In this document: positions 1-64,000 of the stretch, piece after piece
Position numbering within the stretch: position 1 is the stretch's first letter
Layout: each line of letters starts with the position of its first letter
Origin: Halorubrum sp. 2020YC2
GTDB lineage: Archaea > Halobacteriota > Halobacteria > Halobacteriales > Haloferacaceae
Assembly: GCF_018623055.1 (NCBI RefSeq)
Contig: NZ_CP076019.1
Location: forward strand, 2,480,001 to 2,544,000
Length of the DNA: 64,000 bases
Direction of reading: 5' to 3'
The notes under the pieces: generated by a model
What the model was told of the DNA's origin: nothing
The model's input: only the letters and a program-made list of their open reading frames with translations
Databases searched by the model: none
Program-made: the position numbers and the translations under genes

Positions 1-649
1 CCGCGAGCGCGTCGTCGTCGAGGACGCGCTCCACCGCGCCGGCGCACTCGCCGTCGACGACCATCGCGCGGTAGTCGCGCGCGTCGGGGAGGTACTCCTG
101 AATCAGGAACGACTTGTCGCCGGTGGCGCGGTAGTCGTGGATCAGGTTCAGGTAGTCGACCACGCCCAGCAGGGAGTCGAGGTCCGTCGCGGTCGCGACG
201 CCCACTCCCCGGGTCGCGGAGTTCGGTTTCACGACCACGGGATAGGAGAACCCCTCGGCGGCGTCGACGACGACCGACTCGTCCACCGGGTTCGACACGA
301 GCGTCGTCTTCGGCGTCGGCAGCCCCGCGGCCGACAGCCTCGCCAGCACGCCCGCCTTGTTGCGCGAGGCGACGACCGCGTCGCGGCCGTTCACCCACGG
401 GACGCCGAGGCGCTCGTCGACGACCGCCCCCTCCATGAGCCGCGTCGGGTACACGAGCCCGACATCGAACCCGTCGAACTCGCCCGGATCGGCCGCGTCG
501 ACGCCGCCCTCCGTGTCGGCCTCGCCGCTCGAAACCCGAAGCGCCCGCTCTTTCGCTCGGACGTGACCGGCCTCGATGCCGCGGTCCGCGAGCGGCCCGC
601 GCACGCGCTCGAACGTCTCCGCGTCGGTGGTCATCGCGAGCCGGAGCAT
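1..649 (-). CDS. RimK-family ATP-grasp ligase (3' end outside window)
   Basis: The gene reads leftward off the window edge, so only about the first 216 residues are visible. I translated it directly from the minus strand starting at the ATG at 649 (MLRLAMTTDAETF); a second in-frame ATG lies five codons later. The visible part has the RimK pre-ATP-grasp domain (residues ~1-90, with YPTRLMEG and VNGRDAVVASRNKAGVL) followed by the ATP-grasp nucleotide-binding strand FSYPVVVKPNSATRGVG and FLIQEYLPDARDYRAMVVDG. RimK-family enzymes ligate amino acids such as glutamate to a carboxylate at the cost of ATP. Related haloarchaeal LysX-type enzymes act on amino-group carrier proteins, so the substrate cannot be named. 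Confidence 0.85.
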   Translation of the reverse strand, partial: MLRLAMTTDAETFERVRGPLADRGIEAGHVRAKERALRVSSGEADTEGGVDAADPGEFDGFDVGLVYPTRLMEGAVVDERLGVPWVNGRDAVVASRNKAGVLARLSAAGLPTPKTTLVSNPVDESVVVDAAEGFSYPVVVKPNSATRGVGVATATDLDSLLGVVDYLNLIHDYRATGDKSFLIQEYLPDARDYRAMVVDGECAGAVERVLDDDALA

Positions 650-720
650 AGCCGTGTTGGGAGTCGATCGAACTTAAAACCGTGCGAGCGGCGCGATGGC
701 AGCGACACCTCACGACAGGC

Positions 721-1060
721 GGTGGCGCGCCCCGGTGAGCGGCCCAGAGGGCCGCGAACCGACGGTGCGAGGGAGTCAGTCGCCCGAAGCGAAGCGAGGG
801 CGACTGACGAGGCTGGGGAGGTGTGAGGTGCTGTGCGGAGCGGGGCGGGGCTCAAAGGGGCAGCCGCGAGGCGGGCGCAGGTGACGCAAGGACCGCAGGG
901 AGCGAACGGAGTGAGCGACTGAGGACCGCAGCGAGCGTGCGCCCGCCTCGCGGCTGGGGCTTTGGAGGTGTTCGCCGTCAATCCGCGATCATCCACGCAC
1001 AGCCTCGCGACTGAGGCTTTGGAGGCGTTCGCTGTCGATCTACAGTCGGATGTTTATAAT
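721..1060 (+). repeat. Dispersed structured element, copy 1
   Basis: First of six copies in the window. It begins with GGTGGCGCG and contains GAGGCTGGGGAGGTGTGAGG, GGGGCTCAAAGGGGCA (ending at 862), a 17-nt arm GCCGCGAGGCGGGCGCA, a GACGCAAGGACCGCAGGGAG loop, the complementary arm TGCGCCCGCCTCGCGGC, and GGGGCTTTGGAGG. A second truncated copy of the 3' block (GGCTTTGGAGGCGTTCG) follows at about 1013-1030. Short open frames here come only from base composition. The element lies between the 5' end of the RimK-like gene and the 3' end of the aIF-1A gene. Confidence 0.8.
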
Positions 1061-1110
1061 CGAGCGGCCGAAAATTCGACGATGTTCGCCGTCGATCCAC
1101 GCGAAACGAC

Positions 1111-1401
1111 CTACTGCAGGTGGCCTTCCTCGCGGAGCTGTTCCGCCTCGCTCTTCTCGTAGCGCCACGAGATGTCGGCCTTCTCGTCCTGCCAGTCCCA
1201 CGGCTCGACGAGGACGATGTCGTCTTCGCGGATCCACACCCGTTTCTGCATCCGGCCGGGGATGCGCGCGGTTCGCTGTTTCCCGTCCGCACAGCGGACT
1301 TTGACGCGGTTCGCGCCGAGCATCTCGAGGACCTCCGCGAACACCTCGTCGTCGTCGGGCATCCGGAGGTCGTTCCGACCGCCGCCGTCTCCGTTGCTCA
1401 T
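1111..1401 (-). CDS. eif1A: Translation initiation factor aIF-1A
   Basis: This 96-residue protein is the archaeal orthologue of eIF1A, which binds the small-subunit A site and helps assemble the initiation complex. It is a single S1/IF1-type OB fold (about residues 18-80) with the family signatures [20 protein letters not shown] and [17 protein letters not shown], followed by an acidic tail. The start at MSNGDGGG gives the normal family length. A longer in-frame upstream extension exists, but it is out of keeping with the family. It stands alone, with structured element copy 1 downstream and a small membrane-protein gene diverging upstream. Confidence 0.95.
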
Positions 1402-1519
1402 GCGTACGCGGTGATACGCGCTCGCGGAAATAAAAGGGCCGCTCTCCGCCGGCGCGTGGCGCTCTCCGCCGCCGGCGATATCCTCCCGTTTTAACCCCGC
1501 TCGCCGGCGACCAGACGAC

Positions 1520-1699
1520 ATGCGTGACACGCTCGGTCTCGAAGGCATCGCCGGGGTTCTCGTCGTCTTCGTCGCGGCCGGTATCATCGCCGTCCGTGAC
1601 CCCGTCATCGCGGGCGCCGTACTGCTCCTCCTCGGCGGCCTCGCGCTGATCGCGAAGGGGCTCGTCGACACCGCCATGCGCTCGTTCGGGCTGAAGTGA
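1520..1699 (+). CDS. Small two-helix membrane protein
   Basis: A 59-residue protein starting [18 protein letters not shown]. Two hydrophobic stretches (about 9-25 and 29-46) flank a short VRDP turn, and the tail is basic ([16 protein letters not shown]). This architecture is common among small conserved haloarchaeal membrane proteins of unknown function. It is divergent from aIF-1A. An AT-containing box (GTTTTAACC) about 30 nt before the ATG suits a leaderless promoter. No function can be given. Confidence 0.7.
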
Positions 1700-1789
1700 G
1701 CCGAGCGCGGCGGCCACCGCTCTGTGAGTCGACCGCGCCGGCCACCGCGCTCTCGAAAGACTCATAATCGCCGCCCGTTCCCCTCGGGT

Positions 1790-2035
1790 ATGGTCGAAGT
1801 ACCCGCCGTCGCGGTCGAACTCGTCGAGCTCCTCGCCGTCACCGTCGGCGCCGGCGCGGCCGCCGCGGTCGGCGTCGTCTTAGAGCAGTTCGGGCTCTCC
1901 GCGGTCTCGGGCGGCGACCTCGTGCTCGGCGCCTGGGCCGTCGGCATGGGGCTCGTCGCGCTGTACGCGGGGCTCGTCGGACTCGGCTACGAACAGGCGC
2001 TCCCGCGCCTGCGCCGGCTCGCGAGCGGCGAATAG
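1790..2035 (+). CDS. Small membrane protein of unknown function
   Basis: An 81-residue protein with two predicted transmembrane segments (about 8-29 and 43-65) joined by a short loop with LEQFGLSAVSGG, and a basic C-terminal tail (LPRLRRLASGE). The ATG at 1790 follows CATAATC by about 25 nt, a plausible leaderless promoter arrangement. It is convergent with the photolyase gene that ends 18 nt downstream. I do not recognise the family. Confidence 0.65.
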   Translation: MVEVPAVAVELVELLAVTVGAGAAAAVGVVLEQFGLSAVSGGDLVLGAWAVGMGLVALYAGLVGLGYEQALPRLRRLASGE

Positions 2036-2052
2036 CAGCCGCGGCTTCAGCC

Positions 2053-3798
2053 CTATAGCTCCCCGTCGGCCGCGAGCTCTCGGACCCGGGCCGCGCGCTC
2101 GCGGATCGACTCCCACTCCGCGTCGTCCTTGTTGTCGACGTGCGAGTACATCAGGCCCATCCGGCCGGTCCCCCGCAGCGTCTCCTCGTTCTCCTTTAAG
2201 AAGTCCCAGTAGAGCGCGTTGAACGGGCAGGCGCCCTCGCCGGTGGTCCGCGAGACGGCGTACTGGCAGTCGGCGCAGTGGTCGCTCATGCGGTTGACGT
2301 AGTTCCCGGAGGAGGCGTACGGCTTCGAGGAGAGCACGTCGGTGCCGAACGACCCCATCGCGACGACGTTCGGCGTCGTCACCCAGTGGTAGGCGTCGAC
2401 GAAGCCGAGGTGGAACCACTCGTTCAACTCCGCCGGGTCGGCGCCGTACACGAGCGCGAAGTTCGACAGCACCATCAGCCGCTCGATGTGGTGGGCGTAG
2501 CCGAACTCCCGGACGTGGCCGACCGCCTCCGAGAGACACCGCATGTCCGTCTCGCCGTCCCAGTAGGCCGGGGGGAGCTCCCGCTGTTGGTCCAACTGAT
2601 TCGCGTCCGCGAGCTCCGGCATCGCCTCGCGATACACGTGGCGCATGAACTCCCGCCAGCCGATCACCTGCCTGACGAACCCCTCGACGGCGTTGAGCGG
2701 CACCGGGGCCGGCTCGCCGCTCTCGGCCGCGCTGCCCCCGGTCGCTCCGTCCTCGCTGTCCGCCGCGTCCCCGCCGAACTCGTCGAGCGACGTCGTCGTC
2801 CCGCCCCCGTCGCCGTGGTCGTCCGGGTCGTACGCGCCGGGCTCGACGCCGCGCTCCGCGTAGGCGCGCTCGACCGCCCGCACGGGTTCGCGCGGGTCGA
2901 GCAGCCCGAGGTTGATCGCCGGCGAGAGCAGCGAGTGCGAGAGGAACGGCTCGCCCCCGACCATCGCGTCCTCGTACCGCCCGAACGCGGGCAACCCGTC
3001 TCGGACGAACCGGTCGAGCGCCTCGCGGGCCTCCTCCCGAGTGACTGCCCACCCGAACTCGTCGAGCGAGTCGTTCCCCCACGTGTCGAACCGCTCGCGG
3101 ACCCACGCGTGCGTCTCGCGGGTCAGCTCGTCCGGTTCGAACGTCGGCCGCCCCGGCGGCGTCCAGTCGTCCGGCGGCGTCTCCTGGTTCAGGTCGTCGT
3201 AGTTCCACTCCCCGCCGACCGGGTCGCCGTCGTCCATCAGCACGTCGGCCTCACGGCGGACGTGCCGGTACCAGTTCTCCTGTCGGAAGGTCCGCTCCGC
3301 CGCCCCGTCCTCGCCGATCGCGGCCTCCCCGTCGCCGGCCCACTCACGCCAGTCCGCCGGCGTCGTCCAGAACAGCTCGTTGTCGACGAGTTCGAGCGTG
3401 CCGCCGCGCTCGGCGACCAGCTCGCGGAGCCGCTCGCCGGCGCCGTGGCTCGCGGGCCGCATGAGCCGGAGGTGCGGGCCGCTGTCGTCGTCGCCGCCGT
3501 CCGCCTCGGGACGACGGCCGGCGAAGAACTCGTCGAGCCCCTCGCCGAACGAATCGGCCCGCACGTACGTCACGTCGTGGCCGCGCTCGCGGAGGTCGTC
3601 GCGGAAGTGCCGCATCGCCGAGAACACGAGCGTCAGCTTGTGGGCGTGGTACGGCTTCCGGTCGGCGAACCCGTGGGCCTCGATCAGCAGTACGTCGTCG
3701 GCCGCGTCGAGCACGTCGAGGTCGGGGTTGAGCTGGTCGCCGAGCAGCCAGCAGGTGGTCCGGTCGCTCACGAAACGATCAACGGTCCCGACTCTCAT
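2053..3798 (-). CDS. Fe-S cryptochrome/photolyase-related protein
   Basis: This 581-residue protein belongs to the FeS-BCP (PhrB-like, DPRP) branch of the cryptochrome/photolyase family, FAD enzymes of which some repair (6-4) photoproducts with light. The N-terminus shows CWLLGDQLNPDLDVLDAADD and the MRHFRDDLRERGHDVTYVRA block of the Rossmann-like domain. The helical FAD domain holds RQVIGWREFMRHVY and GSFGTDVLSSKPY. Four cysteines at 421, 508, 511 and 524 (MRCLSE, HCADCQYA, GACPFN) match the spacing of the [4Fe-4S] ligands in Agrobacterium PhrB (350, 438, 441, 454). An acidic Gly/Ser-rich insert at about 315-360 is unusual. A GTG at 3771, just before SDRTTCWLLGDQL, is a possible truer start. 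Confidence 0.92.
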   Translation of the reverse strand: MRVGTVDRFVSDRTTCWLLGDQLNPDLDVLDAADDVLLIEAHGFADRKPYHAHKLTLVFSAMRHFRDDLRERGHDVTYVRADSFGEGLDEFFAGRRPEADGGDDDSGPHLRLMRPASHGAGERLRELVAERGGTLELVDNELFWTTPADWREWAGDGEAAIGEDGAAERTFRQENWYRHVRREADVLMDDGDPVGGEWNYDDLNQETPPDDWTPPGRPTFEPDELTRETHAWVRERFDTWGNDSLDEFGWAVTREEAREALDRFVRDGLPAFGRYEDAMVGGEPFLSHSLLSPAINLGLLDPREPVRAVERAYAERGVEPGAYDPDDHGDGGGTTTSLDEFGGDAADSEDGATGGSAAESGEPAPVPLNAVEGFVRQVIGWREFMRHVYREAMPELADANQLDQQRELPPAYWDGETDMRCLSEAVGHVREFGYAHHIERLMVLSNFALVYGADPAELNEWFHLGFVDAYHWVTTPNVVAMGSFGTDVLSSKPYASSGNYVNRMSDHCADCQYAVSRTTGEGACPFNALYWDFLKENEETLRGTGRMGLMYSHVDNKDDAEWESIRERAARVRELAADGEL

Positions 3799-3911
3799 AG
3801 CTCCGGCGGCGTCGACGCGGCCGCGGCGGTCCCGGGTCGTCCGCGCCTCCGCGCTGCCCCCGGATCCGCGTCATCCGCGGCTTTTTCTCGGCCCGTCGTG
3901 TCGAGCGACCC

Positions 3912-4109
3912 ATGGACGACATTCTCACGAACTGGCTGCTCGGGCTGATCGCCGCCCTCCTCGCCGTCCTCGTGCTCGACTCGACCGGAGAGTCCTTCCT
4001 CGCGCCGCTCTCCCCGGTCGCGAACGTGCTCGCGCTCGTGACGTTCCTCGCGTTCATCCTCCTCACCGACGCGTTCCTCGTGTACACCGCGTCGTTCCGG
4101 GACCTCTAG
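3912..4109 (+). CDS. Small membrane protein of unknown function
   Basis: A 65-residue protein starting MDDILTNWLLGLIAALLAVLVL with two hydrophobic helices (about 8-24 and 37-58). The ATG is 21 codons clear of the divergent photolyase start, and CTTTTTCTCGG about 30 nt upstream is a weak promoter-like box. The short acidic N-terminus followed by a helix suggests insertion in the cytoplasmic membrane. I cannot assign a function. Confidence 0.65.
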   Translation: MDDILTNWLLGLIAALLAVLVLDSTGESFLAPLSPVANVLALVTFLAFILLTDAFLVYTASFRDL

Positions 4110-4142
4110 CGCGCGCTCTCGCGGGTCGCATTTAGTCGGGTG

Positions 4143-4154
4143 AAAAAAGAAAAA
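4143..4154 (-). terminator. Oligo-T terminator of the surface-protein operon
   Basis: Read on the minus strand, CTTTTTCTTTTTTC lies about 27 nt past the stop codon of the PGF-CTERM protein. Archaeal RNA polymerase terminates at such T runs without a stable hairpin. It is one of very few T runs in this GC-rich stretch. Confidence 0.6.
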
Positions 4155-4180
4155 GCGGCTGTTCGGACCGCTCGCGCGCG

Positions 4181-5695
4181 TCAGCGACGGCGCGCGAGCA
4201 GCGCGGCACCGAGCAGCGCGAGCAGCGCGACGACCGGGCCGAACCCGGGCGCCTGCTCTTCGAGCGCCGTGCCGCCGTCGCTCTCGGCGTCGCCGCCCTC
4301 GGTACCGTCGCCTTCGGTGTCGGCGGCCGCGTCGCCCTCGACGACCGAGACGGTGCCGGCGTCGACGCCGTCGACGGCGAACGAGTACTCGCCCGCCTCG
4401 TCGACCGGCGTCGAGAACAGCACCTCGACCGACTCGCCGCCGGGCACCGTCACCCGCTGGTCGGTCCGCTCCTCGTCGTCGACGAGCAGCGAGACGGTCG
4501 CCTCGCCGTCCGCGTCGCCGTCGTTCGTCACGGTCGCGGTCACCTCGACGACCTCGCCCGCGGTGACTTCCTCGGCGGCGACGGCCGCCTCCGTCACCCC
4601 GACGTCCGCGGTTGCGACGCCGACCGCGAACGGCGAGAACGCGTCGATCTGGGCGACGAACTCGTAGCTCTCGCCCTCGGTCGAGACCGCTTCGGTGTCG
4701 AGCCGCTCCCACCCGTCCGCGTAGTGGTACAGCCCCACCTCATCCGCGGACGCGTTCTCCGGGAGCGACGACGGATCGACCGTGAATCTCAGCGTCGCGG
4801 ACCGGATCCGGTCGGTGCCGACCGGCTCCACGTCGAGGTAGCCGACCGGCTCGGCGCCGTCCAGCGCGGACGCGCCTTCGGTCGGCCGCTCCGCGACGTT
4901 CGTCACCTCGATCCGGTAATCCTCCGGTTCGAGCCGGTGATCGACGGTCATCGACCGGAGCGAGACGCCGGTGCCGGAGGCGGCGCCGTCGATATCGAGG
5001 TCGACCGCGTCGTTGCCCGGCACGTCCTCGATCCGGAGCGTTGCGCCGTCGTCGACCGAGATGACGTCGAGGCTCGGACCGTCGGACGCGGAGCCACCGG
5101 CCTGTCCGCCGCCGCCGCCTCCGCCGCCCCCGCCGCTCGGCGCGCCGGAGGAACCGCCGTCGCTACCGTCGCTGCTATCGCTACCGTCGCTACCGTCGCC
5201 GCCGTCGCTACCGTCGCTGCTATCGCTACCGTCGCTACCGTCGCCGCCGTCGCCGCCGTCGCTACCGTCGCTGCCGTCGCCGCCGTCGCTGCCGTCGCCG
5301 CCGTCGGGATCGTCTCCGAGCGACGAGAACGTCAGGTCGACTTCGACGGCCTCGCCCGGCGTACACGTCGCGGTCTGGTCGGCGGTCTCGCCGCCGGCGA
5401 GCTGGAACTCGACGGTGCCGCTTCCGTCGCCGTCGGCGCACTGGACGGTGAGCCGCTCAGCGAGCGGGTCCGACCCACCATACTGACCGTCACCGTCGAC
5501 CGTGGTCTCGTCCACGACTTCACCGTCGAGGACGGCCTGAACCGTCGTGCCTTCTGGCGCTGGCTCACCGTCGACCGCGGCGGACCCGTAGAACTCGGTC
5601 GGCGGATCCGGCTGCGCGGCCGCCGGACCGGCGGCGGCCAGCGGCGCGAGCAGGACCACGGCGACGACGAGCAGCGTTCTGGTGGTGTTTCTCAT
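4181..5695 (-). CDS. PGF-CTERM surface protein with PGF-pre-PGF domain
   Basis: A 504-residue secreted protein. It has a Sec signal peptide (residues 1-28, LLVVAVVLLAPLAAAGPAAA), a short N-terminal beta domain with three cysteines, and a Ser-Asp-Gly repeat linker (about 137-190). A PGF-pre-PGF-like domain follows (ISVDDGATLRIEDVPGND to FSPFAVGV). Next come a CARDB-like beta sandwich (VTEAAVAAEEVTAGEVVEVT to VSVVEG), an acidic spacer and a C-terminal APGFGPVVALLALLG-LLARRR sorting signal. PGF-CTERM tails are substrates of archaeosortase ArtA, which cuts them and attaches the protein to membrane lipid. It starts 9 nt after the stop of the beta-helix protein, so the two are co-transcribed and probably work together at the cell surface. 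Confidence 0.88.
   Translation of the reverse strand: MRNTTRTLLVVAVVLLAPLAAAGPAAAQPDPPTEFYGSAAVDGEPAPEGTTVQAVLDGEVVDETTVDGDGQYGGSDPLAERLTVQCADGDGSGTVEFQLAGGETADQTATCTPGEAVEVDLTFSSLGDDPDGGDGSDGGDGSDGSDGGDGGDGSDGSDSSDGSDGGDGSDGSDSSDGSDGGSSGAPSGGGGGGGGGGQAGGSASDGPSLDVISVDDGATLRIEDVPGNDAVDLDIDGAASGTGVSLRSMTVDHRLEPEDYRIEVTNVAERPTEGASALDGAEPVGYLDVEPVGTDRIRSATLRFTVDPSSLPENASADEVGLYHYADGWERLDTEAVSTEGESYEFVAQIDAFSPFAVGVATADVGVTEAAVAAEEVTAGEVVEVTATVTNDGDADGEATVSLLVDDEERTDQRVTVPGGESVEVLFSTPVDEAGEYSFAVDGVDAGTVSVVEGDAAADTEGDGTEGGDAESDGGTALEEQAPGFGPVVALLALLGAALLARRR
5155..5310 (-). repeat. Tandem repeat encoding (SDGGDG)n linker
   Basis: Near-perfect tandem copies of 9- to 12-nt units (CTACCGTCG, CTGCTATCG, CCGCCGTCG on the plus strand) encode the Ser-Asp-Gly stalk of the PGF-CTERM protein. 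The coding frame is kept. Such repeats are prone to slippage and length variation between strains. Confidence 0.8.
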
Positions 5696-5704
5696 GTGCG
5701 TTCG

Positions 5705-8700
5705 TTACTCGATTTCGTCCTCGGTCTCGTCCGTCTCGAGCGTCTGGATCTCCTCGTACGCGGTGGCGCCGCTGTCGGGCAGCGTACCGGTGACCGTCGG
5801 GTCCTCGGTGCCGGCGTCGACGCTCACCCAGTACCCGGTGTACGGGCTCACGATCTGGTCGCCGGGCTCGTCACCCAGGACGCTGAACGAGGGCGCCTGT
5901 CCGGAGGCGTCCTCGGTGCTCTCGAACCACAGCGGCTCGCCGTTCCGCGTGGCCGTCGCGTCGTCCACGAAGTCCGGCTGGTCGGCCGCGTTGCCGTAGA
6001 GGTGGTTCACCTGCGTCTCCTCGCCGTTGAGGACGCTGGAGAACCCGGTGCTCACCGTGGTCTTCTTCGGCGCGCCGACGAGGTTCCAGCCCTCTTCGAG
6101 CTGCTTCTCGCCGGGGGCCGCGGTCCCGTCGGACGGGTACTCGAACGCGACCGTCGCGTCCTCGTCGAGGTCGGTCACGACGAACGCGTCGAGCGCGCCG
6201 ATCGACTCGTTGGCCATGTCGCCGCCGGGGACGAACTCGTCCTCGGAGGCGTCGTACGCGAACACCGAGGCGCCCGCGGGCAGGTCGGAGAAGACCTCAC
6301 CGACCGTGCCCTCGACCGCCGCCGGGAAGGCGACGACCTGCGGGTCGGTCGTGTCCGGCGTGGCCTCGAGCGTCAGTTCGTGGCCGAACTTCTGCGTGTT
6401 CTCCGGTTCCTGAACGCTGACGTCCGACTGCGAGACCGTCAGGAACGGGTCGTAGAGCACGTCGCCCTCGAAGGCGGCGCTCTCGTCGACGTCCGTGTGC
6501 GAGACGTTCGCGTCGGTGTCGTAGTAGTTGAACAGCGCCTCGACGGTGGTCGGCCCGTCGTTGGCGACGTCGACGGCCTCCTCGTCGAGGAGGTCGTTGT
6601 ACGTCGCGTACGGCGGCTGTTCGGCGTCGAACGCCTCGAAGTGGATGCCGGTGTCGTACGCGTCGAGCACGTTGCGCTCGACGTCGACCGGCTCGTCGGT
6701 GCCGCTCGCGTTGACGGCGATGCCGGTGCCGACGTCGCTGACGTCGTTGTCCGTCACGCTCGCGTCGACGTCGACGGCACCGATATCGATCCCGTCGCTG
6801 GCGTTCTCGACGCCGTTCGACTCGACCATCGCCGTCAGGGCGGTGTCGACCGCGACGGCCTGCTCGTCGATCTCGCTGACGTCGTTCGAGGCGACGCTCA
6901 CGTCGGCCGCCTCGGTGACGCCGATACCGGAGTCGGCGTCGCTGACGTCGTTGTCCGCGACGTCGGCGTCGGCGACGCCCGTCGCGGTGAGGGCGGCGCC
7001 GACGCCGCTGATGTCGTTGCTCTCCGCGGTCACGTTACCGGCGTCCGAGACGGAGAAGCCGTCCCCGTCGTGGTCCGAGATCGTGTTGGACGCGGCGTCG
7101 ACGTCCGCGACGTCCGTCACGGTGAGGCCCGTGCCGGCGTCGGTGACGTCGTTGCTCTCCGCGGTGACGTCACCGGCGTTCGTGACGGACAGGCCGTCCT
7201 CGAGGTGGTCCGAGATCGTGTTCGACCCGGCGGTGACGTCGCCCGCCCCGGTGACGACCACGCCGTACACCTCGTTGCTCTCGACGAGGTTGTCGGACAC
7301 GTCGAGCGCCCCGACGTCGGTGACGGAGATGCCGTACTCGAACGTCTCCTGAGCCGGGTCCTCGTTGTTCGTCACGTCGTTGCCGGTCACCGTCGTCGCG
7401 CCGTCCGCGACGGCCTCGACGACGATCCCGTCGTCCTCGTTCGCGTCGACGAGGTTGTCGGTCACGTCGAGCGCGCCGGTGACGTTGCTCACGTCGACCC
7501 CGTCGTCGTTGTCGGTCACGTCGTTGCCGGAGACCGCGAGGCCGCCGGCGACGTCGGTCGCGCCGATCCCGCCGCTGCTGCCGTCGACGAGGTTGTCCTC
7601 GACGGTCGCGCCCGCGCCGATCGCGGACAGGCTGATGCCGCCGCCGTCGTTCGCGATCACGTCGTTCGCGGCGACGAGCACGTCGCTCGACTCGGCGACC
7701 GAGACGCCGGCGCCGACGTCGTCAGTCGCGTCGATCGTGTTAGACTCAACGGTCGCGGTCTCGGCGCCCGTGACGGAGACGCCCTCGCTGTTGCTGTCGA
7801 GGATGTCGTTGCCGCTCACGGTGACGTCGGAGCCGCCGTCGGTGATGACGCCGCCGAGGTTGTCCTCGATCAGGTTGTTCGTGACGTCAAGGTCGGCGAC
7901 CGCGCCGGCGTTGACGCCCCACCCGCCGCTGTTGGTGACGTCGTTGTTGTCGATCGTCACGTCGGCGGAGCTGCCGAGAACGGCGATGCCGCTCTCGTCG
8001 GCCCCGTCGATATCGTTGTTCGTCACCGAGACGCCGTCGCCGACGAGGTAGAGCCCGTCGGTGAAGCCGGACGACGTGAGGTCGTTGTTCAGGACCTCGT
8101 TGTCGTCGCCGGCGACCGCGACGTCGTAGGCGCCCGTCCCCGCGGACGGGAAGTCGTTGTTCTCGACCGTCGCGTCGTCGCTCTCAAGGTGGAGCGAGAT
8201 GCCGGTCTCGCCGTCGGCGGAGCCGGACGGCGTCTCCGTCGTGAACGTGTTGTCCGCGACGGTGTACCCCTCGGGCTGCTCGCCCTCGGAGACCGGGCCG
8301 CCGGCGATGAACGCGAGCGCCTCCGCGCTCGCGCCGGGCGCGACGGTGAACGTGTTGTCGGTCAGCGTGTTCCCGTCGTCGGGCTCGCCCATCGACATCG
8401 GCACCGCGTCGAAGCCGGTCCCGCCGTCGCCGGCGACGACGATGTTGTGCTGGAAGTCGAGGTTCTTGACGTTCTCCGTCCCGGAGCTACCGGAGAGGAG
8501 TACGCCGGCCTCGCCGCCGCCCACGATCGTCATGTGGGTGACGGTGAGGCCGTCGGTCTGGACGTCGAGCGCGGGCTCGTCGGGGTTCTCGGCCTCGAGC
8601 CGCACTCCGTCGGTCTGGTCCTCGCCTTCGCTCTGACCGATCAGGTCGACGTTGGTGTCAACGACGACGTTCTCCGTGTAGTCACCCTCTCTGACGTACA

Positions 8701-8977
8701 CGGTGAAGGCGGACTCGGCCTCCTCTAAGGCCGGTCCGAGCTCGTTGAATATCTGGTCCGATTCATTTACCTCCCCCTCCTCGAAGTCGTCGTCGACGAG
8801 GATCTCGTCGCTCGAGAGATCGTCCTCGTCGGAGGGGAAGTCGCCTGCGTGATCCGCCGCTGCGGGGCCGGCTGCGACCCCGGCCACGGCGACCATCGAT
8901 ACGACCATCGCCAGGGCCATCAGTACGGCCCCGGCGGACTGCCGAACGCTTCCACCGTCCGTGTCTGTCGAATACAT
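5705..8977 (-). CDS. Secreted parallel beta-helix repeat protein
   Basis: A 1090-residue exported protein. A positively charged start and hydrophobic stretch (AGAVLMALAMVVSMVAVAGV) end at AGPAAADHA near residue 42, a Sec signal peptide. Residues ~60-760 consist of about 25 right-handed beta-helix coils of the NosD/pectate-lyase type, seen as recurring N-N-D/N-T-I-x-D motifs such as VTNNDI, VAANDV, VESNTI and VTGNDV. The C-terminal third has a GWNLVGAP motif and a beta-rich region and ends in an acidic tail without PGF-CTERM. It is the first gene of a two-gene unit with the PGF-CTERM protein. A role as a surface adhesin or polysaccharide-binding protein is inference. Confidence 0.85.
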   Translation of the reverse strand: MYSTDTDGGSVRQSAGAVLMALAMVVSMVAVAGVAAGPAAADHAGDFPSDEDDLSSDEILVDDDFEEGEVNESDQIFNELGPALEEAESAFTVYVREGDYTENVVVDTNVDLIGQSEGEDQTDGVRLEAENPDEPALDVQTDGLTVTHMTIVGGGEAGVLLSGSSGTENVKNLDFQHNIVVAGDGGTGFDAVPMSMGEPDDGNTLTDNTFTVAPGASAEALAFIAGGPVSEGEQPEGYTVADNTFTTETPSGSADGETGISLHLESDDATVENNDFPSAGTGAYDVAVAGDDNEVLNNDLTSSGFTDGLYLVGDGVSVTNNDIDGADESGIAVLGSSADVTIDNNDVTNSGGWGVNAGAVADLDVTNNLIEDNLGGVITDGGSDVTVSGNDILDSNSEGVSVTGAETATVESNTIDATDDVGAGVSVAESSDVLVAANDVIANDGGGISLSAIGAGATVEDNLVDGSSGGIGATDVAGGLAVSGNDVTDNDDGVDVSNVTGALDVTDNLVDANEDDGIVVEAVADGATTVTGNDVTNNEDPAQETFEYGISVTDVGALDVSDNLVESNEVYGVVVTGAGDVTAGSNTISDHLEDGLSVTNAGDVTAESNDVTDAGTGLTVTDVADVDAASNTISDHDGDGFSVSDAGNVTAESNDISGVGAALTATGVADADVADNDVSDADSGIGVTEAADVSVASNDVSEIDEQAVAVDTALTAMVESNGVENASDGIDIGAVDVDASVTDNDVSDVGTGIAVNASGTDEPVDVERNVLDAYDTGIHFEAFDAEQPPYATYNDLLDEEAVDVANDGPTTVEALFNYYDTDANVSHTDVDESAAFEGDVLYDPFLTVSQSDVSVQEPENTQKFGHELTLEATPDTTDPQVVAFPAAVEGTVGEVFSDLPAGASVFAYDASEDEFVPGGDMANESIGALDAFVVTDLDEDATVAFEYPSDGTAAPGEKQLEEGWNLVGAPKKTTVSTGFSSVLNGEETQVNHLYGNAADQPDFVDDATATRNGEPLWFESTEDASGQAPSFSVLGDEPGDQIVSPYTGYWVSVDAGTEDPTVTGTLPDSGATAYEEIQTLETDETEDEIE

Positions 8978-9004
8978 AGTTGGCTGTGACGCCGTCGTAG
9001 TGTA

Positions 9005-9025
9005 GAATAATAGAACATATTAGTG
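9005..9025 (-). promoter_or_regulatory. Putative promoter of the surface-protein operon
   Basis: On the minus strand an AT-rich stretch (TAATATGTTCTATTATTC) lies 30-48 nt before the start codon at 8977. It is the only AT-rich patch in the otherwise GC-rich upstream region and is the best TATA candidate. Confidence 0.4.
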
Positions 9026-9632
9026 CGTTTACCGTACATCTGTCTCCGCTGTCGATATCGGACCTGACGAACGCGAACGGTGACCGCACGACCGACGCGA
9101 ATCGCATCTTCTCGAATTGCGAACACGAGTAGCTCATCGCACGCTCGTTCGTAGTGCGCTTCGCGCGGTCGACGCAGTTAGACTCACCGCGAATCTGTGC
9201 GAACCTCGCACAAATTCGCAGACCGAATTGGTTCGCTGTTCGCACTCGTTCGGCGTCGACCCAGTACGCCGATTTCCGACGCTGCGTCGCCGCGTCCGAC
9301 CCGGCGGACGAGACGCGGCGGCGGTTCGACACCTCCGTTTCGGCGCGGGCGTCGGTGAGTCGACCGCGACCGCTCGGGGGTTCGCCTCGACCGTCGGTCC
9401 GACCGAGCGACTCACCGCGGCGGTTCGTCGGGCCGGACTGCGGCCCGCCGCCCTCTCGGCGTCCGGGCCGTCGCCCGACCGGTTGCGCCGCTCGGACTCG
9501 GAATCCTAGCGCTCGCGCCCCCGGGCGCACGGGCCGCATTCTGTCACGTCTCCGCCATCGTGTGCGACGCACACGAGTGCGCGCACCGCTCGCGGACCGC
9601 TGAAAAAGACCGAATCCGCCGCCAGAGTCCGT
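9026..9632. other. Intergenic region without a supported gene
   Basis: About 600 nt between the surface-protein operon and a regulator gene. Open frames here lie in all phases and lack family resemblance, ribosome sites or acidic composition, so I regard them as chance. The first 250 nt are of intermediate GC (words such as CGAATTGGTTCG and ACAAATTCGCAG) and could hold regulatory sites. No repeat shared with the rest of the window was seen. Confidence 0.5.
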
Positions 9633-10589
9633 TCAGCCCGAATTTTCGACCGTGTGCGCGCGCTGCTCGAACCGCTCGAACCGGTCGTCCACCCACGCCC
9701 GCACGTCGTCGTCGATGTCGAACCGCAACAGCACCCGGATAAGGTTGTCCCCGTCCGTGGTCCCGAGCTGGACCGCGTCCCCGGCGTCACCGACGTAGTA
9801 CGGCAGCGCGCCGTCGTACTCTAACACCGTACAGCGACGGCAGACGTCCGCGAACAGCTCCGCGTACCGACCGGTCGACCGCAGCCGGTCGACCGCCGTC
9901 GCCTCCAAGACGATTTCGACCTCGCCGCCGTCGGTTCGACCCGTCCGTCGGCACGCTTCCAGGATCTGTCGGTTCACGGTCGGTAGCGCCGCGCGGACCG
10001 TCGTCGCGCGCCGGACGAGCGCGACCTGTTCCTCCACCGGCGCGTACGGGTTCGTCGAGTCGGCGGCCGTGATGTCCGCGCGCTCGAAGTGCCGCAGGTC
10101 GAGCCCGAGCCGCTCGGTGTCGAGCCAGCGGAGCGCCGGCCGCAACTCGACCGCCAGCGAGGTGCTCTCGGTGAGCGCGATCAGGTCGTCCGCGATCATC
10201 CGACCGCAGTCCGTGATGTCGTACCCGTCCGGAGCGTCTTCGATCCACCCGTGTTCGATCAGGGCGTTCAGGTTCCGCGTCACGGTCGTGCGAACCCCGT
10301 CGACCAACTCGCGCAGCTCCCGCTTCTCGACCGGCCCCCGCCGCTGGAGGCAGCGGAGCACCCGGACCCGCACCGGCGACCGGGTGAGGAACGCGATCTC
10401 GTCTATCGCGTCGTCCGTCACGGAGCCGCTCCCGTCGCCCTCCGTCGCCGGTGCGCCCCCGCCGCTCTCGGCCGCGGGAGGCCGGCTCACGTCGGCCCCG
10501 GTCGGGTCGCTCCGACCGAACGACTCGTCTCCGTCCGTCCGGCCGCCAGCCGCCGCGTCGATCCCACTAGAGTCCCCGTCGTCGCTCAT
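9633..10589 (-). CDS. HTH regulator with FilR1/DUF1724-like sensor domain
   Basis: A 318-residue predicted transcription regulator. After a low-complexity acidic N-terminus (1-80), a winged helix spans about 80-155 (DEIAFLTRSPVRVRVLRCLQ to IEHGWIEDAPDGYDIT). It is followed by LRPALRWLDTERLGLDLRHF and the conserved PYAPVEEQVALVRRATTVRA region of the DUF1724/FilR1 middle domain. The ending LPYYVGDAGDAVQLGTTDGD resembles the ligand-output half of that family. FilR1-type proteins regulate genes in methanogens, while the haloarchaeal members are largely uncharacterised. It is divergent from the aldo/keto reductase gene, which could be a target, but that is only a positional guess. Confidence 0.82.
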   Translation of the reverse strand: MSDDGDSSGIDAAAGGRTDGDESFGRSDPTGADVSRPPAAESGGGAPATEGDGSGSVTDDAIDEIAFLTRSPVRVRVLRCLQRRGPVEKRELRELVDGVRTTVTRNLNALIEHGWIEDAPDGYDITDCGRMIADDLIALTESTSLAVELRPALRWLDTERLGLDLRHFERADITAADSTNPYAPVEEQVALVRRATTVRAALPTVNRQILEACRRTGRTDGGEVEIVLEATAVDRLRSTGRYAELFADVCRRCTVLEYDGALPYYVGDAGDAVQLGTTDGDNLIRVLLRFDIDDDVRAWVDDRFERFEQRAHTVENSG

Positions 10590-10918
10590 TCGCCCGTTGG
10601 CCCCCCGTCTCTCGACGTCGCCTCGTTCGTTGCCCGGTCCGTCGGCGGACGCTCACTCAGCCCGCCGCTTCGAGCGTCGTCGCCGTCCGCCCGCGCTCGG
10701 TTGCTTCGGCACACCTGTTAGACAACCAACCGTCTCGCCCCGAGGGTATGGTTATACGCTCCTCGTTCGGCTTCAGGCGGTAGTTGAACCGAGCACCGGG
10801 GGTTCTCGACCGACAGCGACCGGTGCTCGTCCCCCGCTCGCCTCGGCATCGAGGAGGGCTTGACCCGTCGTCTCGGAACGGACCGCCGCGGGTCGGTCCG
10901 CGGCCGGGAACCGACAAC
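10590..10918. other. Divergent intergenic region
   Basis: About 330 nt between the divergent regulator and reductase genes. Overlapping open frames in several phases show no conserved composition. A GGTTATACGC box at about 10749 is AT-rich relative to its surroundings but too far from either gene to assign. Confidence 0.4.
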
Positions 10919-10919
10919 G

Positions 10920-10930
10920 GGATTTTTACA
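10920..10930 (+). promoter_or_regulatory. TATA-like box of the aldo/keto reductase gene
   Basis: GGATTTTTACA lies 24-32 nt before the ATG at 10952, the spacing expected for a leaderless haloarchaeal promoter. Confidence 0.5.
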
Positions 10931-10951
10931 CCGCCTCGTCGTGGCCGGCGT

Positions 10952-11929
10952 ATGGAGTACACGACCCTCGGGAACACCGGTACGACCGTCTCGAAGATCT
11001 GTCTCGGCTGCATGAGCTTCGGGGACCCCGACTGGCGCGAGTGGGTCCTCGACGAGGCGGAGGGGAAAGAGCTGGTCGAGCGCGCGATCGAACTCGGCGT
11101 GAACTTCTTCGACACCGCCAACATGTACTCGGACGGCGCGAGCGAGCGCGTGCTCGGGGAGGCGCTCGACGGGTACGACCGCGACGAGTTCGTCGTGGCC
11201 ACGAAGGGGTACTTCCAGATGGACGAGTCGAACCCGAACTCCGGCGGGCTCTCGCGGAAGGCGATCGAACAGGAGCTTGAAAACTCCCTCGACCGGCTCG
11301 GCACCGACACGATCGACCTCTATCAGATCCACCGGTGGGACGACGAGACGCCGATCGAGGAGACGCTGGCCGCGCTCGACGACGCCGTGCGGCGCGGCGA
11401 CGTGCGGTACGTCGGCGCCTCCTCGATGTGGGCCCACCAGTTCGCGGCGGCGCTTCACACCAGCGACCGGGAGGGGTACGAGCGGTTCGCGACGATGCAG
11501 AACCACTACAACCTCGCGTACCGAGAGGAGGAGCGTGAGACCCTCCCGCTCTGCGAGAAGGAGAACGTCGGCGTGATGCCGTGGAGCCCCCTCGCGCGCG
11601 GGTACCTAGCGCGCCCGCACGAGGAGGTGGACGCGACGCTCCGCGGCGAGACCGAAGAGCACCTCTACGCGCACCCGTACCGCGAGGGCGGCGGGCGCGA
11701 GATCAACGAGCGGGTCGAGGAGCTCGCGGCCGAAAAGGGCGTGAAGATGGCCCAGATCGCGCTCTCGTGGCTGTTCCACAAAGACCGGGTCGACGCGCCG
11801 ATCGTCGGGACGACGAGCGTCGAACACCTCGAGGACGCGGTCGAGGCGCTCGACATCGACCTCTCGGACTCCGACGTCGAGTGGCTCGAAGCACCATACG
11901 AGCCGGTCCGCGTCTCCGGCCACGAGTGA
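10952..11929 (+). CDS. Aldo/keto reductase
   Basis: A 325-residue NAD(P)H-dependent oxidoreductase with an (alpha/beta)8 barrel. It has MEYTTLGNTGTTVSKICLGC at the N-terminus and the catalytic tetrad segments: Asp/Tyr in FFDTANMYSDGASERVLGEA, Lys in DEFVVATKGYF and His in DLYQIHRWDDETPIEETLAA. GVMPWSPLARGYL and the cofactor-binding APIVGTTSVEHLEDAVEALD complete the fold. The ATG at 10952 gives the family length; a longer in-frame upstream extension is not supported. The substrate is not predictable. It resembles the YajO/Tas-like group of sugar-aldehyde or ketone reductases. Confidence 0.92.
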   Translation: MEYTTLGNTGTTVSKICLGCMSFGDPDWREWVLDEAEGKELVERAIELGVNFFDTANMYSDGASERVLGEALDGYDRDEFVVATKGYFQMDESNPNSGGLSRKAIEQELENSLDRLGTDTIDLYQIHRWDDETPIEETLAALDDAVRRGDVRYVGASSMWAHQFAAALHTSDREGYERFATMQNHYNLAYREEERETLPLCEKENVGVMPWSPLARGYLARPHEEVDATLRGETEEHLYAHPYREGGGREINERVEELAAEKGVKMAQIALSWLFHKDRVDAPIVGTTSVEHLEDAVEALDIDLSDSDVEWLEAPYEPVRVSGHE

Positions 11930-12028
11930 GGTGCCGAGGCGACCGCGGCGCGCTCGCCTCCGACTTATAAACACACCGTCGCGGGCGTCACGACAACCCT
12001 TTTCGGCGGCGCCGCCGAACCGTAGCCC

Positions 12029-12466
12029 ATGGCAGACGACGACGCCACAGACCCCGAGAACGGCGAGGCCGGCGAACAGGGCGACGCCGCCGACGGCGAC
12101 GGCGAGGAGAAGTCCTTCCGCGAGCGCGTCGAGGAGATCCGCGAGCGACGCGAGGAGGAGCGCGAGGAGGGCGACCGGCCCGACCCCGAGGAGATGATGG
12201 GCGGCGGCGGCCCGCCGGGGATGGGCGGCGGCGGCAACCCCTTCGCGCAGATGATGTCCGGCATGATGGGCGGCGGTGGCGGCCCCGGCGGCGCGGGCGG
12301 CCCGCCCGGCATGGGCGGCGGTCCCGGCGCGCAGGGCGAGCAGGGCGGTCGCGGCGACGACGGCGGCAACGAGGAGCTCGTCCGCGAGGTGCGCCAGCTC
12401 CGCGACGAGGTCCGCGACGCGACCCGCCAGCTCCAGCGCATCGCGCAGGCGCTCGAAGACGACTGA
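12029..12466 (+). CDS. Acidic Gly/Met-rich protein with terminal coiled coil
   Basis: A 145-residue protein in three parts: a highly charged helix (residues ~28-50, FRERVEEIRERREEEREEGD), a low-complexity Gly/Pro/Met region (about 58-112, with GGGGPPGMGGGGNPFAQMM), and a C-terminal heptad helix (116-143, EELVREVRQLRDEVRDATRQ). The layout suggests an oligomeric protein with a flexible sticky middle, but I do not recognise a characterised family. The acidic, ordered ends and the normal start context support it as real. Confidence 0.7.
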   Translation: MADDDATDPENGEAGEQGDAADGDGEEKSFRERVEEIRERREEEREEGDRPDPEEMMGGGGPPGMGGGGNPFAQMMSGMMGGGGGPGGAGGPPGMGGGPGAQGEQGGRGDDGGNEELVREVRQLRDEVRDATRQLQRIAQALEDD

Positions 12467-12640
12467 CCCGATACGGGCTCTCTGCGGTTACGGTTTCTTC
12501 CCCGTTTTTGATCCGTGACAGCGCTGCGCTCGTCCGCCGACTGGTTGCGGGAGTACGTATATCGAGCCGGTAGTGTAGATATCTATAAGTGGTCGAGTGG
12601 CGTTGCTGGCGGCTGTTTGTACGTGATCGACGACGCGGTG

Positions 12641-13030
12641 AAGACCTCCAAAGCCCCAGCCGCGACGACTCGCGCGGCTTGCTGTCGTTCGAAAGGCGCT
12701 CCGCGCCTTTCGTGATGTCGTCAGAACGCGAAGCGTTCTGACTGCTAGCCGGAAATTGAAGATTTCCGGCGATGACGAGACGCCTCCAGCGTCTCGAACC
12801 ACGCTCCTCAGTCGCTCGTTCCACTCGCTCCCTGCGGTGCTTACTGCGCCGGGCTTCGTCCTCACGGCTGCCCGTTTGAATCCCGCCCCACACCGCAACC
12901 GCAGCCTCACGCCTCCCCAGCCTCGTCGCTGGCGGCGCTGCCGCCAGCGACTCCCTCGCGCGTGCTCCTCGCGGCCGCCGATGGCGGCCGCTCGCAGGCA
13001 CGCGCCACCGCATCGTATATTTATAAATGG
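12641..13030 (-). repeat. Dispersed structured element, copy 2
   Basis: Minus-strand copy. A TATA-like TATTTATAAA on the minus strand lies just upstream of GCGGTGGCGCGTGCCTGCGA. The core (12645-12881) carries the CAAACGGGCAGCC and GGGGCTTTGGAGG blocks. It is enlarged by nested perfect hairpins with GCGAAGC/GCGGAGC-type tips, such as CAGAACGCGAAGCGTTCTG and AAAGGCGCGGAGCGCCTTT. The main stem has diverged here and is no longer fully complementary. It lies between the 3' end of the Gly-rich protein gene and the 3' end of tRNA-Leu. Confidence 0.75.
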
Positions 13031-13117
13031 CCGTCGCTCGCGGCGTTCGAGTGAAGTTTTGCGAGGGAAGAGCGCTCCGAGAGCGTCTTCCGCATGTACG
13101 CGTTGTGGACGCGCTCA

Positions 13118-13201
13118 TGCGAGGGGAGGGATTTGAACCCACGGACCTCTACAGGAGCGGAGCTTGAATCCGCCGCCGTTTCCGGGCTTGGCTACCCTCG
13201 C
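13118..13201 (-). tRNA. tRNA-Leu (anticodon CAA)
   Basis: An 84-nt class II tRNA. The acceptor stem GCGAGGG pairs with CCCTCGC, with discriminator A and CCA not encoded. The D arm is GCC-AAGCCCGGAAAC-GGC. The anticodon stem GCGGA/TCCGC encloses a 7-nt loop TTCAAGC, giving anticodon CAA (reads UUG). A long variable arm follows, then a T arm with loop TTCAAAT. The second T-stem pair is a U-U mismatch. No intron is present. It lies at the 5' edge of structured element copy 2. Confidence 0.93.
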
Positions 13202-13256
13202 ACGCAGTTCGAACGAGGCCCTCGCGGAGATTTAAACCACCGGTTTCCATGCCGCC

Positions 13257-14138
13257 TCACCCCGCGATCATCGCGACGCCGACGACCGCGAGGACGGCGG
13301 CGGCGAGCCGGAGCCGGAAGTGACGCTCGCCGAGCAGCACGCCCCCGAGCACGACCGCGACGATCGCCTGCGTGTTGATCACGGGAGAGGCGACGCTCGC
13401 GGGCAGCGCCGCGAACGCGACCGTCGTCAGGTGCTCGCCCAGCGCGACGAGCGCCCCGGCCGCGAGGAACTTCGGCACGTCCCGCCGGGACGCGTCGATC
13501 GGGGTCCGGGCCGCGGCGGGGAGCAGCACGACCGCGACGCCGACGAGCAGCAGCGGCACCCACAGCGTCCCGGGGATCGCGAGCTCCTGAAGCGCGACCC
13601 GCTTGCCCACGTCCGCGACCGCGTAGCAGGCCGCGCTCGCGAGCGCCAGCTGCGCGGGCCGCGAGCGGGCCGCCCGCGCGAGCGGCGCGAAGAACCCGCC
13701 CGGCTCGTAGTTCGCGACGTACACCGCGAGCGTGGTGACGACGACGCCGGCGACCTGAATCGGCGCCAACACCTGCCCGAGCAGCCCGACCTCCAGCGGG
13801 AGGACGAACATCGGGACGACCTTGTTGATCGGCGCGACGTACGACACCGCGCCGTCCTCGATGGCGCGCAGGAAGAGGACGAACGCGGCGGCCGTCGCGA
13901 GGGCGGTAAGGGCGACCACGGCGAACTGCCGCGGGGCGACGAGGCCGGACAGGCCGGCCGCCGCGTCGTCGAAGCCGACCGTGAGTCCGGTCGCCGCGAG
14001 AAACCAGCCGACCGCCGCGGCGTTGATCGCCACCGTCAGCGCCGCGGGCGGGTAGCCGGAGAAGGCGCGCTTCAGGACGAAGAGGTACGCGCCCCAGACG
14101 ACGGCGGCGGCGAGTGCGAAGAGCAGTCCGGCGTCCAT
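13257..14138 (-). CDS. EamA/DMT-family membrane transporter
   Basis: A 293-residue protein with about ten hydrophobic helices arranged as two EamA repeats. The first begins [20 protein letters not shown] and the second [20 protein letters not shown]. Each ends in the family's conserved Pro/Gly helix ([40 protein letters not shown] with LGERHF). DMT transporters export or import small metabolites, and the substrate cannot be read from sequence. It is divergent from the DUF309 gene. Confidence 0.88.
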
Positions 14139-14224
14139 TCGTTCGCCCCGAGCGCGACCGGGGGAAAGAAGGGTTCGATCCGTCCGCGAAACGGTTAGGT
14201 CGCTCCCGCGAGAACGGCGGGCAC

Positions 14225-14788
14225 ATGGACGACCACACCCGCGACCCCGGCGTCGCCCCGCCCCTCGGGAACCCGACCGGGTGGCACGCGGGCGACCGAC
14301 CCGACTCGTCCGCAGCGGGCGACGAGGACGGGGCCTCTGGCGGCCCGCCGGACGCGCGCGTGGTCGGCGGCTACTGGGAGCACGCGACGCTCCGGCGCGC
14401 GACCGAACACGGCGTGCGGCTGTTCAACGACGGCGCCTACCACGAGAGCCACGACTGTTTCGAGAGCGAGTGGTACAACTACGGGAGCGGCACCGTCGAG
14501 AGCGCCTTCCTCCACGGGATGGTCCAGGTCGCGGCCGGGGCGTACAAGCGCGTCGACTTCGAGAACGACGCCGGGATGCGGTCGCTGTTCGAGACGGCCC
14601 TCCAGTACCTCGACGGCGTCCCGGGCGACTTCTACGGGGTCGACGTCGACGACGTTCGGGAGACGCTCCGGGCCGCGCTCGACGACCCGAGCGCGGTCGA
14701 CGACTGGCGGATTTTCCTCGACGACGCCCGTCCGCCGGCGTATCCCGCCGACTACGAGTACGCGGAGCGGGTCGACGAGGGGCACTAA
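14225..14788 (+). CDS. DUF309 family protein
   Basis: A 187-residue protein. After a disordered acidic N-terminus (1-45), the DUF309 helical domain shows its hallmark [21 protein letters not shown] and [20 protein letters not shown], with conserved His and Glu residues in the HESHDCFE helix. Structures in this family are all-helical, and no reaction is established. The ATG at 14225 is chosen because longer in-frame starts run into the divergent promoter region. It is followed 53 nt later by the metallo-deacylase gene. Confidence 0.88.
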
Positions 14789-14841
14789 GGGAAGCGCACC
14801 AGATCCGAACCCCACTTATCCGCCGCGCGCCTGCGTGTCGT

Positions 14842-15645
14842 ATGGAGATTCACGACCTGGGCGACGGAGAGCCGGAGGTCGCCGTCGTCGGCGCGATCCA
14901 CGGCGACGAGCCCTGCGGCGCCCGCGCCGTCGAGCGCCTGCTCGACGCCGACCTCGACCCCGAGCGGCCGGTGCGGCTGGTCGTCGCCAACGAGGCGGCG
15001 CTCGACGCCGGCGAGCGCTACCTCGACGCCGACCTCAACCGCGCGTTCCCGGGCAACCCCGACGCGGAGGCCCACGAGGTGCGGCTCGCGGCCGACCTGA
15101 CCGACGCGTTAGAGGGGTGTACGACCCTCGCGATCCACTCGACGCAGTCGTACGCCGAGCCGTTCGCCGTCATCGACTCGATGGACGAGGTGACCCGCGC
15201 GGTCGCGCCGCACCTCCCGGTCGACGCCGTGATCCAGACGGACGCGTTCACCGAGGGCCGGCTCATCGAACACCCGCACACCCTCGAGGTGGAGGCCGGG
15301 CTTCAGGGCTCGGAGGGCGCGGCCGACAACGCCTACTGGCTCGCCCGCGCGTTCCTCGCCGCGACCGGGGCCATCTCCGCGCCCGGCGCCGACGACGTGC
15401 TGGACGCCGGCGGCCGCGAGGACGTCTCGGTGTTCCGGCTCCGCGAGCGGATCCCGAAGCCCGACGCGGAGGCGTACGAGGTGTTCGCGCGCAACTTCGA
15501 GCGCGTGGAGTCGGGCGAGCGGTTCGCGGCCGCCGACGGCGAGGCGCTGCTGGCCGACGAGTCGTTCTATCCCGTGTTGCTCTCTCCGAACGGCTACCGC
15601 GACCAGTTCGGCTACGTGGCCGACCGCGTCGGCACGCTGGAGTAG
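14842..15645 (+). CDS. Succinylglutamate desuccinylase/aspartoacylase family zinc hydrolase
   Basis: A 267-residue M14-type zinc amidohydrolase. The metal-binding motif GAIHGDEPCGARAVERLL gives the H-x-x-E pair, and LDADLNRAFPG has the family's N-R substrate-binding pair. The third zinc ligand is in TLAIHSTQSYAEPF, and the catalytic Glu is probably in PHTLEVEAGLQGSE. The family removes acyl groups from amino acids. The haloarchaeal substrate is unknown. The ATG at 14842 has a CTTATC box about 29 nt upstream. Confidence 0.85.
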   Translation: MEIHDLGDGEPEVAVVGAIHGDEPCGARAVERLLDADLDPERPVRLVVANEAALDAGERYLDADLNRAFPGNPDAEAHEVRLAADLTDALEGCTTLAIHSTQSYAEPFAVIDSMDEVTRAVAPHLPVDAVIQTDAFTEGRLIEHPHTLEVEAGLQGSEGAADNAYWLARAFLAATGAISAPGADDVLDAGGREDVSVFRLRERIPKPDAEAYEVFARNFERVESGERFAAADGEALLADESFYPVLLSPNGYRDQFGYVADRVGTLE

Positions 15646-15693
15646 TCGGCCCCCTGCTCCCTGACCGCAGTGGCGCGCGGGCGGACCCTCGCC

Positions 15694-16074
15694 TTACTCG
15701 ACGAGTTCGATACTGTCGTCCCCGTTCGGTACCGCGCAGATGAACGCGCCGGGCTCGTCGCCCTCGTTGCGGTACCAGTGTTCGACGCCCGAGGGGATCA
15801 GGAGGGCGTCGCCGGGCGAGACGGCGTGTTCCTCCTCACCGATCCCGACGACGTACTCGCCGGCGAGGACGTACTGCTCGTGTTCGACCGCGTTGGTGTG
15901 GCGCGGGACCTCGGCGCCCGGCGCGAGTTCGAACCGACGCATCGCGAAGTTCGGGGCGCCGTCGGACTCGTCGAGGAGGACGCCCTTCGAGAGCCCGTCG
16001 GCGGCCTCAACCGGCTCGTTGGAGACCTCGTCGCCGCGTTTCACGACCGGCTCGGGGCGGTCTGCGTCGCTCAT
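15694..16074 (-). CDS. Cupin-domain protein
   Basis: A 126-residue single-domain cupin. Motif 1 is PRHTNAVEHEQYVLAGE, with the His and Glu metal ligands, and motif 2 is PGDALLIPSGVEHWYRN, with the last His. Small cupins of this type bind a metal and act as sensors, isomerases or dioxygenases. This one is complete, but its ligand is unknown. It is convergent with the deacylase gene and divergent from the site-2 protease gene. Confidence 0.88.
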   Translation of the reverse strand: MSDADRPEPVVKRGDEVSNEPVEAADGLSKGVLLDESDGAPNFAMRRFELAPGAEVPRHTNAVEHEQYVLAGEYVVGIGEEEHAVSPGDALLIPSGVEHWYRNEGDEPGAFICAVPNGDDSIELVE

Positions 16075-16158
16075 GGGCGCCCCTGACGCGGGCCGGGTAC
16101 TTAACCGATCACCGTCCTGACCCCGTGACTTAACCGACCACCGATCGAACCCGGTGGC

Positions 16159-17343
16159 ATGCGTGGAATCAAGATCGGGAGCGCGTTCGGGATTCCGATC
16201 AGGCTCAACTGGACGTTTCTGCTCGTCTTACCGCTGTTCGCGTACCTCATCGGCGGCGAGGTCGGCACCATCGCCGGAGTGATGAACGAGGTCGCCGGGC
16301 TCGGGATCGACACCGCCGCGGTCGCGGCCGGCAACACCCCGTGGATCCTCGGGCTGGCGGCCGCGGTCGGGCTGTTCGTCGGCGTCCTGCTCCACGAGTT
16401 CGGCCACTCGCTGGTCGCGATGCGGTACGGCTACGAGATAGAGTCGATCACGCTGTGGCTGCTCGGCGGGCTCGCCAGCTTCACCGAGTTCCCCGAGGAC
16501 TGGAAACACGAGTTCTGGATCGCGATCGCCGGCCCGCTCGTCAGCGTCGCGGTCGGCGTCGCCTGCTACGGGGTCGTCCTCGTCGGGGCGGGCGGCTCGA
16601 ACGCCGTCCTCTTCGTGTTCGGCTACCTCGCGCTGCTGAACGTCGTCCTCGCCGTGTTCAACATGCTCCCCGCGTTCCCGATGGACGGCGGCCGGGTCCT
16701 CCGGGCGCTGCTCGCGCGGAACCAGCCGCACGCGCAGGCGACCCAGCGGGCCGCCGCCGTGGGGAAGGTGTTCGCGTTCCTGATGGGGGTCATCGGCCTG
16801 TTCACCTTCCAACTGCTGCTCATCGTGCTGGCCTTCTTCATCTACATCGCCGCCTCGGGCGAGGCCCAGCAGACGACCCTGAAGGCCGCCTTCGAGGGCG
16901 TCACCGTCACGGACATCATGACGCGCCGCGAGGACCTCCACACCGTGACCGAGGACGCCTCCGTGGCCGACCTGATGAGCCGGATGTTCGAGGAGCGCCA
17001 CACGGGGTACCCCGTCCTCGACGGCGATGAACTCGTCGGGATGGTGACGCTGGAGGACGCCCGGTCGGTCAAAGAGGTGGAGCGCGACGCCTACCGCGTC
17101 GAGGACGTGATGGCGACGGACCTCGTCGCCGCCGACCCGAGCGCCGACGCCCTGACCGCGCTCCAGACGATGCAGGAACACGGGGTCGGGCGCCTTCCGG
17201 TGGTCGACGCCGAGGGCGAACTCGTCGGGCTCATCTCGCGGTCCGACCTGATGACCGCGTTCAACATCATCCAGACCGGCGGCACCCCGGGCGTCGTCAG
17301 CGGCCGGCGGCAGGAGCCGGGCGACGAGCCCGGGATCCTCTAG
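16159..17343 (+). CDS. Site-2 protease family (M50) metalloprotease with two CBS domains
   Basis: A 394-residue membrane protease. Six or so hydrophobic helices occupy residues 1-235. The zinc site is LLHEFGHSLVAMRYG (HExxH), and the third ligand Asp is in NMLPAFPMDGGRVLRALLAR. Two CBS domains follow (about 245-305, VTDIMTRREDLHTVTEDAS, and 310-370, VEDVMATDLVAADPSADALT). M50 enzymes of this layout cut transmembrane helices, and the CBS pair may sense adenine nucleotides. The start MRGIKIGSAFGIPIRLNWTF is typical of the family. Confidence 0.93.
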   Translation: MRGIKIGSAFGIPIRLNWTFLLVLPLFAYLIGGEVGTIAGVMNEVAGLGIDTAAVAAGNTPWILGLAAAVGLFVGVLLHEFGHSLVAMRYGYEIESITLWLLGGLASFTEFPEDWKHEFWIAIAGPLVSVAVGVACYGVVLVGAGGSNAVLFVFGYLALLNVVLAVFNMLPAFPMDGGRVLRALLARNQPHAQATQRAAAVGKVFAFLMGVIGLFTFQLLLIVLAFFIYIAASGEAQQTTLKAAFEGVTVTDIMTRREDLHTVTEDASVADLMSRMFEERHTGYPVLDGDELVGMVTLEDARSVKEVERDAYRVEDVMATDLVAADPSADALTALQTMQEHGVGRLPVVDAEGELVGLISRSDLMTAFNIIQTGGTPGVVSGRRQEPGDEPGIL

Positions 17344-17405
17344 TTCCGCGTGGGCCCGACGGCGCGGGGCCCTCTCGACCGCGGGAGGCCGCATCCCCGG
17401 CGTGG

Positions 17406-17414
17406 GGTATATAC
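17406..17414 (+). promoter_or_regulatory. TATA box of the DUF460 gene
   Basis: GGTATATAC is a strong archaeal TATA match 24-32 nt before the GTG at 17438. It lies inside the longest open frame, which argues against the upstream GTG at 17402 as the start. Confidence 0.55.
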
Positions 17415-17437
17415 GCGGCAACGACCTACCTCGGTAC

Positions 17438-19489
17438 GTGACAACCCGGACCATCCGCGCCCGCGACCGGCCGGTGTTCGGCGTCGACGTCCACAGCGGC
17501 GACGTCCGCGGCGACAGCCCCTCCTACGCGCTCGTCATCCTGGACCCGGTCGACGAGGACGACCCGGACGCGCCGGACGCCGACGGCCCGATGGCTCGGG
17601 TCACCCGCGACGTGGTCTCCTTCCGGAAGCTCTGCCGGCTGATCGACGACCGGGAGCCCCTCTACGTCGCCACCGACAACGCCTACGAGCTGGCGGCCGA
17701 CAAAGGGGAGCTGGTGGGGTTCCTCCGGTCGCTCCCGGACGGCACCAGACTCGTCCAAGTGACCGGCGCGGAGCGCCCGGAGCCGCTCTCGCGGGTCGCC
17801 TCCAGACACGGCATTCCGTACGGGAAGAAGCCGATGAAGGAGGCGGAGGCGTCGGCCCGGCTCGCCGCGGCCAACGTCGGCCACGAGGTGACCGCGTTCA
17901 CCGACGAGACGACGGTGAAGGTGTCCCGCGGCCGCTCGACCGGTAAGGGCGGGTGGAGTCAGGACCGGTACACCCGGCGGATCCACGGCAACGTCCGGAA
18001 GCGGACGCGACAGGTCCAGTCGAAGCTGAAGGAGGCGAACCTACCCTTCGAGCGCGACGTGACCGAGAAATACGGCGGCTACGCGAACGCGACGTTCACG
18101 GTCGCGGCGCGCCCGGAGGACATCCCCGTCTCGAACTCGCGGGCGGGCGACGTGCGCGTCGAGGTCGAGCGCGAGCGGCGCGACGGCATCGAGTACGAGC
18201 CGCTGGTGAAGCGGCGCGACCGCGTCATCGTCGGGATCGACCCCGGCACCACCACCGCGGCCGCCGTGATCGGACTCGACGGCACCGTCCACGCGCTCTA
18301 CTCCTCGCGGACCGGCGACACCGCCGAGGTGACCGAGTGGATCGTCGAGCAGGGCCGCCCGATCATCGTCGCCGCCGACGTGGAGCCGATGCCGGAGACG
18401 GTCGAGAAGTTCCGGCGCTCGTTCGACGCCGCGGGATGGCAGCCCACGACGGACCTCCCGGTCGACGAGAAGCTCCACCGCACCCGCGAGGCGGGCTACG
18501 ACAACGACCACGAACGCGACGCGCTGGCGGCCGCGCTGTACGCCTTCGACGACCACGAGGACCAGTTCGAGCGGATCGCGGCGAAGACGCCCCCCCGGCT
18601 CGATCGCGGAGCGGTGATCGCCGGCGTCGTCGCGGGCGACTCGTCGGTCGAGGCCGTCATCGAGGACCTGAGCGAGGACGACGACGGCGGGGGAGACGGC
18701 GAGGGCGACGAGGCCGAGAGCGATCCCACGGAGCCGGAGCGCACGGAGGAGGAGGAGACGATCCACCGGCTCCGCGAGCGCGTCGACCGACTTGAGTCGC
18801 ACGCCGAGTCGCTCGAAGCCGACCTCGACGAGCGCGACGACCGGATCGCGGAGCTCGAAGGGGAGCTGGAGGAGGCGAAACGCGAGGAGCGGATCGAGGC
18901 GCGCACGCGACGGGCGGTCTCGCGGCTGGAGCGCGAGACGGACCGGCTGGAGCGCGAGCGCGACGAGGCCCGCGAGCGCGTCGAGGACCTCGAACGGAAG
19001 GTGGAGACGCTGAAGGAGCTGTGGCGGCTCGACCACTCGAACTTCGGTGACGTCGCGGAGGGGCAGGGGCTGGTGAGCGTGAAGGTCGTCGAGCAGTTCA
19101 CGCTCGACGCGCTCGACGCCGCCGACGAGGCGTACGGGCTCGTCGCCGGCGACGTGGTGTACCTGCGGGACGCTTCGGGGGCCGGGCGACGGACCGCCGA
19201 GCGGCTCGCGGAGACGGATCCGCGGGCGGTGGTCCGCGGCGAGGGGAACCTCTCGGACGTGGCCGACGAGGTGCTGTTCGAGCGCTCGGTGCCGGTGGTT
19301 CCCGCCGACGCGGTGCCGGTCCGGGAGGTGGACGAACTGGCGGTCGCGAGCGAGGAGGACCTCGCCGCCGCCGTCGACGACTGGGAGGAGCGCGCCGAGG
19401 AACGCCGGCGCGACGAGAAGGCCGAGCGGATCGACCGGATCATCTCCGAACACCGGGCGGGGCGGACGCTGCCCGAGACGGAGAAGTGA
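17438..19489 (+). CDS. DUF460 protein: RNase H-like domain plus long coiled coil
   Basis: A protein of 683 residues if it starts at GTG 17438 (VTTRTIRARDRPVFGVDVHS). The first two thirds are DUF460-type, with RNase H-like strands: FGVDVHSGDVRGD near the N-terminus and VIVGIDPGTTTAAAVIGLDG near residue 255, with the acidic GYDNDHERDALAAALYAFDD at about 345. A charged linker and a coiled coil (about 430-520, IHRLRERVDRLESHAESLEA) lead to a C-terminal globular part. The RNase H fold and basic middle section suggest nucleic-acid binding. The enzymatic role is not established. Confidence 0.85.
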   Translation: MTTRTIRARDRPVFGVDVHSGDVRGDSPSYALVILDPVDEDDPDAPDADGPMARVTRDVVSFRKLCRLIDDREPLYVATDNAYELAADKGELVGFLRSLPDGTRLVQVTGAERPEPLSRVASRHGIPYGKKPMKEAEASARLAAANVGHEVTAFTDETTVKVSRGRSTGKGGWSQDRYTRRIHGNVRKRTRQVQSKLKEANLPFERDVTEKYGGYANATFTVAARPEDIPVSNSRAGDVRVEVERERRDGIEYEPLVKRRDRVIVGIDPGTTTAAAVIGLDGTVHALYSSRTGDTAEVTEWIVEQGRPIIVAADVEPMPETVEKFRRSFDAAGWQPTTDLPVDEKLHRTREAGYDNDHERDALAAALYAFDDHEDQFERIAAKTPPRLDRGAVIAGVVAGDSSVEAVIEDLSEDDDGGGDGEGDEAESDPTEPERTEEEETIHRLRERVDRLESHAESLEADLDERDDRIAELEGELEEAKREERIEARTRRAVSRLERETDRLERERDEARERVEDLERKVETLKELWRLDHSNFGDVAEGQGLVSVKVVEQFTLDALDAADEAYGLVAGDVVYLRDASGAGRRTAERLAETDPRAVVRGEGNLSDVADEVLFERSVPVVPADAVPVREVDELAVASEEDLAAAVDDWEERAEERRRDEKAERIDRIISEHRAGRTLPETEK

Positions 19490-19615
19490 TCGCGGGGCAG
19501 AGCGGCCGAGACCGCAGACCGGGAGAGAGCGGTCGAGGGGCGAGCCGGGGGCGCACCACGTGATCCGTCGGCACGCATCCAGAAGTCATATGTCCGGTAA
19601 CGCACACTCAGAGGT

Positions 19616-20602
19616 ATGGACGCTCACGAGCTGATCACCCGGAACGCGGCCGAGGTGGTCACCGAGGCGGAGATCGAGGCGCTGGCCGACGACCCCGAAG
19701 GCAAGCGGGCGTACGTCGGCTACGAGCCCTCGGGCGTGCTCCACATCGGTCACATGCTCACCGCGAACAAGCTCATCGACCTCCAGGAGGCCGGCTTCGA
19801 GGTGACCGTCCTCTTGGCCGACGTACACGCCTACCTCAACGACAAGGGGTCGTTCGAGGAGATCCGCCACACCGCGGAGCGCATGCGCGATCAGTTCATC
19901 GCCTACGGGCTCGACGAGTCGAACACCCAGTTCGTGCTCGGCTCGGACTTCCAGCTGGACGACGACTACACCCTCGATCTGCACGCCCTAGAGCTGGAGA
20001 CCACGCTCGCGCGGGCCGAGCGCGCGATGGCCGAGATCAGCTCGGGCGACTCGGTGAAGGTGTCGCAGGCCGTCTACCCGCTGATGCAGGCGCTCGACAT
20101 CCCGTACCTCGGCGTCGACCTCGCGGTCGGCGGGATGGAGCAGCGGAAGGTCCACATGCTCGCGCGCGACGTGCTGCCGAGCATCGACCGCGGGCCGCCG
20201 ACGAGCCTCCACACGCCGCTGATCGCGGATCTGGGCACCGGCCGCGGGAAGATGTCCTCCAGCGAGGGGGTCACCATCTCGATGGAGGACTCCCGCGAGG
20301 ACATCGAGTCGAAGGTGAACGACGCCTACTGCCCGCCGACGGCCGACCCCGAGCCGACCGACGACGGCGCCGAGCGCGACAACCCCGTCCTTCAGGTGTT
20401 CGAGTACCACGTGTTCCCGCGGTTCGACGCGGTGACCGTCGAGCGGCCCGAGGAGTACGGCGGGAACTTAGAGTACGACGCCTACGACGACTTGGAGGCC
20501 GACTTGGAGTCCGGCGAGCTCCACCCCGCGGACGCGAAGGGCGCGCTCGCGGAGTACCTCGACCGCCTCATCGCGCCGGGGCGCCAGCAGCTCGCCGAGT
20601 AG
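19616..20602 (+). CDS. tyrS: Tyrosyl-tRNA synthetase
   Basis: A 328-residue archaeal/eukaryotic-type class I synthetase that charges tRNA-Tyr. The Rossmann fold contains the HIGH signature as VLHIGHMLTANKLIDLQEAG and the KMSKS loop as GKMSSSEGVTISMEDS. Tyrosine-binding residues are in GYEPSG and YPLMQALDIPYLGVDLAVGG. The short length without a bacterial S4 domain is normal for archaea. A CATATG box lies about 28 nt upstream of the ATG. Confidence 0.96.
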   Translation: MDAHELITRNAAEVVTEAEIEALADDPEGKRAYVGYEPSGVLHIGHMLTANKLIDLQEAGFEVTVLLADVHAYLNDKGSFEEIRHTAERMRDQFIAYGLDESNTQFVLGSDFQLDDDYTLDLHALELETTLARAERAMAEISSGDSVKVSQAVYPLMQALDIPYLGVDLAVGGMEQRKVHMLARDVLPSIDRGPPTSLHTPLIADLGTGRGKMSSSEGVTISMEDSREDIESKVNDAYCPPTADPEPTDDGAERDNPVLQVFEYHVFPRFDAVTVERPEEYGGNLEYDAYDDLEADLESGELHPADAKGALAEYLDRLIAPGRQQLAE

Positions 20603-20610
20603 GCCGGCCG

Positions 20611-21378
20611 TTACTCGGAGTTCGCCTTTGTATTCGCCGCGTGCCCGTCGACCGGGCAGGTCCCGTCCAGACAGCCCAGCCCGGCCGCCGTCTCGAAGAC
20701 GGGGAGGCCGCAGTCGCACTCGTCGACGGCGACGCCCGCCGGGAACGAGAAGGTCGTCTCGCAGTCGGGGTGGTTCTCGCAGCCGAGGTAGACCCGGCCG
20801 GGCGCCGAGCGGACGCGGAGGTCGCCCCCGCAGTCGGGGCAGTCCCACGCCCGGTCGAACCGGTCGCTGACAGCCTCTTCCATCGGGTCGCACGCGGGGT
20901 CGAGACAGAGGTGAAACGGCTCGCCGCGCTCGACGCGGATCTTCGGCAGCCCGCAGTCGTCGCAGGTCGCGTCCGTCACGCTTGCGCCGGCCGGCAGCCC
21001 CCAGCGCGTCTCGCAGTCGAGACAGACCGCGTCGCCGCGCGAGCGCACGAGCGGTCCGCCGTCGTCCGGGCAGGTGCCGACCGGGACGCCCGCCTCGGTG
21101 ACGGGGAGCGCCCGGCAGGCGGTCGCCTCCTCCGCCACGACCCGGAGCCGCCGGGAGCCGTCGCGGGCGGTGACGGTGAACCCGTCGCCGTCGCCCTCGA
21201 CGACCACGCTCTCGGGCCGGGTGAGCCACGCGACGGGCTGGTAGCCGTCGGCGTCGTGAACGAGCGTCGTGTCGTCGGGTTTGATCAGGACGACGACGCG
21301 CCCGCGGTGGGTGCGGGTGCGGTCGCCGCGGTCGGTCACTACGCAGTCGCCGGCGAGCACGCGGAGTCGTTGCGGCAT
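20611..21378 (-). CDS. NucS-N-like domain fused to topoisomerase-type zinc fingers
   Basis: A 255-residue protein. Residues 1-95 resemble the N-terminal beta domain of endonuclease NucS (GRVVVLIKPDDTTLVHDADG, YQPVAWLTRPESVVVEG), but the catalytic NucS C-terminal domain is absent. The rest carries up to four Cys4 modules: GTCPDDGG...CLDC, ATCDDCGL...CLDPAC, WDCPDCGG...GCENHPDCE and CDCG...CLDGTC. The third is a classical topoisomerase-I C-terminal zinc finger. A DNA-binding or repair accessory role is plausible but unproven. It is convergent with tyrS. Confidence 0.82.
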   Translation of the reverse strand: MPQRLRVLAGDCVVTDRGDRTRTHRGRVVVLIKPDDTTLVHDADGYQPVAWLTRPESVVVEGDGDGFTVTARDGSRRLRVVAEEATACRALPVTEAGVPVGTCPDDGGPLVRSRGDAVCLDCETRWGLPAGASVTDATCDDCGLPKIRVERGEPFHLCLDPACDPMEEAVSDRFDRAWDCPDCGGDLRVRSAPGRVYLGCENHPDCETTFSFPAGVAVDECDCGLPVFETAAGLGCLDGTCPVDGHAANTKANSE

Positions 21379-21489
21379 GGGACGGGTGGCCGCGGTATGG
21401 GTGAAAAGCGGTCGTTACGGGGGTTTATGTAGGATACGGGGCGGGTCGCGGTGACTGCTGACGATGCGACGAGGTGGCGAATCGCTCTA

Positions 21490-21790
21490 GCGTCCTGAAC
21501 GCTCTCTTATAAACGAACGGTCGGAAATCGACGGCGAGCACCTCCAAAGCCCCAGCCGCGAGGACGGCGCACGCTCGCTGCGCGCTTCGGTCGTTCGCTC
21601 CGCTCACTCCCTCTAGTGCTTACATCACCTGCGCCGTCCTCGCGGCTGCCCCTTTGAGTCCCACCCCGCACGGCAACCGCACCTCACGCCTCCCCAGCCT
21701 CGCGGCTCCCTACGGTCGCCGCGTCCCTCGCGCGTGCGACTCGCGCCCTTCGGGCGCTCGTCGGCACGCGCCACGGCCCCGTAAGTATCC
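21490..21790 (-). repeat. Dispersed structured element, copy 3
   Basis: Minus-strand copy with the shortest loop. The core (21541-21659) has the arms GCCGCGAGGACGGCGCA and TGCGCCGTCCTCGCGGC, a perfect 17-bp stem. They are flanked by ACTCAAAGGGGCA and GGGGCTTTGGAGG. The stem differs from copy 1 at several positions that change in both arms. The upstream side has GTGGCGCGTGCCGACGAGCG. It directly abuts the stop codon of the Ski2-type helicase gene. Confidence 0.8.
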
Positions 21791-24133
21791 TTACTCCACC
21801 CGAACCGTCCGCGTCGCCGTAACGGGCAGCAGCGGGAGGTCCGGGAAGACGACCTCGACGGTGAACTCCAGTTCGTCGGCGTCGGGCGGACCGAACACGC
21901 CGACCGGGACCGTCGTCTCCCCGTCGAGGTACGTCGTCGTCGCGGTCATCTCCACGTCGTTGACGGTGACCCGGATCCCCGCGCGGGCGCTCCCGGAGAC
22001 GGCGGCTACGGCGACCTCGCACATCTCGTTTTCCCCGACCGCGATGGTCTCGGGGAAGTCACCCCAGTCGACGTCGATCCGGGGGCAGTCGCGGGCGGCG
22101 TCGACGATCCGCTCCGCGACGGAGTCGCTCATGCCGGCGTGTTCGAGTTCCGTCGCGCCGGCGTCGACCACGTCGGCGGGCGAGGTGAGGCCGGCGTCCG
22201 CGAGGCGCTCGGCGCGGCCGGAGCCGACCCCCTCGATCGCCGTGAGCGCGACCGCCTCGCGGGAGACGCCGTGCTCGACGCGCGCCTCGACGCGGCGGGC
22301 GAGGTTGGCGGCGCGCGGGCCGGCGAAGCGGTCGAGGAACTCCGCGAGCGCGGCGAGCAGGCGCAGCGCGTTCTGGCGGATCACCCACGCGTCCGAGCGC
22401 AGGTCGCCGGGTATCGAGTCGGCCATCCCCGCGAGCAGGATGGCGAACACCTTGCGGTGGCCGTCTTCGAGGTCGGTGTCGCGCCCGTCGAGGATCCGGT
22501 CGATCGCGTCCGACTCGGCCGACCGCGCCGAGACCGAGTCGAACTCGCCGGCGGAGGCGACGGTCTCTAACACCGAATCGACCGTCAGCGTCTCGCGGTC
22601 CGCGAGGCGTCGGAAGCGGCGCGCGGTGTCCAGACGGAGGTAGTACTTCGAGGCGAGCCGGCCGAGGGCGGTCGGCTCGATGGCGAGGTCGTCGTCGGCC
22701 GCGACGAACCCGTCGTCGACGAGCGATTCGAGCGTGTCGCGCACGCGGTCGCGGAGCGTCGAGAAGTCGTACTGCTCCGGCTGGGACTGCGCCCGGACGT
22801 AGTAGAAGGTGGTCTCCAACCACGCCATCACGTCCTCTAGCCCGCGGATCGTCCCCATCGCTATCTCGGCGTTGAGGTGCGACTCGAGGTCGGCGGCGAG
22901 CCGCGACTCGATCTCTTTGCCCTCGCGCAGCAGTTTGCGGTACCTGTCGGCGTCCGCGCGGTCGCAGACCACCCAGCCGTACCCCACGTCGTCGTACTCG
23001 GGTCGACCGGCGCGCCCGAGCATCTGGAGCACGTCCAGCGGCGAGATGTCCGTCTCCCCCTCCAGCGGGTCGTGGTACTTCGTGTCGCGGATGACGACGC
23101 AGCGCGCCGGGAGGTTCACCCCCCACGCGAGCGTGGAGGTCGAGAAGAGGAACTTGATCTTCCCCTGCTTGAACCACTCCTCGACGCGGTCGCGGTCGTC
23201 CTTCCCCAGCCCGGCGTGGTGGAAGCCGACGCCGTCGGTGACCGACTGGCGGAGCGTGTCGTTGGTCAGCTCCTTCGCCTCGTTGTGGAAGCCGTAGTCG
23301 TCCCGGGAGTCGATCGGGATGTCGCGCTCGGTTATCTCGTCGCGCGCCTTCTTGGCCGCCTGGACCGTGTCCTGCCGCGAGGAGACGAACACCAAGGCCT
23401 GCCCGTCCTCGCGGACGTGCGGCTCGGCCAAGTCGAGCGCGCGGTAGAGCCGCCGGTACTTGTCCGCGAACGCGTTCGACCCGTGCGAGTACGTCTTCAC
23501 GCCGGTCTCTAACTCGACCGGGCGGTACTCGTCCCCGAAGGCGTAGGTCGTCTCCGCGGGCGCGTCCAGCCACTCCGCCACGTCGTCGACGTTCGGCATC
23601 GTGGCCGAGAGCGCGACGACGCGGGGGTCCTGAAGTCGTCTGAGCCGCGAGACTGTCACCTCCAGCACCGCGCCGCGCTTCTCGGAGTCGAGCAGGTGGA
23701 CCTCGTCGATGACGACGCAGTCCACGTCGGTGATAAACGAATAGCGCGCGGAATCGTGTTTCCGCGTCGCGCTGTCGGCCTTCTCGGGGGTCGTCACCAG
23801 CACGTCCGCGCGCTCCGCGCGGCGCGGGTTCAGGTCGCGTTCGCCGGAGACGACGTACACGGAGTAGCCGAGCTCCTCGAAGCGCTCCCACTCGCTCTCC
23901 TTCTCGTTCGTGAGCGCGCGCAGCGGGGCGATAAACAGCGCGGTGCCGCCCGCCGCGAGCGTCTTACAGATGGCGAGTTCGGCCAGCGCCGTCTTGCCGG
24001 AGGCCGTCGGCGCCGACGCGACCACGTTGTGGTCGGTCTCTAAGACGCCCGGCAGCGCCTCCCGTTGCATCCGGTTGAACTCGTCGAACCCGAAGGCGTC
24101 GGCGAACTCCGGCACCGCGTCCGCGACCTTCAC
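21791..24133 (-). CDS. Ski2-type DEAD/DEAH-box helicase with HhH and beta C-terminus
   Basis: An ATP-dependent superfamily 2 helicase of about 780 residues. In order it has VVASAPTASGKTALAEL (Walker A), APLRALTNEKESEWERF, DCVVIDEVHLLDSE (DEVH), VVALSATMPNVDDVAEWL (SAT), FSTSTLAWGVNLPARCVVI and DVLQMLGRAGRPEYDD (motif VI). The Sec63-like helical region, a helix-hairpin-helix (AIEGVGSGRAERLADAG) and a C-terminal immunoglobulin-like strand region follow. This domain order resembles Hel308/Brr2 relatives. Hel308 acts at stalled forks, but orthology to Hel308 is uncertain. GTG 24133 (VKVADAVPEFADAFGF) is preferred, because the upstream in-frame residues to 24211 are not helicase-like. Confidence 0.88.
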   Translation of the reverse strand: MKVADAVPEFADAFGFDEFNRMQREALPGVLETDHNVVASAPTASGKTALAELAICKTLAAGGTALFIAPLRALTNEKESEWERFEELGYSVYVVSGERDLNPRRAERADVLVTTPEKADSATRKHDSARYSFITDVDCVVIDEVHLLDSEKRGAVLEVTVSRLRRLQDPRVVALSATMPNVDDVAEWLDAPAETTYAFGDEYRPVELETGVKTYSHGSNAFADKYRRLYRALDLAEPHVREDGQALVFVSSRQDTVQAAKKARDEITERDIPIDSRDDYGFHNEAKELTNDTLRQSVTDGVGFHHAGLGKDDRDRVEEWFKQGKIKFLFSTSTLAWGVNLPARCVVIRDTKYHDPLEGETDISPLDVLQMLGRAGRPEYDDVGYGWVVCDRADADRYRKLLREGKEIESRLAADLESHLNAEIAMGTIRGLEDVMAWLETTFYYVRAQSQPEQYDFSTLRDRVRDTLESLVDDGFVAADDDLAIEPTALGRLASKYYLRLDTARRFRRLADRETLTVDSVLETVASAGEFDSVSARSAESDAIDRILDGRDTDLEDGHRKVFAILLAGMADSIPGDLRSDAWVIRQNALRLLAALAEFLDRFAGPRAANLARRVEARVEHGVSREAVALTAIEGVGSGRAERLADAGLTSPADVVDAGATELEHAGMSDSVAERIVDAARDCPRIDVDWGDFPETIAVGENEMCEVAVAAVSGSARAGIRVTVNDVEMTATTTYLDGETTVPVGVFGPPDADELEFTVEVVFPDLPLLPVTATRTVRVE

Positions 24134-24338
24134 GGCACACCACACCCGTGCGCGAGTCGTCGGGAACCGCGGCTGTGTCGCATCGGATCGAGAGGGGGGC
24201 TTCGAGGGCAAAGGCGTTTCTCATGCGGGCGCGGGGCGATCGGCCCGTGAGCGAACTGCGGTCGCGGCCGGTCCGACGGCCGGGCTGTCGCCGTCGGAGA
24301 CCCACATCGTTTAGACGACCGCGGTCGACCGCACGGGT

Positions 24339-24701
24339 ATGATCCCCTCGTCGCCGGTCGTGATCGGTGTCGCGGTCGCGGTCGCGCTGCTCGCGCTGTT
24401 CGTGCTCGTCCGCCGCCTCCGCGGTCCGTCGGCGGAGGCGCGAGAGTCGAAGCGCGCCCACGAGGCGGCCCAGGAGCGCGACGCGCCCGTCGAGATCGGC
24501 GAGACGTACGAGTTCGGCGTGACGGAGCTGACCGACCACCACTCAGGCTCGGAGGTCGCCGTCGGGAAGGTCGAGGGGTTCGTCGTCTTCACCGAGGACA
24601 TCCCCGGCGGACTCGAACCCGGCGACGTGATCCGCGCGAAGGTGCTCTCGTTCAACGAGGGTCGCACCTCCGCGGACGCGACGTTCGTCGGGCGCGCGTA
24701 G
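24339..24701 (+). CDS. Membrane-anchored TRAM-domain protein
   Basis: A 120-residue protein. The N-terminal helix VVIGVAVAVALLALFVLV anchors it in the membrane with the rest inside. A charged linker (RRLRGPSAEARESKRAHEAA) follows, then a TRAM domain from about residue 53 (VEIGETYEFGVTELTDHHSG to SADATFVGRA). TRAM domains are OB-like RNA-binding modules, and in haloarchaea stand-alone TRAM proteins may act as RNA chaperones. A GTTTAGA box lies 25-30 nt before the ATG. It precedes the mcm gene by 113 nt. Confidence 0.88.
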   Translation: MIPSSPVVIGVAVAVALLALFVLVRRLRGPSAEARESKRAHEAAQERDAPVEIGETYEFGVTELTDHHSGSEVAVGKVEGFVVFTEDIPGGLEPGDVIRAKVLSFNEGRTSADATFVGRA

Positions 24702-24814
24702 ACGAGGCGAGGCGGCCGTCGAACCGGCGTCGCGTCCGCCGTCGCGCCCGAACGCCAGACCAGGTCCACCCCGACCCGGAGGTTCATACGTGACGGCGAC
24801 GAAGAGGCGTCGCA

Positions 24815-27800
24815 ATGGCTCAGGCCGGCACCCAGGACCTCACGGAGCGGTTCATTCAGTTCTATCGCAACTACTACCGCGAGGAGATCGGCACCCTCGC
24901 ACAGCGGTATCCCAACGAGCAGCGCTCGCTGTACGTCTCCTACGACGACCTCTTTCAGTTCGACCGCGACCTCGCTGAGGACTTCCTCAACAAGCCCGAG
25001 CAGATGCGCGAGTACGCCGAGGAGGCCCTGCGGCTCTACGACCTCCCCGCCGACGTCAGCCTCGGCCGCGCGCACGTCCGCATCGAGGACCTCCCCGAGA
25101 GCGTCGATATCCGGGGAATTCGCGTCCACGACGACCACATCAGCAAGCTCGTCTCGGTTCAGGGGATCGTCCGGAAGGCCACCGACGTGCGCCCGAAGGT
25201 GACCGAGGCCGCCTTCGAGTGCCAGCGCTGCGGCACGATGACGTACATCCCGCAGTCCGACGGCGGCTTTCAAGAGCCCCACGAGTGTCAGGGCTGCGAG
25301 CGACAGGGTCCATTCCGGGTGAACTTCGACCAGTCCGAGTTCGTCGACTCCCAGAAGCTCCGGATTCAGGAGTCGCCCGAGGGGCTGCGCGGCGGCGAGA
25401 CGCCCCAGTCGCTCGACGTCGACATCGTCGACGACATCACCGGCGAGGTGAGCCCCGGCGACCACGTCACCTGCGTCGGGGTCCTCCACATCGAGCAGGT
25501 CGAGCAGGGCAACGAGAAGTCCGCCATCTTCGACCTGTACATGGACGGCGTCTCCATCGCCATCGAGGACGAGGAGTTCGAGGACATGGACATCACCGAG
25601 GCAGACAAACGCGACATCATCGAGCTCTCCGAGCGCGACGACATCTACGAGGCGATGGTCGGCTCCATCGCCCCCGCAATCTACGGCTACGAGGAGGAGA
25701 AGCTCGCGATGATCCTCCAGCTGTTCTCCGGCGTCACGAAGCATCTCCCGGACGGCTCGCGAATTCGAGGGGACCTCCACATGCTCCTTATTGGCGACCC
25801 GGGAACGGGTAAATCTCAGATGATTTCATACGTAGAAAACATCGCGCCCCGCTCGGTGTACACCTCCGGGAAGGGGTCGTCCGCGGCGGGGTTATGCGTT
25901 ACCGGAGACACGAAGATACACACGTCAGACGGATTCCTTCCGATTCGTGAGATCGCGACGGAGTACCATCCAGAACCGGTCGAATCAGAGACGAGTGCCG
26001 ACGCAGAACACGATCTCTACACCTTCGACCGGGCATCTGGACGTATCGAACTCACCGAGAGTTCTCACGCTTGGCGAATGCCGGAGAAACCATGTCGCCG
26101 GATCGAGACGGCACACGGGAAGAACTTGGAAGCCTCCGTCAACACGCCCGTTCTCGTCTGCGGCGAGAACGGAATCGAGTGGCGACCGATCTCGGACGTT
26201 GAGACCGGTGACCACGTCGGAGTACCGAAATACGTCGATATCGACCGCTCATCTCCGCCAGTCCGCGAATACATCGAACTCACGGAGGAGAAAATCAAGC
26301 CCACGGACGAGTCTATCGAGGTCCTACGCACCGAACTCATCGAAGAGTTCGGAACGCTCCGCGACGCCGCAGCCGAACTCGGTCTCTCTGAGGACTTCGT
26401 GTACGATACGCTTTCGAACCGACATATTCCGCTGGATAAATTGAACACAGTTCTCACGGCGACCGGTACCGGTATCGGTGAAATCGATATCGATCATGTG
26501 ATGATCCACCATGGTGAGGAAGTTACCATTCCCGATGAGTTCGACGCAGATCTACTATACCTGATTGGGCTCGTCTTCGGGGACGGTGACGTAATGGTTT
26601 CTCGCCGCGGAGGGAACCGCGGTCGTGTCCGCATCTCGAACTCCGACGAGGAGCTGCTGGAACGTGCCGCAAACATCTTCGAGACGAAGTTCGGCAAGTC
26701 CGTCGATATCGAGTATCAGGATGATCGTGTCCCCTGTGTTCGACTTCACAGTGCAACGGTTGCTCGTTTCTTCAGCAACGTCGGCGTCGAATCGCCAAAG
26801 GACGATATCGCCCTCGATCCGAATCTCACAACCGCCGAACACGCCGACGCCTTCCTACGAGGCCTGTTCGACGCTGACGGATCCGTGTGTGGACGCGATA
26901 ACGGGGGATCCAGTGTTCAGTTTTCGACCGTGTGTGGCGAGCTTGCCGAGCAGGTCCAGCTGATGTTGGAAACGTACGGTGTACGGTCTCGGATGCGCGA
27001 GCGCGATCGACGTGGGACTTACGAACGTGCCGACGGTCACGAGATCGAGTCGACATCGATACAGACGCATCTAGCGATATACGGGAAAGAACTCGACTTA
27101 TTCGCCGACCAGGTCGGATTCCGGTCGACGGAAAAGTCCGCCGCACTAGATGAGATCGTTCACGACGCACCTCGGCGTGGTGAACTTCTGCCCGTGGGTA
27201 GCACCCTCGCTCGTACCGACGGGGGCGCAGGTAGGTACTGGCAGAACCTAAACCGAGGAGACGATCCGAGTCGCGAGCGGACACTTTCGATGATCGATGA
27301 CCTCGATCTCGGCGCTGTCGGCTCCGTCGTAGAGGAGGTAGCCAAGGCGAATCTTGTCTGGGACGAGGTCGTCGACGCCGAGAACACAGGAGAAAAAGAA
27401 GTGTTCGATCTGACGGTTCCAGACACGCACAACTTTCTCGGAAACGGACTCGTGACACACAATACCGCCGCGGCCGTCCGCGACGACTTCGGCGACGGCC
27501 AACAGTGGTCGCTCGAAGCCGGCGCGCTCGTCCTCGCGGACAAGGGAATTGCGGCAGTTGACGAGCTGGATAAAATGGATTCGTCTGATAGGTCGGCAAT
27601 GCATGAAGGCCTGGAACAACAGAAGATCTCCGTCTCGAAGGCGGGGATCAACGCCACCCTCAAGGCCCGCTGCTCGCTGCTCGGCGCAGCGAACCCGAAG
27701 TACGGTCGGTTCGACCAGTACGAGCCGATCGGCGAGCAGATCGACCTCGAACCCGCGCTCATCTCGCGGTTCGACCTCATCTTCACGGTGACGGACAGCC

Positions 27801-28486
27801 CGGACCCGGAACACGACTCCCGGCTGGCGCAACACATCATCAAGACGAACTACGCCGGCGAGCTGAACACTCAGCGCGAGGAGCTGGCCAGCTCCGAGTT
27901 CACGTCGGAGCAGGTGGCCGAGGTGACCGAGGAGGTCGCGCCGGAGATCGACGCGGAGCTGCTCCGAAAGTACGTCGCCCACGCGAAGCGGTCGTGTTAC
28001 CCGACGATGACCGACGAGGCGAAGGAGGTGATAGAGGAGTTCTACGTCGACCTGCGCTCGAAGGGCGCGGACGAGGACGCGCCGGTGCCGGTCACCGCCC
28101 GGAAGCTGGAGGCGATGGTGCGGCTCTCAGAGGCCAGCGCGCGGGTCCGCCTCTCGGACACCGTCGAGCGCGAGGACGCCGACCGCGCGACCGACATCGT
28201 CGAGTCGTGTCTCAAGGACATCGGCGTCGACCCGGAGACGGGGCAGTTCGACGCCGACGTGGTCGAGACGGGCACCTCGAAGAGCCAGCGCGACCGCATC
28301 AAGAACATCAAGGGCCTCATCGCGGACATCGAGGAGGAGTACCAGGAGGGGGCGCCCGTCGACGAGGTGCTCGACCGCGCGGGCGAGATTGGGATGGACC
28401 CGGGGAAGGCCGAGCAGGAGATCGAGAAGCTCCGGACGAAGGGAGAGGTGTACGAGCCCAAGCAGGGCCACCTGCGGACGACGTAG
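24815..28486 (+). CDS. mcm: MCM replicative DNA helicase precursor (contains intein)
   Basis: The 1223-residue precursor splices to a 700-residue MCM helicase (residues 1-360 joined to 884-1223). MCM unwinds DNA ahead of the fork. The N-terminal domain carries the zinc finger ECQRCGTMTYIPQ...HECQGCERQ. The AAA+ domain has Walker A GDPGTGKSQMISY, the GKGSSAAGL|TAAAVRDD loop where the intein sits, Walker B in KGIAAVDELDKMDSSDRSAM, sensor 1 in LLGAANPKYGRFD and the arginine finger in ALISRFDLIF. A C-terminal winged helix (about 1150-1220) ends the protein. Host codons flanking the intein include two oddly AT-rich patches. The next gene starts immediately after the stop, so mcm leads an operon. 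Confidence 0.97.
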   Translation: MAQAGTQDLTERFIQFYRNYYREEIGTLAQRYPNEQRSLYVSYDDLFQFDRDLAEDFLNKPEQMREYAEEALRLYDLPADVSLGRAHVRIEDLPESVDIRGIRVHDDHISKLVSVQGIVRKATDVRPKVTEAAFECQRCGTMTYIPQSDGGFQEPHECQGCERQGPFRVNFDQSEFVDSQKLRIQESPEGLRGGETPQSLDVDIVDDITGEVSPGDHVTCVGVLHIEQVEQGNEKSAIFDLYMDGVSIAIEDEEFEDMDITEADKRDIIELSERDDIYEAMVGSIAPAIYGYEEEKLAMILQLFSGVTKHLPDGSRIRGDLHMLLIGDPGTGKSQMISYVENIAPRSVYTSGKGSSAAGLCVTGDTKIHTSDGFLPIREIATEYHPEPVESETSADAEHDLYTFDRASGRIELTESSHAWRMPEKPCRRIETAHGKNLEASVNTPVLVCGENGIEWRPISDVETGDHVGVPKYVDIDRSSPPVREYIELTEEKIKPTDESIEVLRTELIEEFGTLRDAAAELGLSEDFVYDTLSNRHIPLDKLNTVLTATGTGIGEIDIDHVMIHHGEEVTIPDEFDADLLYLIGLVFGDGDVMVSRRGGNRGRVRISNSDEELLERAANIFETKFGKSVDIEYQDDRVPCVRLHSATVARFFSNVGVESPKDDIALDPNLTTAEHADAFLRGLFDADGSVCGRDNGGSSVQFSTVCGELAEQVQLMLETYGVRSRMRERDRRGTYERADGHEIESTSIQTHLAIYGKELDLFADQVGFRSTEKSAALDEIVHDAPRRGELLPVGSTLARTDGGAGRYWQNLNRGDDPSRERTLSMIDDLDLGAVGSVVEEVAKANLVWDEVVDAENTGEKEVFDLTVPDTHNFLGNGLVTHNTAAAVRDDFGDGQQWSLEAGALVLADKGIAAVDELDKMDSSDRSAMHEGLEQQKISVSKAGINATLKARCSLLGAANPKYGRFDQYEPIGEQIDLEPALISRFDLIFTVTDSPDPEHDSRLAQHIIKTNYAGELNTQREELASSEFTSEQVAEVTEEVAPEIDAELLRKYVAHAKRSCYPTMTDEAKEVIEEFYVDLRSKGADEDAPVPVTARKLEAMVRLSEASARVRLSDTVEREDADRATDIVESCLKDIGVDPETGQFDADVVETGTSKSQRDRIKNIKGLIADIEEEYQEGAPVDEVLDRAGEIGMDPGKAEQEIEKLRTKGEVYEPKQGHLRTT
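25895..27463 (+). mobile_element. Intein in MCM with LAGLIDADG homing endonuclease
   Basis: A 523-residue intein (precursor residues 361-883) interrupts the conserved SSAAGL|TAAA site. It starts with Cys (CVTGDTKIHTSDGFLPI, block A) and ends HNFLGNGLVTHN before Thr (+1), so the splicing nucleophiles are Cys1, Asn523 and Thr+1. The dodecapeptide motifs LYLIGLVFGDG (about residue 583) and FLRGLFDADGS (about 679) identify a LAGLIDADG endonuclease, apparently intact. Base composition is clearly lower in GC than the exteins. The block B region reads LEASVNTPVLV, without the usual TxxH histidine. No stop or frameshift is present. Confidence 0.96.
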
Positions 28487-28768
28487 ATGGACCGCATCTC
28501 CGCGATACGGAACGTCGAGGACGCGCTCCGCGAGTTCGAGAACGGCGAGGCCGACCTCGCGGCCACCGAGCTGCGCGTCGCGGCCGTGTTACGGACGTAC
28601 GCCACGGAGTTCGACGGCGACGGCGACGTGTACCGCGCGGACGGCGACGACCCCGTCGACGGGACCGTGGTCGTCGCGCCCTCCGAGCCGGCCGCGCGCG
28701 AGCGCGTGATCGCGGCGAGCGGCGTCGACGCGGACGACCGGCCGACGTTCGACGTCGAGCGGTTCTGA
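28487..28768 (+). CDS. Conserved small protein downstream of mcm
   Basis: A 93-residue acidic protein whose ATG directly follows the mcm stop, so it is translationally linked. Residues 1-45 form an amphipathic helical region (IRNVEDALREFENGEADLAA TELRVAAVLRTYATEF), and the rest is beta-rich (VYRADG, GTVVVAP, ASGVDADDRPTFDVERF). I do not recognise a characterised family. Its fixed place behind mcm suggests a link to replication or simply shared expression. Confidence 0.8.
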   Translation: MDRISAIRNVEDALREFENGEADLAATELRVAAVLRTYATEFDGDGDVYRADGDDPVDGTVVVAPSEPAARERVIAASGVDADDRPTFDVERF

Positions 28769-28874
28769 GTTCGGATCTCCGGGCCGCGAGCGCGGAGTCG
28801 ATCCGCCGTCGCTGAAGCCGACTGAAACGTTCCGGTCCGGAACGGATAAATTCCAATATCGACCACCCGCGGGC

Positions 28875-29213
28875 GTGCTGCTGGTCGTGACGTACTCGGC
28901 GGCCGCCCGAACCGCGCTCCGGAACCTGTGTCGCCGCCACGAGTCGGTCGTCTCCCGTCGGTTCGGGCGGGCCGCGCTGTTCGACGAGACGGTGTACGCC
29001 GCGTTCCTCGCGCTGCGGCTGCGGGAGTCGCACGGCGGTGACGTCCAGATAGAGCGCACCGAGCCGTTCAACGAGTTCGTCGCCGTCGACGAGCCGGTTC
29101 GAGAGGCCGCCGCGGCCTACGCGGACCGGTCCGCGAAGTCGACGCCGTACGCCGCCTTCGCCGCGGGGACGAGGCATCCGGACCCGGACGCCATGCGCGG
29201 CCGAGAGCTGTGA
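28875..29213 (+). CDS. Conserved protein of unknown function
   Basis: A 112-residue protein starting at GTG 28875 (LLVVTYSAAARTALRNLCRR), preceded by the AT-rich box GGATAAATTCCAATATCG. It shows a compact alpha/beta pattern with conserved-looking HESVVSRRFGRAALFDETVY and FNEFVAVDEPVREAAAAYAD. Its stop overlaps the next start by 4 nt, so it belongs to the mcm-linked set. The function is unknown. Confidence 0.75.
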   Translation: MLLVVTYSAAARTALRNLCRRHESVVSRRFGRAALFDETVYAAFLALRLRESHGGDVQIERTEPFNEFVAVDEPVREAAAAYADRSAKSTPYAAFAAGTRHPDPDAMRGREL

Positions 29214-30034
29214 CCGGGCCGAGGATGACGCCGTCGGGGGCCGACCGCGAGGCCGGGGGCGGCGGAGCCGACGAGGAGAGGGGGTCCGTCGGCGTCGAGG
29301 GACCGCCGGAGCCGAGCGCGGTGCTCGGACGGCTCCCGACCGACGCGGGACTGCGGCGGCAGCTCGCGGCGGCCGCGCGCTCGCGGGGACGGACCGCGTC
29401 GGTCGCGGCGGAGATCGACGAGATCGAGTCGGAGCTGGCGGCGATCGAGGTCGAACCCGTCGACCTGAGCGAGCCGCGGCGGCGGGTAGCCGAGACGACC
29501 GGCGAGATAGAGCGGCTGAAAGAGCGGGTCGCGGCGCTGCGCGGCGACGCCCGGGCGCGTCGGGCGGTCGACGCCGAGGCGGACGAGACGCTCGACGACT
29601 TGGAGGCGGCCGCCGCCGAGCTGTCGGCCGCGCAGACGGAGGCGATCGCCGCCGAACAGGCGCTCGAACGCGCGCGAGCGGAGGCGGCCCGGAACCGCGA
29701 CGAGCGGCGGCGACGGCTGCGGCTCCGCGACCGGCTTCGGAACCGGCGCCGCGACGCGCGGCGCGAACTCGCGGCGTCGGTGTACCCGGAGTTCCGGCGC
29801 GCGCTCGCGGTCGTGCCGGGCGGGGATCCGAGCGCGGCCGGAGCGGAGCCGGGGGCGTACGACGGGGACCCCGTCGCGGCGTCGCTCGCGGCGGTCAGGG
29901 TCGCGGCGCTCGACGGCCCCGTCGAACTGCTCGGCGACGCGGCGCGAGCCGTCGAGGCGGCGGAGCGGAGCGCGGGGTCGCTGCTCCGGAGCGTAGGCGT
30001 CCGGGTCGGGGGCCCGTCCCGTCCCGACTCTTAA
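29210..30034 (+). CDS. Coiled-coil protein of unknown function
   Basis: A 274-residue protein starting at GTG 29210 within a GTGA overlap. The N-terminal 45 residues are low-complexity. LPTDAGLRRQLAAAARSRGR is followed by a long heptad-rich coiled coil (about 62-195, with EIDEIESELAAIEVE and AEQALERARAEAARNRDERR). A small C-terminal globular segment (VYPEFRRALAVVPGGD to VGGPSRPDS) ends it. The coiled coil implies dimerisation or a structural or scaffolding role, but no family function is known to me. Confidence 0.75.
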   Translation: MTGPRMTPSGADREAGGGGADEERGSVGVEGPPEPSAVLGRLPTDAGLRRQLAAAARSRGRTASVAAEIDEIESELAAIEVEPVDLSEPRRRVAETTGEIERLKERVAALRGDARARRAVDAEADETLDDLEAAAAELSAAQTEAIAAEQALERARAEAARNRDERRRRLRLRDRLRNRRRDARRELAASVYPEFRRALAVVPGGDPSAAGAEPGAYDGDPVAASLAAVRVAALDGPVELLGDAARAVEAAERSAGSLLRSVGVRVGGPSRPDS

Positions 30035-30058
30035 ATACGATTCCGCGGGACCCGGCGT

Positions 30059-30928
30059 ATGGAACTCGACTGGTCCGTCGAGCGCGAGGGGGACGCGTCG
30101 CTCGTCGGCTTCCGGGTGCGCAACGACGGAGCGGTCCCGCGACGGGTCCGGATCGAGAGCCGGCTGGACGGCCCCGTCCTCCCGCCGCGGCGGGGCGGCG
30201 TCCCCGAGCTGGGGTGGGACGCGGCGGGCGCGACGGCGGTGATCGGCCCCGGCGAGCGCGAGGCGTTCGGGTTCGCCGCGCTCGCGGAACCAGCCGAGCC
30301 GCCGGTCGAACTCGTCGACGTCGAGCCCGTGACGGCCAACGTGGGCGCCGACTCGGCAGACAAATCCGGCGAAACACTCGCGCGGGCGGCGGTGCGGGAC
30401 CTCGGGTCACACCGTCCACCGCGGCGGGCGGTCGCGGGGGCGGAGGCGGTCGACCGCGGCGGAGAGCGGCGCCCCGGTGACGGGGCAGCGGCCGATCCGG
30501 AGGGAGACGCGACCGCTCAGGGCGAAAGCGAGAGCGACGGCGACGACGACGAGGATGACGACGCGAGAGAGAGCGAACCGGGGGTCGGGAGCGACGCGGA
30601 GGGAGTCGGATCGACGAGCGGGAGCGACGCGGGTCGGTCGGCGGCCGCCGGTCCGGCACCGAGCGCGGCGACCCCCGCCGAGGTCGACGCGTGGCTCGCG
30701 GCCGTCGAGGCGCGGATCGAACGGGCGGAGCGGTTGACCGACGCCGACCTCGCGACGGCGACCGCCGCCGTCGAGGAGGCCGGCGGCCTCGACGCGGTCG
30801 ACGGACTCGACGAGCGGGTCGCGGCCGACGCCGAGCGCCTGAAGGCGGTCCGCGACCGTGCCGCGGCGCTGGCGGAGCGCGCCGAGGAGAGCGATGTGCC
30901 CGCGGAGGCGCTGGAGGCGCTGGCGTGA
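30059..30928 (+). CDS. Beta-domain protein with acidic linker and helical C-terminus
   Basis: A 289-residue protein. The N-terminal ~95 residues look like a beta sandwich (MELDWSVEREGDASLVGFRV, RVRIESRLDGPVLPPRRGG, GPGEREAFGFAALAE). A disordered acidic linker (about 125-205) leads to a charged helical region (AEVDAWLAAVEARIERAERL to VPAEALEALA). TTAAATA 22-28 nt before the ATG provides its own promoter. Its TGA overlaps the GTG of the ParA-like ATPase gene, so the two are tightly coupled and may form a functional pair. Confidence 0.75.
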   Translation: MELDWSVEREGDASLVGFRVRNDGAVPRRVRIESRLDGPVLPPRRGGVPELGWDAAGATAVIGPGEREAFGFAALAEPAEPPVELVDVEPVTANVGADSADKSGETLARAAVRDLGSHRPPRRAVAGAEAVDRGGERRPGDGAAADPEGDATAQGESESDGDDDEDDDARESEPGVGSDAEGVGSTSGSDAGRSAAAGPAPSAATPAEVDAWLAAVEARIERAERLTDADLATATAAVEEAGGLDAVDGLDERVAADAERLKAVRDRAAALAERAEESDVPAEALEALA

Positions 30929-31575
30929 TCCTCGCGGTCGCGGGCGGGAAGGGCGGCGTCGGGAAGACGACGCTCGCGTACAACGTCGCCGCCGAACTCG
31001 ACGGCGTCGTCGTCGACGCGGACCTCGGAATGGCGGACCTCCCGGACGGGCGCGGCCCGGACCTCCACGACGTGCTCGCGGGCGCGGCGGACCCGACCGA
31101 GACGGTCCGGCCCGGCCCGGTCGACATCGTCCCGTGCGGGCGGACGCTGGCCGGCGCGCGCGCGGCCGACCTGACGCGGTTGGAGGGGGCGGTCGCCGCG
31201 GTCGAGCGCGAGTTCGGGACCGTCGTCCTCGACTGTCCAGCGGGGCGCCGCGCCGACGCCGGCGTGCCGCTCGCGGTCGCGGACGCCTGCCTGCTCGTCG
31301 TCTCGCCGCGGGCGTTCGCGCTGGCCGACGCGATCCGGACCCGCGAGCTCGCCCGCGAACTCGACGCCGGCTTGGTCGGCTGCGCGGTCAACCGCGTGAC
31401 CGAGCCGCCGCCGGTCGACCCGATCGGTGACGCGCTCGGCGCGCCCGTCGAGGTCGTCCCGGCCGACCCCCGTGTCGGCCGGTCTGTCGCGGCGGAGCGG
31501 CCGGTCGTCGACGCCGCCCCCGACAGCGAGGCCGCGGCGGCGGTGCGGTCGCTCGCCCGGCGGGTTCCGGAGTAG
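30925..31575 (+). CDS. MinD/ParA-like P-loop ATPase
   Basis: A 216-residue deviant-Walker ATPase. ILAVAGGKGGVGKTTLAYNV is the MinD/ParA signature with the extra Lys, and VVDADLGMADLPDGRGPDLH is the switch region. FGTVVLDCPAGRRADAGVPL is Walker B, and GCAVNRVTE plus VPADPRVGRSVAAERPVVD complete the fold. Such proteins form ATP-dependent dimers that position cell components or partition DNA. It is shorter than typical MinD and lacks the amphipathic C-terminal membrane helix. The start GTG overlaps the previous stop (GTGA). It is the last gene of the mcm-linked cluster. Confidence 0.85.
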   Translation: MILAVAGGKGGVGKTTLAYNVAAELDGVVVDADLGMADLPDGRGPDLHDVLAGAADPTETVRPGPVDIVPCGRTLAGARAADLTRLEGAVAAVEREFGTVVLDCPAGRRADAGVPLAVADACLLVVSPRAFALADAIRTRELARELDAGLVGCAVNRVTEPPPVDPIGDALGAPVEVVPADPRVGRSVAAERPVVDAAPDSEAAAAVRSLARRVPE

Positions 31576-31662
31576 GTCAAAGGGGCGAGACCCGGTTCTC
31601 GCCTCCCCGGGCGCGCCGCGACATCGGGCCTTTTTACCCCGGTCGTGCCGTCAGCGAGAGCC

Positions 31663-32361
31663 ATGTTCAGGGTCGCGCTCGTCGTCGGCGTCGCCGTCGT
31701 CGCCGCGCTCGCGGTCGCCGTCGGACCGCTGTACGCGGCCGACCGCTTCCGCGACCTCCGGGACCCGACGGACGCGGAGCGCGCGCAGATCGCGGCGCTG
31801 GCGGACCCGGGCGGACTCGACGCGGACCGGATCGCGATCGAATCCGCCGGAGAAGGGAGCGACGACGCGGGCGACGGGGACGGAGCGGCGGCCGCTGGTC
31901 CCGCGGAGGTGGCGGTCCGGGGGCCGCCCCGCCGCCGGGTGCTGTTCCTCTCCGAGGACGTGCTGACGGACCTCGACGAGGACGTCGCAGTCGGGCTGTT
32001 CGCGGCGGAGGCCGGCCGCGTGGCGACGTACTACGCCGAGTTCCGAGCTGTCGCGGTCGGCGGCGTGCTGGCGCTGCTGGCGGCGGTCGTCACGACGCTC
32101 GTCCCGTTCGGGTCGGGGTTCGCCGCCGTCATCGCCGTGGGGCTCGTCGCCTTCTGGGCCGGCCGCCGGGTCCAGTACGCGGCGGACGCCCGCGCCGCGG
32201 ACGCGGTCGGCGCCGACCGGGTCGCGGACGCGTTCGAGCGCGTCGCGGCGCGCCGCGGCGTCGAGCCGGCGACCGGGGACTGGTCGACGTGGTTCGAGGT
32301 CCAGCCGCCGCTGGGCGACCGGATCGCGCGGCTCCGCGAGCGGGCGGCCGACGAGGAGTAG
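31663..32361 (+). CDS. M48/HtpX-like membrane protein lacking the zinc motif
   Basis: A 238-residue membrane protein. The order of elements follows HtpX/M48 peptidases: an N-terminal helix, VLFLSEDVLTDLDEDVAVGL where active enzymes have a similar run, then two transmembrane helices (about 126-165), ADARAADAVGADRVADAFER and finally PPLGDRIARLRERA, which matches the usual HPP...RI-L ending. Where HExxH should stand, this protein reads FAAEAGRVATYY, so zinc cannot be bound in the normal way. It is probably a non-catalytic relative. It stands alone between the ParA-like gene and a convergent HalOD1 gene. Confidence 0.65.
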   Translation: MFRVALVVGVAVVAALAVAVGPLYAADRFRDLRDPTDAERAQIAALADPGGLDADRIAIESAGEGSDDAGDGDGAAAAGPAEVAVRGPPRRRVLFLSEDVLTDLDEDVAVGLFAAEAGRVATYYAEFRAVAVGGVLALLAAVVTTLVPFGSGFAAVIAVGLVAFWAGRRVQYAADARAADAVGADRVADAFERVAARRGVEPATGDWSTWFEVQPPLGDRIARLRERAADEE

Positions 32362-32391
32362 CGAGCGGGGAGGAGGAGCCGAACCGACGGC

Positions 32392-32697
32392 TCAGTTCCG
32401 CGAGCGCCGAGCGACGGCGGAGTCGGGACCGACGCGGACGTCGTACCCCGGGAGAGTGAGCGAGACGTCAACGTCGGCGTCGCGTCGGCCGGCGACGAGC
32501 GCGTTCAGCGCGTCGGGGTCGACGTGGTCGTACAGCACCACTCCCGTTTCGTGCAGGTCGCTGGGGTCGACGCCGGCGAGGTCGGCGACCGCCTCGACGA
32601 CGGCGAGGCTCGGGGACGGACCGTCGCCGCCGTGCGGGACGCGGACCGTCTCTGGCGCCGATCCGGTGTCACTCGTGTCAGCCGTGATACCGCTCAT
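32392..32697 (-). CDS. HalOD1 output-domain protein
   Basis: A 101-residue stand-alone HalOD1 domain: SPSLAVVEAVADLAGVDPSD, then LYDHVDPDALNALVAGRRDA and VSLTLPGYDVRVGPDSAVA. This domain is found in haloarchaeal signal-transduction proteins, often alone or behind response-regulator domains, and is presumed to be an output module. The target is unknown. It is divergent from pheS. Confidence 0.88.
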   Translation of the reverse strand: MSGITADTSDTGSAPETVRVPHGGDGPSPSLAVVEAVADLAGVDPSDLHETGVVLYDHVDPDALNALVAGRRDADVDVSLTLPGYDVRVGPDSAVARRSRN

Positions 32698-32818
32698 ACA
32701 CCACGGTTACCGGACCGAGTGATAAACCGGTCGTTCAATTTATCAGAAACGATTCCGCCGGGGCGTCCCGGTCCCGGAACCGTTACCAATCAGCCGCACG
32801 CGTGTAGAGACAACTCGA

Positions 32819-34348
32819 ATGCAACTTCCGGAACGACAGCTCGCGGTCCTCGAAGCCGCGAGCGCGACGGACGAGCGAACGGTGGCGGAGATAGCCGCTG
32901 AGACCGGTCTGAAGCCCGAGACGGTCGCCGGCGCGGCCTTCGATCTGGCCGACGAGGACCTCGTCGAGGTCGGGTCGGTGACCGACGAGACGTTCGAGGT
33001 CACCGACGAGGGGCGGCGGTACGTCGACGACGGACTGCCGGAGACCCGGCTCTACCGCGCCGGCGTCGACGCCGGCGCCGACGCCGAGCCGGTCTCGATG
33101 GGCGCGGTCATCGGCGAGGCCGACCTCGACGGCCCCGAGGTGGACATCGCCCTGGCGAACTTCGCGCGCAAGGGCTTCGGCAGCGTCGAGGGCGGCGAGC
33201 TTTCCGTCGACCCGGACGCCGACCTCGACGCTGACCCAGAGGCGACGGCGCTCGCGGCGCTCGCGGACGCCGGCGAGGAGGGTCTCGACGCCGGCGACCT
33301 CGACGTCGACGAGGCGGTGATCGGACAGCTGGACTCCCGCGGGCTGCTCGCGGTCGGCGAGTCGGTCACCCGGACGGTCCGGCTCACCGACGACGGCGTC
33401 GACGCGCTGATGACCGGCGTGGAGGCGACCGAGACGGTCGGGGCGCTCACGCCCGAACTGCTCGCCAGCGGCGAGTGGCGAGACGTCGAGTTCGCTGAGT
33501 ACAACGTCGAGGCCGAGGCGGAGACGGCCCGCGGCGGCCGCAAGCACGTCCTCCGGCGGACCGCCGACCGCGTGAAGGACGTGCTGGTCGGCATGGGGTT
33601 TCAGGAGATGGAGGGCCCCCACGCCGACGCCGACTTCTGGATCAACGACTGCCTGTTCATGCCGCAGGACCACCCGGCGCGGACCCACTGGGACCGGTTC
33701 GCGCTCGACGTGGACCCGATGGAGGCGATTCCGGCGGAGCTGATCGACCGCGTCGAGTCCGCGCACCGCGACGGCTGGGGCGAGGACGGCGACGGCTACC
33801 ACTCGCCGTGGTCCGAGGAGTTCGCCCGCGAGGTCGCGCTCCGCGGCCACACCACGTCGCTGTCGATGCGCTACCTCTCCGGGGCCGCGGGCGCCGAACT
33901 GGAGCCCCCGCAGCGCTACTTCTCCGTCGAGAAGGTGTACCGCAACGACACGCTCGACCCGACGCACCTCCTCGAGTTCTTCCAGATCGAGGGGTGGGTG
34001 ATGGCCGAGGACCTCTCGGTGCGCGACCTGATGGGCACCTTCGAGGAGTTCTACCGCCAGTTCGGCATCACGGACATCCGGTTCAAACCGCACTACAACC
34101 CCTACACCGAGCCCTCCTTCGAGCTGTTCGGGGAACACCCGGAGACGGGCGAGGAGATCGAGATCGGCAACTCCGGCGTCTTCCGCGAGGAGGTCACCGG
34201 CCCGCTCGGCGTCGACTGCGACGTGATGGCGTGGGGGCTCGCCCTCGAACGCCTCGCGATGCTGACGACCGGCGCGGAGGACATCCGCGACCTCCACGGG
34301 ACCTTGGCCGACATCGACTTCCTGCGGAACGCGGAGGTGAGCTACTGA
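32819..34348 (+). CDS. pheS: Phenylalanyl-tRNA synthetase, alpha subunit
   Basis: The 509-residue catalytic subunit of the (alpha-beta)2 enzyme that charges tRNA-Phe. Residues 1-195 are the archaeal/eukaryotic winged-helix tRNA-binding region (LPERQLAVLEAASATDERTV, two further repeats). The class II catalytic core follows with motif 1 near VLVGMGFQEMEGPHADADFW, motif 2 in RYFSVEKVYRNDTLDPTHLLE and motif 3 in VMAWGLALERLAMLTTG. The stop TGA overlaps the pheT start (TGATG), giving a two-gene operon. The length is normal. Confidence 0.97.
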   Translation: MQLPERQLAVLEAASATDERTVAEIAAETGLKPETVAGAAFDLADEDLVEVGSVTDETFEVTDEGRRYVDDGLPETRLYRAGVDAGADAEPVSMGAVIGEADLDGPEVDIALANFARKGFGSVEGGELSVDPDADLDADPEATALAALADAGEEGLDAGDLDVDEAVIGQLDSRGLLAVGESVTRTVRLTDDGVDALMTGVEATETVGALTPELLASGEWRDVEFAEYNVEAEAETARGGRKHVLRRTADRVKDVLVGMGFQEMEGPHADADFWINDCLFMPQDHPARTHWDRFALDVDPMEAIPAELIDRVESAHRDGWGEDGDGYHSPWSEEFAREVALRGHTTSLSMRYLSGAAGAELEPPQRYFSVEKVYRNDTLDPTHLLEFFQIEGWVMAEDLSVRDLMGTFEEFYRQFGITDIRFKPHYNPYTEPSFELFGEHPETGEEIEIGNSGVFREEVTGPLGVDCDVMAWGLALERLAMLTTGAEDIRDLHGTLADIDFLRNAEVSY

Positions 34349-36114
34349 TGCCCGTCGTCGACGTCGACCCGGAGGAGCTCCGCGAGCTCACCGGCCACGA
34401 GGAGAAGAGCGACGAGGAGCTGAAAGACGACCTGTTCGGGCTCGGCCTGGAGTTCGAAGGCGAGACCGACGGCGGCATGTACCAGTTCGAGTTCGCGCCC
34501 GACCGGCTCGACCGCCTGAGCGTCGAGGGTGTCGCGCGCTCGCTGCGCTACCACTACGGCGACGCCCGCGGCGTCTACGTGCCGAACACGAACGACCCCG
34601 AGTGGAGCATCGAGGTCGACGAGTCGGTCCCCGACGAGCGCCCGTACGTCACCGGCGCGGTGGTCCGCGGCCTCGACCTCGACGAGGCGGCACTGGAGTC
34701 GTTGATCCAGCTCCAAGAGAAGCTCCACGCGACGATGGGGCGCGGTCGAGCCAAGGGCGCCATCGGGATCCACGACCTCGCGATGGTGAAGGGGGCGCCG
34801 CTTCAGGAGGGCGCGGAGCCGTCGGTCACCTACCGCGGCGTCGACCCCGACGGCGAGACGTTCGTCCCGCTCGATTCGAACGACGAACTGACTCCCAACG
34901 AGGTCTTGGCGGAACACGACACGGGGACGACCTACGCCGACCTCGTCGAGGGCCTGGACCGCTATCCCGCCATCTACGACGAGCTCGGGCTGTTCTCGTT
35001 CCCGCCGGTGATCAACGGGAAGCGCACCGAGGTGACGACCGGCTCCCGCGAGCTGCTCGTCGAGCTGACCGGCACCGACCAGTGGACGATCGACAGGATG
35101 TGTACGATTATCTGTTACGCCCTGTCGGCCCGCGGCGCGACGATCGAGGCGGTCGAGGTGAACTACGCCGACGGCGCGACGCACCCGAGCGAGTACGGTT
35201 CCGAACTCGTCCGCCCGAACCTCGACGTCGACGAGAAGTCGGTTTCACACGACCGGATCGAGACGCTGCTCGGCGTCGACTTCGAGCCGGAGGAAGTCGT
35301 CGACTGCTTCGAGCGCGCCGGTCTCGACGCCTCCTACACGCTCGACGAAGACGTGACCTACGAGGTGGAGATTCCGCCGTACCGCGTCGACGTGCTCCAC
35401 CCGCTCGACCTCGTCGACGACGTGGGGCGCGCGTACGGCTTCGACGAGTTGGAGCCGCGCTACCCCGACGTGGGCACCGTCGGCGGGCGCCACGAGCGCT
35501 CGCGGCTGGAGGACGCGGTCCGGACGAGCCTCGTCGGGCTCGGCTTCGAAGACCTGCTGAACTTCCACATGACGAGCGGGACCGAGAACTACGACCGGAT
35601 GCGGGTCGAACCGGGCACCGGCGGCGCCGCGGTCGCGGCCGACGAGGACGGCGTCTTCGGCGGCGGCGACCCCGTCGAGATCACGGAGCCGTACAGCGAG
35701 GAGTACACCCAGCTTCGCACGTGGGCGCTCCCCTCGCTCGTCATGCTGTTGGAGCGGAACACGCACAACGCCTACCCGCAGGACGTCGCGGAGGTGGGAT
35801 TCGTGGCCGAACGCGACGACGACGCGGACACGAACGTTGCCGAGTCCCGGCACGTCGCGGGCGCGGTCGCCCGCCGCGACGCCTCCTACGAGGCCGCGAA
35901 GGGGCGGCTTCAGGCGCTCTGTGACGACTTCGACGCCGACCTGAAGACGCCGCGGACCGACCACCCGACGTTCATCGAGGGGCGCGCCGCCGACGTCGTC
36001 GTCGACGGCGAGCGCGTCGGCGTGGTTGGCGAACTCCACCCCGCGGTGCTCGTCGAACACGACCTCGAGGTGCCGGTCGCCGCCTTCGAGTTCGACCTCG
36101 ACGCGCTGCGGTAG
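34348..36114 (+). CDS. pheT: Phenylalanyl-tRNA synthetase, beta subunit
   Basis: The 588-residue partner of PheS, of the archaeal type without the bacterial N-terminal EMAP domain. It shows the B1 region (FGLGLEFEGETDGGMYQFEF), the B3/4 editing domain (about 120-260, SFPPVINGKRTEVTTGSREL), the B5 DNA-binding-like domain (about 275-340, PPYRVDVLHPLDLVDDVGRA) and the class II-like but inactive C-terminal core ending VAAFEFDLDALR. It starts at the ATG overlapping the pheS stop codon. Confidence 0.97.
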   Translation: MPVVDVDPEELRELTGHEEKSDEELKDDLFGLGLEFEGETDGGMYQFEFAPDRLDRLSVEGVARSLRYHYGDARGVYVPNTNDPEWSIEVDESVPDERPYVTGAVVRGLDLDEAALESLIQLQEKLHATMGRGRAKGAIGIHDLAMVKGAPLQEGAEPSVTYRGVDPDGETFVPLDSNDELTPNEVLAEHDTGTTYADLVEGLDRYPAIYDELGLFSFPPVINGKRTEVTTGSRELLVELTGTDQWTIDRMCTIICYALSARGATIEAVEVNYADGATHPSEYGSELVRPNLDVDEKSVSHDRIETLLGVDFEPEEVVDCFERAGLDASYTLDEDVTYEVEIPPYRVDVLHPLDLVDDVGRAYGFDELEPRYPDVGTVGGRHERSRLEDAVRTSLVGLGFEDLLNFHMTSGTENYDRMRVEPGTGGAAVAADEDGVFGGGDPVEITEPYSEEYTQLRTWALPSLVMLLERNTHNAYPQDVAEVGFVAERDDDADTNVAESRHVAGAVARRDASYEAAKGRLQALCDDFDADLKTPRTDHPTFIEGRAADVVVDGERVGVVGELHPAVLVEHDLEVPVAAFEFDLDALR

Positions 36115-36207
36115 CCCGCGCGTCGGGGTCGATCGTGGGCGGGCGGCGGAACTTCCGTTTCGTCGGTTCCGTAACGGATTATCACGGTTATGGTCGGGAG
36201 CAGAAGA

Positions 36208-36215
36208 CATATATT
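36208..36215 (+). promoter_or_regulatory. TATA box of the small zinc protein gene
   Basis: CATATATT lies 23-30 nt before the ATG at 36238, in a locally AT-rich patch that starts after pheT. It predicts a leaderless transcript. Confidence 0.5.
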
Positions 36216-36237
36216 CGTCTTGGCGCTGTGGCCGGGC

Positions 36238-36393
36238 ATGAACTGCGAGAGATGTGGTATCGACGCCTCGCTCACCCACCGAGACATCGACGGCTTCGCG
36301 TACTACCTGTGTGACGCCTGTATTAGCGCGTGGGACGCGGTTCGGTCCCCGTCGCCGGAGTCCGGCGACGGGAACCGCTCGCCGGCGCGGTAG
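36238..36393 (+). CDS. Small CxxC zinc-ribbon protein
   Basis: A 51-residue protein, MNCERCGIDASLTHRDIDGF then YYLCDACISAWDA, with two CxxC pairs spaced as in a rubredoxin-like zinc ribbon and a disordered tail. Haloarchaea carry many such micro zinc proteins, of which some influence biofilm formation or swarming. Nothing here tells which role this one has. The TATA box at leaderless spacing and the conserved Cys pairs support the gene. Confidence 0.75.
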   Translation: MNCERCGIDASLTHRDIDGFAYYLCDACISAWDAVRSPSPESGDGNRSPAR

Positions 36394-36405
36394 GCGATCG
36401 GCGCG

Positions 36406-36624
36406 TCAGTCGACCGGGCAGCGGTCGATCCCGAGGACGCGGTACAGGAGACACCGCCGGGTCGCCCCCTCGACTATCAGCACCGCGGCGGCGACGGCGA
36501 GTCCGAACGCGGAGACCACGGGCACGCTGACCGTCCCGGTCGCGGCGAGGACCGCGAGGGCGGCGACCGCGACGCCGCCGGCGATCCGCGCGACCGCGTC
36601 AAGCCGTCCGACGTTTCGTTTCAC
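36406..36624 (-). CDS. YgaP-type DUF2892 membrane protein
   Basis: A 72-residue protein with the DUF2892 signature: MKRNVGRLDAVARIAGGVAV, a second helix (VSAFGLAVAAAVLIVEGATR) and CLLYRVLGIDRCPVD with two cysteines. In bacteria this domain forms the membrane part of the YgaP sulfurtransferase. Stand-alone haloarchaeal copies have no defined function. Confidence 0.85.
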   Translation of the reverse strand: MKRNVGRLDAVARIAGGVAVAALAVLAATGTVSVPVVSAFGLAVAAAVLIVEGATRRCLLYRVLGIDRCPVD

Positions 36625-36758
36625 GGTCCGGAGGTACGGCCGCGAGGCGTAAAACGCTGAGGTGACGCGCCGGCGGTCGCCCCGCGGCTCCGCCGGTCGA
36701 CGCGGTGTCGACCGCGGTCAGGCACAGATGTATGCTGGTGGCCAGCGCACGGGATCGC

Positions 36759-37367
36759 ATGACGGACACGGACGCGGCGGCCGAGGTGACGGAGTGGGAC
36801 GGCGGCTTCAGCTGGATCGCGGACCCGGACGAGGACGCCCGCCGGGCGAGCCACGCGCTGGCGACGGAGACCGGAGTGTGGGTCGTAGACCCCGTCGACG
36901 CCGACGGGATAGACGACCGGCTCCGCGAGGCGGGCGACGTGGCCGGCGTCGTCGTTCTTCAGGACCGTCACACGCGCGACACGGCGGCGCTGGCGCGCAG
37001 ACACGACGTCGCGGTGTCGGTCCCCGAGCGGATGTCGCTGACCCGCGAGAAGCTGGACGCGGAGGCGACGGACGCCGAGGCGGCGCTCGCGGAGACGGGG
37101 TACGAGGTGCGCGAGCTACGCCGGGACGACGAGTGGGAGGAGGCCGCGCTGTGGAGCGAGGTGACGGGGACCCTCGTCGTGCCGGAGACGCTGGGGACGC
37201 TGCCGGCGTTCCGCGACGGCGACGACGCGCTCGGCGTCCACCCGGCCGTGGCGGATCCGCCGGGACGGCTCGCGGGGGTGGAGCCGGACCGCGTGCTCGT
37301 CGGCCACGGGTCGAGCCTCCACGAGGCGGCGACGGAGGCGCTCGCCGCGGTGCTGGGGCGCGACTGA
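36759..37367 (+). CDS. Conserved haloarchaeal protein of unknown function
   Basis: A 202-residue protein starting MTDTDAAAEVTEWDGGFSWI. It has an alpha/beta pattern: RRASHALATETGVWVVDPVD and DVAGVVVLQDRHTRDTAALA resemble alternate strands and helices of a PIN- or Rossmann-like fold. The C-terminal half has TGTLVVPETLGTLPAFRDGD and PDRVLVGHGSSLHEAATEAL. The last motif looks like a substrate- or metal-binding GHG loop. I do not recognise a characterised family. Confidence 0.72.
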   Translation: MTDTDAAAEVTEWDGGFSWIADPDEDARRASHALATETGVWVVDPVDADGIDDRLREAGDVAGVVVLQDRHTRDTAALARRHDVAVSVPERMSLTREKLDAEATDAEAALAETGYEVRELRRDDEWEEAALWSEVTGTLVVPETLGTLPAFRDGDDALGVHPAVADPPGRLAGVEPDRVLVGHGSSLHEAATEALAAVLGRD

Positions 37368-37389
37368 GACGCGGCACCGATCGCCCCGA

Positions 37390-38393
37390 TCAGAGGTCGA
37401 CGGGACCGCCGTGGGCGGCGCTTTGGGCGAGGGCGTCGATTGTTCGCATGTTCTCGACGGCCTCGGTCCCGTCGGTCAGGGGAGCGGTTCCGTCGGCGAC
37501 GCGGGCGGCGAACCGCTGGACCTGAAGCCGGTACTGGTCGACCGGGGGGAACGTCTCGACGCCGTGCCGGCCGTCGACCTCGTACGTCAGTTCCACCGGC
37601 TCGTCGCTCGGGCGTCGAACGCCCGCTCGACCTCGACCCACCCGTTCGTCGCGTCGATCCGGTACCGCTGGACGAGCTGGGTGTCGAACCCGGCGGCGAC
37701 CCGCGCGGACCGCCCGTCGTCGTACGCCAGCACGCCCGCGAGTTCGGTATCGACCCCGGCGTCGCGCGTGTCGCCGGCGTGGGCGTACGCCCGGTCGGGC
37801 ATGCCGAGGACGGCCCGGGCCAGCGAGACGGGGTAGCAGCCGACGTCCATCAGCGATCCGCCGGCGAGGTCGGGGTCGAGCCGCACGTCGTCGGGGCGGT
37901 CGTACAGCGGGAAGCGGAACGTCGCCGTCACCGAGCGCACGTCGTCCAGCTCGGTCGCCGCGAGCGCGAGCGCGCGCTCGGTGCGCGGGTGGTAGCGGTA
38001 CATGAACGCCTCCACCAGCGTGACGCCCCGCTCGTCGCAGTAGGCGACCACGTCGCGCGCCTCGTCGGCGTCCGCGGCCAACGGCTTCTCGCAGAGGACG
38101 TGTAATCCGGCGTCCGCGGCGCGTTTCGTCCACTCGGCGTGGCGTCCGTTGGGGAGCGGGACGTACACCGCGTCGAGCGCGTCGTCGTCGAGCAGGGTCT
38201 CGTAGGAGCCGTAGCTGCGGGGGATCGAGTGCTCGGTCGCGAACCGCTCGGCGCGGGCCGCGTCCCGCGACGCCACCGCGCCGACGGCGTGGTCGCTCGC
38301 GGCGATCGCCGGGATCAGCGCGGTGCGGGCGATAGACGCGGTGCCGAGGACGCCGAATTCGAGCCGCTCAGTTGCCGCCGACCGTGATTCCAT
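37390..38393 (-). pseudogene. Gfo/Idh/MocA-family oxidoreductase (one frameshift)
   Basis: An NAD(P)-dependent sugar-type oxidoreductase of about 333 residues when joined. The Rossmann half reads FGVLGTASIARTALIPAIAA, YVPLPNGRHAEWTKRAADAG and the conserved HVLCEKPLAADADEARDVVA. The C-terminal half has GGSLMDVGCYPVSLARAVLG and ends AVENMRTIDALAQSAAHGG. At about 37610 the frame shifts: VERAFDA is followed in the next frame by PSDEPVELTYEVDGRHGVET. Restoring one C in a C run repairs it. It may be a real defect, but similar indels cluster over the next 9 kb, so a sequencing error is more likely. Confidence 0.85.
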
Positions 38394-38538
38394 GGGCGCG
38401 CCGACGCGCTCCCGGGAAAAGTCGTTTGGTGTGGCGGCCGGCGCCCCGCCGCGTCCCGACCCGTCGCAGCCGGGCGGCGCGCTCGGCGGGGAACCCCCGC
38501 GCCGGTGGAATTAATCGGGTGGGCGCCGAGGTACCCGT

Positions 38539-38902
38539 GTGACCGACCGACACGCGTCGCGGTTCCTGACCGCGTCGACCGCCGCCTGCGTCGCCGCGTG
38601 CGCCGTGGCCACCGTCCTCCCCCCGCTGCTCGGCGCCTCGACCGCCTTCACCGGAGCGTCAGTTCGAGCGGCGTCCTCGGGCTGGTGTTCGCGGTCCGAA
38701 ACCTCCAGCTGCTGCGGGCGGCGGAGACGCCAAGCCTCCCGCCGGCCGTTCTGACGACCGTGTTCGGCGGCTGGTTCATGCTCGCGCGCCGCTCCTGTAC
38801 CCCGACGTGGGGTTCCTGCCGACCGCCGGCACGCAGCTGGCCGGGACGGTGATCGCGACCTTCGGCCTGTACGTGGTCGTCGCCGGGATCACTACCGAGT
38901 GA
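38539..38902 (+). pseudogene. Small multi-helix membrane protein (two frameshifts)
   Basis: Joined over three frames this gives a protein of about 120 residues with four hydrophobic helices. The segments are SRFLTASTAACVAACAVATV with LPPLLGASTAFTGA, then SSSGVLGLVFAVRNLQLLRA with VLTTVFGGWFMLA, then PLLYPDVGFLPTAGTQLAGT with VIATFGLYVVVAGITTE. The pattern resembles SPW-repeat or related small haloarchaeal membrane proteins. Frame breaks fall near 38660 and 38790, each equal to one missing base. Its end overlaps the end of the convergent carotenoid oxygenase by about 11 nt. Confidence 0.6.
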
Positions 38903-40240
38903 CGTGCCGCACCGCGTCCGCGACGGCCGGGGGCGCGAACCGGGCGACGGCGACCGCGGTCACTCCGCGGGGCCGCGCGCAGCTCCGGGAAGTACCGGCC
39001 GTGGAAGTCGAACGGCGCCGCGTGCGGCAGCGTCGCGCGCGCCCGCTCGGCGAACGTCTCGCCGTCGAGGACCAGCAGCCGGGACCGGTCGGCGTCGACG
39101 TCGAGCGCGACGGTGAGCACGACGCCGTCGTCCTCGCGCTCGCCGTCGGGCGCGGGGACGAACAGCGGCTCGCCGAAGTAGTCGCCGCCGCCGTCGAACG
39201 TCCGGGCCGTCCCCGTCTCCGCGTCGATCTTCACGACGCGGCGAGCCCACTCCGTGACGGGCGCGTCCATCCCCATCGCGTACACGTAGCGGTGGGACCG
39301 ACACCAGCGCGCCGGCGACGACGTGGGCAGCGCCGACCCGCCGTCGAACAGCGGCTCGCGGGTCACCGTCGCGTCTCCGGGACCGTATCGACGGGCGCCC
39401 TCTGACGACCCGAGGTCGACGGTGAACCGCTCGACCCGCCCGACGAGCGCGCCCATCTCGCCGGCGCGGACGTTCTCCAGGTACAAGGAGTCGATCGTCG
39501 TCGCGTCCGGGACGGTCTCTAAGTCGAAGACGACCTCCGTCCCGCCGGCCCGCTCGAAGGCGTTCACGTGGTGGAACCCGAAGACGGGGTCGGTCGTCGG
39601 CTCGGCGACGACCGCGCCGGTGGTGCGGTCGACGACGACGATCCGGGTGCCGCGGTCCGGCTCCCACTCGAACTGCTCGATGAACGCCGGCTGGCGCCCG
39701 GGCTTGAGGAACCGGCGCGGGTCGAGCCGGAGCGGGAACTCGGTCAACACGACGTACCGCGGCGTGAGCGCGAAGCTGTGCATGTACGCCGGCTTCTCGG
39801 TCGGGACGGTCGCGACGTGTCTCCGGTCGCCGCCCGGCGTCCACGCGGTGACGTGGTACCGGCTGGTGCGGCCGAACTCGGTGTCGACCGTGAGCAGCGC
39901 CCCGGTCGCCGGGTCCCGCTTGAAGTGGGCACAGGAGAGCTGGCCGCTCGGGGCGTCGCCCTCGCGGTCGACCGGCCCGGTCGTCGCCAGCGCGCTCGGG
40001 TCGAACTCGACGCCGCGGGGCGACTCGGTGAGCGCGAGGTAGCTGTCGCCGACCCGCTCGGCGACGATGTTCGCGTTGTCGTACGGCGCCGTCAGGAACC
40101 CCGCCAGCCGCGAGCGGAGCGTGGTCTCGCCGTGGCGAACCCGCCCTCGAACTCGCCGGCACGGGCCGCCTCGTAGGCGTCGGTGCGGAGGAAGCGGTTC
40201 CGGTAGTGGACCGCGTCGCCGTCGGTCCGGCCCGCGCGGC
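38892..40240 (-). pseudogene. Carotenoid oxygenase, 5'-truncated and frameshifted
   Basis: A carotenoid-cleaving non-haem iron dioxygenase lacking about its first 70 residues. Fragments in order: GDAVHYRNRFLRTDAYEAAR; then, after a frame change near 40120, TTLRSRLAGFLTAPYDNANI, LSCAHFKRDPATGALLTVDT, YMHSFALTPRYVVLTEFPLR, FGFHHVNAFERAGGTEVVFD and FDFHGRYFPELRAA. A further frame change near 38965 leads to a tail ending VRHVTR. The four iron-binding histidines are in AHF, MHSF, HHVN and FHGR. The intact paralogue at 52.1-53.5 kb shows what is missing. The upstream end joins an AI-2E transporter fragment. Confidence 0.82.
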
Positions 40241-40654
40241 CGCCGGGGTCGCCGCGCCCGCGACGGCGAGCGCGACTCCCCTGACCCACGTCTCGGCGGC
40301 CGCGGCGAACGGCGCGATCTCGACGACCGTCTCGAACCCGCCGACGCTGATCGGGACGAGGTCCGGGATCTGCTCGAGGATCGCGATCAGCTCCGACCGC
40401 CGTCGGTACAGCGCGTAGAGGAGCGGCGCCACGACGAGGGTGGCGCCGACGAACGCGACGGCGGTGGCGACGCCGCAGGCGATCCGGCGCGAGAGGCCGC
40501 GGCCGACGAGCCGCTGCCGGAGGGGGTAGAGCACGTACGCGACGGTGACCGCGAACACGACCGTCCGCAGCAGCACCTCCGCCAGCACGGCCGCCGCGAG
40601 CGTCGCCAGAGCGACGAGCAGCACGCCGAGCAGCCGTTGCCGGTTGAGAACCAT
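40241..40654 (-). pseudogene. AI-2E family transporter, 3'-truncated
   Basis: The N-terminal 135 or so residues of an AI-2E/YdiK-type permease start at ATG 40654 (MVLNRQRLLGVLLVALATLA). They include VAYVLYPLRQRLVGRGLSRR, VAFVGATLVVAPLLYALYRR and PISVGGFETVVEIAPFAAAA. A complete member has about 330-350 residues. Here the reading stops being transporter-like after VRGVALAVAGAA and continues into carotenoid oxygenase sequence in a different frame. Its promoter region adjoins structured element copy 4. Confidence 0.75.
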
Positions 40655-40746
40655 GCCGTCGGCGTCGTAATCCCCGGCAAAAGTCGTTGCGGTGGTGGCG
40701 GCGACCGCTATCTGTTGTTTAAATATCTGCGGCAGGTGGCGACGAT

Positions 40747-41130
40747 ACTTATAAAGAACAATGCGGTGGCGCGTGCCGACGAGCGCCCGAAGGGCGCGAA
40801 GTCGCACGCGCGAGGGACGCGGTGAGTGAGGGGCGACCGGAGAGAGCCCCGAGCGAACCGCGAGGCTGGGGATGGATGAGGTGCTGTGCGGGGCGGGGTG
40901 GAACTCAAAGGGGCGGTCGCGAGGTCGCCGTAGGCGACGCAAGGACCGCAGGGAGCGAGCGACCGAGGACCACAGCGAGCGTACGGCGACCTCGCGACTG
41001 GGGCTTTGGAGGTGTCCGCCGAGGATCCACAGTCGACCACGTATAACCGAGCGACTGGGGCTTTGGAAGCGTTCACCGCCGAACCGCCGACAACCGATTA
41101 TAAATAAGCGGCTGGGACTTCGGAAGCGTC
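40747..41130 (+). repeat. Dispersed structured element, copy 4
   Basis: A TATA-like ACTTATAAAG (40747-40756) precedes GCGGTGGCGCGTGCCGACGA. The core (40903-41013) has arms GTCGCGAGGTCGCCGTA and TACGGCGACCTCGCGAC, a perfect 17-bp stem differing from copies 1, 3 and 6 in both arms together. They are flanked by ACTCAAAGGGGCG and GGGGCTTTGGAGG. Two further 3' mini-units follow (GCGACTGGGGCTTTGGAAGC at about 41053, and a decayed one after TATAAATAAGC at 41100). It lies between the divergent AI-2E fragment and aminotransferase genes. Confidence 0.8.
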
Positions 41131-41228
41131 CCTCGTCGAATCGTCGGAGTCCTAAACACGGAACACACTCGCCCTCGACAACCACCGGCAACCACAGCAC
41201 CTAACCTCGCGGCCGCCCGAACGCGGGT

Positions 41229-42382
41229 ATGCGCATCGACCCGTTCGGCCTCGAACGCTGGTTCGCGGAGCACGAGCACGAGGCCGACATCATGCTGGCC
41301 GAAAGCGGGATCCGGTCGCTCGACGCGGGCCGGTTCGACCTCGACCCGGGGAAGCTCGGCTACGTCATCCGACCGACGGCGACCCCGAGTTCCGGGCGTC
41401 CGTCGGTGACCGCTACGACCGGTCCGCCGACGAGGTGCTCTTCACCTGCGGCACGCAGGAGGCGAACTTCCTGACGTTCCTCTCGCTACTTGGCGACGAG
41501 GGGCCCGTCGGCGGAAACGGTGAGACGGCCGGCGTCGGCTCCGGCACCCACGCGGTCGTCGTCACCCCCACCTACCAGGCGCTCCACGCCGTGCCGGACG
41601 CGTTCGGGGACGTGACCCGCGTCGAACTGGAGCCGCCCGAGTGGGAACTGGACCCCGACGCCGTCGCGGACGCCGCCCGCGACGACACCGCCGTCATCGT
41701 CGTCAACAACCCGAACAACCCCACCGGGCAGTACCACGACGAGGCGGCGATGCGGGCGGTGTACGACGTCGCCGTCGACCGCGACGCCTACCTGCTCTGC
41801 GACGAGGTGTACCGCCTGCTGGCCGCGGAGCCGCAGCCGCCGGTCGCGAGCTACGGGGCGCACGGCATCTCGACGACGAGCCTCACGAAGGCGTACGGGC
41901 TGGCCGGCCTCCGGTTCGGCTGGATCGCTGGGCCGGAGCCGGTCGTCGAGCGCGCGTGGCGCTGGAAGGACTACACCACCATCTCCCCGAGCCTGTTCGG
42001 CCAGCACGTCGCGAAGCAGGCGCTCGGCCGGCGCGAGGACCGGATCCTGTCGGAGAACCGCGAACTGGCGGCCGCCCACCGCGACCGCGTCGCGGACTGG
42101 GTCGACGCACACGACCTCGACTGGCTCGACCCCGTCGGCGTCAACGCGTTCGTGACGGTCCCCGACGGCTTCGCGGACGCGGAGGAGTTCTGCCGGACGG
42201 TCGTCGAGGAGGCGAGCGTCGTCCTCGCGCCCGGCGGTCTGTTCGGCTTCCCGGGCCGCTTCCGGATCGGATTCGGTCTCCCGACCGAGGAACTGGAAGA
42301 CGGTCTCGACCGGGTGAGCCGCGTGATCGAGGAGCACGCCGCGGCGTCCGACTCGGCCGCGACGACCGGAGGTGACGCCTGA
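41229..42382 (+). pseudogene. Class I/II pyridoxal-phosphate aminotransferase (one frameshift)
   Basis: A fold-type I PLP enzyme of about 384 residues. The N-terminal part MRIDPFGLERWFAEHEHEAD to LGYVI is in one frame. The rest is in another: DEVLFTCGTQEANFLTFLSL, VVTPTYQALHAVPDAFGDV, VVNNPNNPTGQYHDEAAMRA, LLCDEVYRL, the PLP-lysine motif ISTTSLTKAYGLAGLRFGWI and FGFPGRFRIGFGLPTEELED. The break at about 41369 is repaired by one C (VI then PTDGDPEFRASVGDRYD). The substrate is not predictable. All catalytic parts are present, so a sequencing error is likely. Its stop overlaps the next start (TGATG). Confidence 0.87.
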
Positions 42383-42670
42383 TGGGGTTCTTCGGCGACC
42401 TCAAAGAGGACGTGGTCGAGTTCGTCCGCAACCCGACCGACGAGCAGAAGATCCTGGTGGCCGCGGCGCTCTCTATCGCCGTCGCGGACCGCTTCTTCTA
42501 CGCCATCGACTTCCCGTTCGTCGTGCGGACGGACGACGGCCGCGGTCGGCGTCGGCTTCATCGTCATGTTCGTCGTCAGCTACCTGTACACGGGCCAGCT
42601 CGTCCCGCCGGACGGGAACGTCGACGAGGACGAAGAGCGGGAGGAGTACGTCGACGAACTGGACCCCTAA
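42382..42670 (+). pseudogene. Small membrane protein, translationally coupled (one frameshift)
   Basis: About 95 residues when joined. MGFFGDLKEDVVEFVRNPTD and EQKILVAAALSIAVADRFFY are in the first frame. Then, after about 42535, AAVGVGFIVMFVVSYLYTGQ and LVPPDGNVDEDEEREEYVDE are in another. A short amphipathic N-terminus, two membrane helices and an acidic tail are seen. The shift corresponds to one extra base (or two missing). Its ATG overlaps the aminotransferase stop. The function is unknown. Confidence 0.6.
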
Positions 42671-42781
42671 CCGCCGCAGACGCCGTCCGACGAGTTCACG
42701 GCCGCCGCGACCGCCGACCCGTGAGCGCCCGTCCGACGGCGTTCCAAACCGTTTATACACGCGCCGCGGGAAATACCGCTT

Positions 42782-43152
42782 ATGCCGCGAGAGCAGAAGC
42801 AGGTTCGCGAACAGGAGGGCAGCTACGTGATGGACGACGCGCCCTGTAAGATCAATCACTACAGCACCGCCAAACCCGGCAAACACGGCAGCGCCAAGGC
42901 TCGCGTCGAGGGCAAGGCGTCTTCGACGACAAGAAGCGCTCGCTCTCGCAACCGGTCGACGCGAAGGTGTGGGTCCCGATCATCCAGCGGAAGCAGGGAC
43001 AGGTCGTCAACGTCAGCGGCGACGAGGTCCAGGTGATGGATCTGGACACCTACGACACCTTCACGATGCGGATCCCCGAGGGCGAGGACTTCGCCTCGGA
43101 CGACAACATCGAGTACCTCGACTACGAGGGCCAACGGAAGATCATCGGGTAG
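42782..43152 (+). pseudogene. eif5A: Translation initiation factor aIF-5A (one frameshift, probably a sequencing error)
   Basis: The archaeal homologue of eIF5A/EF-P, which helps ribosomes through poly-proline stretches. The N-terminal domain [20 protein letters not shown] and the hypusination loop [18 protein letters not shown] are in frame 1. The OB fold ([54 protein letters not shown]) continues in another frame. Adding one G at about 42920 (GGCAAGG to GGCAAGGG) restores a 124-residue protein of normal length. aIF-5A is essential in archaea, so a true break is improbable. TTTATAC about 30 nt upstream is its promoter. Confidence 0.93.
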
Positions 43153-43279
43153 TCGGTATGTTCCCCGGAGCGACGACCGACCGCGAAGCTGCTTCCTACG
43201 TGTCGTCGGCGCTCCGCTCGACGCCACGACCACTTTCCAGCCGGGCACCCGGTTTCGGACCGGACCGGTCCGGCGCTTT

Positions 43280-44216
43280 TCAGAGAGCTACGTCACCGCT
43301 GTGTTCGCCGCGCACTTCGGTCGCCCCGTCGAACCGGATCGGGCCGACGACGTCTTTGTATTGACCGCTGTACGACGCCGGTAGCGGCTCGCCCTCCGCG
43401 GAGCGGGGCTGTTCGAGTTCGACCTCCCAGCCGTCGGCGGAGACGTTAAGCAGGTATCCACTCCCCGCTTCGAGCGTCGTGGTCCCTGCTCCGTCGAACG
43501 ATCCACTAGCGAAGACGACGACGGCGTTCGTCTGTCCGCCGAGGACGCTAGCGCTGAAGTCACCCTGACCGGAGTGGGTCGCCCGCGCGATCGTCAGCCC
43601 GCTTCGAGGGGGACCGCTTCGCGAGTAGCGTCCCCGCGCCCGGCAAACGACTGCGTCTCGGGCGCGACGAGAACGACGCTGTAGTTCCACTCCGTCTCAC
43701 CGATTCGGAACTGAACGGTCCCCGATCGGCTGAGCGGGACGGCCGTCGATTCCCACGTCGCCGTCTCACCGCCCGGTACCTCGACTCGTACCTCCTCGAT
43801 TTCCGTCCACTGTTCGGAACCCTCGAAGCGAGCCTCTAACGTCCCCGTGAAGGCACCGTCCTCTCCACCCGTTCTCCACCCTGACCGTACTGGTGTGCTC
43901 TTCACCGATCCTGACTGGTGTGCTCTTCACCGATCCTGACTTCGTCAGGATGATCGACCGAGGCGATCTCGTAGGACGCCGGTCCGGTCGGTTCCTCGTT
44001 ATCGTCGTCCCCCGTGGTCTCCTCACCGCCGGAACCCGACTCGGAGGTCGCGTCCGTGGAGTTGTCACTTCCTTGATCATCGTCCGGATCGGCGCCGCTA
44101 CCGCCACTCCCACAGCCCGCAAGTGACGCTGTCAGTCCGACGCCGGCAGCGCTCAGTAGTCGGCGTCGGCGGAGTATCCGGCTTTCACTACCTGAATCGG
44201 ATCGCTCTGAATCCAC
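43280..44216 (-). pseudogene. Secreted lipoprotein with beta domains, frameshifted
   Basis: About 310 residues over several frames. The N-terminus has a twin-arginine signal and lipobox (RRRRLLSAAGVGLTASLAGC), so export by Tat and lipid attachment are expected. It is followed by an acidic Ser/Gly/Asp spacer and a CARDB-like sandwich (TVRVENG, GAFTGTLEARFEGSEQWTEI, TATWESTAVPLSRSGTVQFR). A second beta domain follows (DFSASVLGGQTNAVVVFASG, GYLLNVSADGWEVELEQPRS). Frame breaks are an exact 25-bp tandem duplication at 43891-43940, one extra G near 43880 and a change near 43607. The C-terminus may also be cut short. The function is unknown. Confidence 0.7.
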
Positions 44217-44309
44217 GCTATCTAGACCGTTCGATAACTGATAATTGTTTGGACGGGAGACGGGTCTGAATTCTCAGCTGCTCGTTCATGACAGATTGGG
44301 GAGTTATCG

Positions 44310-44725
44310 GAGGTAACTGCCTCCGAAGCCCCAGTCGCTCGGTTATACGTGACTGCTGTCGGGGACAACACATCCAAAGCCCCGGCCGGAAGGCGGGCGC
44401 ACGCTCGCTGTGCTCCTCAGTCGCTCGCGCTGCTCGCTCCCTCGTTGCGGTGTCGCCGGCGGCTTCGCCGACGACTTTCCGTGGCGCGTAGCGCCACGCT
44501 ACTTACGTCGTCATCAGAACGCTCTGCGTTCTGATTGGCTCACGAGAGCTTCGCTCTCGTGAACGCCTGCGCCCGCCTCGCGGCTGCCCATTTAACTCCC
44601 GCCCCGCACAGCACCTCAGGCCCCCCAGCCTCGTCGCTCGCGCTTTACAGCGCTCGCGACTCCCTCGCGCGTGCTGTCTCGCGCCCTTCGGGCGCTCGCA
44701 GGCACGCGCCACCGCCGTGTCCACT
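44310..44725 (-). repeat. Dispersed structured element, copy 5
   Basis: Minus-strand copy. The core (44371-44598) has arms GCCGCGAGGCGGGCGCA and TGCGCCCGCCTTCCGGC, mostly complementary with a short mismatch. They are flanked by GGGCAGCC and GGGGCTTTGGATG. The loop is expanded by perfect hairpins such as CAGAACGCAGAGCGTTCTG and CACGAGAGCGAAGCTCTCGTG-type stems. A 3' mini-unit (GCGACTGGGGCTTCGGAGG on the minus strand, with TATAACC just before it) is present at about 44320-44345. It lies between the lipoprotein start and the rhodanese stop. Confidence 0.75.
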
Positions 44726-44791
44726 ACTGAATCAGCGTCGACGGCGTGTGGACGAGAAGCCACTCAAAAAGGAGGAAACCAAACCGCCCGC

Positions 44792-45127
44792 TCAGGCGTC
44801 GGTCGGCGCGCCGGTCTCTAATTCGAACGTCCACTCCTGGTAGCCGCCGGCCATGCTCGCGACGACCACGTCGTCCTCGACGCCCTCGTAGCTGCTGATC
44901 AGCATCGCGGCCTGCTTCGAGGACTCCCCGACGGGACAGGCGCAGACGACGTCGGTGTCGTCCCAGTCGATGTCGGGGACGCGCGAGGGGAGGTCGCCCA
45001 GCGGGACGTTGATCGAGCCGGGGATGTGGCCCTGCTCGTACTGTTCGGGCGGCCGGGTGTCGACGACCCGGACGTCACCGTTCTGGACGCGCTCGTTGAC
45101 TTCCTCGGGGGTGAGTTCCTCGACCAT
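44792..45127 (-). CDS. Rhodanese-domain protein
   Basis: A 111-residue single-domain rhodanese (sulfurtransferase). The fold reads ELTPEEVNERVQNGDVRVVD, PPEQYEQGHIPGSINVPLGD, then the active loop VVCACPVGESSKQAAMLISS with the persulfide-forming Cys, and ASMAGGYQEWTFE. It follows the TusA-like gene by 2 nt in one operon, suggesting a sulfur relay that feeds the E1/ThiS-like system nearby. An oligo-T stretch (CCTTTTTGAG) past the stop may terminate the transcript. Confidence 0.9.
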   Translation of the reverse strand: MVEELTPEEVNERVQNGDVRVVDTRPPEQYEQGHIPGSINVPLGDLPSRVPDIDWDDTDVVCACPVGESSKQAAMLISSYEGVEDDVVVASMAGGYQEWTFELETGAPTDA

Positions 45128-45129
45128 GG

Positions 45130-45381
45130 TTACTCCTTCCGCAGGGAGGTGCGGTAGCCGTCGCCCGACTCCCACACCTTCGCGGTCGCGTCGTCGCCGA
45201 CCGCCTTCGGGACGTTCTCGCTGCTGGGGATGTGGTCCGTCTTCCGGACCAGCACGTCGCCGGGCGCGAGCCCCGCGATGGCCTTCTTCGCCTCGACCTG
45301 CGGGTACGGACAGACCTCGGCGGTCCCGTCGTCGAGTTCGTCGGGCGCCTCGACGACGTCGTCCCACGAGAGTTCACTCAT
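45130..45381 (-). CDS. TusA-like sulfur carrier protein
   Basis: An 83-residue TusA/SirA-family protein. TAEVCPYPQVEAKKAIAGLA contains the CPxP motif whose cysteine carries sulfur as a persulfide. GDVLVRKTDHIPSSENVPKA and VWESGDGYRTSLRKE complete the small alpha/beta fold. It is the first gene of an operon with the rhodanese. The start MSELSWDDVVEAPDEL gives a normal length. Confidence 0.88.
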   Translation of the reverse strand: MSELSWDDVVEAPDELDDGTAEVCPYPQVEAKKAIAGLAPGDVLVRKTDHIPSSENVPKAVGDDATAKVWESGDGYRTSLRKE

Positions 45382-45531
45382 GGACCCGGATACGTCCCTC
45401 CTCGGTGAACCCCTTTCGTGACCGGCAGGCTTCTCCCGTATCTCGGACGGGGGTTCGCCGCGCACGACCGCGACGAGGCTCGAAACCGCCGTTTTCGTCG
45501 GACTCTTATCCGGGAGCGGCGAACGGGAGGT

Positions 45532-46550
45532 ATGGCCGGACACGCCGTCGACGAGTCGACCATCTTCGAGACGCCGCTGCTCGAACTCGACCTCGACTTA
45601 GAGAGCGACGCCGCGGTGTACGCGAAGGCGGAGTGGTTCAACCTCTACGAGGCGCCCCACGGCGGCGGCTCGATCAAGTCGCGGATCGCGAAGGGGATGC
45701 TCGACGGCGCGGAGGAACGGGGCGACCTCGAACCCGGCGTGACCGTGATCGAACCCACCTCGGGCAACACGGGCAGCGAGGTCGCGCGGCTGGCGAGCGC
45801 ACGCGGTTACGACGTCGAAATCGTCATGCCCGACAACGCCGCGGGCGGGAAGGTCGAGGCCGTCCGCGACGCCGGCGCCGAGATCCACTTCGTCGACGCC
45901 GACCTCGGCTACGACGCCGTCATCGAGCGCTGCGAGGAGATCGTCGCCGCGGACCCCGACGCCTACTACCGCCCGAACCAGTACGAGAACCCGGACAACC
46001 CCGGGACCCACGAGCGGACGACGGCACGCGAGATCCACGAGGCCACCGACGGCGAGGTGACCCACTTCCTCGCCGGCGCCGGGACGGGCGGGACGGTCAC
46101 CGGGACCGGCGGGGGCTGACCGACCTGAGCGACGGGGCCGTCGAGGTCGTCGGCTTCGAGCCGGAAGCGCCGCTCCACGCCATCGACGGCCTGAAACACC
46201 TCCGCACGGGCGACCACTACCACCCGGAGACGTACGACGAGTCGGTGCTCGACCGGAAGCTGTACGTCTCGACCGACGACGCCTACGACCGCGCCCGCGC
46301 CCTGCGTGAGCGGTACGCCAATGACCCAATCCCGATCGCCGATGCCGGCCAGCACGACGCGGAGACGGTCCGCGGCCACCTGCGCGTCGACGGACAGTTC
46401 GTCGTGGGGACCTCGGCGGGCGCGGGCGCGGCCGCCGTCGCCGCCCTCGACGAGGCGGGCGACCTCGGGGACGACGACGCCGTCGTGTTCATGCTGTGCG
46501 ACCGCGGCGACAAGTACGCGGACATCCCGCTATGGGAGGAGTACCTCTAA
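45532..46550 (+). pseudogene. Cysteine synthase / OAS-TL family PLP enzyme (one frameshift)
   Basis: A fold-type II PLP enzyme of about 340 residues. MAGHAVDESTIFETPLLELD, the PLP-lysine region HGGGSIKSRIAKGMLD, VIEPTSGNTGSEVARLASAR, IVMPDNAAGGKVEAVRDAGA and FLAGAGTGGTVTGTG are in frame 1. Then EVVGFEPEAPLHAIDGLKHL and VGTSAGAGAAAVAALDEAGD follow in another frame. Adding one C near 46113 (GTGRGLTDLSD) repairs it. The family makes cysteine from O-acetyl- or O-phosphoserine and sulfide or a protein thiocarboxylate. Its neighbours (ThiS-like protein, E1, JAMM protease) point to the thiocarboxylate route. Confidence 0.9.
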
Positions 46551-46586
46551 GCACCGAAAGAGAGCCGGCTAAAAGCGTCCGCCGAG

Positions 46587-46850
46587 CTACCGACCGCCGC
46601 TGGCCGCGGGGATGACCCGCACCTGCGCGTCGTCCGGGACCTCCGCGTCGAGTCCGTCGACCGGGGTGCCGTCCACGTAGACGTTGATGAACTCCTTGAT
46701 CTCGCCGTCCTCGATCACGCTGTCGCGAAGCTCGTCGCCGTGTTCCGCGGCGTGGTTGTCGAGCAGTTCCGCCACCGTCTCGCCGGCGACCTCGACCGTC
46801 GAGGTCGCCGACCCGCCGACCAGCGCGGCCGGAAGCTTGATCGTCGCCAT
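46587..46850 (-). CDS. ThiS/MoaD-like small sulfur-carrier (SAMP/CysO-type)
   Basis: An 87-residue beta-grasp protein: MATIKLPAALVGGSATSTVE, VAELLDNHAAEHGDELRD, IKEFINVYVDGTPVDGLDAE and VPDDAQVRVIPAASGGR. The strand FINVYVDG and the IPAASGG ending match MoaD/ThiS/CysO carriers, whose C-terminal diglycine is adenylated by an E1 and thiocarboxylated, or conjugated to lysines as a SAMP. This one ends Gly-Gly-Arg, so one residue would have to be removed before activation. It lies between the cysteine synthase gene and the divergent E1 gene. Confidence 0.88.
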   Translation of the reverse strand: MATIKLPAALVGGSATSTVEVAGETVAELLDNHAAEHGDELRDSVIEDGEIKEFINVYVDGTPVDGLDAEVPDDAQVRVIPAASGGR

Positions 46851-47122
46851 ACCGCCGGTTCGACGCTCACCCTCAAAAGGGGCGTGTCGACGGCAACGTC
46901 GACCCCGGTCTGACACGGCCCACGGCCGGGTCCGCGCGGGCCGCCGCGACTCCGACGGCCGTCCGAGCGCTCGACGGCGGTGACGGCGACGGGCGCGGGG
47001 AGTCCGCCGCGACGGCGAGGGCCCGTGGGCCGCCTGTGCGTCCCCGACGCACCTCTGAGGTGGCGGCAGCACCCACCGGTGGACGGCCGGCTTAACCGTC
47101 CGGGGACGCTACGTGCGGCCGA

Positions 47123-47980
47123 ATGAGCGATCTCGACCTCGATCCGACGCAGCTCGACCGCTACTCCAGACACATCATCCTCGACGACGTCGGGCCGGAG
47201 GGGCAGAAGGACCTGCTGGACGCCGAGGTGCTGGTCCTCGGCGCCGGCGGGCTCGGCGCGCCGATCATCCAGTACCTCGCCGCGGCGGGCGTCGGCACGC
47301 TCGGCGTCGCTGACGACGACGAGGTCGAGCTGTCGAACCTCCAGCGGCAGGTCATCCACGGCGACGACGACGTGGGCCGGAAGAAGGTCGACTCGGCCGC
47401 GGAGTTCGTCGCGGACCTCAACCCCGACGTGGACGTCGAGCGCCACGAGCTCCGCGTCACCCCGGACAACATCGAGGAGCTCATCGACGGCTACGACTTC
47501 GTCGTCGACGGCACGGACAACTTCGAGACGCGCTACCTCGTCAACGACGCCTGCACACTCGCCGGGATCCCCTTCTCGCACGGCTCTATCTTCCGGTTCG
47601 AGGGGCAGGTGACGACGTTCGCGGGCGACGACGACTCGCCGTGTTACCGCTGTCTGTTCCCGGAGGCGCCGCCGGCCGGCATGGTCCCGAACTGCGCGAC
47701 CGCCGGCGTGCTGGGCGTCCTCCCCGGAACCGTCGGCTGCCTTCAGGCGACCGAGACGGTCAAACACCTCATGGGCAAAGGCGAGTCGCTCGACGGTTCG
47801 ATGCTGTTCTTCGACGCGCTCGACATGGAGTTCGACAAAGTCGAGATCCCCAAACAGGACGACTGCCCCGTCTGCGGCGACGACCCCGCCATCGAGTCGG
47901 TCCACGACGTCGAGTACACTGCCTCCTGCGCCATCGACGCCGGCGGCGACGCGGAACCGGAGATCGAAGCGACCGACTGA
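47123..47980 (+). CDS. ubaA: E1-like adenylyltransferase (UbaA/MoeB/HesA type)
   Basis: A 285-residue ubiquitin-activating-type enzyme. The nucleotide fold has VLVLGAGGLGAPIIQYLAAA and LGVADDDEVELSNLQRQVIH, then KKVDSAAEFVADLNPDVDVE and VVDGTDNFETRYLVNDACTL. Zinc ligands are in CYRCLFPE and CPVCGD, and the likely catalytic Cys is in VPNCATAGVLGVLPGTVG. In haloarchaea UbaA adenylates SAMPs for both protein tagging and sulfur transfer (tRNA thiolation, molybdopterin). It is divergent from the ThiS-like gene, its likely substrate. The acidic C-terminal extension (SCAIDAGGDAEPEIEATD) is slightly long. Confidence 0.93.
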   Translation: MSDLDLDPTQLDRYSRHIILDDVGPEGQKDLLDAEVLVLGAGGLGAPIIQYLAAAGVGTLGVADDDEVELSNLQRQVIHGDDDVGRKKVDSAAEFVADLNPDVDVERHELRVTPDNIEELIDGYDFVVDGTDNFETRYLVNDACTLAGIPFSHGSIFRFEGQVTTFAGDDDSPCYRCLFPEAPPAGMVPNCATAGVLGVLPGTVGCLQATETVKHLMGKGESLDGSMLFFDALDMEFDKVEIPKQDDCPVCGDDPAIESVHDVEYTASCAIDAGGDAEPEIEATD

Positions 47981-48064
47981 GGCCGAACCTCGGAGCGGCT
48001 CCCCTTGTCGTCGTGAGCGCTGACCGTAGTACCTATTTAAATAACGATCGGGTTGGGGCAGTAG

Positions 48065-48560
48065 CATATAAACAAACGACGCGGAGGCGCGTGCCTGCGA
48101 GGCCGCCCCGCGGCCGAGCCGCGAGGGACCGAAGGTCCCTCTGGAAGCCGGCGCGAAGCGCCGGCGACAGCACGCGCGAGGGAGTCGGTCGCCCGAAGCG
48201 GAGCGAGGGCGACCGACGAGACTGGGGAGGCGTGAGGTGCGGTCCCGCGAACGACCGGAGGGAGCGAGCGGGAGAACGGAAGCCGCAGCCCGCGCAGCGA
48301 AGCGAGCAGGAACGTCTTCCGGCGGTTGCGGTGCTGTGTGGGGTGGGACTCAAAGGGGCAGTCGCCGGCGGCTTCGCCGCCGGCTGTCACCGGGCGAAGC
48401 CCGGTTGCCAGAGGGACGGAGTCCCTCGCTGCCCGTGGCGCGTAGCGCCACGCTGCCGTGAGGGCGGCGCAGTCGACGCAAGCACCGCAAGGAGTGAGCG
48501 GACCGAACGACCGAGGAGCACAGCGAGCGTGCGCCGCCCTCACGGCTGGGGCTTTGATTG
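48065..48560 (+). repeat. Dispersed structured element, copy 6
   Basis: A TATA-like GCATATAAAC (48064-48073) precedes GCGGAGGCGCGTGCCTGCGA. Its stem arms are GCCGTGAGGGCGGCGCA (about 48453-48469) and TGCGCCGCCCTCACGGC, perfectly complementary and changed together relative to copies 1, 3 and 4. They are followed by TGGGGCTTTG. GGGACTCAAAGGGGCAG at 48345-48361 is separated from the 5' arm by extra hairpins (GCCGGCGGCTTCGCCGCCGG, TGGCGCGTAGCGCCA). It lies between the convergent ends of the E1 and JAMM protease genes. Confidence 0.8.
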
Positions 48561-48618
48561 TGTTCGGCGCCGACCCGGTGTCAGCGATTTACGAGTCGAT
48601 CCGTCACTCGAACCCGCC

Positions 48619-49047
48619 CTATCGTTCGCTCCGCACCGACACCGTCTCCTGCTCGAACTCGTCCGCGTCGTCGCGCCAGCGCCACGAGCCGACGAACGGG
48701 TAGCCGTCGAGCGCGCAGATCACGTACGAGCGGTCCGGCCACGTCGCCCGGGCCGCGTCCGTCTCGCTCGGGTTCGTCGGGCCGGTCGGGTGCGAGTGGT
48801 AGAAGCCGACGACGTCGAGGCCCGCGTCTTCGACGCTCTCGATCAGCTCGAGCTGCTCTTCGGGGTCGATCAGGTAGCGGATCTCCGGCGTCTCCGCGAC
48901 GTTCTCCGCCGCGTACGTCTCCGTGACGACGCTCGGGTCGCCGTCGGTGCCGTGCTCGCCGGCGAGCACGCCGCAGATCTCCGTCTCGCCGCCCTCGTAC
49001 GCCCGGTACACGACCTCGTCGTACGCCGCCCGCGTGAGTTCGATCAT
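48619..49047 (-). CDS. JAMM/MPN-domain metalloprotease
   Basis: A 142-residue stand-alone JAB1/MPN domain. The zinc site is complete: Glu in GGETEICGVLAGEHG, then FYHSHPTGPTNPSETD fitting HxHx7Sx2D. Haloarchaeal JAMM enzymes such as HvJAMM1 cut SAMPs from target proteins, and bacterial Mec+ of this family releases cysteine from CysO-cysteine. With the ThiS-like protein, E1 and cysteine synthase in the same 5 kb, either role is plausible. It is convergent with the E1 gene across element copy 6. Confidence 0.9.
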   Translation of the reverse strand: MIELTRAAYDEVVYRAYEGGETEICGVLAGEHGTDGDPSVVTETYAAENVAETPEIRYLIDPEEQLELIESVEDAGLDVVGFYHSHPTGPTNPSETDAARATWPDRSYVICALDGYPFVGSWRWRDDADEFEQETVSVRSER

Positions 49048-49278
49048 ACCCGAGGATGGCCCGACGCCCGGATAAGTCCGTTCCGAGCGGCAAGGGGTGA
49101 CGGGGGTCTAGCCTGACGGGGATCTGGAGAACCGGCGGTCGCCGGGAGCGCGGAGTGCGCGAAAGGAATCGGGGGGTGCGGTCAGCGGGAGCGACGCCGC
49201 CGCCGAGTCGGCGTCTCCCGGCTCGGACGTCGGGAGCCGGGCGAGCCGGCGGTCCGTCCGGCGAGCGGGCCGGACCGT

Positions 49279-49635
49279 CTAGAACGTGATGATCTCGTAG
49301 TCGTCGTCGACGAGCGAGCGGACGCTGGGGTGGCCGTCGTACTCGTCGAGCGTGGCGAGTCCCGAGTCCGCGACGGCGTCCTCGACGCCGAACGCGCCGG
49401 AACAGTAGTCACAGACCGCGGCGTCGTCTCGGACGGCCTGGTAGAGCTCGTGGTAGTCGCTCTCCTCGTCTTCCAGCTCCGGGATCCACTGCGTCCCGGC
49501 GCCGTCGAAGATGAGCTCCAGCTCGTCGTCGTCGTTCTCCGCGAACTCCTTGGCGGCCTCCAGCGCGTTTGCGAGGCGACCGTAGTCGGCGTGCGACTCG
49601 TTGCCGGCGAGAATCACGATTGCTGCCTTCGCCAT
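49279..49635 (-). CDS. DsrE-family protein
   Basis: A 118-residue DsrE/F-like protein: MAKAAIVILAGNESHADYGR, EAAKEFAENDDDELELIFDG and ELYQAVRDDAAVCDYCSGAF, the region where sulfur-relay members carry a reactive Cys. GVEDAVADSG follows, and it ends YDGHPSVRSLVDDDYEIITF. The fold is used by sulfur carriers such as TusD, but many stand-alone members have no known role. The CDYC pair favours thiol chemistry. Its location next to the sulfur-carrier genes fits. Confidence 0.87.
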   Translation of the reverse strand: MAKAAIVILAGNESHADYGRLANALEAAKEFAENDDDELELIFDGAGTQWIPELEDEESDYHELYQAVRDDAAVCDYCSGAFGVEDAVADSGLATLDEYDGHPSVRSLVDDDYEIITF

Positions 49636-49796
49636 CGTGACTGTTCGTAACGATCACTCGTACAAAACCCGCCCGCGGCTGTGTGTCCGGCGCGCCATCT
49701 CGACACGTGATGACGTGTCGCGACCTCGGAGCGCGTCGGAGGCGCCAGAGCGCCGCCACCGCTCGCGACTCGCCACCCCTCACCACTCGCCGGTTC

Positions 49797-51506
49797 TCAC
49801 GACCCGCCAACCGCGTTCCGGACGGCGCGCTGTGCTCGATAGAGCGTGTACGCGACGGAGAGGCCGACGAGGGCGACGACCGCGCCGGCGGCGGCGAGCT
49901 CCGGACCGGACGCCGGGGGCTGTAGATCATCGCCGGACCCGCAGTTCCCGCAGCCGTCCTCGCCGCAGTTCCCGCAGCCGGGGAGGTCGTCGTCGGCCTC
50001 GTCGGCCGGCGCGCCCTCGTTTCGGGAGGCCGACGCGGTGAGGTCCGCCTCCGCGCTCACGGCCACGCTCCGGGCGTCCGACGGCTCCGGCTCTTCGGTT
50101 ACAGCGGGGTCAGCGCGGGTCTCCGCCGACGCCCCGTCGGCCTCGTCGGTCACGGCGGTCGGCTCGGGAGCCGCGTCGGCTGATCGGGCGGGCGCGTCGA
50201 GCGGCTCCTCGGACGCGGGGGTCGCTCCGTCCGCCTCGTCAAACAGGTGCGGCGCGTGCGACCGGAGCGCGTCCAGTCCCGCCTCGATCTCGTCGCGGTC
50301 CTGATGGCCGACCGCGAACGCGGACAGGTCCTCGACCATCGAGCGCGCGCGCTCGGACCGCTCCGTCTCGACGTAGCAGCGGGCGGCGTCGAACATCGCC
50401 CGCCCGAGCCAGTGAGCGAAGACCGGGTTGTCGTACCGCTCTTCGAGGGCTTCGAGGCGTTCGAGCTTCGCCTCCCCCGCCTCCGCGTCGCCGTCGAAGA
50501 ACGACGCCCGCGCCGAGAAGAACGTCGCGACCGCCGCCCACGTCGCGCTCGACGGCGTCGAGAGCCGCTCGTGGAGGTCGGCCGTCTCGCCGGCCCAGTG
50601 TTCGACCCGGCCGACGTCGGCCGCCTCGAAGCCGGCGCGCGCGGCGTTCGCCGTCGCGACCGGGAGCCACCGGACGATCGCCTCCTCCTGTGCCGGGTAC
50701 CGGTCGGCGAGCGCTTCGATCCGACCGATCCGGTCCTCGATCGCCTCCACGTCCGTCCGCTTGGCGTCGGCGTTCGTCCGCCCGGCGAGGGCGCCCGCGA
50801 GCCCGGCGGCCACCTCCCCGTCCGGATGCGCCCGGAACAGCTCCTCGGCGCGGGCGACGCGGTCGCCTCGGGCGTCGGTTCCGGCGGGCGCGTCGGCCCC
50901 GTCGGTCGCGTCGTCGCGGCCGAAGGGGACGCCGTCCGACCCCCCGACGTCCCCGTCCGCGCCGAGGTACAGTTCCGCGTGAGCGTACGCCCGCAACAGC
51001 GAGGCGGCGACGTCCGGCTCGGAGTGCGCGTCGTACACCGCTTCGAGCCGGTCCAGCAGCGGCTCGATACGGTCGCGACGGTCGCCCTTCCCGTTCGCGT
51101 GGATCGTCTCGGCGGTCGCCCGGGCCAGCGGGGCCGCGATCGCCGGCTCGGCGCGCCGGTCGTACAGGTCCTCGATCCGGCCCCTGTACGCCTCGATCCG
51201 GTCGGGATCGATCGCGGTCGCGTAGAGGTCGTCGCGGTCCCGCACGCTCGTCGCGTTCGCGAGGGCGTTCGCGAGGTGGACGTCGACGTCGCCGGCTCCG
51301 CCTCGGCCGCGCAGTCGGTCCAGTCGCGCGATCATCTCGGCCTCGGCGTCGAACTCGCCGCGCTCGCCGTAGGCGTCGGCGAGCGCGACAAGGGCGTCGG
51401 TCAGCCGTGCGCGGTCGTCCGCGTCCCGCTCGGCCGGTGCCGTCGCGTCGATCGCTTCGACGCACCGTTCGAGCTCCCCGACCGACCGCGTGTCACGAGA
51501 TACCAT
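49797..51506 (-). CDS. TPR-like helical protein with Cys-rich spacer and terminal membrane helix
   Basis: A 569-residue protein. Residues 1-400 are helical repeats of TPR/HEAT type (ALADAYGERGEFDAEAEMIA, EPLLDRLEAVYDAHSEPDVA, LERLEALEERYDNPVFAHWL). An acidic Ala/Thr/Ser-rich linker (about 410-510) is followed by LPGCGNCGEDGCGNCGSGDD with two CGNCG motifs, a single transmembrane helix (AAAGAVVALVGLSVAYTLYR) and a short basic tail. The tail anchor with a soluble repeat domain suggests a membrane-tethered scaffold. The twin CGNCG motif might bind metal. No family function is known to me. Confidence 0.75.
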   Translation of the reverse strand: MVSRDTRSVGELERCVEAIDATAPAERDADDRARLTDALVALADAYGERGEFDAEAEMIARLDRLRGRGGAGDVDVHLANALANATSVRDRDDLYATAIDPDRIEAYRGRIEDLYDRRAEPAIAAPLARATAETIHANGKGDRRDRIEPLLDRLEAVYDAHSEPDVAASLLRAYAHAELYLGADGDVGGSDGVPFGRDDATDGADAPAGTDARGDRVARAEELFRAHPDGEVAAGLAGALAGRTNADAKRTDVEAIEDRIGRIEALADRYPAQEEAIVRWLPVATANAARAGFEAADVGRVEHWAGETADLHERLSTPSSATWAAVATFFSARASFFDGDAEAGEAKLERLEALEERYDNPVFAHWLGRAMFDAARCYVETERSERARSMVEDLSAFAVGHQDRDEIEAGLDALRSHAPHLFDEADGATPASEEPLDAPARSADAAPEPTAVTDEADGASAETRADPAVTEEPEPSDARSVAVSAEADLTASASRNEGAPADEADDDLPGCGNCGEDGCGNCGSGDDLQPPASGPELAAAGAVVALVGLSVAYTLYRAQRAVRNAVGGS

Positions 51507-52068
51507 CTGTGTCGGTTCGTGGTTGGGGCGAACCGACGTAAACGCTCGGCTTCGCGCGCGGCGCTGCGGCGCTCGGACGAGGGGGCGGCGGTCCCGCTCA
51601 GTGCTGGCGCCCGTGGTCGTGGCCGTCGCCGCGGGAGAACTGCCCGGAGAGGGCGCGGTCGACGACCTCCGAGCGCGCGAGATAGAGGCACTCGCCGCGA
51701 GCGGGCCGGACTTCCGCGACCCGTAGGGGAGCCGGGTTCAGGTCGCCGCGTACGGTGACGTTCAGTTCACGGAGGCGGACCGCGTTCGCGAGGGGATGGA
51801 CCTGTCCGGCCTCGGGGAGTCGGCGGCCGCGCTCGCGGAACTCGCGGAGGAGGGCATGGCGCCCGACGAGCGAGAGGTCGACGACGAGGGAGGGACCGCC
51901 GACGAGCAAGGAGACGCGGCCCCCAGACGCCGGGCGTGGTCGCGAGGACGGCCGTCCCGCCGACGAGGGCGCCCGGGATAGACCGGACGACCGCGTACCA
52001 GACCGGCGTCGCGACCAGCGCGTGGACGGCGGCGCCGGGGGCGTCCGGCGCTTGCCCCCGCACGGGAC
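51507..52068 (-). pseudogene. Decayed coding remnant of unknown origin
   Basis: No complete gene is visible in 560 nt. On the minus strand, ALVATPVWYAVVRSIPGALV and GGTAVLATTPGVWG (about 51935-52030) look like membrane helices. In another frame LNVTVRGDLNPAPLRVAEVR and LYLARSEVVDRALSGQFSRG (51598-51770) look protein-like, with an ending of GDGHDHGRQH. The pieces may belong to one gene broken by frameshifts, or be chance. I do not recognise a family. Confidence 0.35.
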
Positions 52069-53511
52069 CTACGCCATGCTCCGGCCGGGCGCGGAGGGAC
52101 CGTAGAACTGTCCGTGGAACCCGTACGGGAGCCTGTGCGGGAGCCGGGCGCGACCCAGTTCCCGAAGCGTCGCCGCGTCGAGGCAGACGAGCCGAGACCG
52201 GTCCGCCTCGGGGGCTAACACCACCGAGAGCAGTACCCCGTCGTCCTCTCGGTCGCCGTCGGGCCTCGGCACGAACATCGGTTCCCCGGGATGCGTGCCC
52301 GAGTCGCGCCACCGGCGGACGGTCCCGGTCTCCGCGTCGACCTTCGTGATGTCCGTCGGGAGGCTGGACTCGCCGTCGGTCTCGGTGAGGTAGACGTACC
52401 GGTGCCGCTCGCCGTTCACCGCCCGGTAGTTGATCACCGGGAACTCGACGGGGCCGCGGTGCAGTTCGTCGCGGGCGGCCTCACCGCCAGACAGCGGCAC
52501 GACGTAACGACAGAGGTCTCCCCGGGGGAGGTCCGGGTCGTCGCGCCGGAGGTTCGACAGCGCGAGCCCGGTGACGGCGCGTTCGTCGTCGAACGCGACG
52601 AGGTCGACCACGATATCGTCGCCGCGCTCGTACGCGTTGGCGTGGTGGTAGACGAACGCCGGCGGCGCCGTCGCGGTCGTCACGTGCTCGCCGCTCGACC
52701 GCTCGAGGACGACGAACCGGAGGGGCGCTTCGAGCGAGCGGAACGCGTCGAGGAACGTCTCCCCCGTCAGCGTCCCCCGGAGCAGGCGGGCCGTGTCCAG
52801 TCCGAACGCGTTCACCGTGACGACGACGTACCGGTCGGTCACCGCGAACGAGTGGATGTACGGCGCCTCGTCGAACCGGAGCCGCGTCAGCGGCGTCGGC
52901 GTGCCGCCGTCTCCCGGGCGCCTGAACAGCGTGTACACCGTCTCGCGGCCGTACGAGACGCCGAGGTTGAGGAAGGCGTCCGCCGCGCGGTCGTAGTGGA
53001 CGTGCGCGAGCGTGAGGTCGCTGTCGATCCCCTCCGTGAGGTCGATCCGTCCCGTCGTTTCGAGGGTGTCGGGGTCGAACGTCAGCGCCGTGGGCGACTC
53101 GGTCACCGCCGCGAACTCGTCGCCAAACCGCTGGACGCCGATCACCGGGTTGTCGGGGAACGTCCCCCGGAGGAGCTGTCGGACCCGCGTCCAGACGGGG
53201 CGGTCGGGCGGCGTCCCGGGGAACGGCGTCCGGACGCCCCCGGTCTCCCGCGCGAAGGCGTGATCGCGGCTCTCGACGAAGCGGTTCGCGTAGGTCACCG
53301 CCCCGTCTCGGAGTCGGAAGCGACGGAGCATCGCGAACGGGTCGAACCAGTGGCGGAGGTCCGTCTCGCCGGCCTCGAACCGTCCCGGTCCGTTTCCGAC
53401 GAGGTCGCCGGTCAGCCAGTCCGGAAACTCCCCGTCGATCGGTAGTCGTTCGGCCGCGACCTCCTCGGGCTGGGTGCGGAAGCCGGCCCGGTAGTCGGTG
53501 GGATGGGTCAC
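52069..53511 (-). CDS. Carotenoid oxygenase (intact paralogue)
   Basis: A 480-residue RPE65/CCD-family non-haem iron oxygenase, which cleaves carotenoid double bonds; in haloarchaea such enzymes may act in apocarotenoid or retinal supply. The N-terminus shows FPDWLTGDLVGNGPGRFEAG and LRHWFDPFAMLRRFRL. The four Fe(II) histidines are in LTLAHVHYD, EAPYIHSFAVTD, FVYHHANAYERGD and the C-terminal YGFHGQFYGP. It is uninterrupted, in contrast with the broken homologue at 38.9-40.2 kb. Confidence 0.92.
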   Translation of the reverse strand: MTHPTDYRAGFRTQPEEVAAERLPIDGEFPDWLTGDLVGNGPGRFEAGETDLRHWFDPFAMLRRFRLRDGAVTYANRFVESRDHAFARETGGVRTPFPGTPPDRPVWTRVRQLLRGTFPDNPVIGVQRFGDEFAAVTESPTALTFDPDTLETTGRIDLTEGIDSDLTLAHVHYDRAADAFLNLGVSYGRETVYTLFRRPGDGGTPTPLTRLRFDEAPYIHSFAVTDRYVVVTVNAFGLDTARLLRGTLTGETFLDAFRSLEAPLRFVVLERSSGEHVTTATAPPAFVYHHANAYERGDDIVVDLVAFDDERAVTGLALSNLRRDDPDLPRGDLCRYVVPLSGGEAARDELHRGPVEFPVINYRAVNGERHRYVYLTETDGESSLPTDITKVDAETGTVRRWRDSGTHPGEPMFVPRPDGDREDDGVLLSVVLAPEADRSRLVCLDAATLRELGRARLPHRLPYGFHGQFYGPSAPGRSMA

Positions 53512-53758
53512 GTGTTCGAATGGGAGCGAGCGGGCCTATTAGCACCGATCGAGCGGGGGTGCGTCCGGAGCCCCCGGTCTCGCCGCGAGGAGTTCCGAGG
53601 CCGGGCTCCGGCGGACCCGGTCACGGGTACGACCTCCCGTCCGGCGGCTCGCGCTCGTTGCCGCGGCACCGCGCGGGGCGCTCGACGGGGACCGCCGTGC
53701 GTGCCCGCGGGCCGCACGGCCAACGGCGATTTATCAGCGAGCGGCCCGTCTCCGCGGT

Positions 53759-54544
53759 ATGACCCTCGCGCTCTCGGTCGAACTGGCGGCGGCGATCGCC
53801 GTCGTCGTCGCGGTCGCGGGCGCCGTCAACGGGGTCGCCGGGTTCGGCTTCGCCGTCGTCGGGACGATGGCCCTCGCGACGGCGCTCGACCCCGCGACCG
53901 CCGTCGCGTTCATGATCCTCCCGATGTTCGCCGTCAACCTCGCGCTCGTCGGTGACCTCACCAGAGAGGAGCTGCGCACCTGCGGCGCGCGATTCGCGCC
54001 GCTGCTCGTCGCCGCGCTCGTCGGCACGGTCGCGGGGATGGCGCTGCTCGACCGGCTCCCCGAGGCGCCGGTGCGCGTGCTTCTCGGTCTCGTCTCACTC
54101 GGGTTCGTGGCGACCGCGCAGCGCGCGGTCCCGCTGCCGGTACTCGCCGACGCGACCGACCGGGAACTCGCCGCGTCACCGTTCGTCATGGCGGGGGTCG
54201 GCGGCGTCTCGGGCGTCCTCTTCGGCGCGACGAACGTCGGGGTCCAGCTCGTCGCGTTCGTCAGGAGCTTCGACCTCTCGCACGGGCTGTTCGTCGGCGT
54301 CGTCGCGCTCGTGTTCGTCGGGATCAACGGCCTGCGCGTGGCCGCGGGCGGCGCGCTCGGACTCTACCCGGACGCGGCGTTCGCCCTCGCGTCCGCGGCG
54401 GCGGCGCTGCCCGCGGTCGCCGGGGTCGCGGTCGGAAGGCGGCTCCGCGGCCGGGTGAGCGAACGCCTGCGTCGCGGGGTCGTCCTCGGCCTGCTGACGG
54501 TAATCGGCGTCAGGCTCGTGCTCGGCGGCGCGGGCCTCCTCTGA
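53759..54544 (+). CDS. TauE/SafE-family membrane permease
   Basis: A 261-residue protein with about seven to eight hydrophobic helices. It carries the family motif region near the N-terminus (AGAVNGVAGFGFAVVGTMAL) and its repeat in the second half (VGGVSGVLFGATNVGVQLVA). TauE/SafE proteins are implicated in export of sulfite or organosulfur anions. The substrate here is unknown. ATTTATC about 27 nt before the ATG is a leaderless-type promoter. Confidence 0.88.
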   Translation: MTLALSVELAAAIAVVVAVAGAVNGVAGFGFAVVGTMALATALDPATAVAFMILPMFAVNLALVGDLTREELRTCGARFAPLLVAALVGTVAGMALLDRLPEAPVRVLLGLVSLGFVATAQRAVPLPVLADATDRELAASPFVMAGVGGVSGVLFGATNVGVQLVAFVRSFDLSHGLFVGVVALVFVGINGLRVAAGGALGLYPDAAFALASAAAALPAVAGVAVGRRLRGRVSERLRRGVVLGLLTVIGVRLVLGGAGLL

Positions 54545-54549
54545 GGCCG

Positions 54550-54822
54550 TCACCGCTCCGCGTCGAATCGCGAATCGCCTCGGCCACGCGCCCGCGTTCG
54601 AAGCCCCCGGGAACGCCGTCGACGTGACGCTCGGGCGTTCGCGCCGCCCGCCGCCGCCGGGCTCCCGACGCCGTCGCCGGGCGCGACGGTCTCGCGCGCG
54701 ATGAGCCCAACTCGCCGCTCGTCGGATTCCTCCGGATCACCCGTCTCGTCGTTCTCGGCGTCCCCGTCGTCCACCGCGAGCCGCTCTGCGATCCGGCTCG
54801 CGTGTCCGCTCTCGTCGCTCAC
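54550..54822 (-). CDS. Possible small hypothetical protein
   Basis: A 90-residue frame from GTG 54822 (SDESGHASRIAERLAVDDGD) with a strongly acidic first half and an Arg-rich second half (NARASRRRRSRGLRTRARGR). The acidic half looks like genuine haloarchaeal coding sequence and the Arg-rich half does not, so the real end may be earlier or the gene may be a remnant. It has no recognised family. Confidence 0.25.
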   Translation of the reverse strand: MSDESGHASRIAERLAVDDGDAENDETGDPEESDERRVGLIARETVAPGDGVGSPAAAGGANARASRRRRSRGLRTRARGRGDSRFDAER

Positions 54823-55394
54823 GCGGACCCCTCCTCGGCGCCGGTCGGCCGATCGCGGAGGGTCTGAAACACCCGTCGTAGTCGTCGCTCGCGGCGCGCT
54901 TCCGACACCAGAAGCGGTGGGTTGTCGGTTCCCACGAGCGGCGGCCGCGGGGCGACGCGAACCGCCGCCTATCCTGCCGCTCTTCCATCCGCACAACTTC
55001 TTTCGGAGGCATCGACTCCGACCGAAGGGACGGGTGTTAAAGCGAGACGATCCAGACGCGGGCGGTGAAACTGAAAGTAGTCGCCTCGGGCGATTGTGTT
55101 GCGGTTCCTCGGTCGATCGGGGACTTCAAACCCCGGCGCGTAGTGGCGGAGCGTGGCTTTCGTCCCTCTGATACGGAAGCCCACGCGGACCCGCCGTCTC
55201 CAGCAGCGGGGTCCGCTTTCCTTCGAGCCGGACCCATCGGAGAACGACAGGTCCGCGAGAGCGCTTCCGTTGATCCGGATGTCGCGTAGCGGGCAGTTGT
55301 ATTTTGATACTATACAGTATTATAGAGAAACCAGGTGGAATTAGAACGCAGGCTCTTAGGAGATGTTATCAGACGGGAACCGAGTCGTGAAGGC
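54823..55394. other. Intergenic region at the left edge of the accessory segment
   Basis: No convincing gene in about 570 nt. Composition changes from GC-rich to a short AT-rich patch at about 55300-55335 (TATTTTGATACTATACAGTA), which probably holds the promoter of the PhiH1-like regulator. Frames of about 70 residues on both strands around 55060-55290 have mixed composition and no recognisable motif. Confidence 0.45.
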
Positions 55395-55672
55395 ATGCGC
55401 CCGCTGGTATCGTGGATGACCAAGTCGGACCCTGCGATCTTGGAGCTGCTCGACGAATCCGACTTGGATCTCCCCTAGCGGTGATTTCTCACAACGTCGA
55501 CGGCGTCTCTCACCCGACGGTGAAGCGACGCCTTCCGATCCTCGACGAACACGGACTCGTCGAGAGGACCTCCGAGAAGCGAGGCTACTACCGAGTCACC
55601 GAACGGGGTCGAGCCTACCTCGCCGGCGACCTCGACGCGGACGATCTCGAAGAGCAGTGCGCCGAACCGTGA
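55395..55672 (+). pseudogene. PhiH1-repressor-like winged-helix regulator (one frameshift)
   Basis: About 92 residues when joined. MRPLVSWMTKSDPAILELLD and ESDLDLP are in one frame. LAVISHNVDGVSHPTVKRRL, PILDEHGLVERTSEKRGYYR and VTERGRAYLAGDLDADDLEE follow in the next. This is the compact winged-helix family related to the repressor of halovirus PhiH1, frequent on plasmids and proviruses. The break at about 55477 lies in a run of C and is repaired by one more C. It marks the start of a region with accessory character. Confidence 0.8.
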
Positions 55673-55674
55673 CG

Positions 55675-56451
55675 CTACTCGATCTGGAGTTCGCGGGCGG
55701 CGTCCGCCGAGATGGTGAGTCCGGCGTCCGCTGTGGTAACGGGTTCGTCGATCACGTCCTCAAGTAGGTCGCGAAGCTCGGAGATGAAGGAGGCCGGTCG
55801 CTCGACCTGAACGCGGGTCGTCGATTTGTCGGCGTAGTTTAGCCCGCGGTGTCGAACGTAGGTCCGGGCGAACGACCGCCGGACCGGCCGGGGGACGTCC
55901 CACACGACCGCAGGCAGGTGGTCGAGCGACGTTTTCACGCCGGTCGGCGCGCCCATCGCCACGAGACACCGGCCGAGGACCGTTCCGTCACAGGTGGGGA
56001 CGATCTCGGTCGCACGCCCCGGCGTGTCGGCGTTGCGGGTGCGCGTCTCGACGCCGACGCGCTCGAGGGCACCGCGGATCTCCCCGGCGGAGACCCGCTC
56101 GCCCGGCGTCACCGCGGGGACGTAGTTCCCGGCCGGAATGCTGCCGCCGGCGAGGACGTGCGCGAGCAGCTCGACGAGCGCGGCAGCCGTCTCGCCGTCG
56201 GGAGCCGGGTCGAGCCAGCCGCGGTCGATCGCGATGTTGATCCCCCGGACCGGGTCGGGGACGGCGTCTTCGAGCCAGCCGCGGACGCGCTCGGCGGGGA
56301 GGTCGAGCGCCCGCCCCACGCGGACCCGTCCAGCGTTCGGGTGTTCCGCGACGTGCTCCCGAACTCGGCGGTAATCGAGGACCTTCTCCCACGGATCCGG
56401 ATACACGCGATCGCTGTAAGTCCGGGAGAGGGCTTTCGCCGTGGGTTGCAT
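55675..56451 (-). CDS. HTH-containing protein of unknown function
   Basis: A 258-residue protein. Residues ~20-75 look like a helix-turn-helix (YRRVREHVAEHPNAGRVRVG, ALDLPAERVRGWLEDAVPDP). The remainder (GINIAIDRGWLDPAPDGETA, NYVPAVTPGERVSAGEIRGA, GRATEIVPTCDGTVLGRCLV, VRRSFARTYVRHRGLNYADK, PASFISELRDLLEDVIDEPV) is alpha/beta and reminiscent of LAGLIDADG-like DNA-binding folds, though no canonical motif is visible. It is divergent from the pilin gene. A DNA-binding role is likely from the HTH. The exact function is unknown. Confidence 0.7.
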   Translation of the reverse strand: MQPTAKALSRTYSDRVYPDPWEKVLDYRRVREHVAEHPNAGRVRVGRALDLPAERVRGWLEDAVPDPVRGINIAIDRGWLDPAPDGETAAALVELLAHVLAGGSIPAGNYVPAVTPGERVSAGEIRGALERVGVETRTRNADTPGRATEIVPTCDGTVLGRCLVAMGAPTGVKTSLDHLPAVVWDVPRPVRRSFARTYVRHRGLNYADKSTTRVQVERPASFISELRDLLEDVIDEPVTTADAGLTISADAARELQIE

Positions 56452-56654
56452 AAGTACAGCACTCGCGTCAGCGAATTTGAAGCTATCCGTCCAAGTTTCA
56501 CCGCTGATACTCGTGCCATTAAGTACTTAAGTAGGATTGTCGCATCTACTAGCAACCAGCAGCCGATCCGAACGGATACGCGGATTCCATCCGGTGCTGA
56601 CGCGGCACCCGAGTATCCCGCTGGCCCGTTCGACGGTGGTCGCTGGGTTCAAAC

Positions 56655-57080
56655 ATGAAACCAAGCAATCAATCCAACGCGGACGACAGGGCAGTCAGTC
56701 CCGTCATCGGCGTCATCCTCATGGTCGCGATCACCGTCATCCTGGCGGCCGTCATCGGGACGTTCGTTCTCGGACTGGGCGATCAGTTAGGTGACACCGC
56801 GCCGCAGGCGAGTTTCGATGTTGTAAATGTGAGTGATTCTGAAGGAAATGTTACCTTTGCCAAGACTGGCGGTCAAACGATCGCTGCCGGTGACCTCACC
56901 TTATCTATTGGCGGAGAGCGCTACGAAGATGCGTTCCCGAATCAAGACTGGCAAAGCGGGCAAGAAATAGTAGGAAATTACTCCGACAGCGGGGTTTATA
57001 GCGATGAAGAGACAGTCAGGATTATCCACGATCCGAGTGGGAGCGCTATCTTCGAAGAGACTGTCGACTTTGGCAGCTAA
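56655..57080 (+). CDS. Type IV pilin / archaellin-N-domain protein
   Basis: A 141-residue secreted pilin-like protein. The prepilin leader ends DDR before AVSPVIGVILMVAITVILAA, the haloarchaeal pilin N-domain, where PibD would cut. The hydrophobic helix (about 13-40) is followed by a small beta-rich head (ASFDVVNVSDSEGNVTFAKT, IAAGDLTLSIGGERYEDAFP, EETVRIIHDPSGSAIFEETV). The head is noticeably AT-richer than the leader, as is usual for variable pilin heads. Such pilins form adhesion pili. No assembly ATPase lies nearby, so it would use a system encoded elsewhere. Confidence 0.9.
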   Translation: MKPSNQSNADDRAVSPVIGVILMVAITVILAAVIGTFVLGLGDQLGDTAPQASFDVVNVSDSEGNVTFAKTGGQTIAAGDLTLSIGGERYEDAFPNQDWQSGQEIVGNYSDSGVYSDEETVRIIHDPSGSAIFEETVDFGS

Positions 57081-57113
57081 GAACCTATAAGCTGCTATTT
57101 CTTCTTCTTAGAC

Positions 57114-57335
57114 TCACCTCCGATTAGAGTCTATTTGCGTCCGATATCGCAGCCGAAGCACCCCCGTATTGAATCGTTGAATTGTTCCCAGATCTAATTC
57201 CTGACGGGCATTGCGGATGTTCTCTTCCGACTGAATCAAGTGTGCGAGCGCGGCGTCGGTCACTACGCTCATCGGTGGGTCGTCGTCGGGACTGCTCGCC
57301 ACGATCTCGCTCGCCCTTTTGAGCTGGCGCTCGCG
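57114..57335 (-). pseudogene. 3' fragment of a broken gene (unknown)
   Basis: The frame CPYLTDERERQLKRASEIVA, SSPDDDPPMSVVTDAALAHL, IQSEENIRNARQELDLGTIQ and RFNTGVLRLRYRTQIDSNRR reads like the C-terminal 70 residues of a real charged helical protein. No 5' part is present: at about 57335 the sequence becomes the body of another truncated gene in the opposite direction. Confidence 0.5.
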
Positions 57336-57339
57336 TTCG

Positions 57340-57714
57340 TCGGTCAGGTACGGGCAGCTCGTCGAGCTGTGGGCGACGGACCGCTACCCGCTCACGCTCG
57401 ACTATCCGGTTGTAGACGGGCTCAACTTCGATACGACCGACGAGGACGGCCGCCCGTGGGACGTGAAGGACTCGATGGTCAATGGCGTCCGACCGACGTT
57501 CAAGTTCTGGGAGGACCAGCACGAGACGCTCGCGGACGCTGACGGTGGGTATGCGCTTGTGTGGTACCGAGCGGAAGGGAGAGAGATAACCGTCGTATCA
57601 TCGCGCACGATCCGCGCTCGGGACTTAGAGATCACGAACTGGACGAATCCCGGCGAGACGCACTATCGGAGCCATTCACGGGAGGCACAAATTTCGGAAA
57701 TTCGCATGCGGTAA
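57340..57714 (+). pseudogene. 3' fragment of a conserved haloarchaeal gene
   Basis: The frame GQLVELWATDRYPLTLDYPV, VDGLNFDTTDEDGRPWDVKD, SMVNGVRPTFKFWEDQHETL, YALVWYRAEGREITVVSSRT and EITNWTNPGETHYRSHSREA reads as an intact C-terminal domain of about 120 residues. The upstream part is missing. It abuts the opposite-strand fragment head to head, as if a deletion or insertion removed both 5' ends. The family is not recognised. Confidence 0.5.
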
Positions 57715-57831
57715 TTGTTTTTACCATTACAGGCAAGAGGGCTAGAGAAGGATAACCGGCTGATGTGGTAGTAAAATAGATCTAGACTATCTGTTGAGTT
57801 TTGAGGAAACGGACACGCAATACGCTTGGAA

Positions 57832-58212
57832 CTACTCACTGGAGTGGTTGCGCTGGATCTGATCTTCAATATACCGGAGCTGCGACCGTTCATCCCGGAA
57901 AGATTGAAGTAGTATCTCCATTGCCTCATCATCGATCTCGCCATCTGCGGCAACGATCAAACGAGCCATTCCTTCTATTTCCTTTTCAATACTCTTCAGA
58001 GGGCCATCTCGATAAAGTTCCTCAACCTTCTGATCATGATGGAGGTATCGTTTTGCTTCATTTGGAGAGCGCTTTCGAGCTGCATCAGCGGGGTCTTCAA
58101 ACGACAATTCTTTCATATTCCACTCTTTGCTGTCGGCAACATAATTAGTATAACGGTCGACAAAAGACCAAAGGATTAAGATCGCAGGATCATCCCATAT
58201 TGGTAATGGCAA
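57832..58212 (-). CDS. Small hypothetical protein beside the methyltransferase
   Basis: A frame of 126 residues from TTG 58212 (PLPIWDDPAILILWSFVDRY); a start at ATG 58116 (MKELSFEDPADAARKRSPNE) would give 94. It is mostly helical and charged (YLHHDQKVEELYRDGPLKSI, LLQSFRDERSQLRYIEDQIQ). The long version overlaps the methyltransferase start by 7 nt, so divergent transcription may be shared. Low-GC codon use links it to the defence-like cassette rather than the host background. The function is unknown. Confidence 0.6.
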   Translation of the reverse strand: MPLPIWDDPAILILWSFVDRYTNYVADSKEWNMKELSFEDPADAARKRSPNEAKRYLHHDQKVEELYRDGPLKSIEKEIEGMARLIVAADGEIDDEAMEILLQSFRDERSQLRYIEDQIQRNHSSE

Positions 58213-59132
58213 AGCCGATACTCAAGTGGGCGGGTGGGAAACGCCAAATCATAGATGCTATCACAGAGGCGTTTCCGCCTAGCGAGGAGATCGGAAGCTA
58301 TCATGAGCCGTTCTTTGGGGGCGGTGCGGTTTTTTTTGAAGAGGGATATAAATATGAGGCAGGGAGCATAAATGATGTCAACAAGCGGTTGATTAATCTT
58401 TACCGTATAATTCAAGATTCAGACAAAAAGGAAAGGCTCATTGAAATTCTACAAGAGGACCTCAAACCACCGGACTCAGAGCCTGTTTCCGGTGAATTTG
58501 ATGACGCCCGGAACTATTACTACCAACAGAGGGAGATTTTCAATAAGCGACCTAGGGGTGAGTCTTTCGATGAAGTCAAGGAAGCTGCCCTACTCATATA
58601 CCTGAATATAACTTGTTTCAATGGGTTGTACCGCGAGAATCAATCAGGAGAGTTCAACGTGCCTTGGAACCACAGTAACCCAGATTGGGACAGATCTTCG
58701 CGGATTGAGGAGGCACACAATCTATTTCAAGGAGTTACTATTAATTGTGGAGATTATCAATACGTAACAGACTCTGATCAGGTTAGCCCGGGCGATCTAG
58801 TATATTTTGATCCGCCTTATGATACAGACTCTGACTCTTCGTCTTTTGACCAATACCATTTCGAGCCATTTGACAAAGAGGATCAATGGCAACTCCGAGA
58901 TACTGCCGATAAACTAGTTGAACAAGGGGTTGATGTTGTTATATCAAATGCTCCATCGGTGATGGACATCTATACCGACGAAAGATATGATATTAGGCCG
59001 ATCGGAGCACGAAGGTCAATTAACTCAGACGGGACCGACCGTGGTGAAGTACAAGAAGTAGTAATCACAACGGTAGACGAACCACGTGTCAAAAAAGAGG
59101 AATCAAAGAAGGTGAAGGAGATTAAGAACTAA
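58206..59132 (+). CDS. D12-class DNA adenine-N6 methyltransferase (Dam-like)
   Basis: A 308-residue DNA methyltransferase of the alpha (Dam/D12) class that methylates adenine in a specific site using S-adenosylmethionine. The N-terminus KPILKWAGGKRQIIDAI and motif I EPFFGGGAVFFE bind AdoMet. LNITCFNGLYRENQSGEFNV is the conserved D12 block, and VYFDPPYDTDS is the catalytic DPPY motif. VVISNAPSVMDIY follows near the end. ATG 58206 is preferred over TTG 58200. Codon use is far more AT-rich than host genes. Its end overlaps the end of the convergent Mrr-like gene by 11 nt. Confidence 0.95.
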   Translation: MAKPILKWAGGKRQIIDAITEAFPPSEEIGSYHEPFFGGGAVFFEEGYKYEAGSINDVNKRLINLYRIIQDSDKKERLIEILQEDLKPPDSEPVSGEFDDARNYYYQQREIFNKRPRGESFDEVKEAALLIYLNITCFNGLYRENQSGEFNVPWNHSNPDWDRSSRIEEAHNLFQGVTINCGDYQYVTDSDQVSPGDLVYFDPPYDTDSDSSSFDQYHFEPFDKEDQWQLRDTADKLVEQGVDVVISNAPSVMDIYTDERYDIRPIGARRSINSDGTDRGEVQEVVITTVDEPRVKKEESKKVKEIKN

Positions 59133-60180
59133 AGAACGAATCCATCGCTCCATCAGGATAATATTCATATCTTCTCTTCGATCTATCGGGTCTTTTGATA
59201 TCGCCTTGGATCGTCCAAAACCACTTACCCAAGCAAGTCGCCCTCCGTTCTGCGGTAGTTCCTGTGACCGTTGTTTCGGTTTCTATAATCTCAACCAAGT
59301 CCTCATGCTTCAACCCAGACCCTTCTTCGAAGTTATCTTTGATCCTCTTTACTATATCAAGACTATCAATAGCGTGTTCAAGATATTTCGTATCAACGAA
59401 CTCATCATCGCCGTCAGATTTTTTCAAGTACTGTCGTCCGTCCTCCGTCAGTTCCCACCCGTGAACCGTGGATTGACCATGCGGGTCTAAGATAGGTTTG
59501 ACAAGTCCAACTAGTTCAGCTGCTGTAACGTAGTAGTGAGCTTGACGTTCTGTGATGTGTTTCGAAGAATTTTTTCGAAGATATTCAGCCATTTCGTTAA
59601 ATTCCCTGTATTCGTTGTAAATCGCACGCAACGTAGGAGTAAGTAGCTGAAGAGAATCGGCCTGCGGGACCTTGCGAGATGGAATTAGCTTATTATTAAA
59701 TTTATCAAACTGTGCCCAAAAGGATTTATCCAGACGAGGCCCATCTGAGCCCTTGATTACACCTACTTCTTCGTCGATCATTATTGATGTGAGATCAGAT
59801 CCGTTGATTAACCGGACAGCGATCCCATCTAACTCTTCAGCACGTGTGACCGCATCCTCACTAAATTCAGATAAGGTGATAAGCGTCCCAAATTGACAAC
59901 CTGTATCTTCAAACTTTGAACTGATCTCGTTAATAGCCACCTCTGGAACGGCTGATCGATGTCGAAAAAGGTGTACACCAAACTCTGCCGCAAGCAGTTG
60001 ATCACCAACTTGCCCCCGTATCTGGGGACCAAACGAACGGTCCTGGGTTACTTCAATCTGTGATAGGGACTCTACGTCTTCCAATATGAGTTTACACAGG
60101 TGTTTGAATGGCTCGTTATCCATATTATACATTCTATCAAGCAATTCATCTTCCATATCCTCGGTTTGTGAGTGGTCCAT
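59122..60180 (-). CDS. Mrr-like nuclease-fold protein with winged helices
   Basis: About 352 residues starting ATG 60180 (MDHSQTEDMEDELLDRMYNM); TTG 60192 is an alternative. Residues ~20-140 follow the Mrr restriction-endonuclease plan (PFKHLCKLILEDVESLSQIE, GVHLFRHRSAVPEVAINEIS, FGTLITLSEFSEDAVTRAEE, IAVRLINGSDLTSIMID). The usual D...QxK catalytic strand is not obvious, and LLAAEFGVHLFRH stands in its place. Winged-helix-like segments follow (LRAIYNEYREFNEMAEYLRK, YVTAAELVGLVKPILDPHGQ, HGWELTEDGRQYLKK). It ends the AIPR-HNH operon and is convergent with the methyltransferase, which suggests the effector side of a restriction-like system. Confidence 0.65.
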   Translation of the reverse strand: MDHSQTEDMEDELLDRMYNMDNEPFKHLCKLILEDVESLSQIEVTQDRSFGPQIRGQVGDQLLAAEFGVHLFRHRSAVPEVAINEISSKFEDTGCQFGTLITLSEFSEDAVTRAEELDGIAVRLINGSDLTSIMIDEEVGVIKGSDGPRLDKSFWAQFDKFNNKLIPSRKVPQADSLQLLTPTLRAIYNEYREFNEMAEYLRKNSSKHITERQAHYYVTAAELVGLVKPILDPHGQSTVHGWELTEDGRQYLKKSDGDDEFVDTKYLEHAIDSLDIVKRIKDNFEEGSGLKHEDLVEIIETETTVTGTTAERRATCLGKWFWTIQGDIKRPDRSKRRYEYYPDGAMDSFFSS

Positions 60181-60185
60181 ATCAA

Positions 60186-60542
60186 TTAACAACTATCACA
60201 CATACTCCCATAATCTTGAGGGAGTATTCCTAATCGGAACTTCACTTTATACTCGCAACTAGAGTTCCGATAACTGATATACTCATCACGGATATTGAGC
60301 TGATGCTGAATTTCTTGACACTCTATCTCCGAAGAATCCGGTTTCTGTATTATAAAACGGCTTTTATTGGGGCATATACCAATTTTTCCACGATCAAATA
60401 GTCTATGGTGGTTTTGACACAAAGAGATGATATTCTGGACCCGGTCTCGCCCTCTACGTATCTCTTCCGAGTCAAACGTCTCCTTCGGCTTGACATGGGC
60501 ACCGTCAGTGGGTGTGGTACCGCAGATAATACATCCGTTCAC
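60186..60542 (-). CDS. HNH endonuclease
   Basis: A 118-residue HNH nuclease. The treble-clef zinc knuckle begins with NGCIICGTTPTDGAHVKPKE (first Cys pair and the His of HNH). The beta-beta-alpha-metal core is VQNIISLCQNHHRLFDRGKI, with the Asn and final His residues, and CEYKVKFRLGILPQDYGSMC follows. The start GTG 60542 overlaps the AIPR-like stop (GTGA), so translation is coupled. HNH proteins of this size cut DNA in restriction and phage-defence systems. Confidence 0.9.
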   Translation of the reverse strand: MNGCIICGTTPTDGAHVKPKETFDSEEIRRGRDRVQNIISLCQNHHRLFDRGKIGICPNKSRFIIQKPDSSEIECQEIQHQLNIRDEYISYRNSSCEYKVKFRLGILPQDYGSMCDSC

Positions 60543-62152
60543 GACAGCTGAATATTGTATACAGGCGCACTTCGAGGTGCCTCTTCCTCTTCGTTCTCAA
60601 CCATTCCTCGCCCACTTTCTTCATCAAGCCAGTGAGTGAAGTCTTCATCCTCGGACTTCACAAACTTTGTTTGATCGGATACCCGGTAGAGGATTTCCGG
60701 ATCTGGTGGGTCCTGGCCTGTTCCGAGTGTGAATAGGTTCCGCTCAAATGGCGGGACACGACGCTTGAATTGGTTAGGATCTGTATCTGCTTCTTTGAAA
60801 TAGTCATTCAGTCGTAATAGCAAGTCCACCTTTTGATCGTCCCAGAGAGTCTGTGGTTTGACGAACCATCCAATAAGCTGTCTACTTCCATCCGCAGAGG
60901 GTACCATTTTGATATCTGTCCGGAATAGTCCCAGAAGCATGACTTCGAACGGTTTTGGCAGGTTGAGACCTTCTTCGCCAGCATAGTCTCCCATTCGTAA
61001 TGTTCGTGAGTTTCCATCAACCCAGTTTTTCCACAGGGCTGTTTGTCGGACGATATCACTGGAGTCACCGCTCCGGTCAATCAACTCGTCATTTTCAAGT
61101 GAGTAGGAAAGTGCGTCGCGAAGATGGAGGAAGTCATCAATAAGCGGTAATAAATGGGTAAGTGGGTCATCAGTCCCATTTCTGCGGGCATTTTCAACGC
61201 TATCATACCAAGAATTGTGGATGCTTTGGACCCGTGTCGCTGCTGTCTTATGTGAGTCACAGCGCTGGCAATAGAGTGGGTGATAGAATTCATCAGGATC
61301 CATTGTCTTCATCAGCCTAATGAAATGCTCTGCCCCAATTGCGTCGAAGTTTGCGTCGGTATCTCCCTCTCGCCAAGACACCATTGACGAATCTTCCATA
61401 GCTGATTTGAACGGATCGTAGTATCCACGAAAGTCTGCTTCAGACCTTTGTTCAAGCTTATTATTGTTATTCCGAGCTCGGGAAATTCCCGCTAGCTCAC
61501 TTTTTCGTTCAGCACCCTGGAGCGAATCCGGGATCTCTATTACCTCAATATGGACAGCAGCGTTTTCACTCACCTCAAATTGCGATGTCAATATAGCGAA
61601 ATACGTGTGTCCGCCATTACACACCCCCTCTCCTTCGTCAAATTCGAAGGTTATCGCAGTTTCTTCTGCTATACTATCGTCATCTAGCTCCTCGGAAACA
61701 ATGTTGTCACAGAGGATAGTGAGGCCATTATTCTTTTTAACGAAGTCTTCCGGGTTATGCTGGAGCGTATCCTGCATTTCTCCGACTTGCTTAGAATTGC
61801 GGGGCCGTCGTGGGTTCGCGTCCAAAGGAAGTCGAGTTCTCTTGAGAGCCTCACATCGAACATAGAGGTGGTGAACTGGGAACGCGTCAATTTCTTCTAA
61901 GTCACTTTCTCCAGAATAATTGACCACAGGTAGAGTCACATTTGATGGAACTTCGAGAACCTCATACGACACTCCGTCTTCAGATTCTACCGTTTTTATA
62001 TTGGCGTCCTCAGGGCCGAGGTTGGGCATGAAATCGTGATAGTGATTACTGCCCAATAAATTAGTGGGAAAATTATCGATGAAAATGGACTCGAAGACTT
62101 GCTTTTGACTGGCAGAGATGTGAGGTACCTTAGCTTGTGTGGCCTTAGCCAC
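60539..62152 (-). CDS. AIPR-family (abortive infection phage resistance-like) protein
   Basis: A 537-residue protein from GTG 62152 (VAKATQAKVPHISASQKQVF). The core resembles AIPR proteins: LPLDANPRRPRNSKQVGEMQ, DTLQHNPEDFVKKNNGLTIL, EGVCNGGHTYFAILTSQ and ISRARNNNNKLEQRSEADFR, with the NNG, NGG and N-rich motifs typical of the family. A zinc-like CQRCDSH lies near residue 305. AIPR proteins are linked to phage resistance, but their chemistry is not settled. It is the first gene of the operon with HNH and Mrr-like genes. Upstream in-frame sequence to 62320 is GC-rich flank and is not part of the protein. A hairpin overlaps the start codon. Confidence 0.75.
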   Translation of the reverse strand: MAKATQAKVPHISASQKQVFESIFIDNFPTNLLGSNHYHDFMPNLGPEDANIKTVESEDGVSYEVLEVPSNVTLPVVNYSGESDLEEIDAFPVHHLYVRCEALKRTRLPLDANPRRPRNSKQVGEMQDTLQHNPEDFVKKNNGLTILCDNIVSEELDDDSIAEETAITFEFDEGEGVCNGGHTYFAILTSQFEVSENAAVHIEVIEIPDSLQGAERKSELAGISRARNNNNKLEQRSEADFRGYYDPFKSAMEDSSMVSWREGDTDANFDAIGAEHFIRLMKTMDPDEFYHPLYCQRCDSHKTAATRVQSIHNSWYDSVENARRNGTDDPLTHLLPLIDDFLHLRDALSYSLENDELIDRSGDSSDIVRQTALWKNWVDGNSRTLRMGDYAGEEGLNLPKPFEVMLLGLFRTDIKMVPSADGSRQLIGWFVKPQTLWDDQKVDLLLRLNDYFKEADTDPNQFKRRVPPFERNLFTLGTGQDPPDPEILYRVSDQTKFVKSEDEDFTHWLDEESGRGMVENEEEEAPRSAPVYNIQLS

Positions 62153-62154
62153 AC
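62137..62154. repeat. Inverted repeat at the AIPR-gene start / island edge
   Basis: GTGTGGC-CTTA-GCCACAC is a perfect 7-bp stem with a 4-nt loop. It spans the GTG start codon of the AIPR-like gene and coincides with the change from AT-rich to GC-rich DNA. It could be an autoregulatory operator, a translational hairpin or a recombination scar. Confidence 0.55.
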
Positions 62155-62589
62155 CCCTAACCGCCAACCGACCCCCCGGTGTCGATTCGGCGTCGACGAG
62201 CAGCCCGTCCAGTCCGGATCCGCGCTTGTGTTGCGGTCGATATCGTCGCGAACCTCCCGGTCGAGAGGGTCGATCGAGGCGAAAACGGCCGCAAAAAGAG
62301 GATCTGAATAGTGTTGCCACTCACGAGGAGCCGCGCTACCGGAGCGTTTGGCCCTTCCCCCACGCACTCCGCACGAACCGAATCTTCGGTCCTGTCGCGG
62401 GAGTACGACGGCGTCGCTTCCGGGGTCGACCACGCCCGTCCCGACCAGTTCCAGTCCGGTTATTTCGTGGTCTGGAATCAATCGATATGCGGCGGTGGGT
62501 CGCCGGAATGTTAGAAAACCAGATAGTCCGTCGTCGGTCCTCTCGCGTGGACGACAGGTCTTTAGCCCAGTCAGTTACACGTACCTCGT
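62155..62589. other. GC-rich region between the cassette and the next gene
   Basis: About 435 nt of host-like composition without a sure gene. A minus-strand frame MIPDHEITGLELVGTGVVDP with VVLPRQDRRFGS, and then LFAAVFASIDPLDREVRDDI, might be the 5' remnant of a host gene cut by insertion of the AT-rich cassette. The signal is weak. Confidence 0.35.
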
Positions 62590-64000
62590 ATGGACGTGGA
62601 CCGCTTCGAGGGAGTTCAGTCGGGGATTGCCGAGCGGACTGAGCTGGCTTCCGAACCGGGGACGACCGCGGTCCCTCCCGAGGGCGTCCCGAGCGTTGAA
62701 TCCGTCGAGAGCGTCGTCGGCGTTACGGGCGGATACACCCTGCTCGCCGCCGTCAGCGCCGCGGTGCTTCTCGTAGTCGCGGTCGGTGCGCTGGTCGTGT
62801 ACCGCCGCCGGGCCGCTGACACGTCCGGCGGCCGCTCGGCGTCTCCGACGAGCGGCGGCGCCTCGGGCGGTGGCGGCGCGACCGTCGACCGAGACGGAGG
62901 AACAAGCGGTGCGACCGAGCCGGATGTCAGCGAGTCGAACCGGTCGGACGGTAGCGGCGCGAACACGGGCGGCGCGAGCACGGCGTTCGACGACCGGATC
63001 GGCGATCGGACGCTCGACCGGCTCGAACCGGTTGCGCCGGACGCGGTCTCGCGAGTCCGTGACCGGCTCCCGCTTGGTCGGAACGCGGCGCCGAGCGCAG
63101 TCGACGCCATAGAGCGTGACCTCCGGGAGGCTGTCGAGGACGCGCTCGACGAGGGGCTGTTCGACCCGACCGTGACCTCGCCGCTGGGCGGGACCTACGA
63201 CGTAGTGAACCTGCCGAGCCGATTCCGCGAACTGACGGTTCCTCCCGAGGGCGAGACGGTCCACGTGGCGGATCTGGAGGGAGTCGTCCGCGACGCGCTC
63301 TCCGGCCGGGACCTCCACGAGGCCGCTCGAACCATCGCGGCGGTCCACGAGCACTGTCAAGAGATCGAGTCGCACATCCGGCGCCGCGAGGGATCGTACC
63401 TCGAAACGCGACGAGAGGCGGAGCGGACGCTCGAGGACATCCAAGAGATGACCGACCGATTCGACGGCGCCCTCGCCGACCGGGTTCGAGAGTTCGTCGT
63501 CGACGGGCGGCACGAAGCCCTCTCGGGTGTCCGCGACATCGAGCGACAGATCGACACCGCGGACCGGTCGCTCCACGCCTGCGCGTTCGACGATGCCGAA
63601 CGGACGATCCGCGACGCCGAACGAGCGGGCGACGACCTGCTGATGGCGGTCGATTTTCTCGGCGGTGTCACCGGAACGATCGACCACGGAAGCGGCCGGG
63701 TCAAGCTTCCGGAGAGAGTGGACGACGCGTTCGTCGCCGATCTCGTGCCGATCCTCGAACGACAGTACACCGTCGGCGTCGAGCTCGACGGCGACGAGAT
63801 CGTCGTCAGCGGCGGCGAGTCGTCGCAGTCCGAAGGGCGCGGCTCCGTACGCTCCGGCGGCGGGGGCGGGTCGCGTCCCGGCGGCAGCGGATCCGGTTCC
63901 GAGCCCGGGGCTTCCGGTTCCCCTTCGTCCGGTGATTCGACAGGGGGATCGAAGCGGGAGAGAAGCGGTGGACGTGAACAGCTCACGCCGGACGCGGTCG
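62590..64000 (+). CDS. Membrane-anchored coiled-coil protein (3' end outside window)
   Basis: At least 470 residues, open to the window edge. MDVDRFEGVQSGIAERTELA begins the protein. A single membrane helix lies at about 48-75 (YTLLAAVSAAVLLVVAVGAL). A low-complexity Gly/Ser linker follows, then a helical charged domain (RLEPVAPDAVSRVRDRLPLG, DAIERDLREAVEDALDEGLF, LHEAARTIAAVHEHCQEIES, AERTLEDIQEMTDRFDGALA) and another Gly/Ser/acidic linker near the end. It lacks an N-terminal signal peptide and is probably anchored by the central helix with the bulk inside. The family is not recognised. Confidence 0.7.
   Translation, partial: MDVDRFEGVQSGIAERTELASEPGTTAVPPEGVPSVESVESVVGVTGGYTLLAAVSAAVLLVVAVGALVVYRRRAADTSGGRSASPTSGGASGGGGATVDRDGGTSGATEPDVSESNRSDGSGANTGGASTAFDDRIGDRTLDRLEPVAPDAVSRVRDRLPLGRNAAPSAVDAIERDLREAVEDALDEGLFDPTVTSPLGGTYDVVNLPSRFRELTVPPEGETVHVADLEGVVRDALSGRDLHEAARTIAAVHEHCQEIESHIRRREGSYLETRREAERTLEDIQEMTDRFDGALADRVREFVVDGRHEALSGVRDIERQIDTADRSLHACAFDDAERTIRDAERAGDDLLMAVDFLGGVTGTIDHGSGRVKLPERVDDAFVADLVPILERQYTVGVELDGDEIVVSGGESSQSEGRGSVRSGGGGGSRPGGSGSGSEPGASGSPSSGDSTGGSKRERSGGREQLTPDAV

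Follow-up and report, generated by a model that had tools for sequence, protein, structure and literature searches.

QbsE and HcyS are among the sulfur carriers that are capped and have a JAMM protease. As described in the accessible portions of the papers cited here, capped bacterial carriers typically need a protease such as QbsD (PMC6006322), and the JAMM trimming of capped carriers is already known both in bacteria and in Caldiarchaeum, where CsJAMM cleaves the organism's own SAMP precursors (PMC6043591). Haloferax volcanii is the model organism of archaeal sampylation. Its HvJAMM1 cleaves a linear SAMP1-MoaE fusion in vitro precisely behind the last glycine of SAMP1 (PMC4443979). The same fusion supports DMSO respiration in cells only with the jamm1 gene, and forms without Gly-Gly are not cut in cells (PMC4443979). 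By contrast, an account of earlier work has HvJAMM1 cutting linear fusions without need of the diglycine (PMC8832034). The SAMP1-MoaE fusion was the authors' own construct, and H. volcanii SAMP1 itself ends in a bare VSGG (PMC4443979).

Linkage of a carrier to a cysteine synthase and a JAMM protease is known from the CysO/CysM/Mec+ system of Mycobacterium tuberculosis, in which Mec+ hydrolyses the CysO-cysteine adduct (PMC3227635). Furthermore, the portion of Iyer et al. 2006 (PMC1779556) that was accessible lists bacterial operons that combine a cysteine synthase gene with genes for ThiS/MoaD, E1-like and JAB proteins (row 4c) and a set with SirA and other sulfur genes (row 4e) that includes one crenarchaeon.

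The window analyzed here, a stretch of 64,000 nucleotides from Halorubrum sp. 2020YC2 that is part of a single contig in a genome of 3.06 Mb, holds the same linkage of genes (Table 1). The E1-JAMM-carrier-cysteine synthase cluster would be the archaeal counterpart of the sulfur-carrier route by which bacteria make cysteine. It unites the four functions of the row 4c operons with a rhodanese, but the bacterial E1 is fused to the rhodanese and no archaeon is listed in that row (PMC1779556). The mycobacterial MoeZR likewise joins E1 and rhodanese (PMC3227635), which are encoded by separate genes in the haloarchaeal cluster. Residues after Gly-Gly and a clustered JAMM gene are shared with PtmS2/PtmS1 and QbsD; yet PtmS2 is bacterial and serves a natural product (PMC6006322), whereas the window carrier is archaeal and accompanied by a UbaA-type E1. 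Caldiarchaeum also combines an archaeal ubiquitin-like (Ubl) precursor with a SAMP-type JAMM, but it is a distant archaeal lineage and no such cluster is described in the accessible portion of PMC6043591.

Table 1. Capped carrier gene and neighboring genes of the cluster, in window positions.
Feature	Position	Strand	Basis
CysO/SAMP1-like beta-grasp sulfur carrier, 87 aa, predicted precursor ending PAASGG-R	46587..46850	-	Translation, Pfam ThiS, orthologue alignment, AlphaFold model, Foldseek
Gly85-Gly86 codons, invariant	46593..46598	-	Sequence and orthologue alignment
Arg87 cap, CGG codon	46590..46592	-	Sequence; Arg in 25 and Gln in 2 of the 27 genus loci read, window included
Carrier stop TAG	46587-46589	-	Sequence
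E1-like activating enzyme, UbaA family, cluster's own copy	47123..47980	+	NF047750, 478.5 bits (cut-off 450)
JAMM/MPN+ metalloprotease, haloarchaeal desampylase (HvJAMM1) family	48619..49047	-	NF041370, 151.8 bits (cut-off 130)
Cysteine synthase of the CysK/CysM family; reading frame interrupted near 46115 in this assembly	45532..46550	+	PALP and cysKM matches of two parts
TusA-like sulfurtransferase	45130..45381	-	PF01206, 37.5 bits (cut-off 28.6)
Rhodanese-domain protein	44792..45127	-	PF00581, 70 bits (cut-off 22.2)
DsrE-like protein	49279..49635	-	PF02635, 21.2 bits (below cut-off 22.7)

The last codons of the carrier gene (minus strand, 46587-46601) read AGC GGC GGT CGG TAG, or Ser-Gly-Gly-Arg-stop, just as the initial annotation had reported when it proposed that the extra Arg blocks the diglycine needed for E1 activation. 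The JAMM gene that it placed 1.8 kb away lies 1.77 kb from the carrier gene. Its description of the carrier as ThiS-like holds to the extent that the protein matches the Pfam ThiS profile (PF02597, 33.4 bits against a cut-off of 22.5 in a Pfam profile search), but the protein is nearer to CysO and SAMP1 than to ThiS itself. We also considered that the carrier is SAMP1. This was ruled out by its score with the NCBIfam SAMP1 profile NF041918 (47.7 bits, below the equivalog cut-off of 60). The genome also has a separate SAMP1-like gene.

The AlphaFold model of the carrier, built from 26 aligned sequences that included no CysO record, had a mean pLDDT of 83.7, with only residues 85-87 under 50. 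Its best Foldseek matches by E-value among solved structures (ranks 1-3) were CysO in the BexX complex (TM 0.83), the CysO-CysM complex (0.82) and CysO (0.78), followed by SAMP1 (0.66) and, at rank 6, a Thermus MoaD-related protein (0.74). The best phmmer match was 4n6e_B, listed as a BexX/CysO complex. The carrier is nearest to CysO in both fold and sequence. Its end differs: CysO chains in the PDB stop at the residue aligned with Gly86, from which we took CysO to have a bare Gly-Gly end, whereas the window carrier has the cap beyond and ends in GGR.

The capped ending recurs at every genus locus read, as the orthologue comparison proposed in the initial annotation revealed. Genus g1 of the genome sample is taken here to be Halorubrum, whose species are the nearest named relatives found; H. 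sodomense, H. lipolyticum and H. saccharovorum are among those with the cluster. A search of 52 Halorubrum genomes with the cluster E1 returned matches of 90 to 100% identity at 28 places, distributed over 27 genomes; cluster-type E1 is thus present in about half of the genomes. All of the 27 loci read, the window among them, hold the carrier with one residue after Gly-Gly (GGR in 25, GGQ in 2). The adjoining cysteine synthase gene has a broken frame and the assembly may therefore hold indels, but a base-calling error at the carrier stop codon is so improbable that we rejected it: 26 further loci of the genus have one residue after Gly-Gly (Arg in 24), and named haloarchaeal species also carry residues after the carrier Gly-Gly.

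Apart from the window itself, a sample of 392 genomes of the order contained 27 clear orthologue places, spread over 26 other genomes, with residues after Gly-Gly at 25 places and bare ends at two (L059 and L060). A one-genome-per-species scan yielded 39 loci, four from Chloroflexi and 35 from haloarchaea, the latter partly overlapping the 392-genome sample; of the haloarchaeal loci, 31 were tailed, three bare (L268, L271 and L278) and one uncounted (L269). Endings outside Halorubrum were RR, AR, SR, TRA, CSP, QSK, TGQ, Q, G, R or none, and an alignment of 23 carriers has an invariant PAASGG (23/23), after which conservation ends. The cap is not required, since these five bare orthologues exist although a JAMM gene is near each of them. 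Within Halorubrum it is rather constant, and the Arg or Gln could therefore have a role of its own. The near constancy of the Arg would also fit a cap that stays in place, with the carrier either functional in its GGR form or inactive. This explanation has no direct support and is very improbable in view of the invariant Gly-Gly (23/23) beside the cluster's own E1 and of the bare Gly-Gly orthologues in the same family. A single scan of viral contigs with the carrier as query found no relative.

Gene linkage was conserved among the orthologues. With about 8 kb fetched on each side, a close JAMM gene was present at all 27 orthologue places and a close E1 gene at 22. The accessible portion of a 2010 survey reports that archaeal Jab genes seldom adjoin Ubl genes (PMC2948915); in this cluster, by contrast, the JAMM gene is regularly found near the carrier (27/27 places). 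Cysteine synthase was within the stretch at 19 of the 27 places (at L049 only at its far end) and missing from the stretches of L052-L054 and L057-L061 (8/27; some contigs were short), which makes the delivery of sulfur to this enzyme less certain. L052-L054 keep the carrier, E1 and JAMM genes, and L057-L061 keep JAMM and carrier without a close E1. Similar neighborhoods surround the 35 haloarchaeal loci (flanks of up to 4 kb, shorter on some contigs), with JAMM at 32, E1 at 31, cysteine synthase at 28, rhodanese at 27 and the TusA-like gene at 24. The DsrE-like gene adjoins the JAMM gene in some relatives only, with a close copy at 3 of the 35 loci. In the window, the cysteine synthase frame shifts in a G-rich run near 46115, a region where all 18 relatives read have an uninterrupted frame; the break is either a recent pseudogene or an assembly error.

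The window E1 and JAMM belong to the families of H. volcanii UbaA and HvJAMM1 by the NCBIfam equivalog cut-offs (Table 1). The window JAMM has residues E23, H84, H86, S94 and D97, which we take to be the catalytic set of the JAMM motif. All five recur in each of the 59 JAMM sequences recovered from 62 loci, a number of which represent one gene present in both collections. Elsewhere in the genome lies another E1 (C1:100645) that scores higher with the UbaA profile than the window E1 (NF047750, 517.4 vs 478.5), so we read the latter as the cluster's own copy. The JAMM gene is not tied to the cluster alone: 32 of 32 Halorubrum genomes have it, and 14 of these have the carrier. It is also present in all 27 genomes with a strong carrier orthologue (this one included) vs 286 of 392 overall.

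We also identified residues after Gly-Gly in other Ubl proteins of the same genome. Its SAMP1 (L082, G000:C1:2102382-2102618) ends in VSGGSAGR and its SAMP2 (L084, G000:C1:61084-61299) in KGGATDGGA, and the possibility that the cap is exclusive to the cluster carrier was therefore rejected. Halorubrum SAMP1 was tailed at 20 of 25 loci read, 17 of these ending in GR, and bare at the other five; by pattern, 21 of 32 genomes had tailed SAMP1. SAMP2 was read at the best 30 of 49 Halorubrum loci and was tailed in all 30, with 2 to 25 residues after Gly-Gly.

If these tails need removal by an HvJAMM1-type protease, they should be missing where the protease is missing. JAMM matches were found in 286 of the 392 haloarchaeal genomes, 278 of them at E < 1e-10, and the eight weak matches (E > 1e-10) were treated as absences. 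The end motif of SAMP1 occurred in 320 of 392 genomes and directly followed by a stop in 261, which leaves 59 tailed; these pattern counts treat TGG like a stop and miss diverged motifs (72/392 genomes were without the motif). The outcome was unusually clear. All 59 genomes with tailed SAMP1 had JAMM and none lacked it, whereas bare SAMP1 occurred in 181 genomes with JAMM and 80 without (Fisher p = 5e-9); when the eight weak matches are counted as present, the table becomes 59, 0, 187 and 74. Counts were also made by genus because the genomes are related: SAMP1 tails occurred in 21 genera, all with JAMM, and none of the 18 genera without JAMM in motif-bearing genomes was tailed. Permuting JAMM among genera gave p = 0.0014, and within families p = 0.0055. 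Both states occur within two genera. Genus g61 has one genome with JAMM, which is tailed, and one without, which is bare; genus g85 has one tailed genome with JAMM, four bare genomes without it and one bare genome with it. For 42 of the 59 tailed genomes the ending itself was read, and 40 of these had short tails (at most 12 residues as read). SAMP1 tails thus depend genome-wide on the presence of a JAMM gene, and their absence from 80 of 80 genomes without JAMM speaks against random run-ons that could arise anywhere.

SAMP2 agreed in direction, but its contrast was small and weaker than for SAMP1. Among 80 chosen genomes outside the genus (40 with and 40 without JAMM), the SAMP2 motif was found in 36; SAMP2 was tailed in 7 of 26 genomes with JAMM and bare in all 10 without, and a reversed-pattern control had one match, in G122. 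Five endings of the seven tailed genomes were read (AP, APCPHEDTVE, SQRA, SR and a run-on in G076).

The proposal in the initial annotation that the Arg caps the diglycine and that the adjoining JAMM removes it is supported by four lines of evidence, with the removal step itself inferred. Gly-Gly is invariant while the residues that follow are variable or absent; an HvJAMM1-family JAMM with intact catalytic residues lies near the orthologues (27/27 and 32/35); tailed SAMP1 is confined to genomes with JAMM (59/59, as opposed to 0/80 without); and the reported cut by HvJAMM1 in a linear SAMP1 fusion falls precisely behind the terminal Gly (PMC4443979). From the observed cap, invariant Gly-Gly with its variable end, gene linkage, intact protease motif and genome-wide dependence of SAMP1 tails on JAMM, we consider it likely that the gene product is a CysO-like sulfur carrier whose capped precursor is trimmed by JAMM, activated by E1 and then used to pass sulfur to cysteine synthase. 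The carrier would be translated with its cap, and the HvJAMM1-type protease of the cluster would cut after Gly86 to free the diglycine. Judging from the protein families, the UbaA-type E1 would then adenylate Gly86, and sulfur from the rhodanese and TusA-like proteins would convert it to a thiocarboxylate. The adjoining cysteine synthase would then receive the sulfur. Cysteine may in turn be released from the carrier by the same JAMM, in the way that Mec+ acts on CysO.

Trimming by another protease is an unlikely alternative to removal by the cluster JAMM. The genome does encode a second, different JAMM near C1:2245200 (L068/L080) with an HSHP...S..D motif, and a lone terminal Arg would be a plausible carboxypeptidase substrate. 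Nevertheless, both co-occurrence and gene linkage point to the HvJAMM1-type protein, and varied tails of several residues are ill-suited to a simple carboxypeptidase.

The tails of SAMP1 and SAMP2, compared over hundreds of relatives, suggest that the role of the neighboring JAMM may extend beyond the cluster, and that it would trim both the carrier and the other Ubl proteins of the cell before they work. In Halorubrum, the same protease would mature SAMP1 and SAMP2 wherever they are tailed. We lean slightly toward a broader form of this model, in which most Halorubrum Ubl proteins (SAMP1, SAMP2 and the CysO-like carrier) would be made as precursors. The HvJAMM1-type protease would then be their general maturation enzyme and would license Ubl function, like the ubiquitin-processing DUBs of eukaryotes; haloarchaeal tails would evolve only where the protease is kept. 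If so, a cell that lost JAMM would have all of its tailed Ubl proteins silenced together.

Neutral drift of the tails is a rival explanation, with a chance that we put just short of even. JAMM would be kept for desampylation and cut after Gly-Gly in any case, and short, harmless extensions would come and go with no dedicated precursor logic. Consistent with drift, bare and tailed SAMP1 coexist within one genus (20/25 loci and 21/32 genomes tailed), and tails vary greatly, most in SAMP2 (2 to 25 residues). Furthermore, 181 genomes keep JAMM with bare SAMP1, so that the main job of the protease may be desampylation and the tails merely tolerated. Against drift, the carrier cap is kept at 27 of 27 genus loci read and is nearly always Arg. 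The pattern fits drift under an existing protease roughly as well as it fits a dedicated precursor system. Drift is also compatible with the route proposed for the carrier, for JAMM would still remove the tail.

In the accessible portion of PMC4443979, the maturation-type cut by a haloarchaeal JAMM is demonstrated only on the authors' fusion. Natural Halorubrum precursors would supply real substrates and allow an easy genetic test of the role of JAMM in maturation. The evidence for novelty is weak because the literature search was limited to open-licence papers. Within that literature, we found no treatment of the natural tails of haloarchaeal SAMPs or of their breadth, and the term 'SAMP precursor' appeared only in the Caldiarchaeum paper (PMC6043591). 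The accessible portion of PMC7305310 does not treat natural haloarchaeal SAMP tails, nor did we find a discussion of residue caps in that of PMC1779556.

Several further observations concern related proteins and the assembly. Long extensions follow the SAMP1 Gly-Gly in G133 (47 residues, L299) and G014 (113 residues, L301), and more than 30 residues follow that of SAMP2 in G076 (L197); all three genomes have JAMM. More distant carrier paralogues (L062-L066, in genomes G009, G011, G025 and G037) carry S, C, ST, SR and LL as tails; none has a close JAMM next to it, although all four genomes have JAMM. Chloroflexi account for four distant loci, of which L280 ends in AGGSR and the other three in AGG (L283 matched only in part). 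L280, from a metagenome-assembled genome (MAG), has E1, rhodanese and cysteine synthase matches near its CysO-like carrier (AGG-SR), and no JAMM match at 1e-5 within the 8 kb locus. The second JAMM gene of the Halorubrum genome adjoins what by eye is an apparent cytidylyltransferase gene, a pairing noted for archaeal Jab genes in the accessible portion of PMC2948915. In the window, an aminotransferase gene (41229-42382) and a lipoprotein-like gene (43280-44216) seem, from the open reading frame list by eye, to run across more than one frame, as would be expected if the assembly contains indel errors. We also identified in the same genome a protein (L083, G000:C1:1360075; the same open reading frame in L003) with a MoaD-like domain and VAGG, behind which come a linker and a further stretch of well over 100 residues, and whose Gly-Gly would also need cutting to be free.
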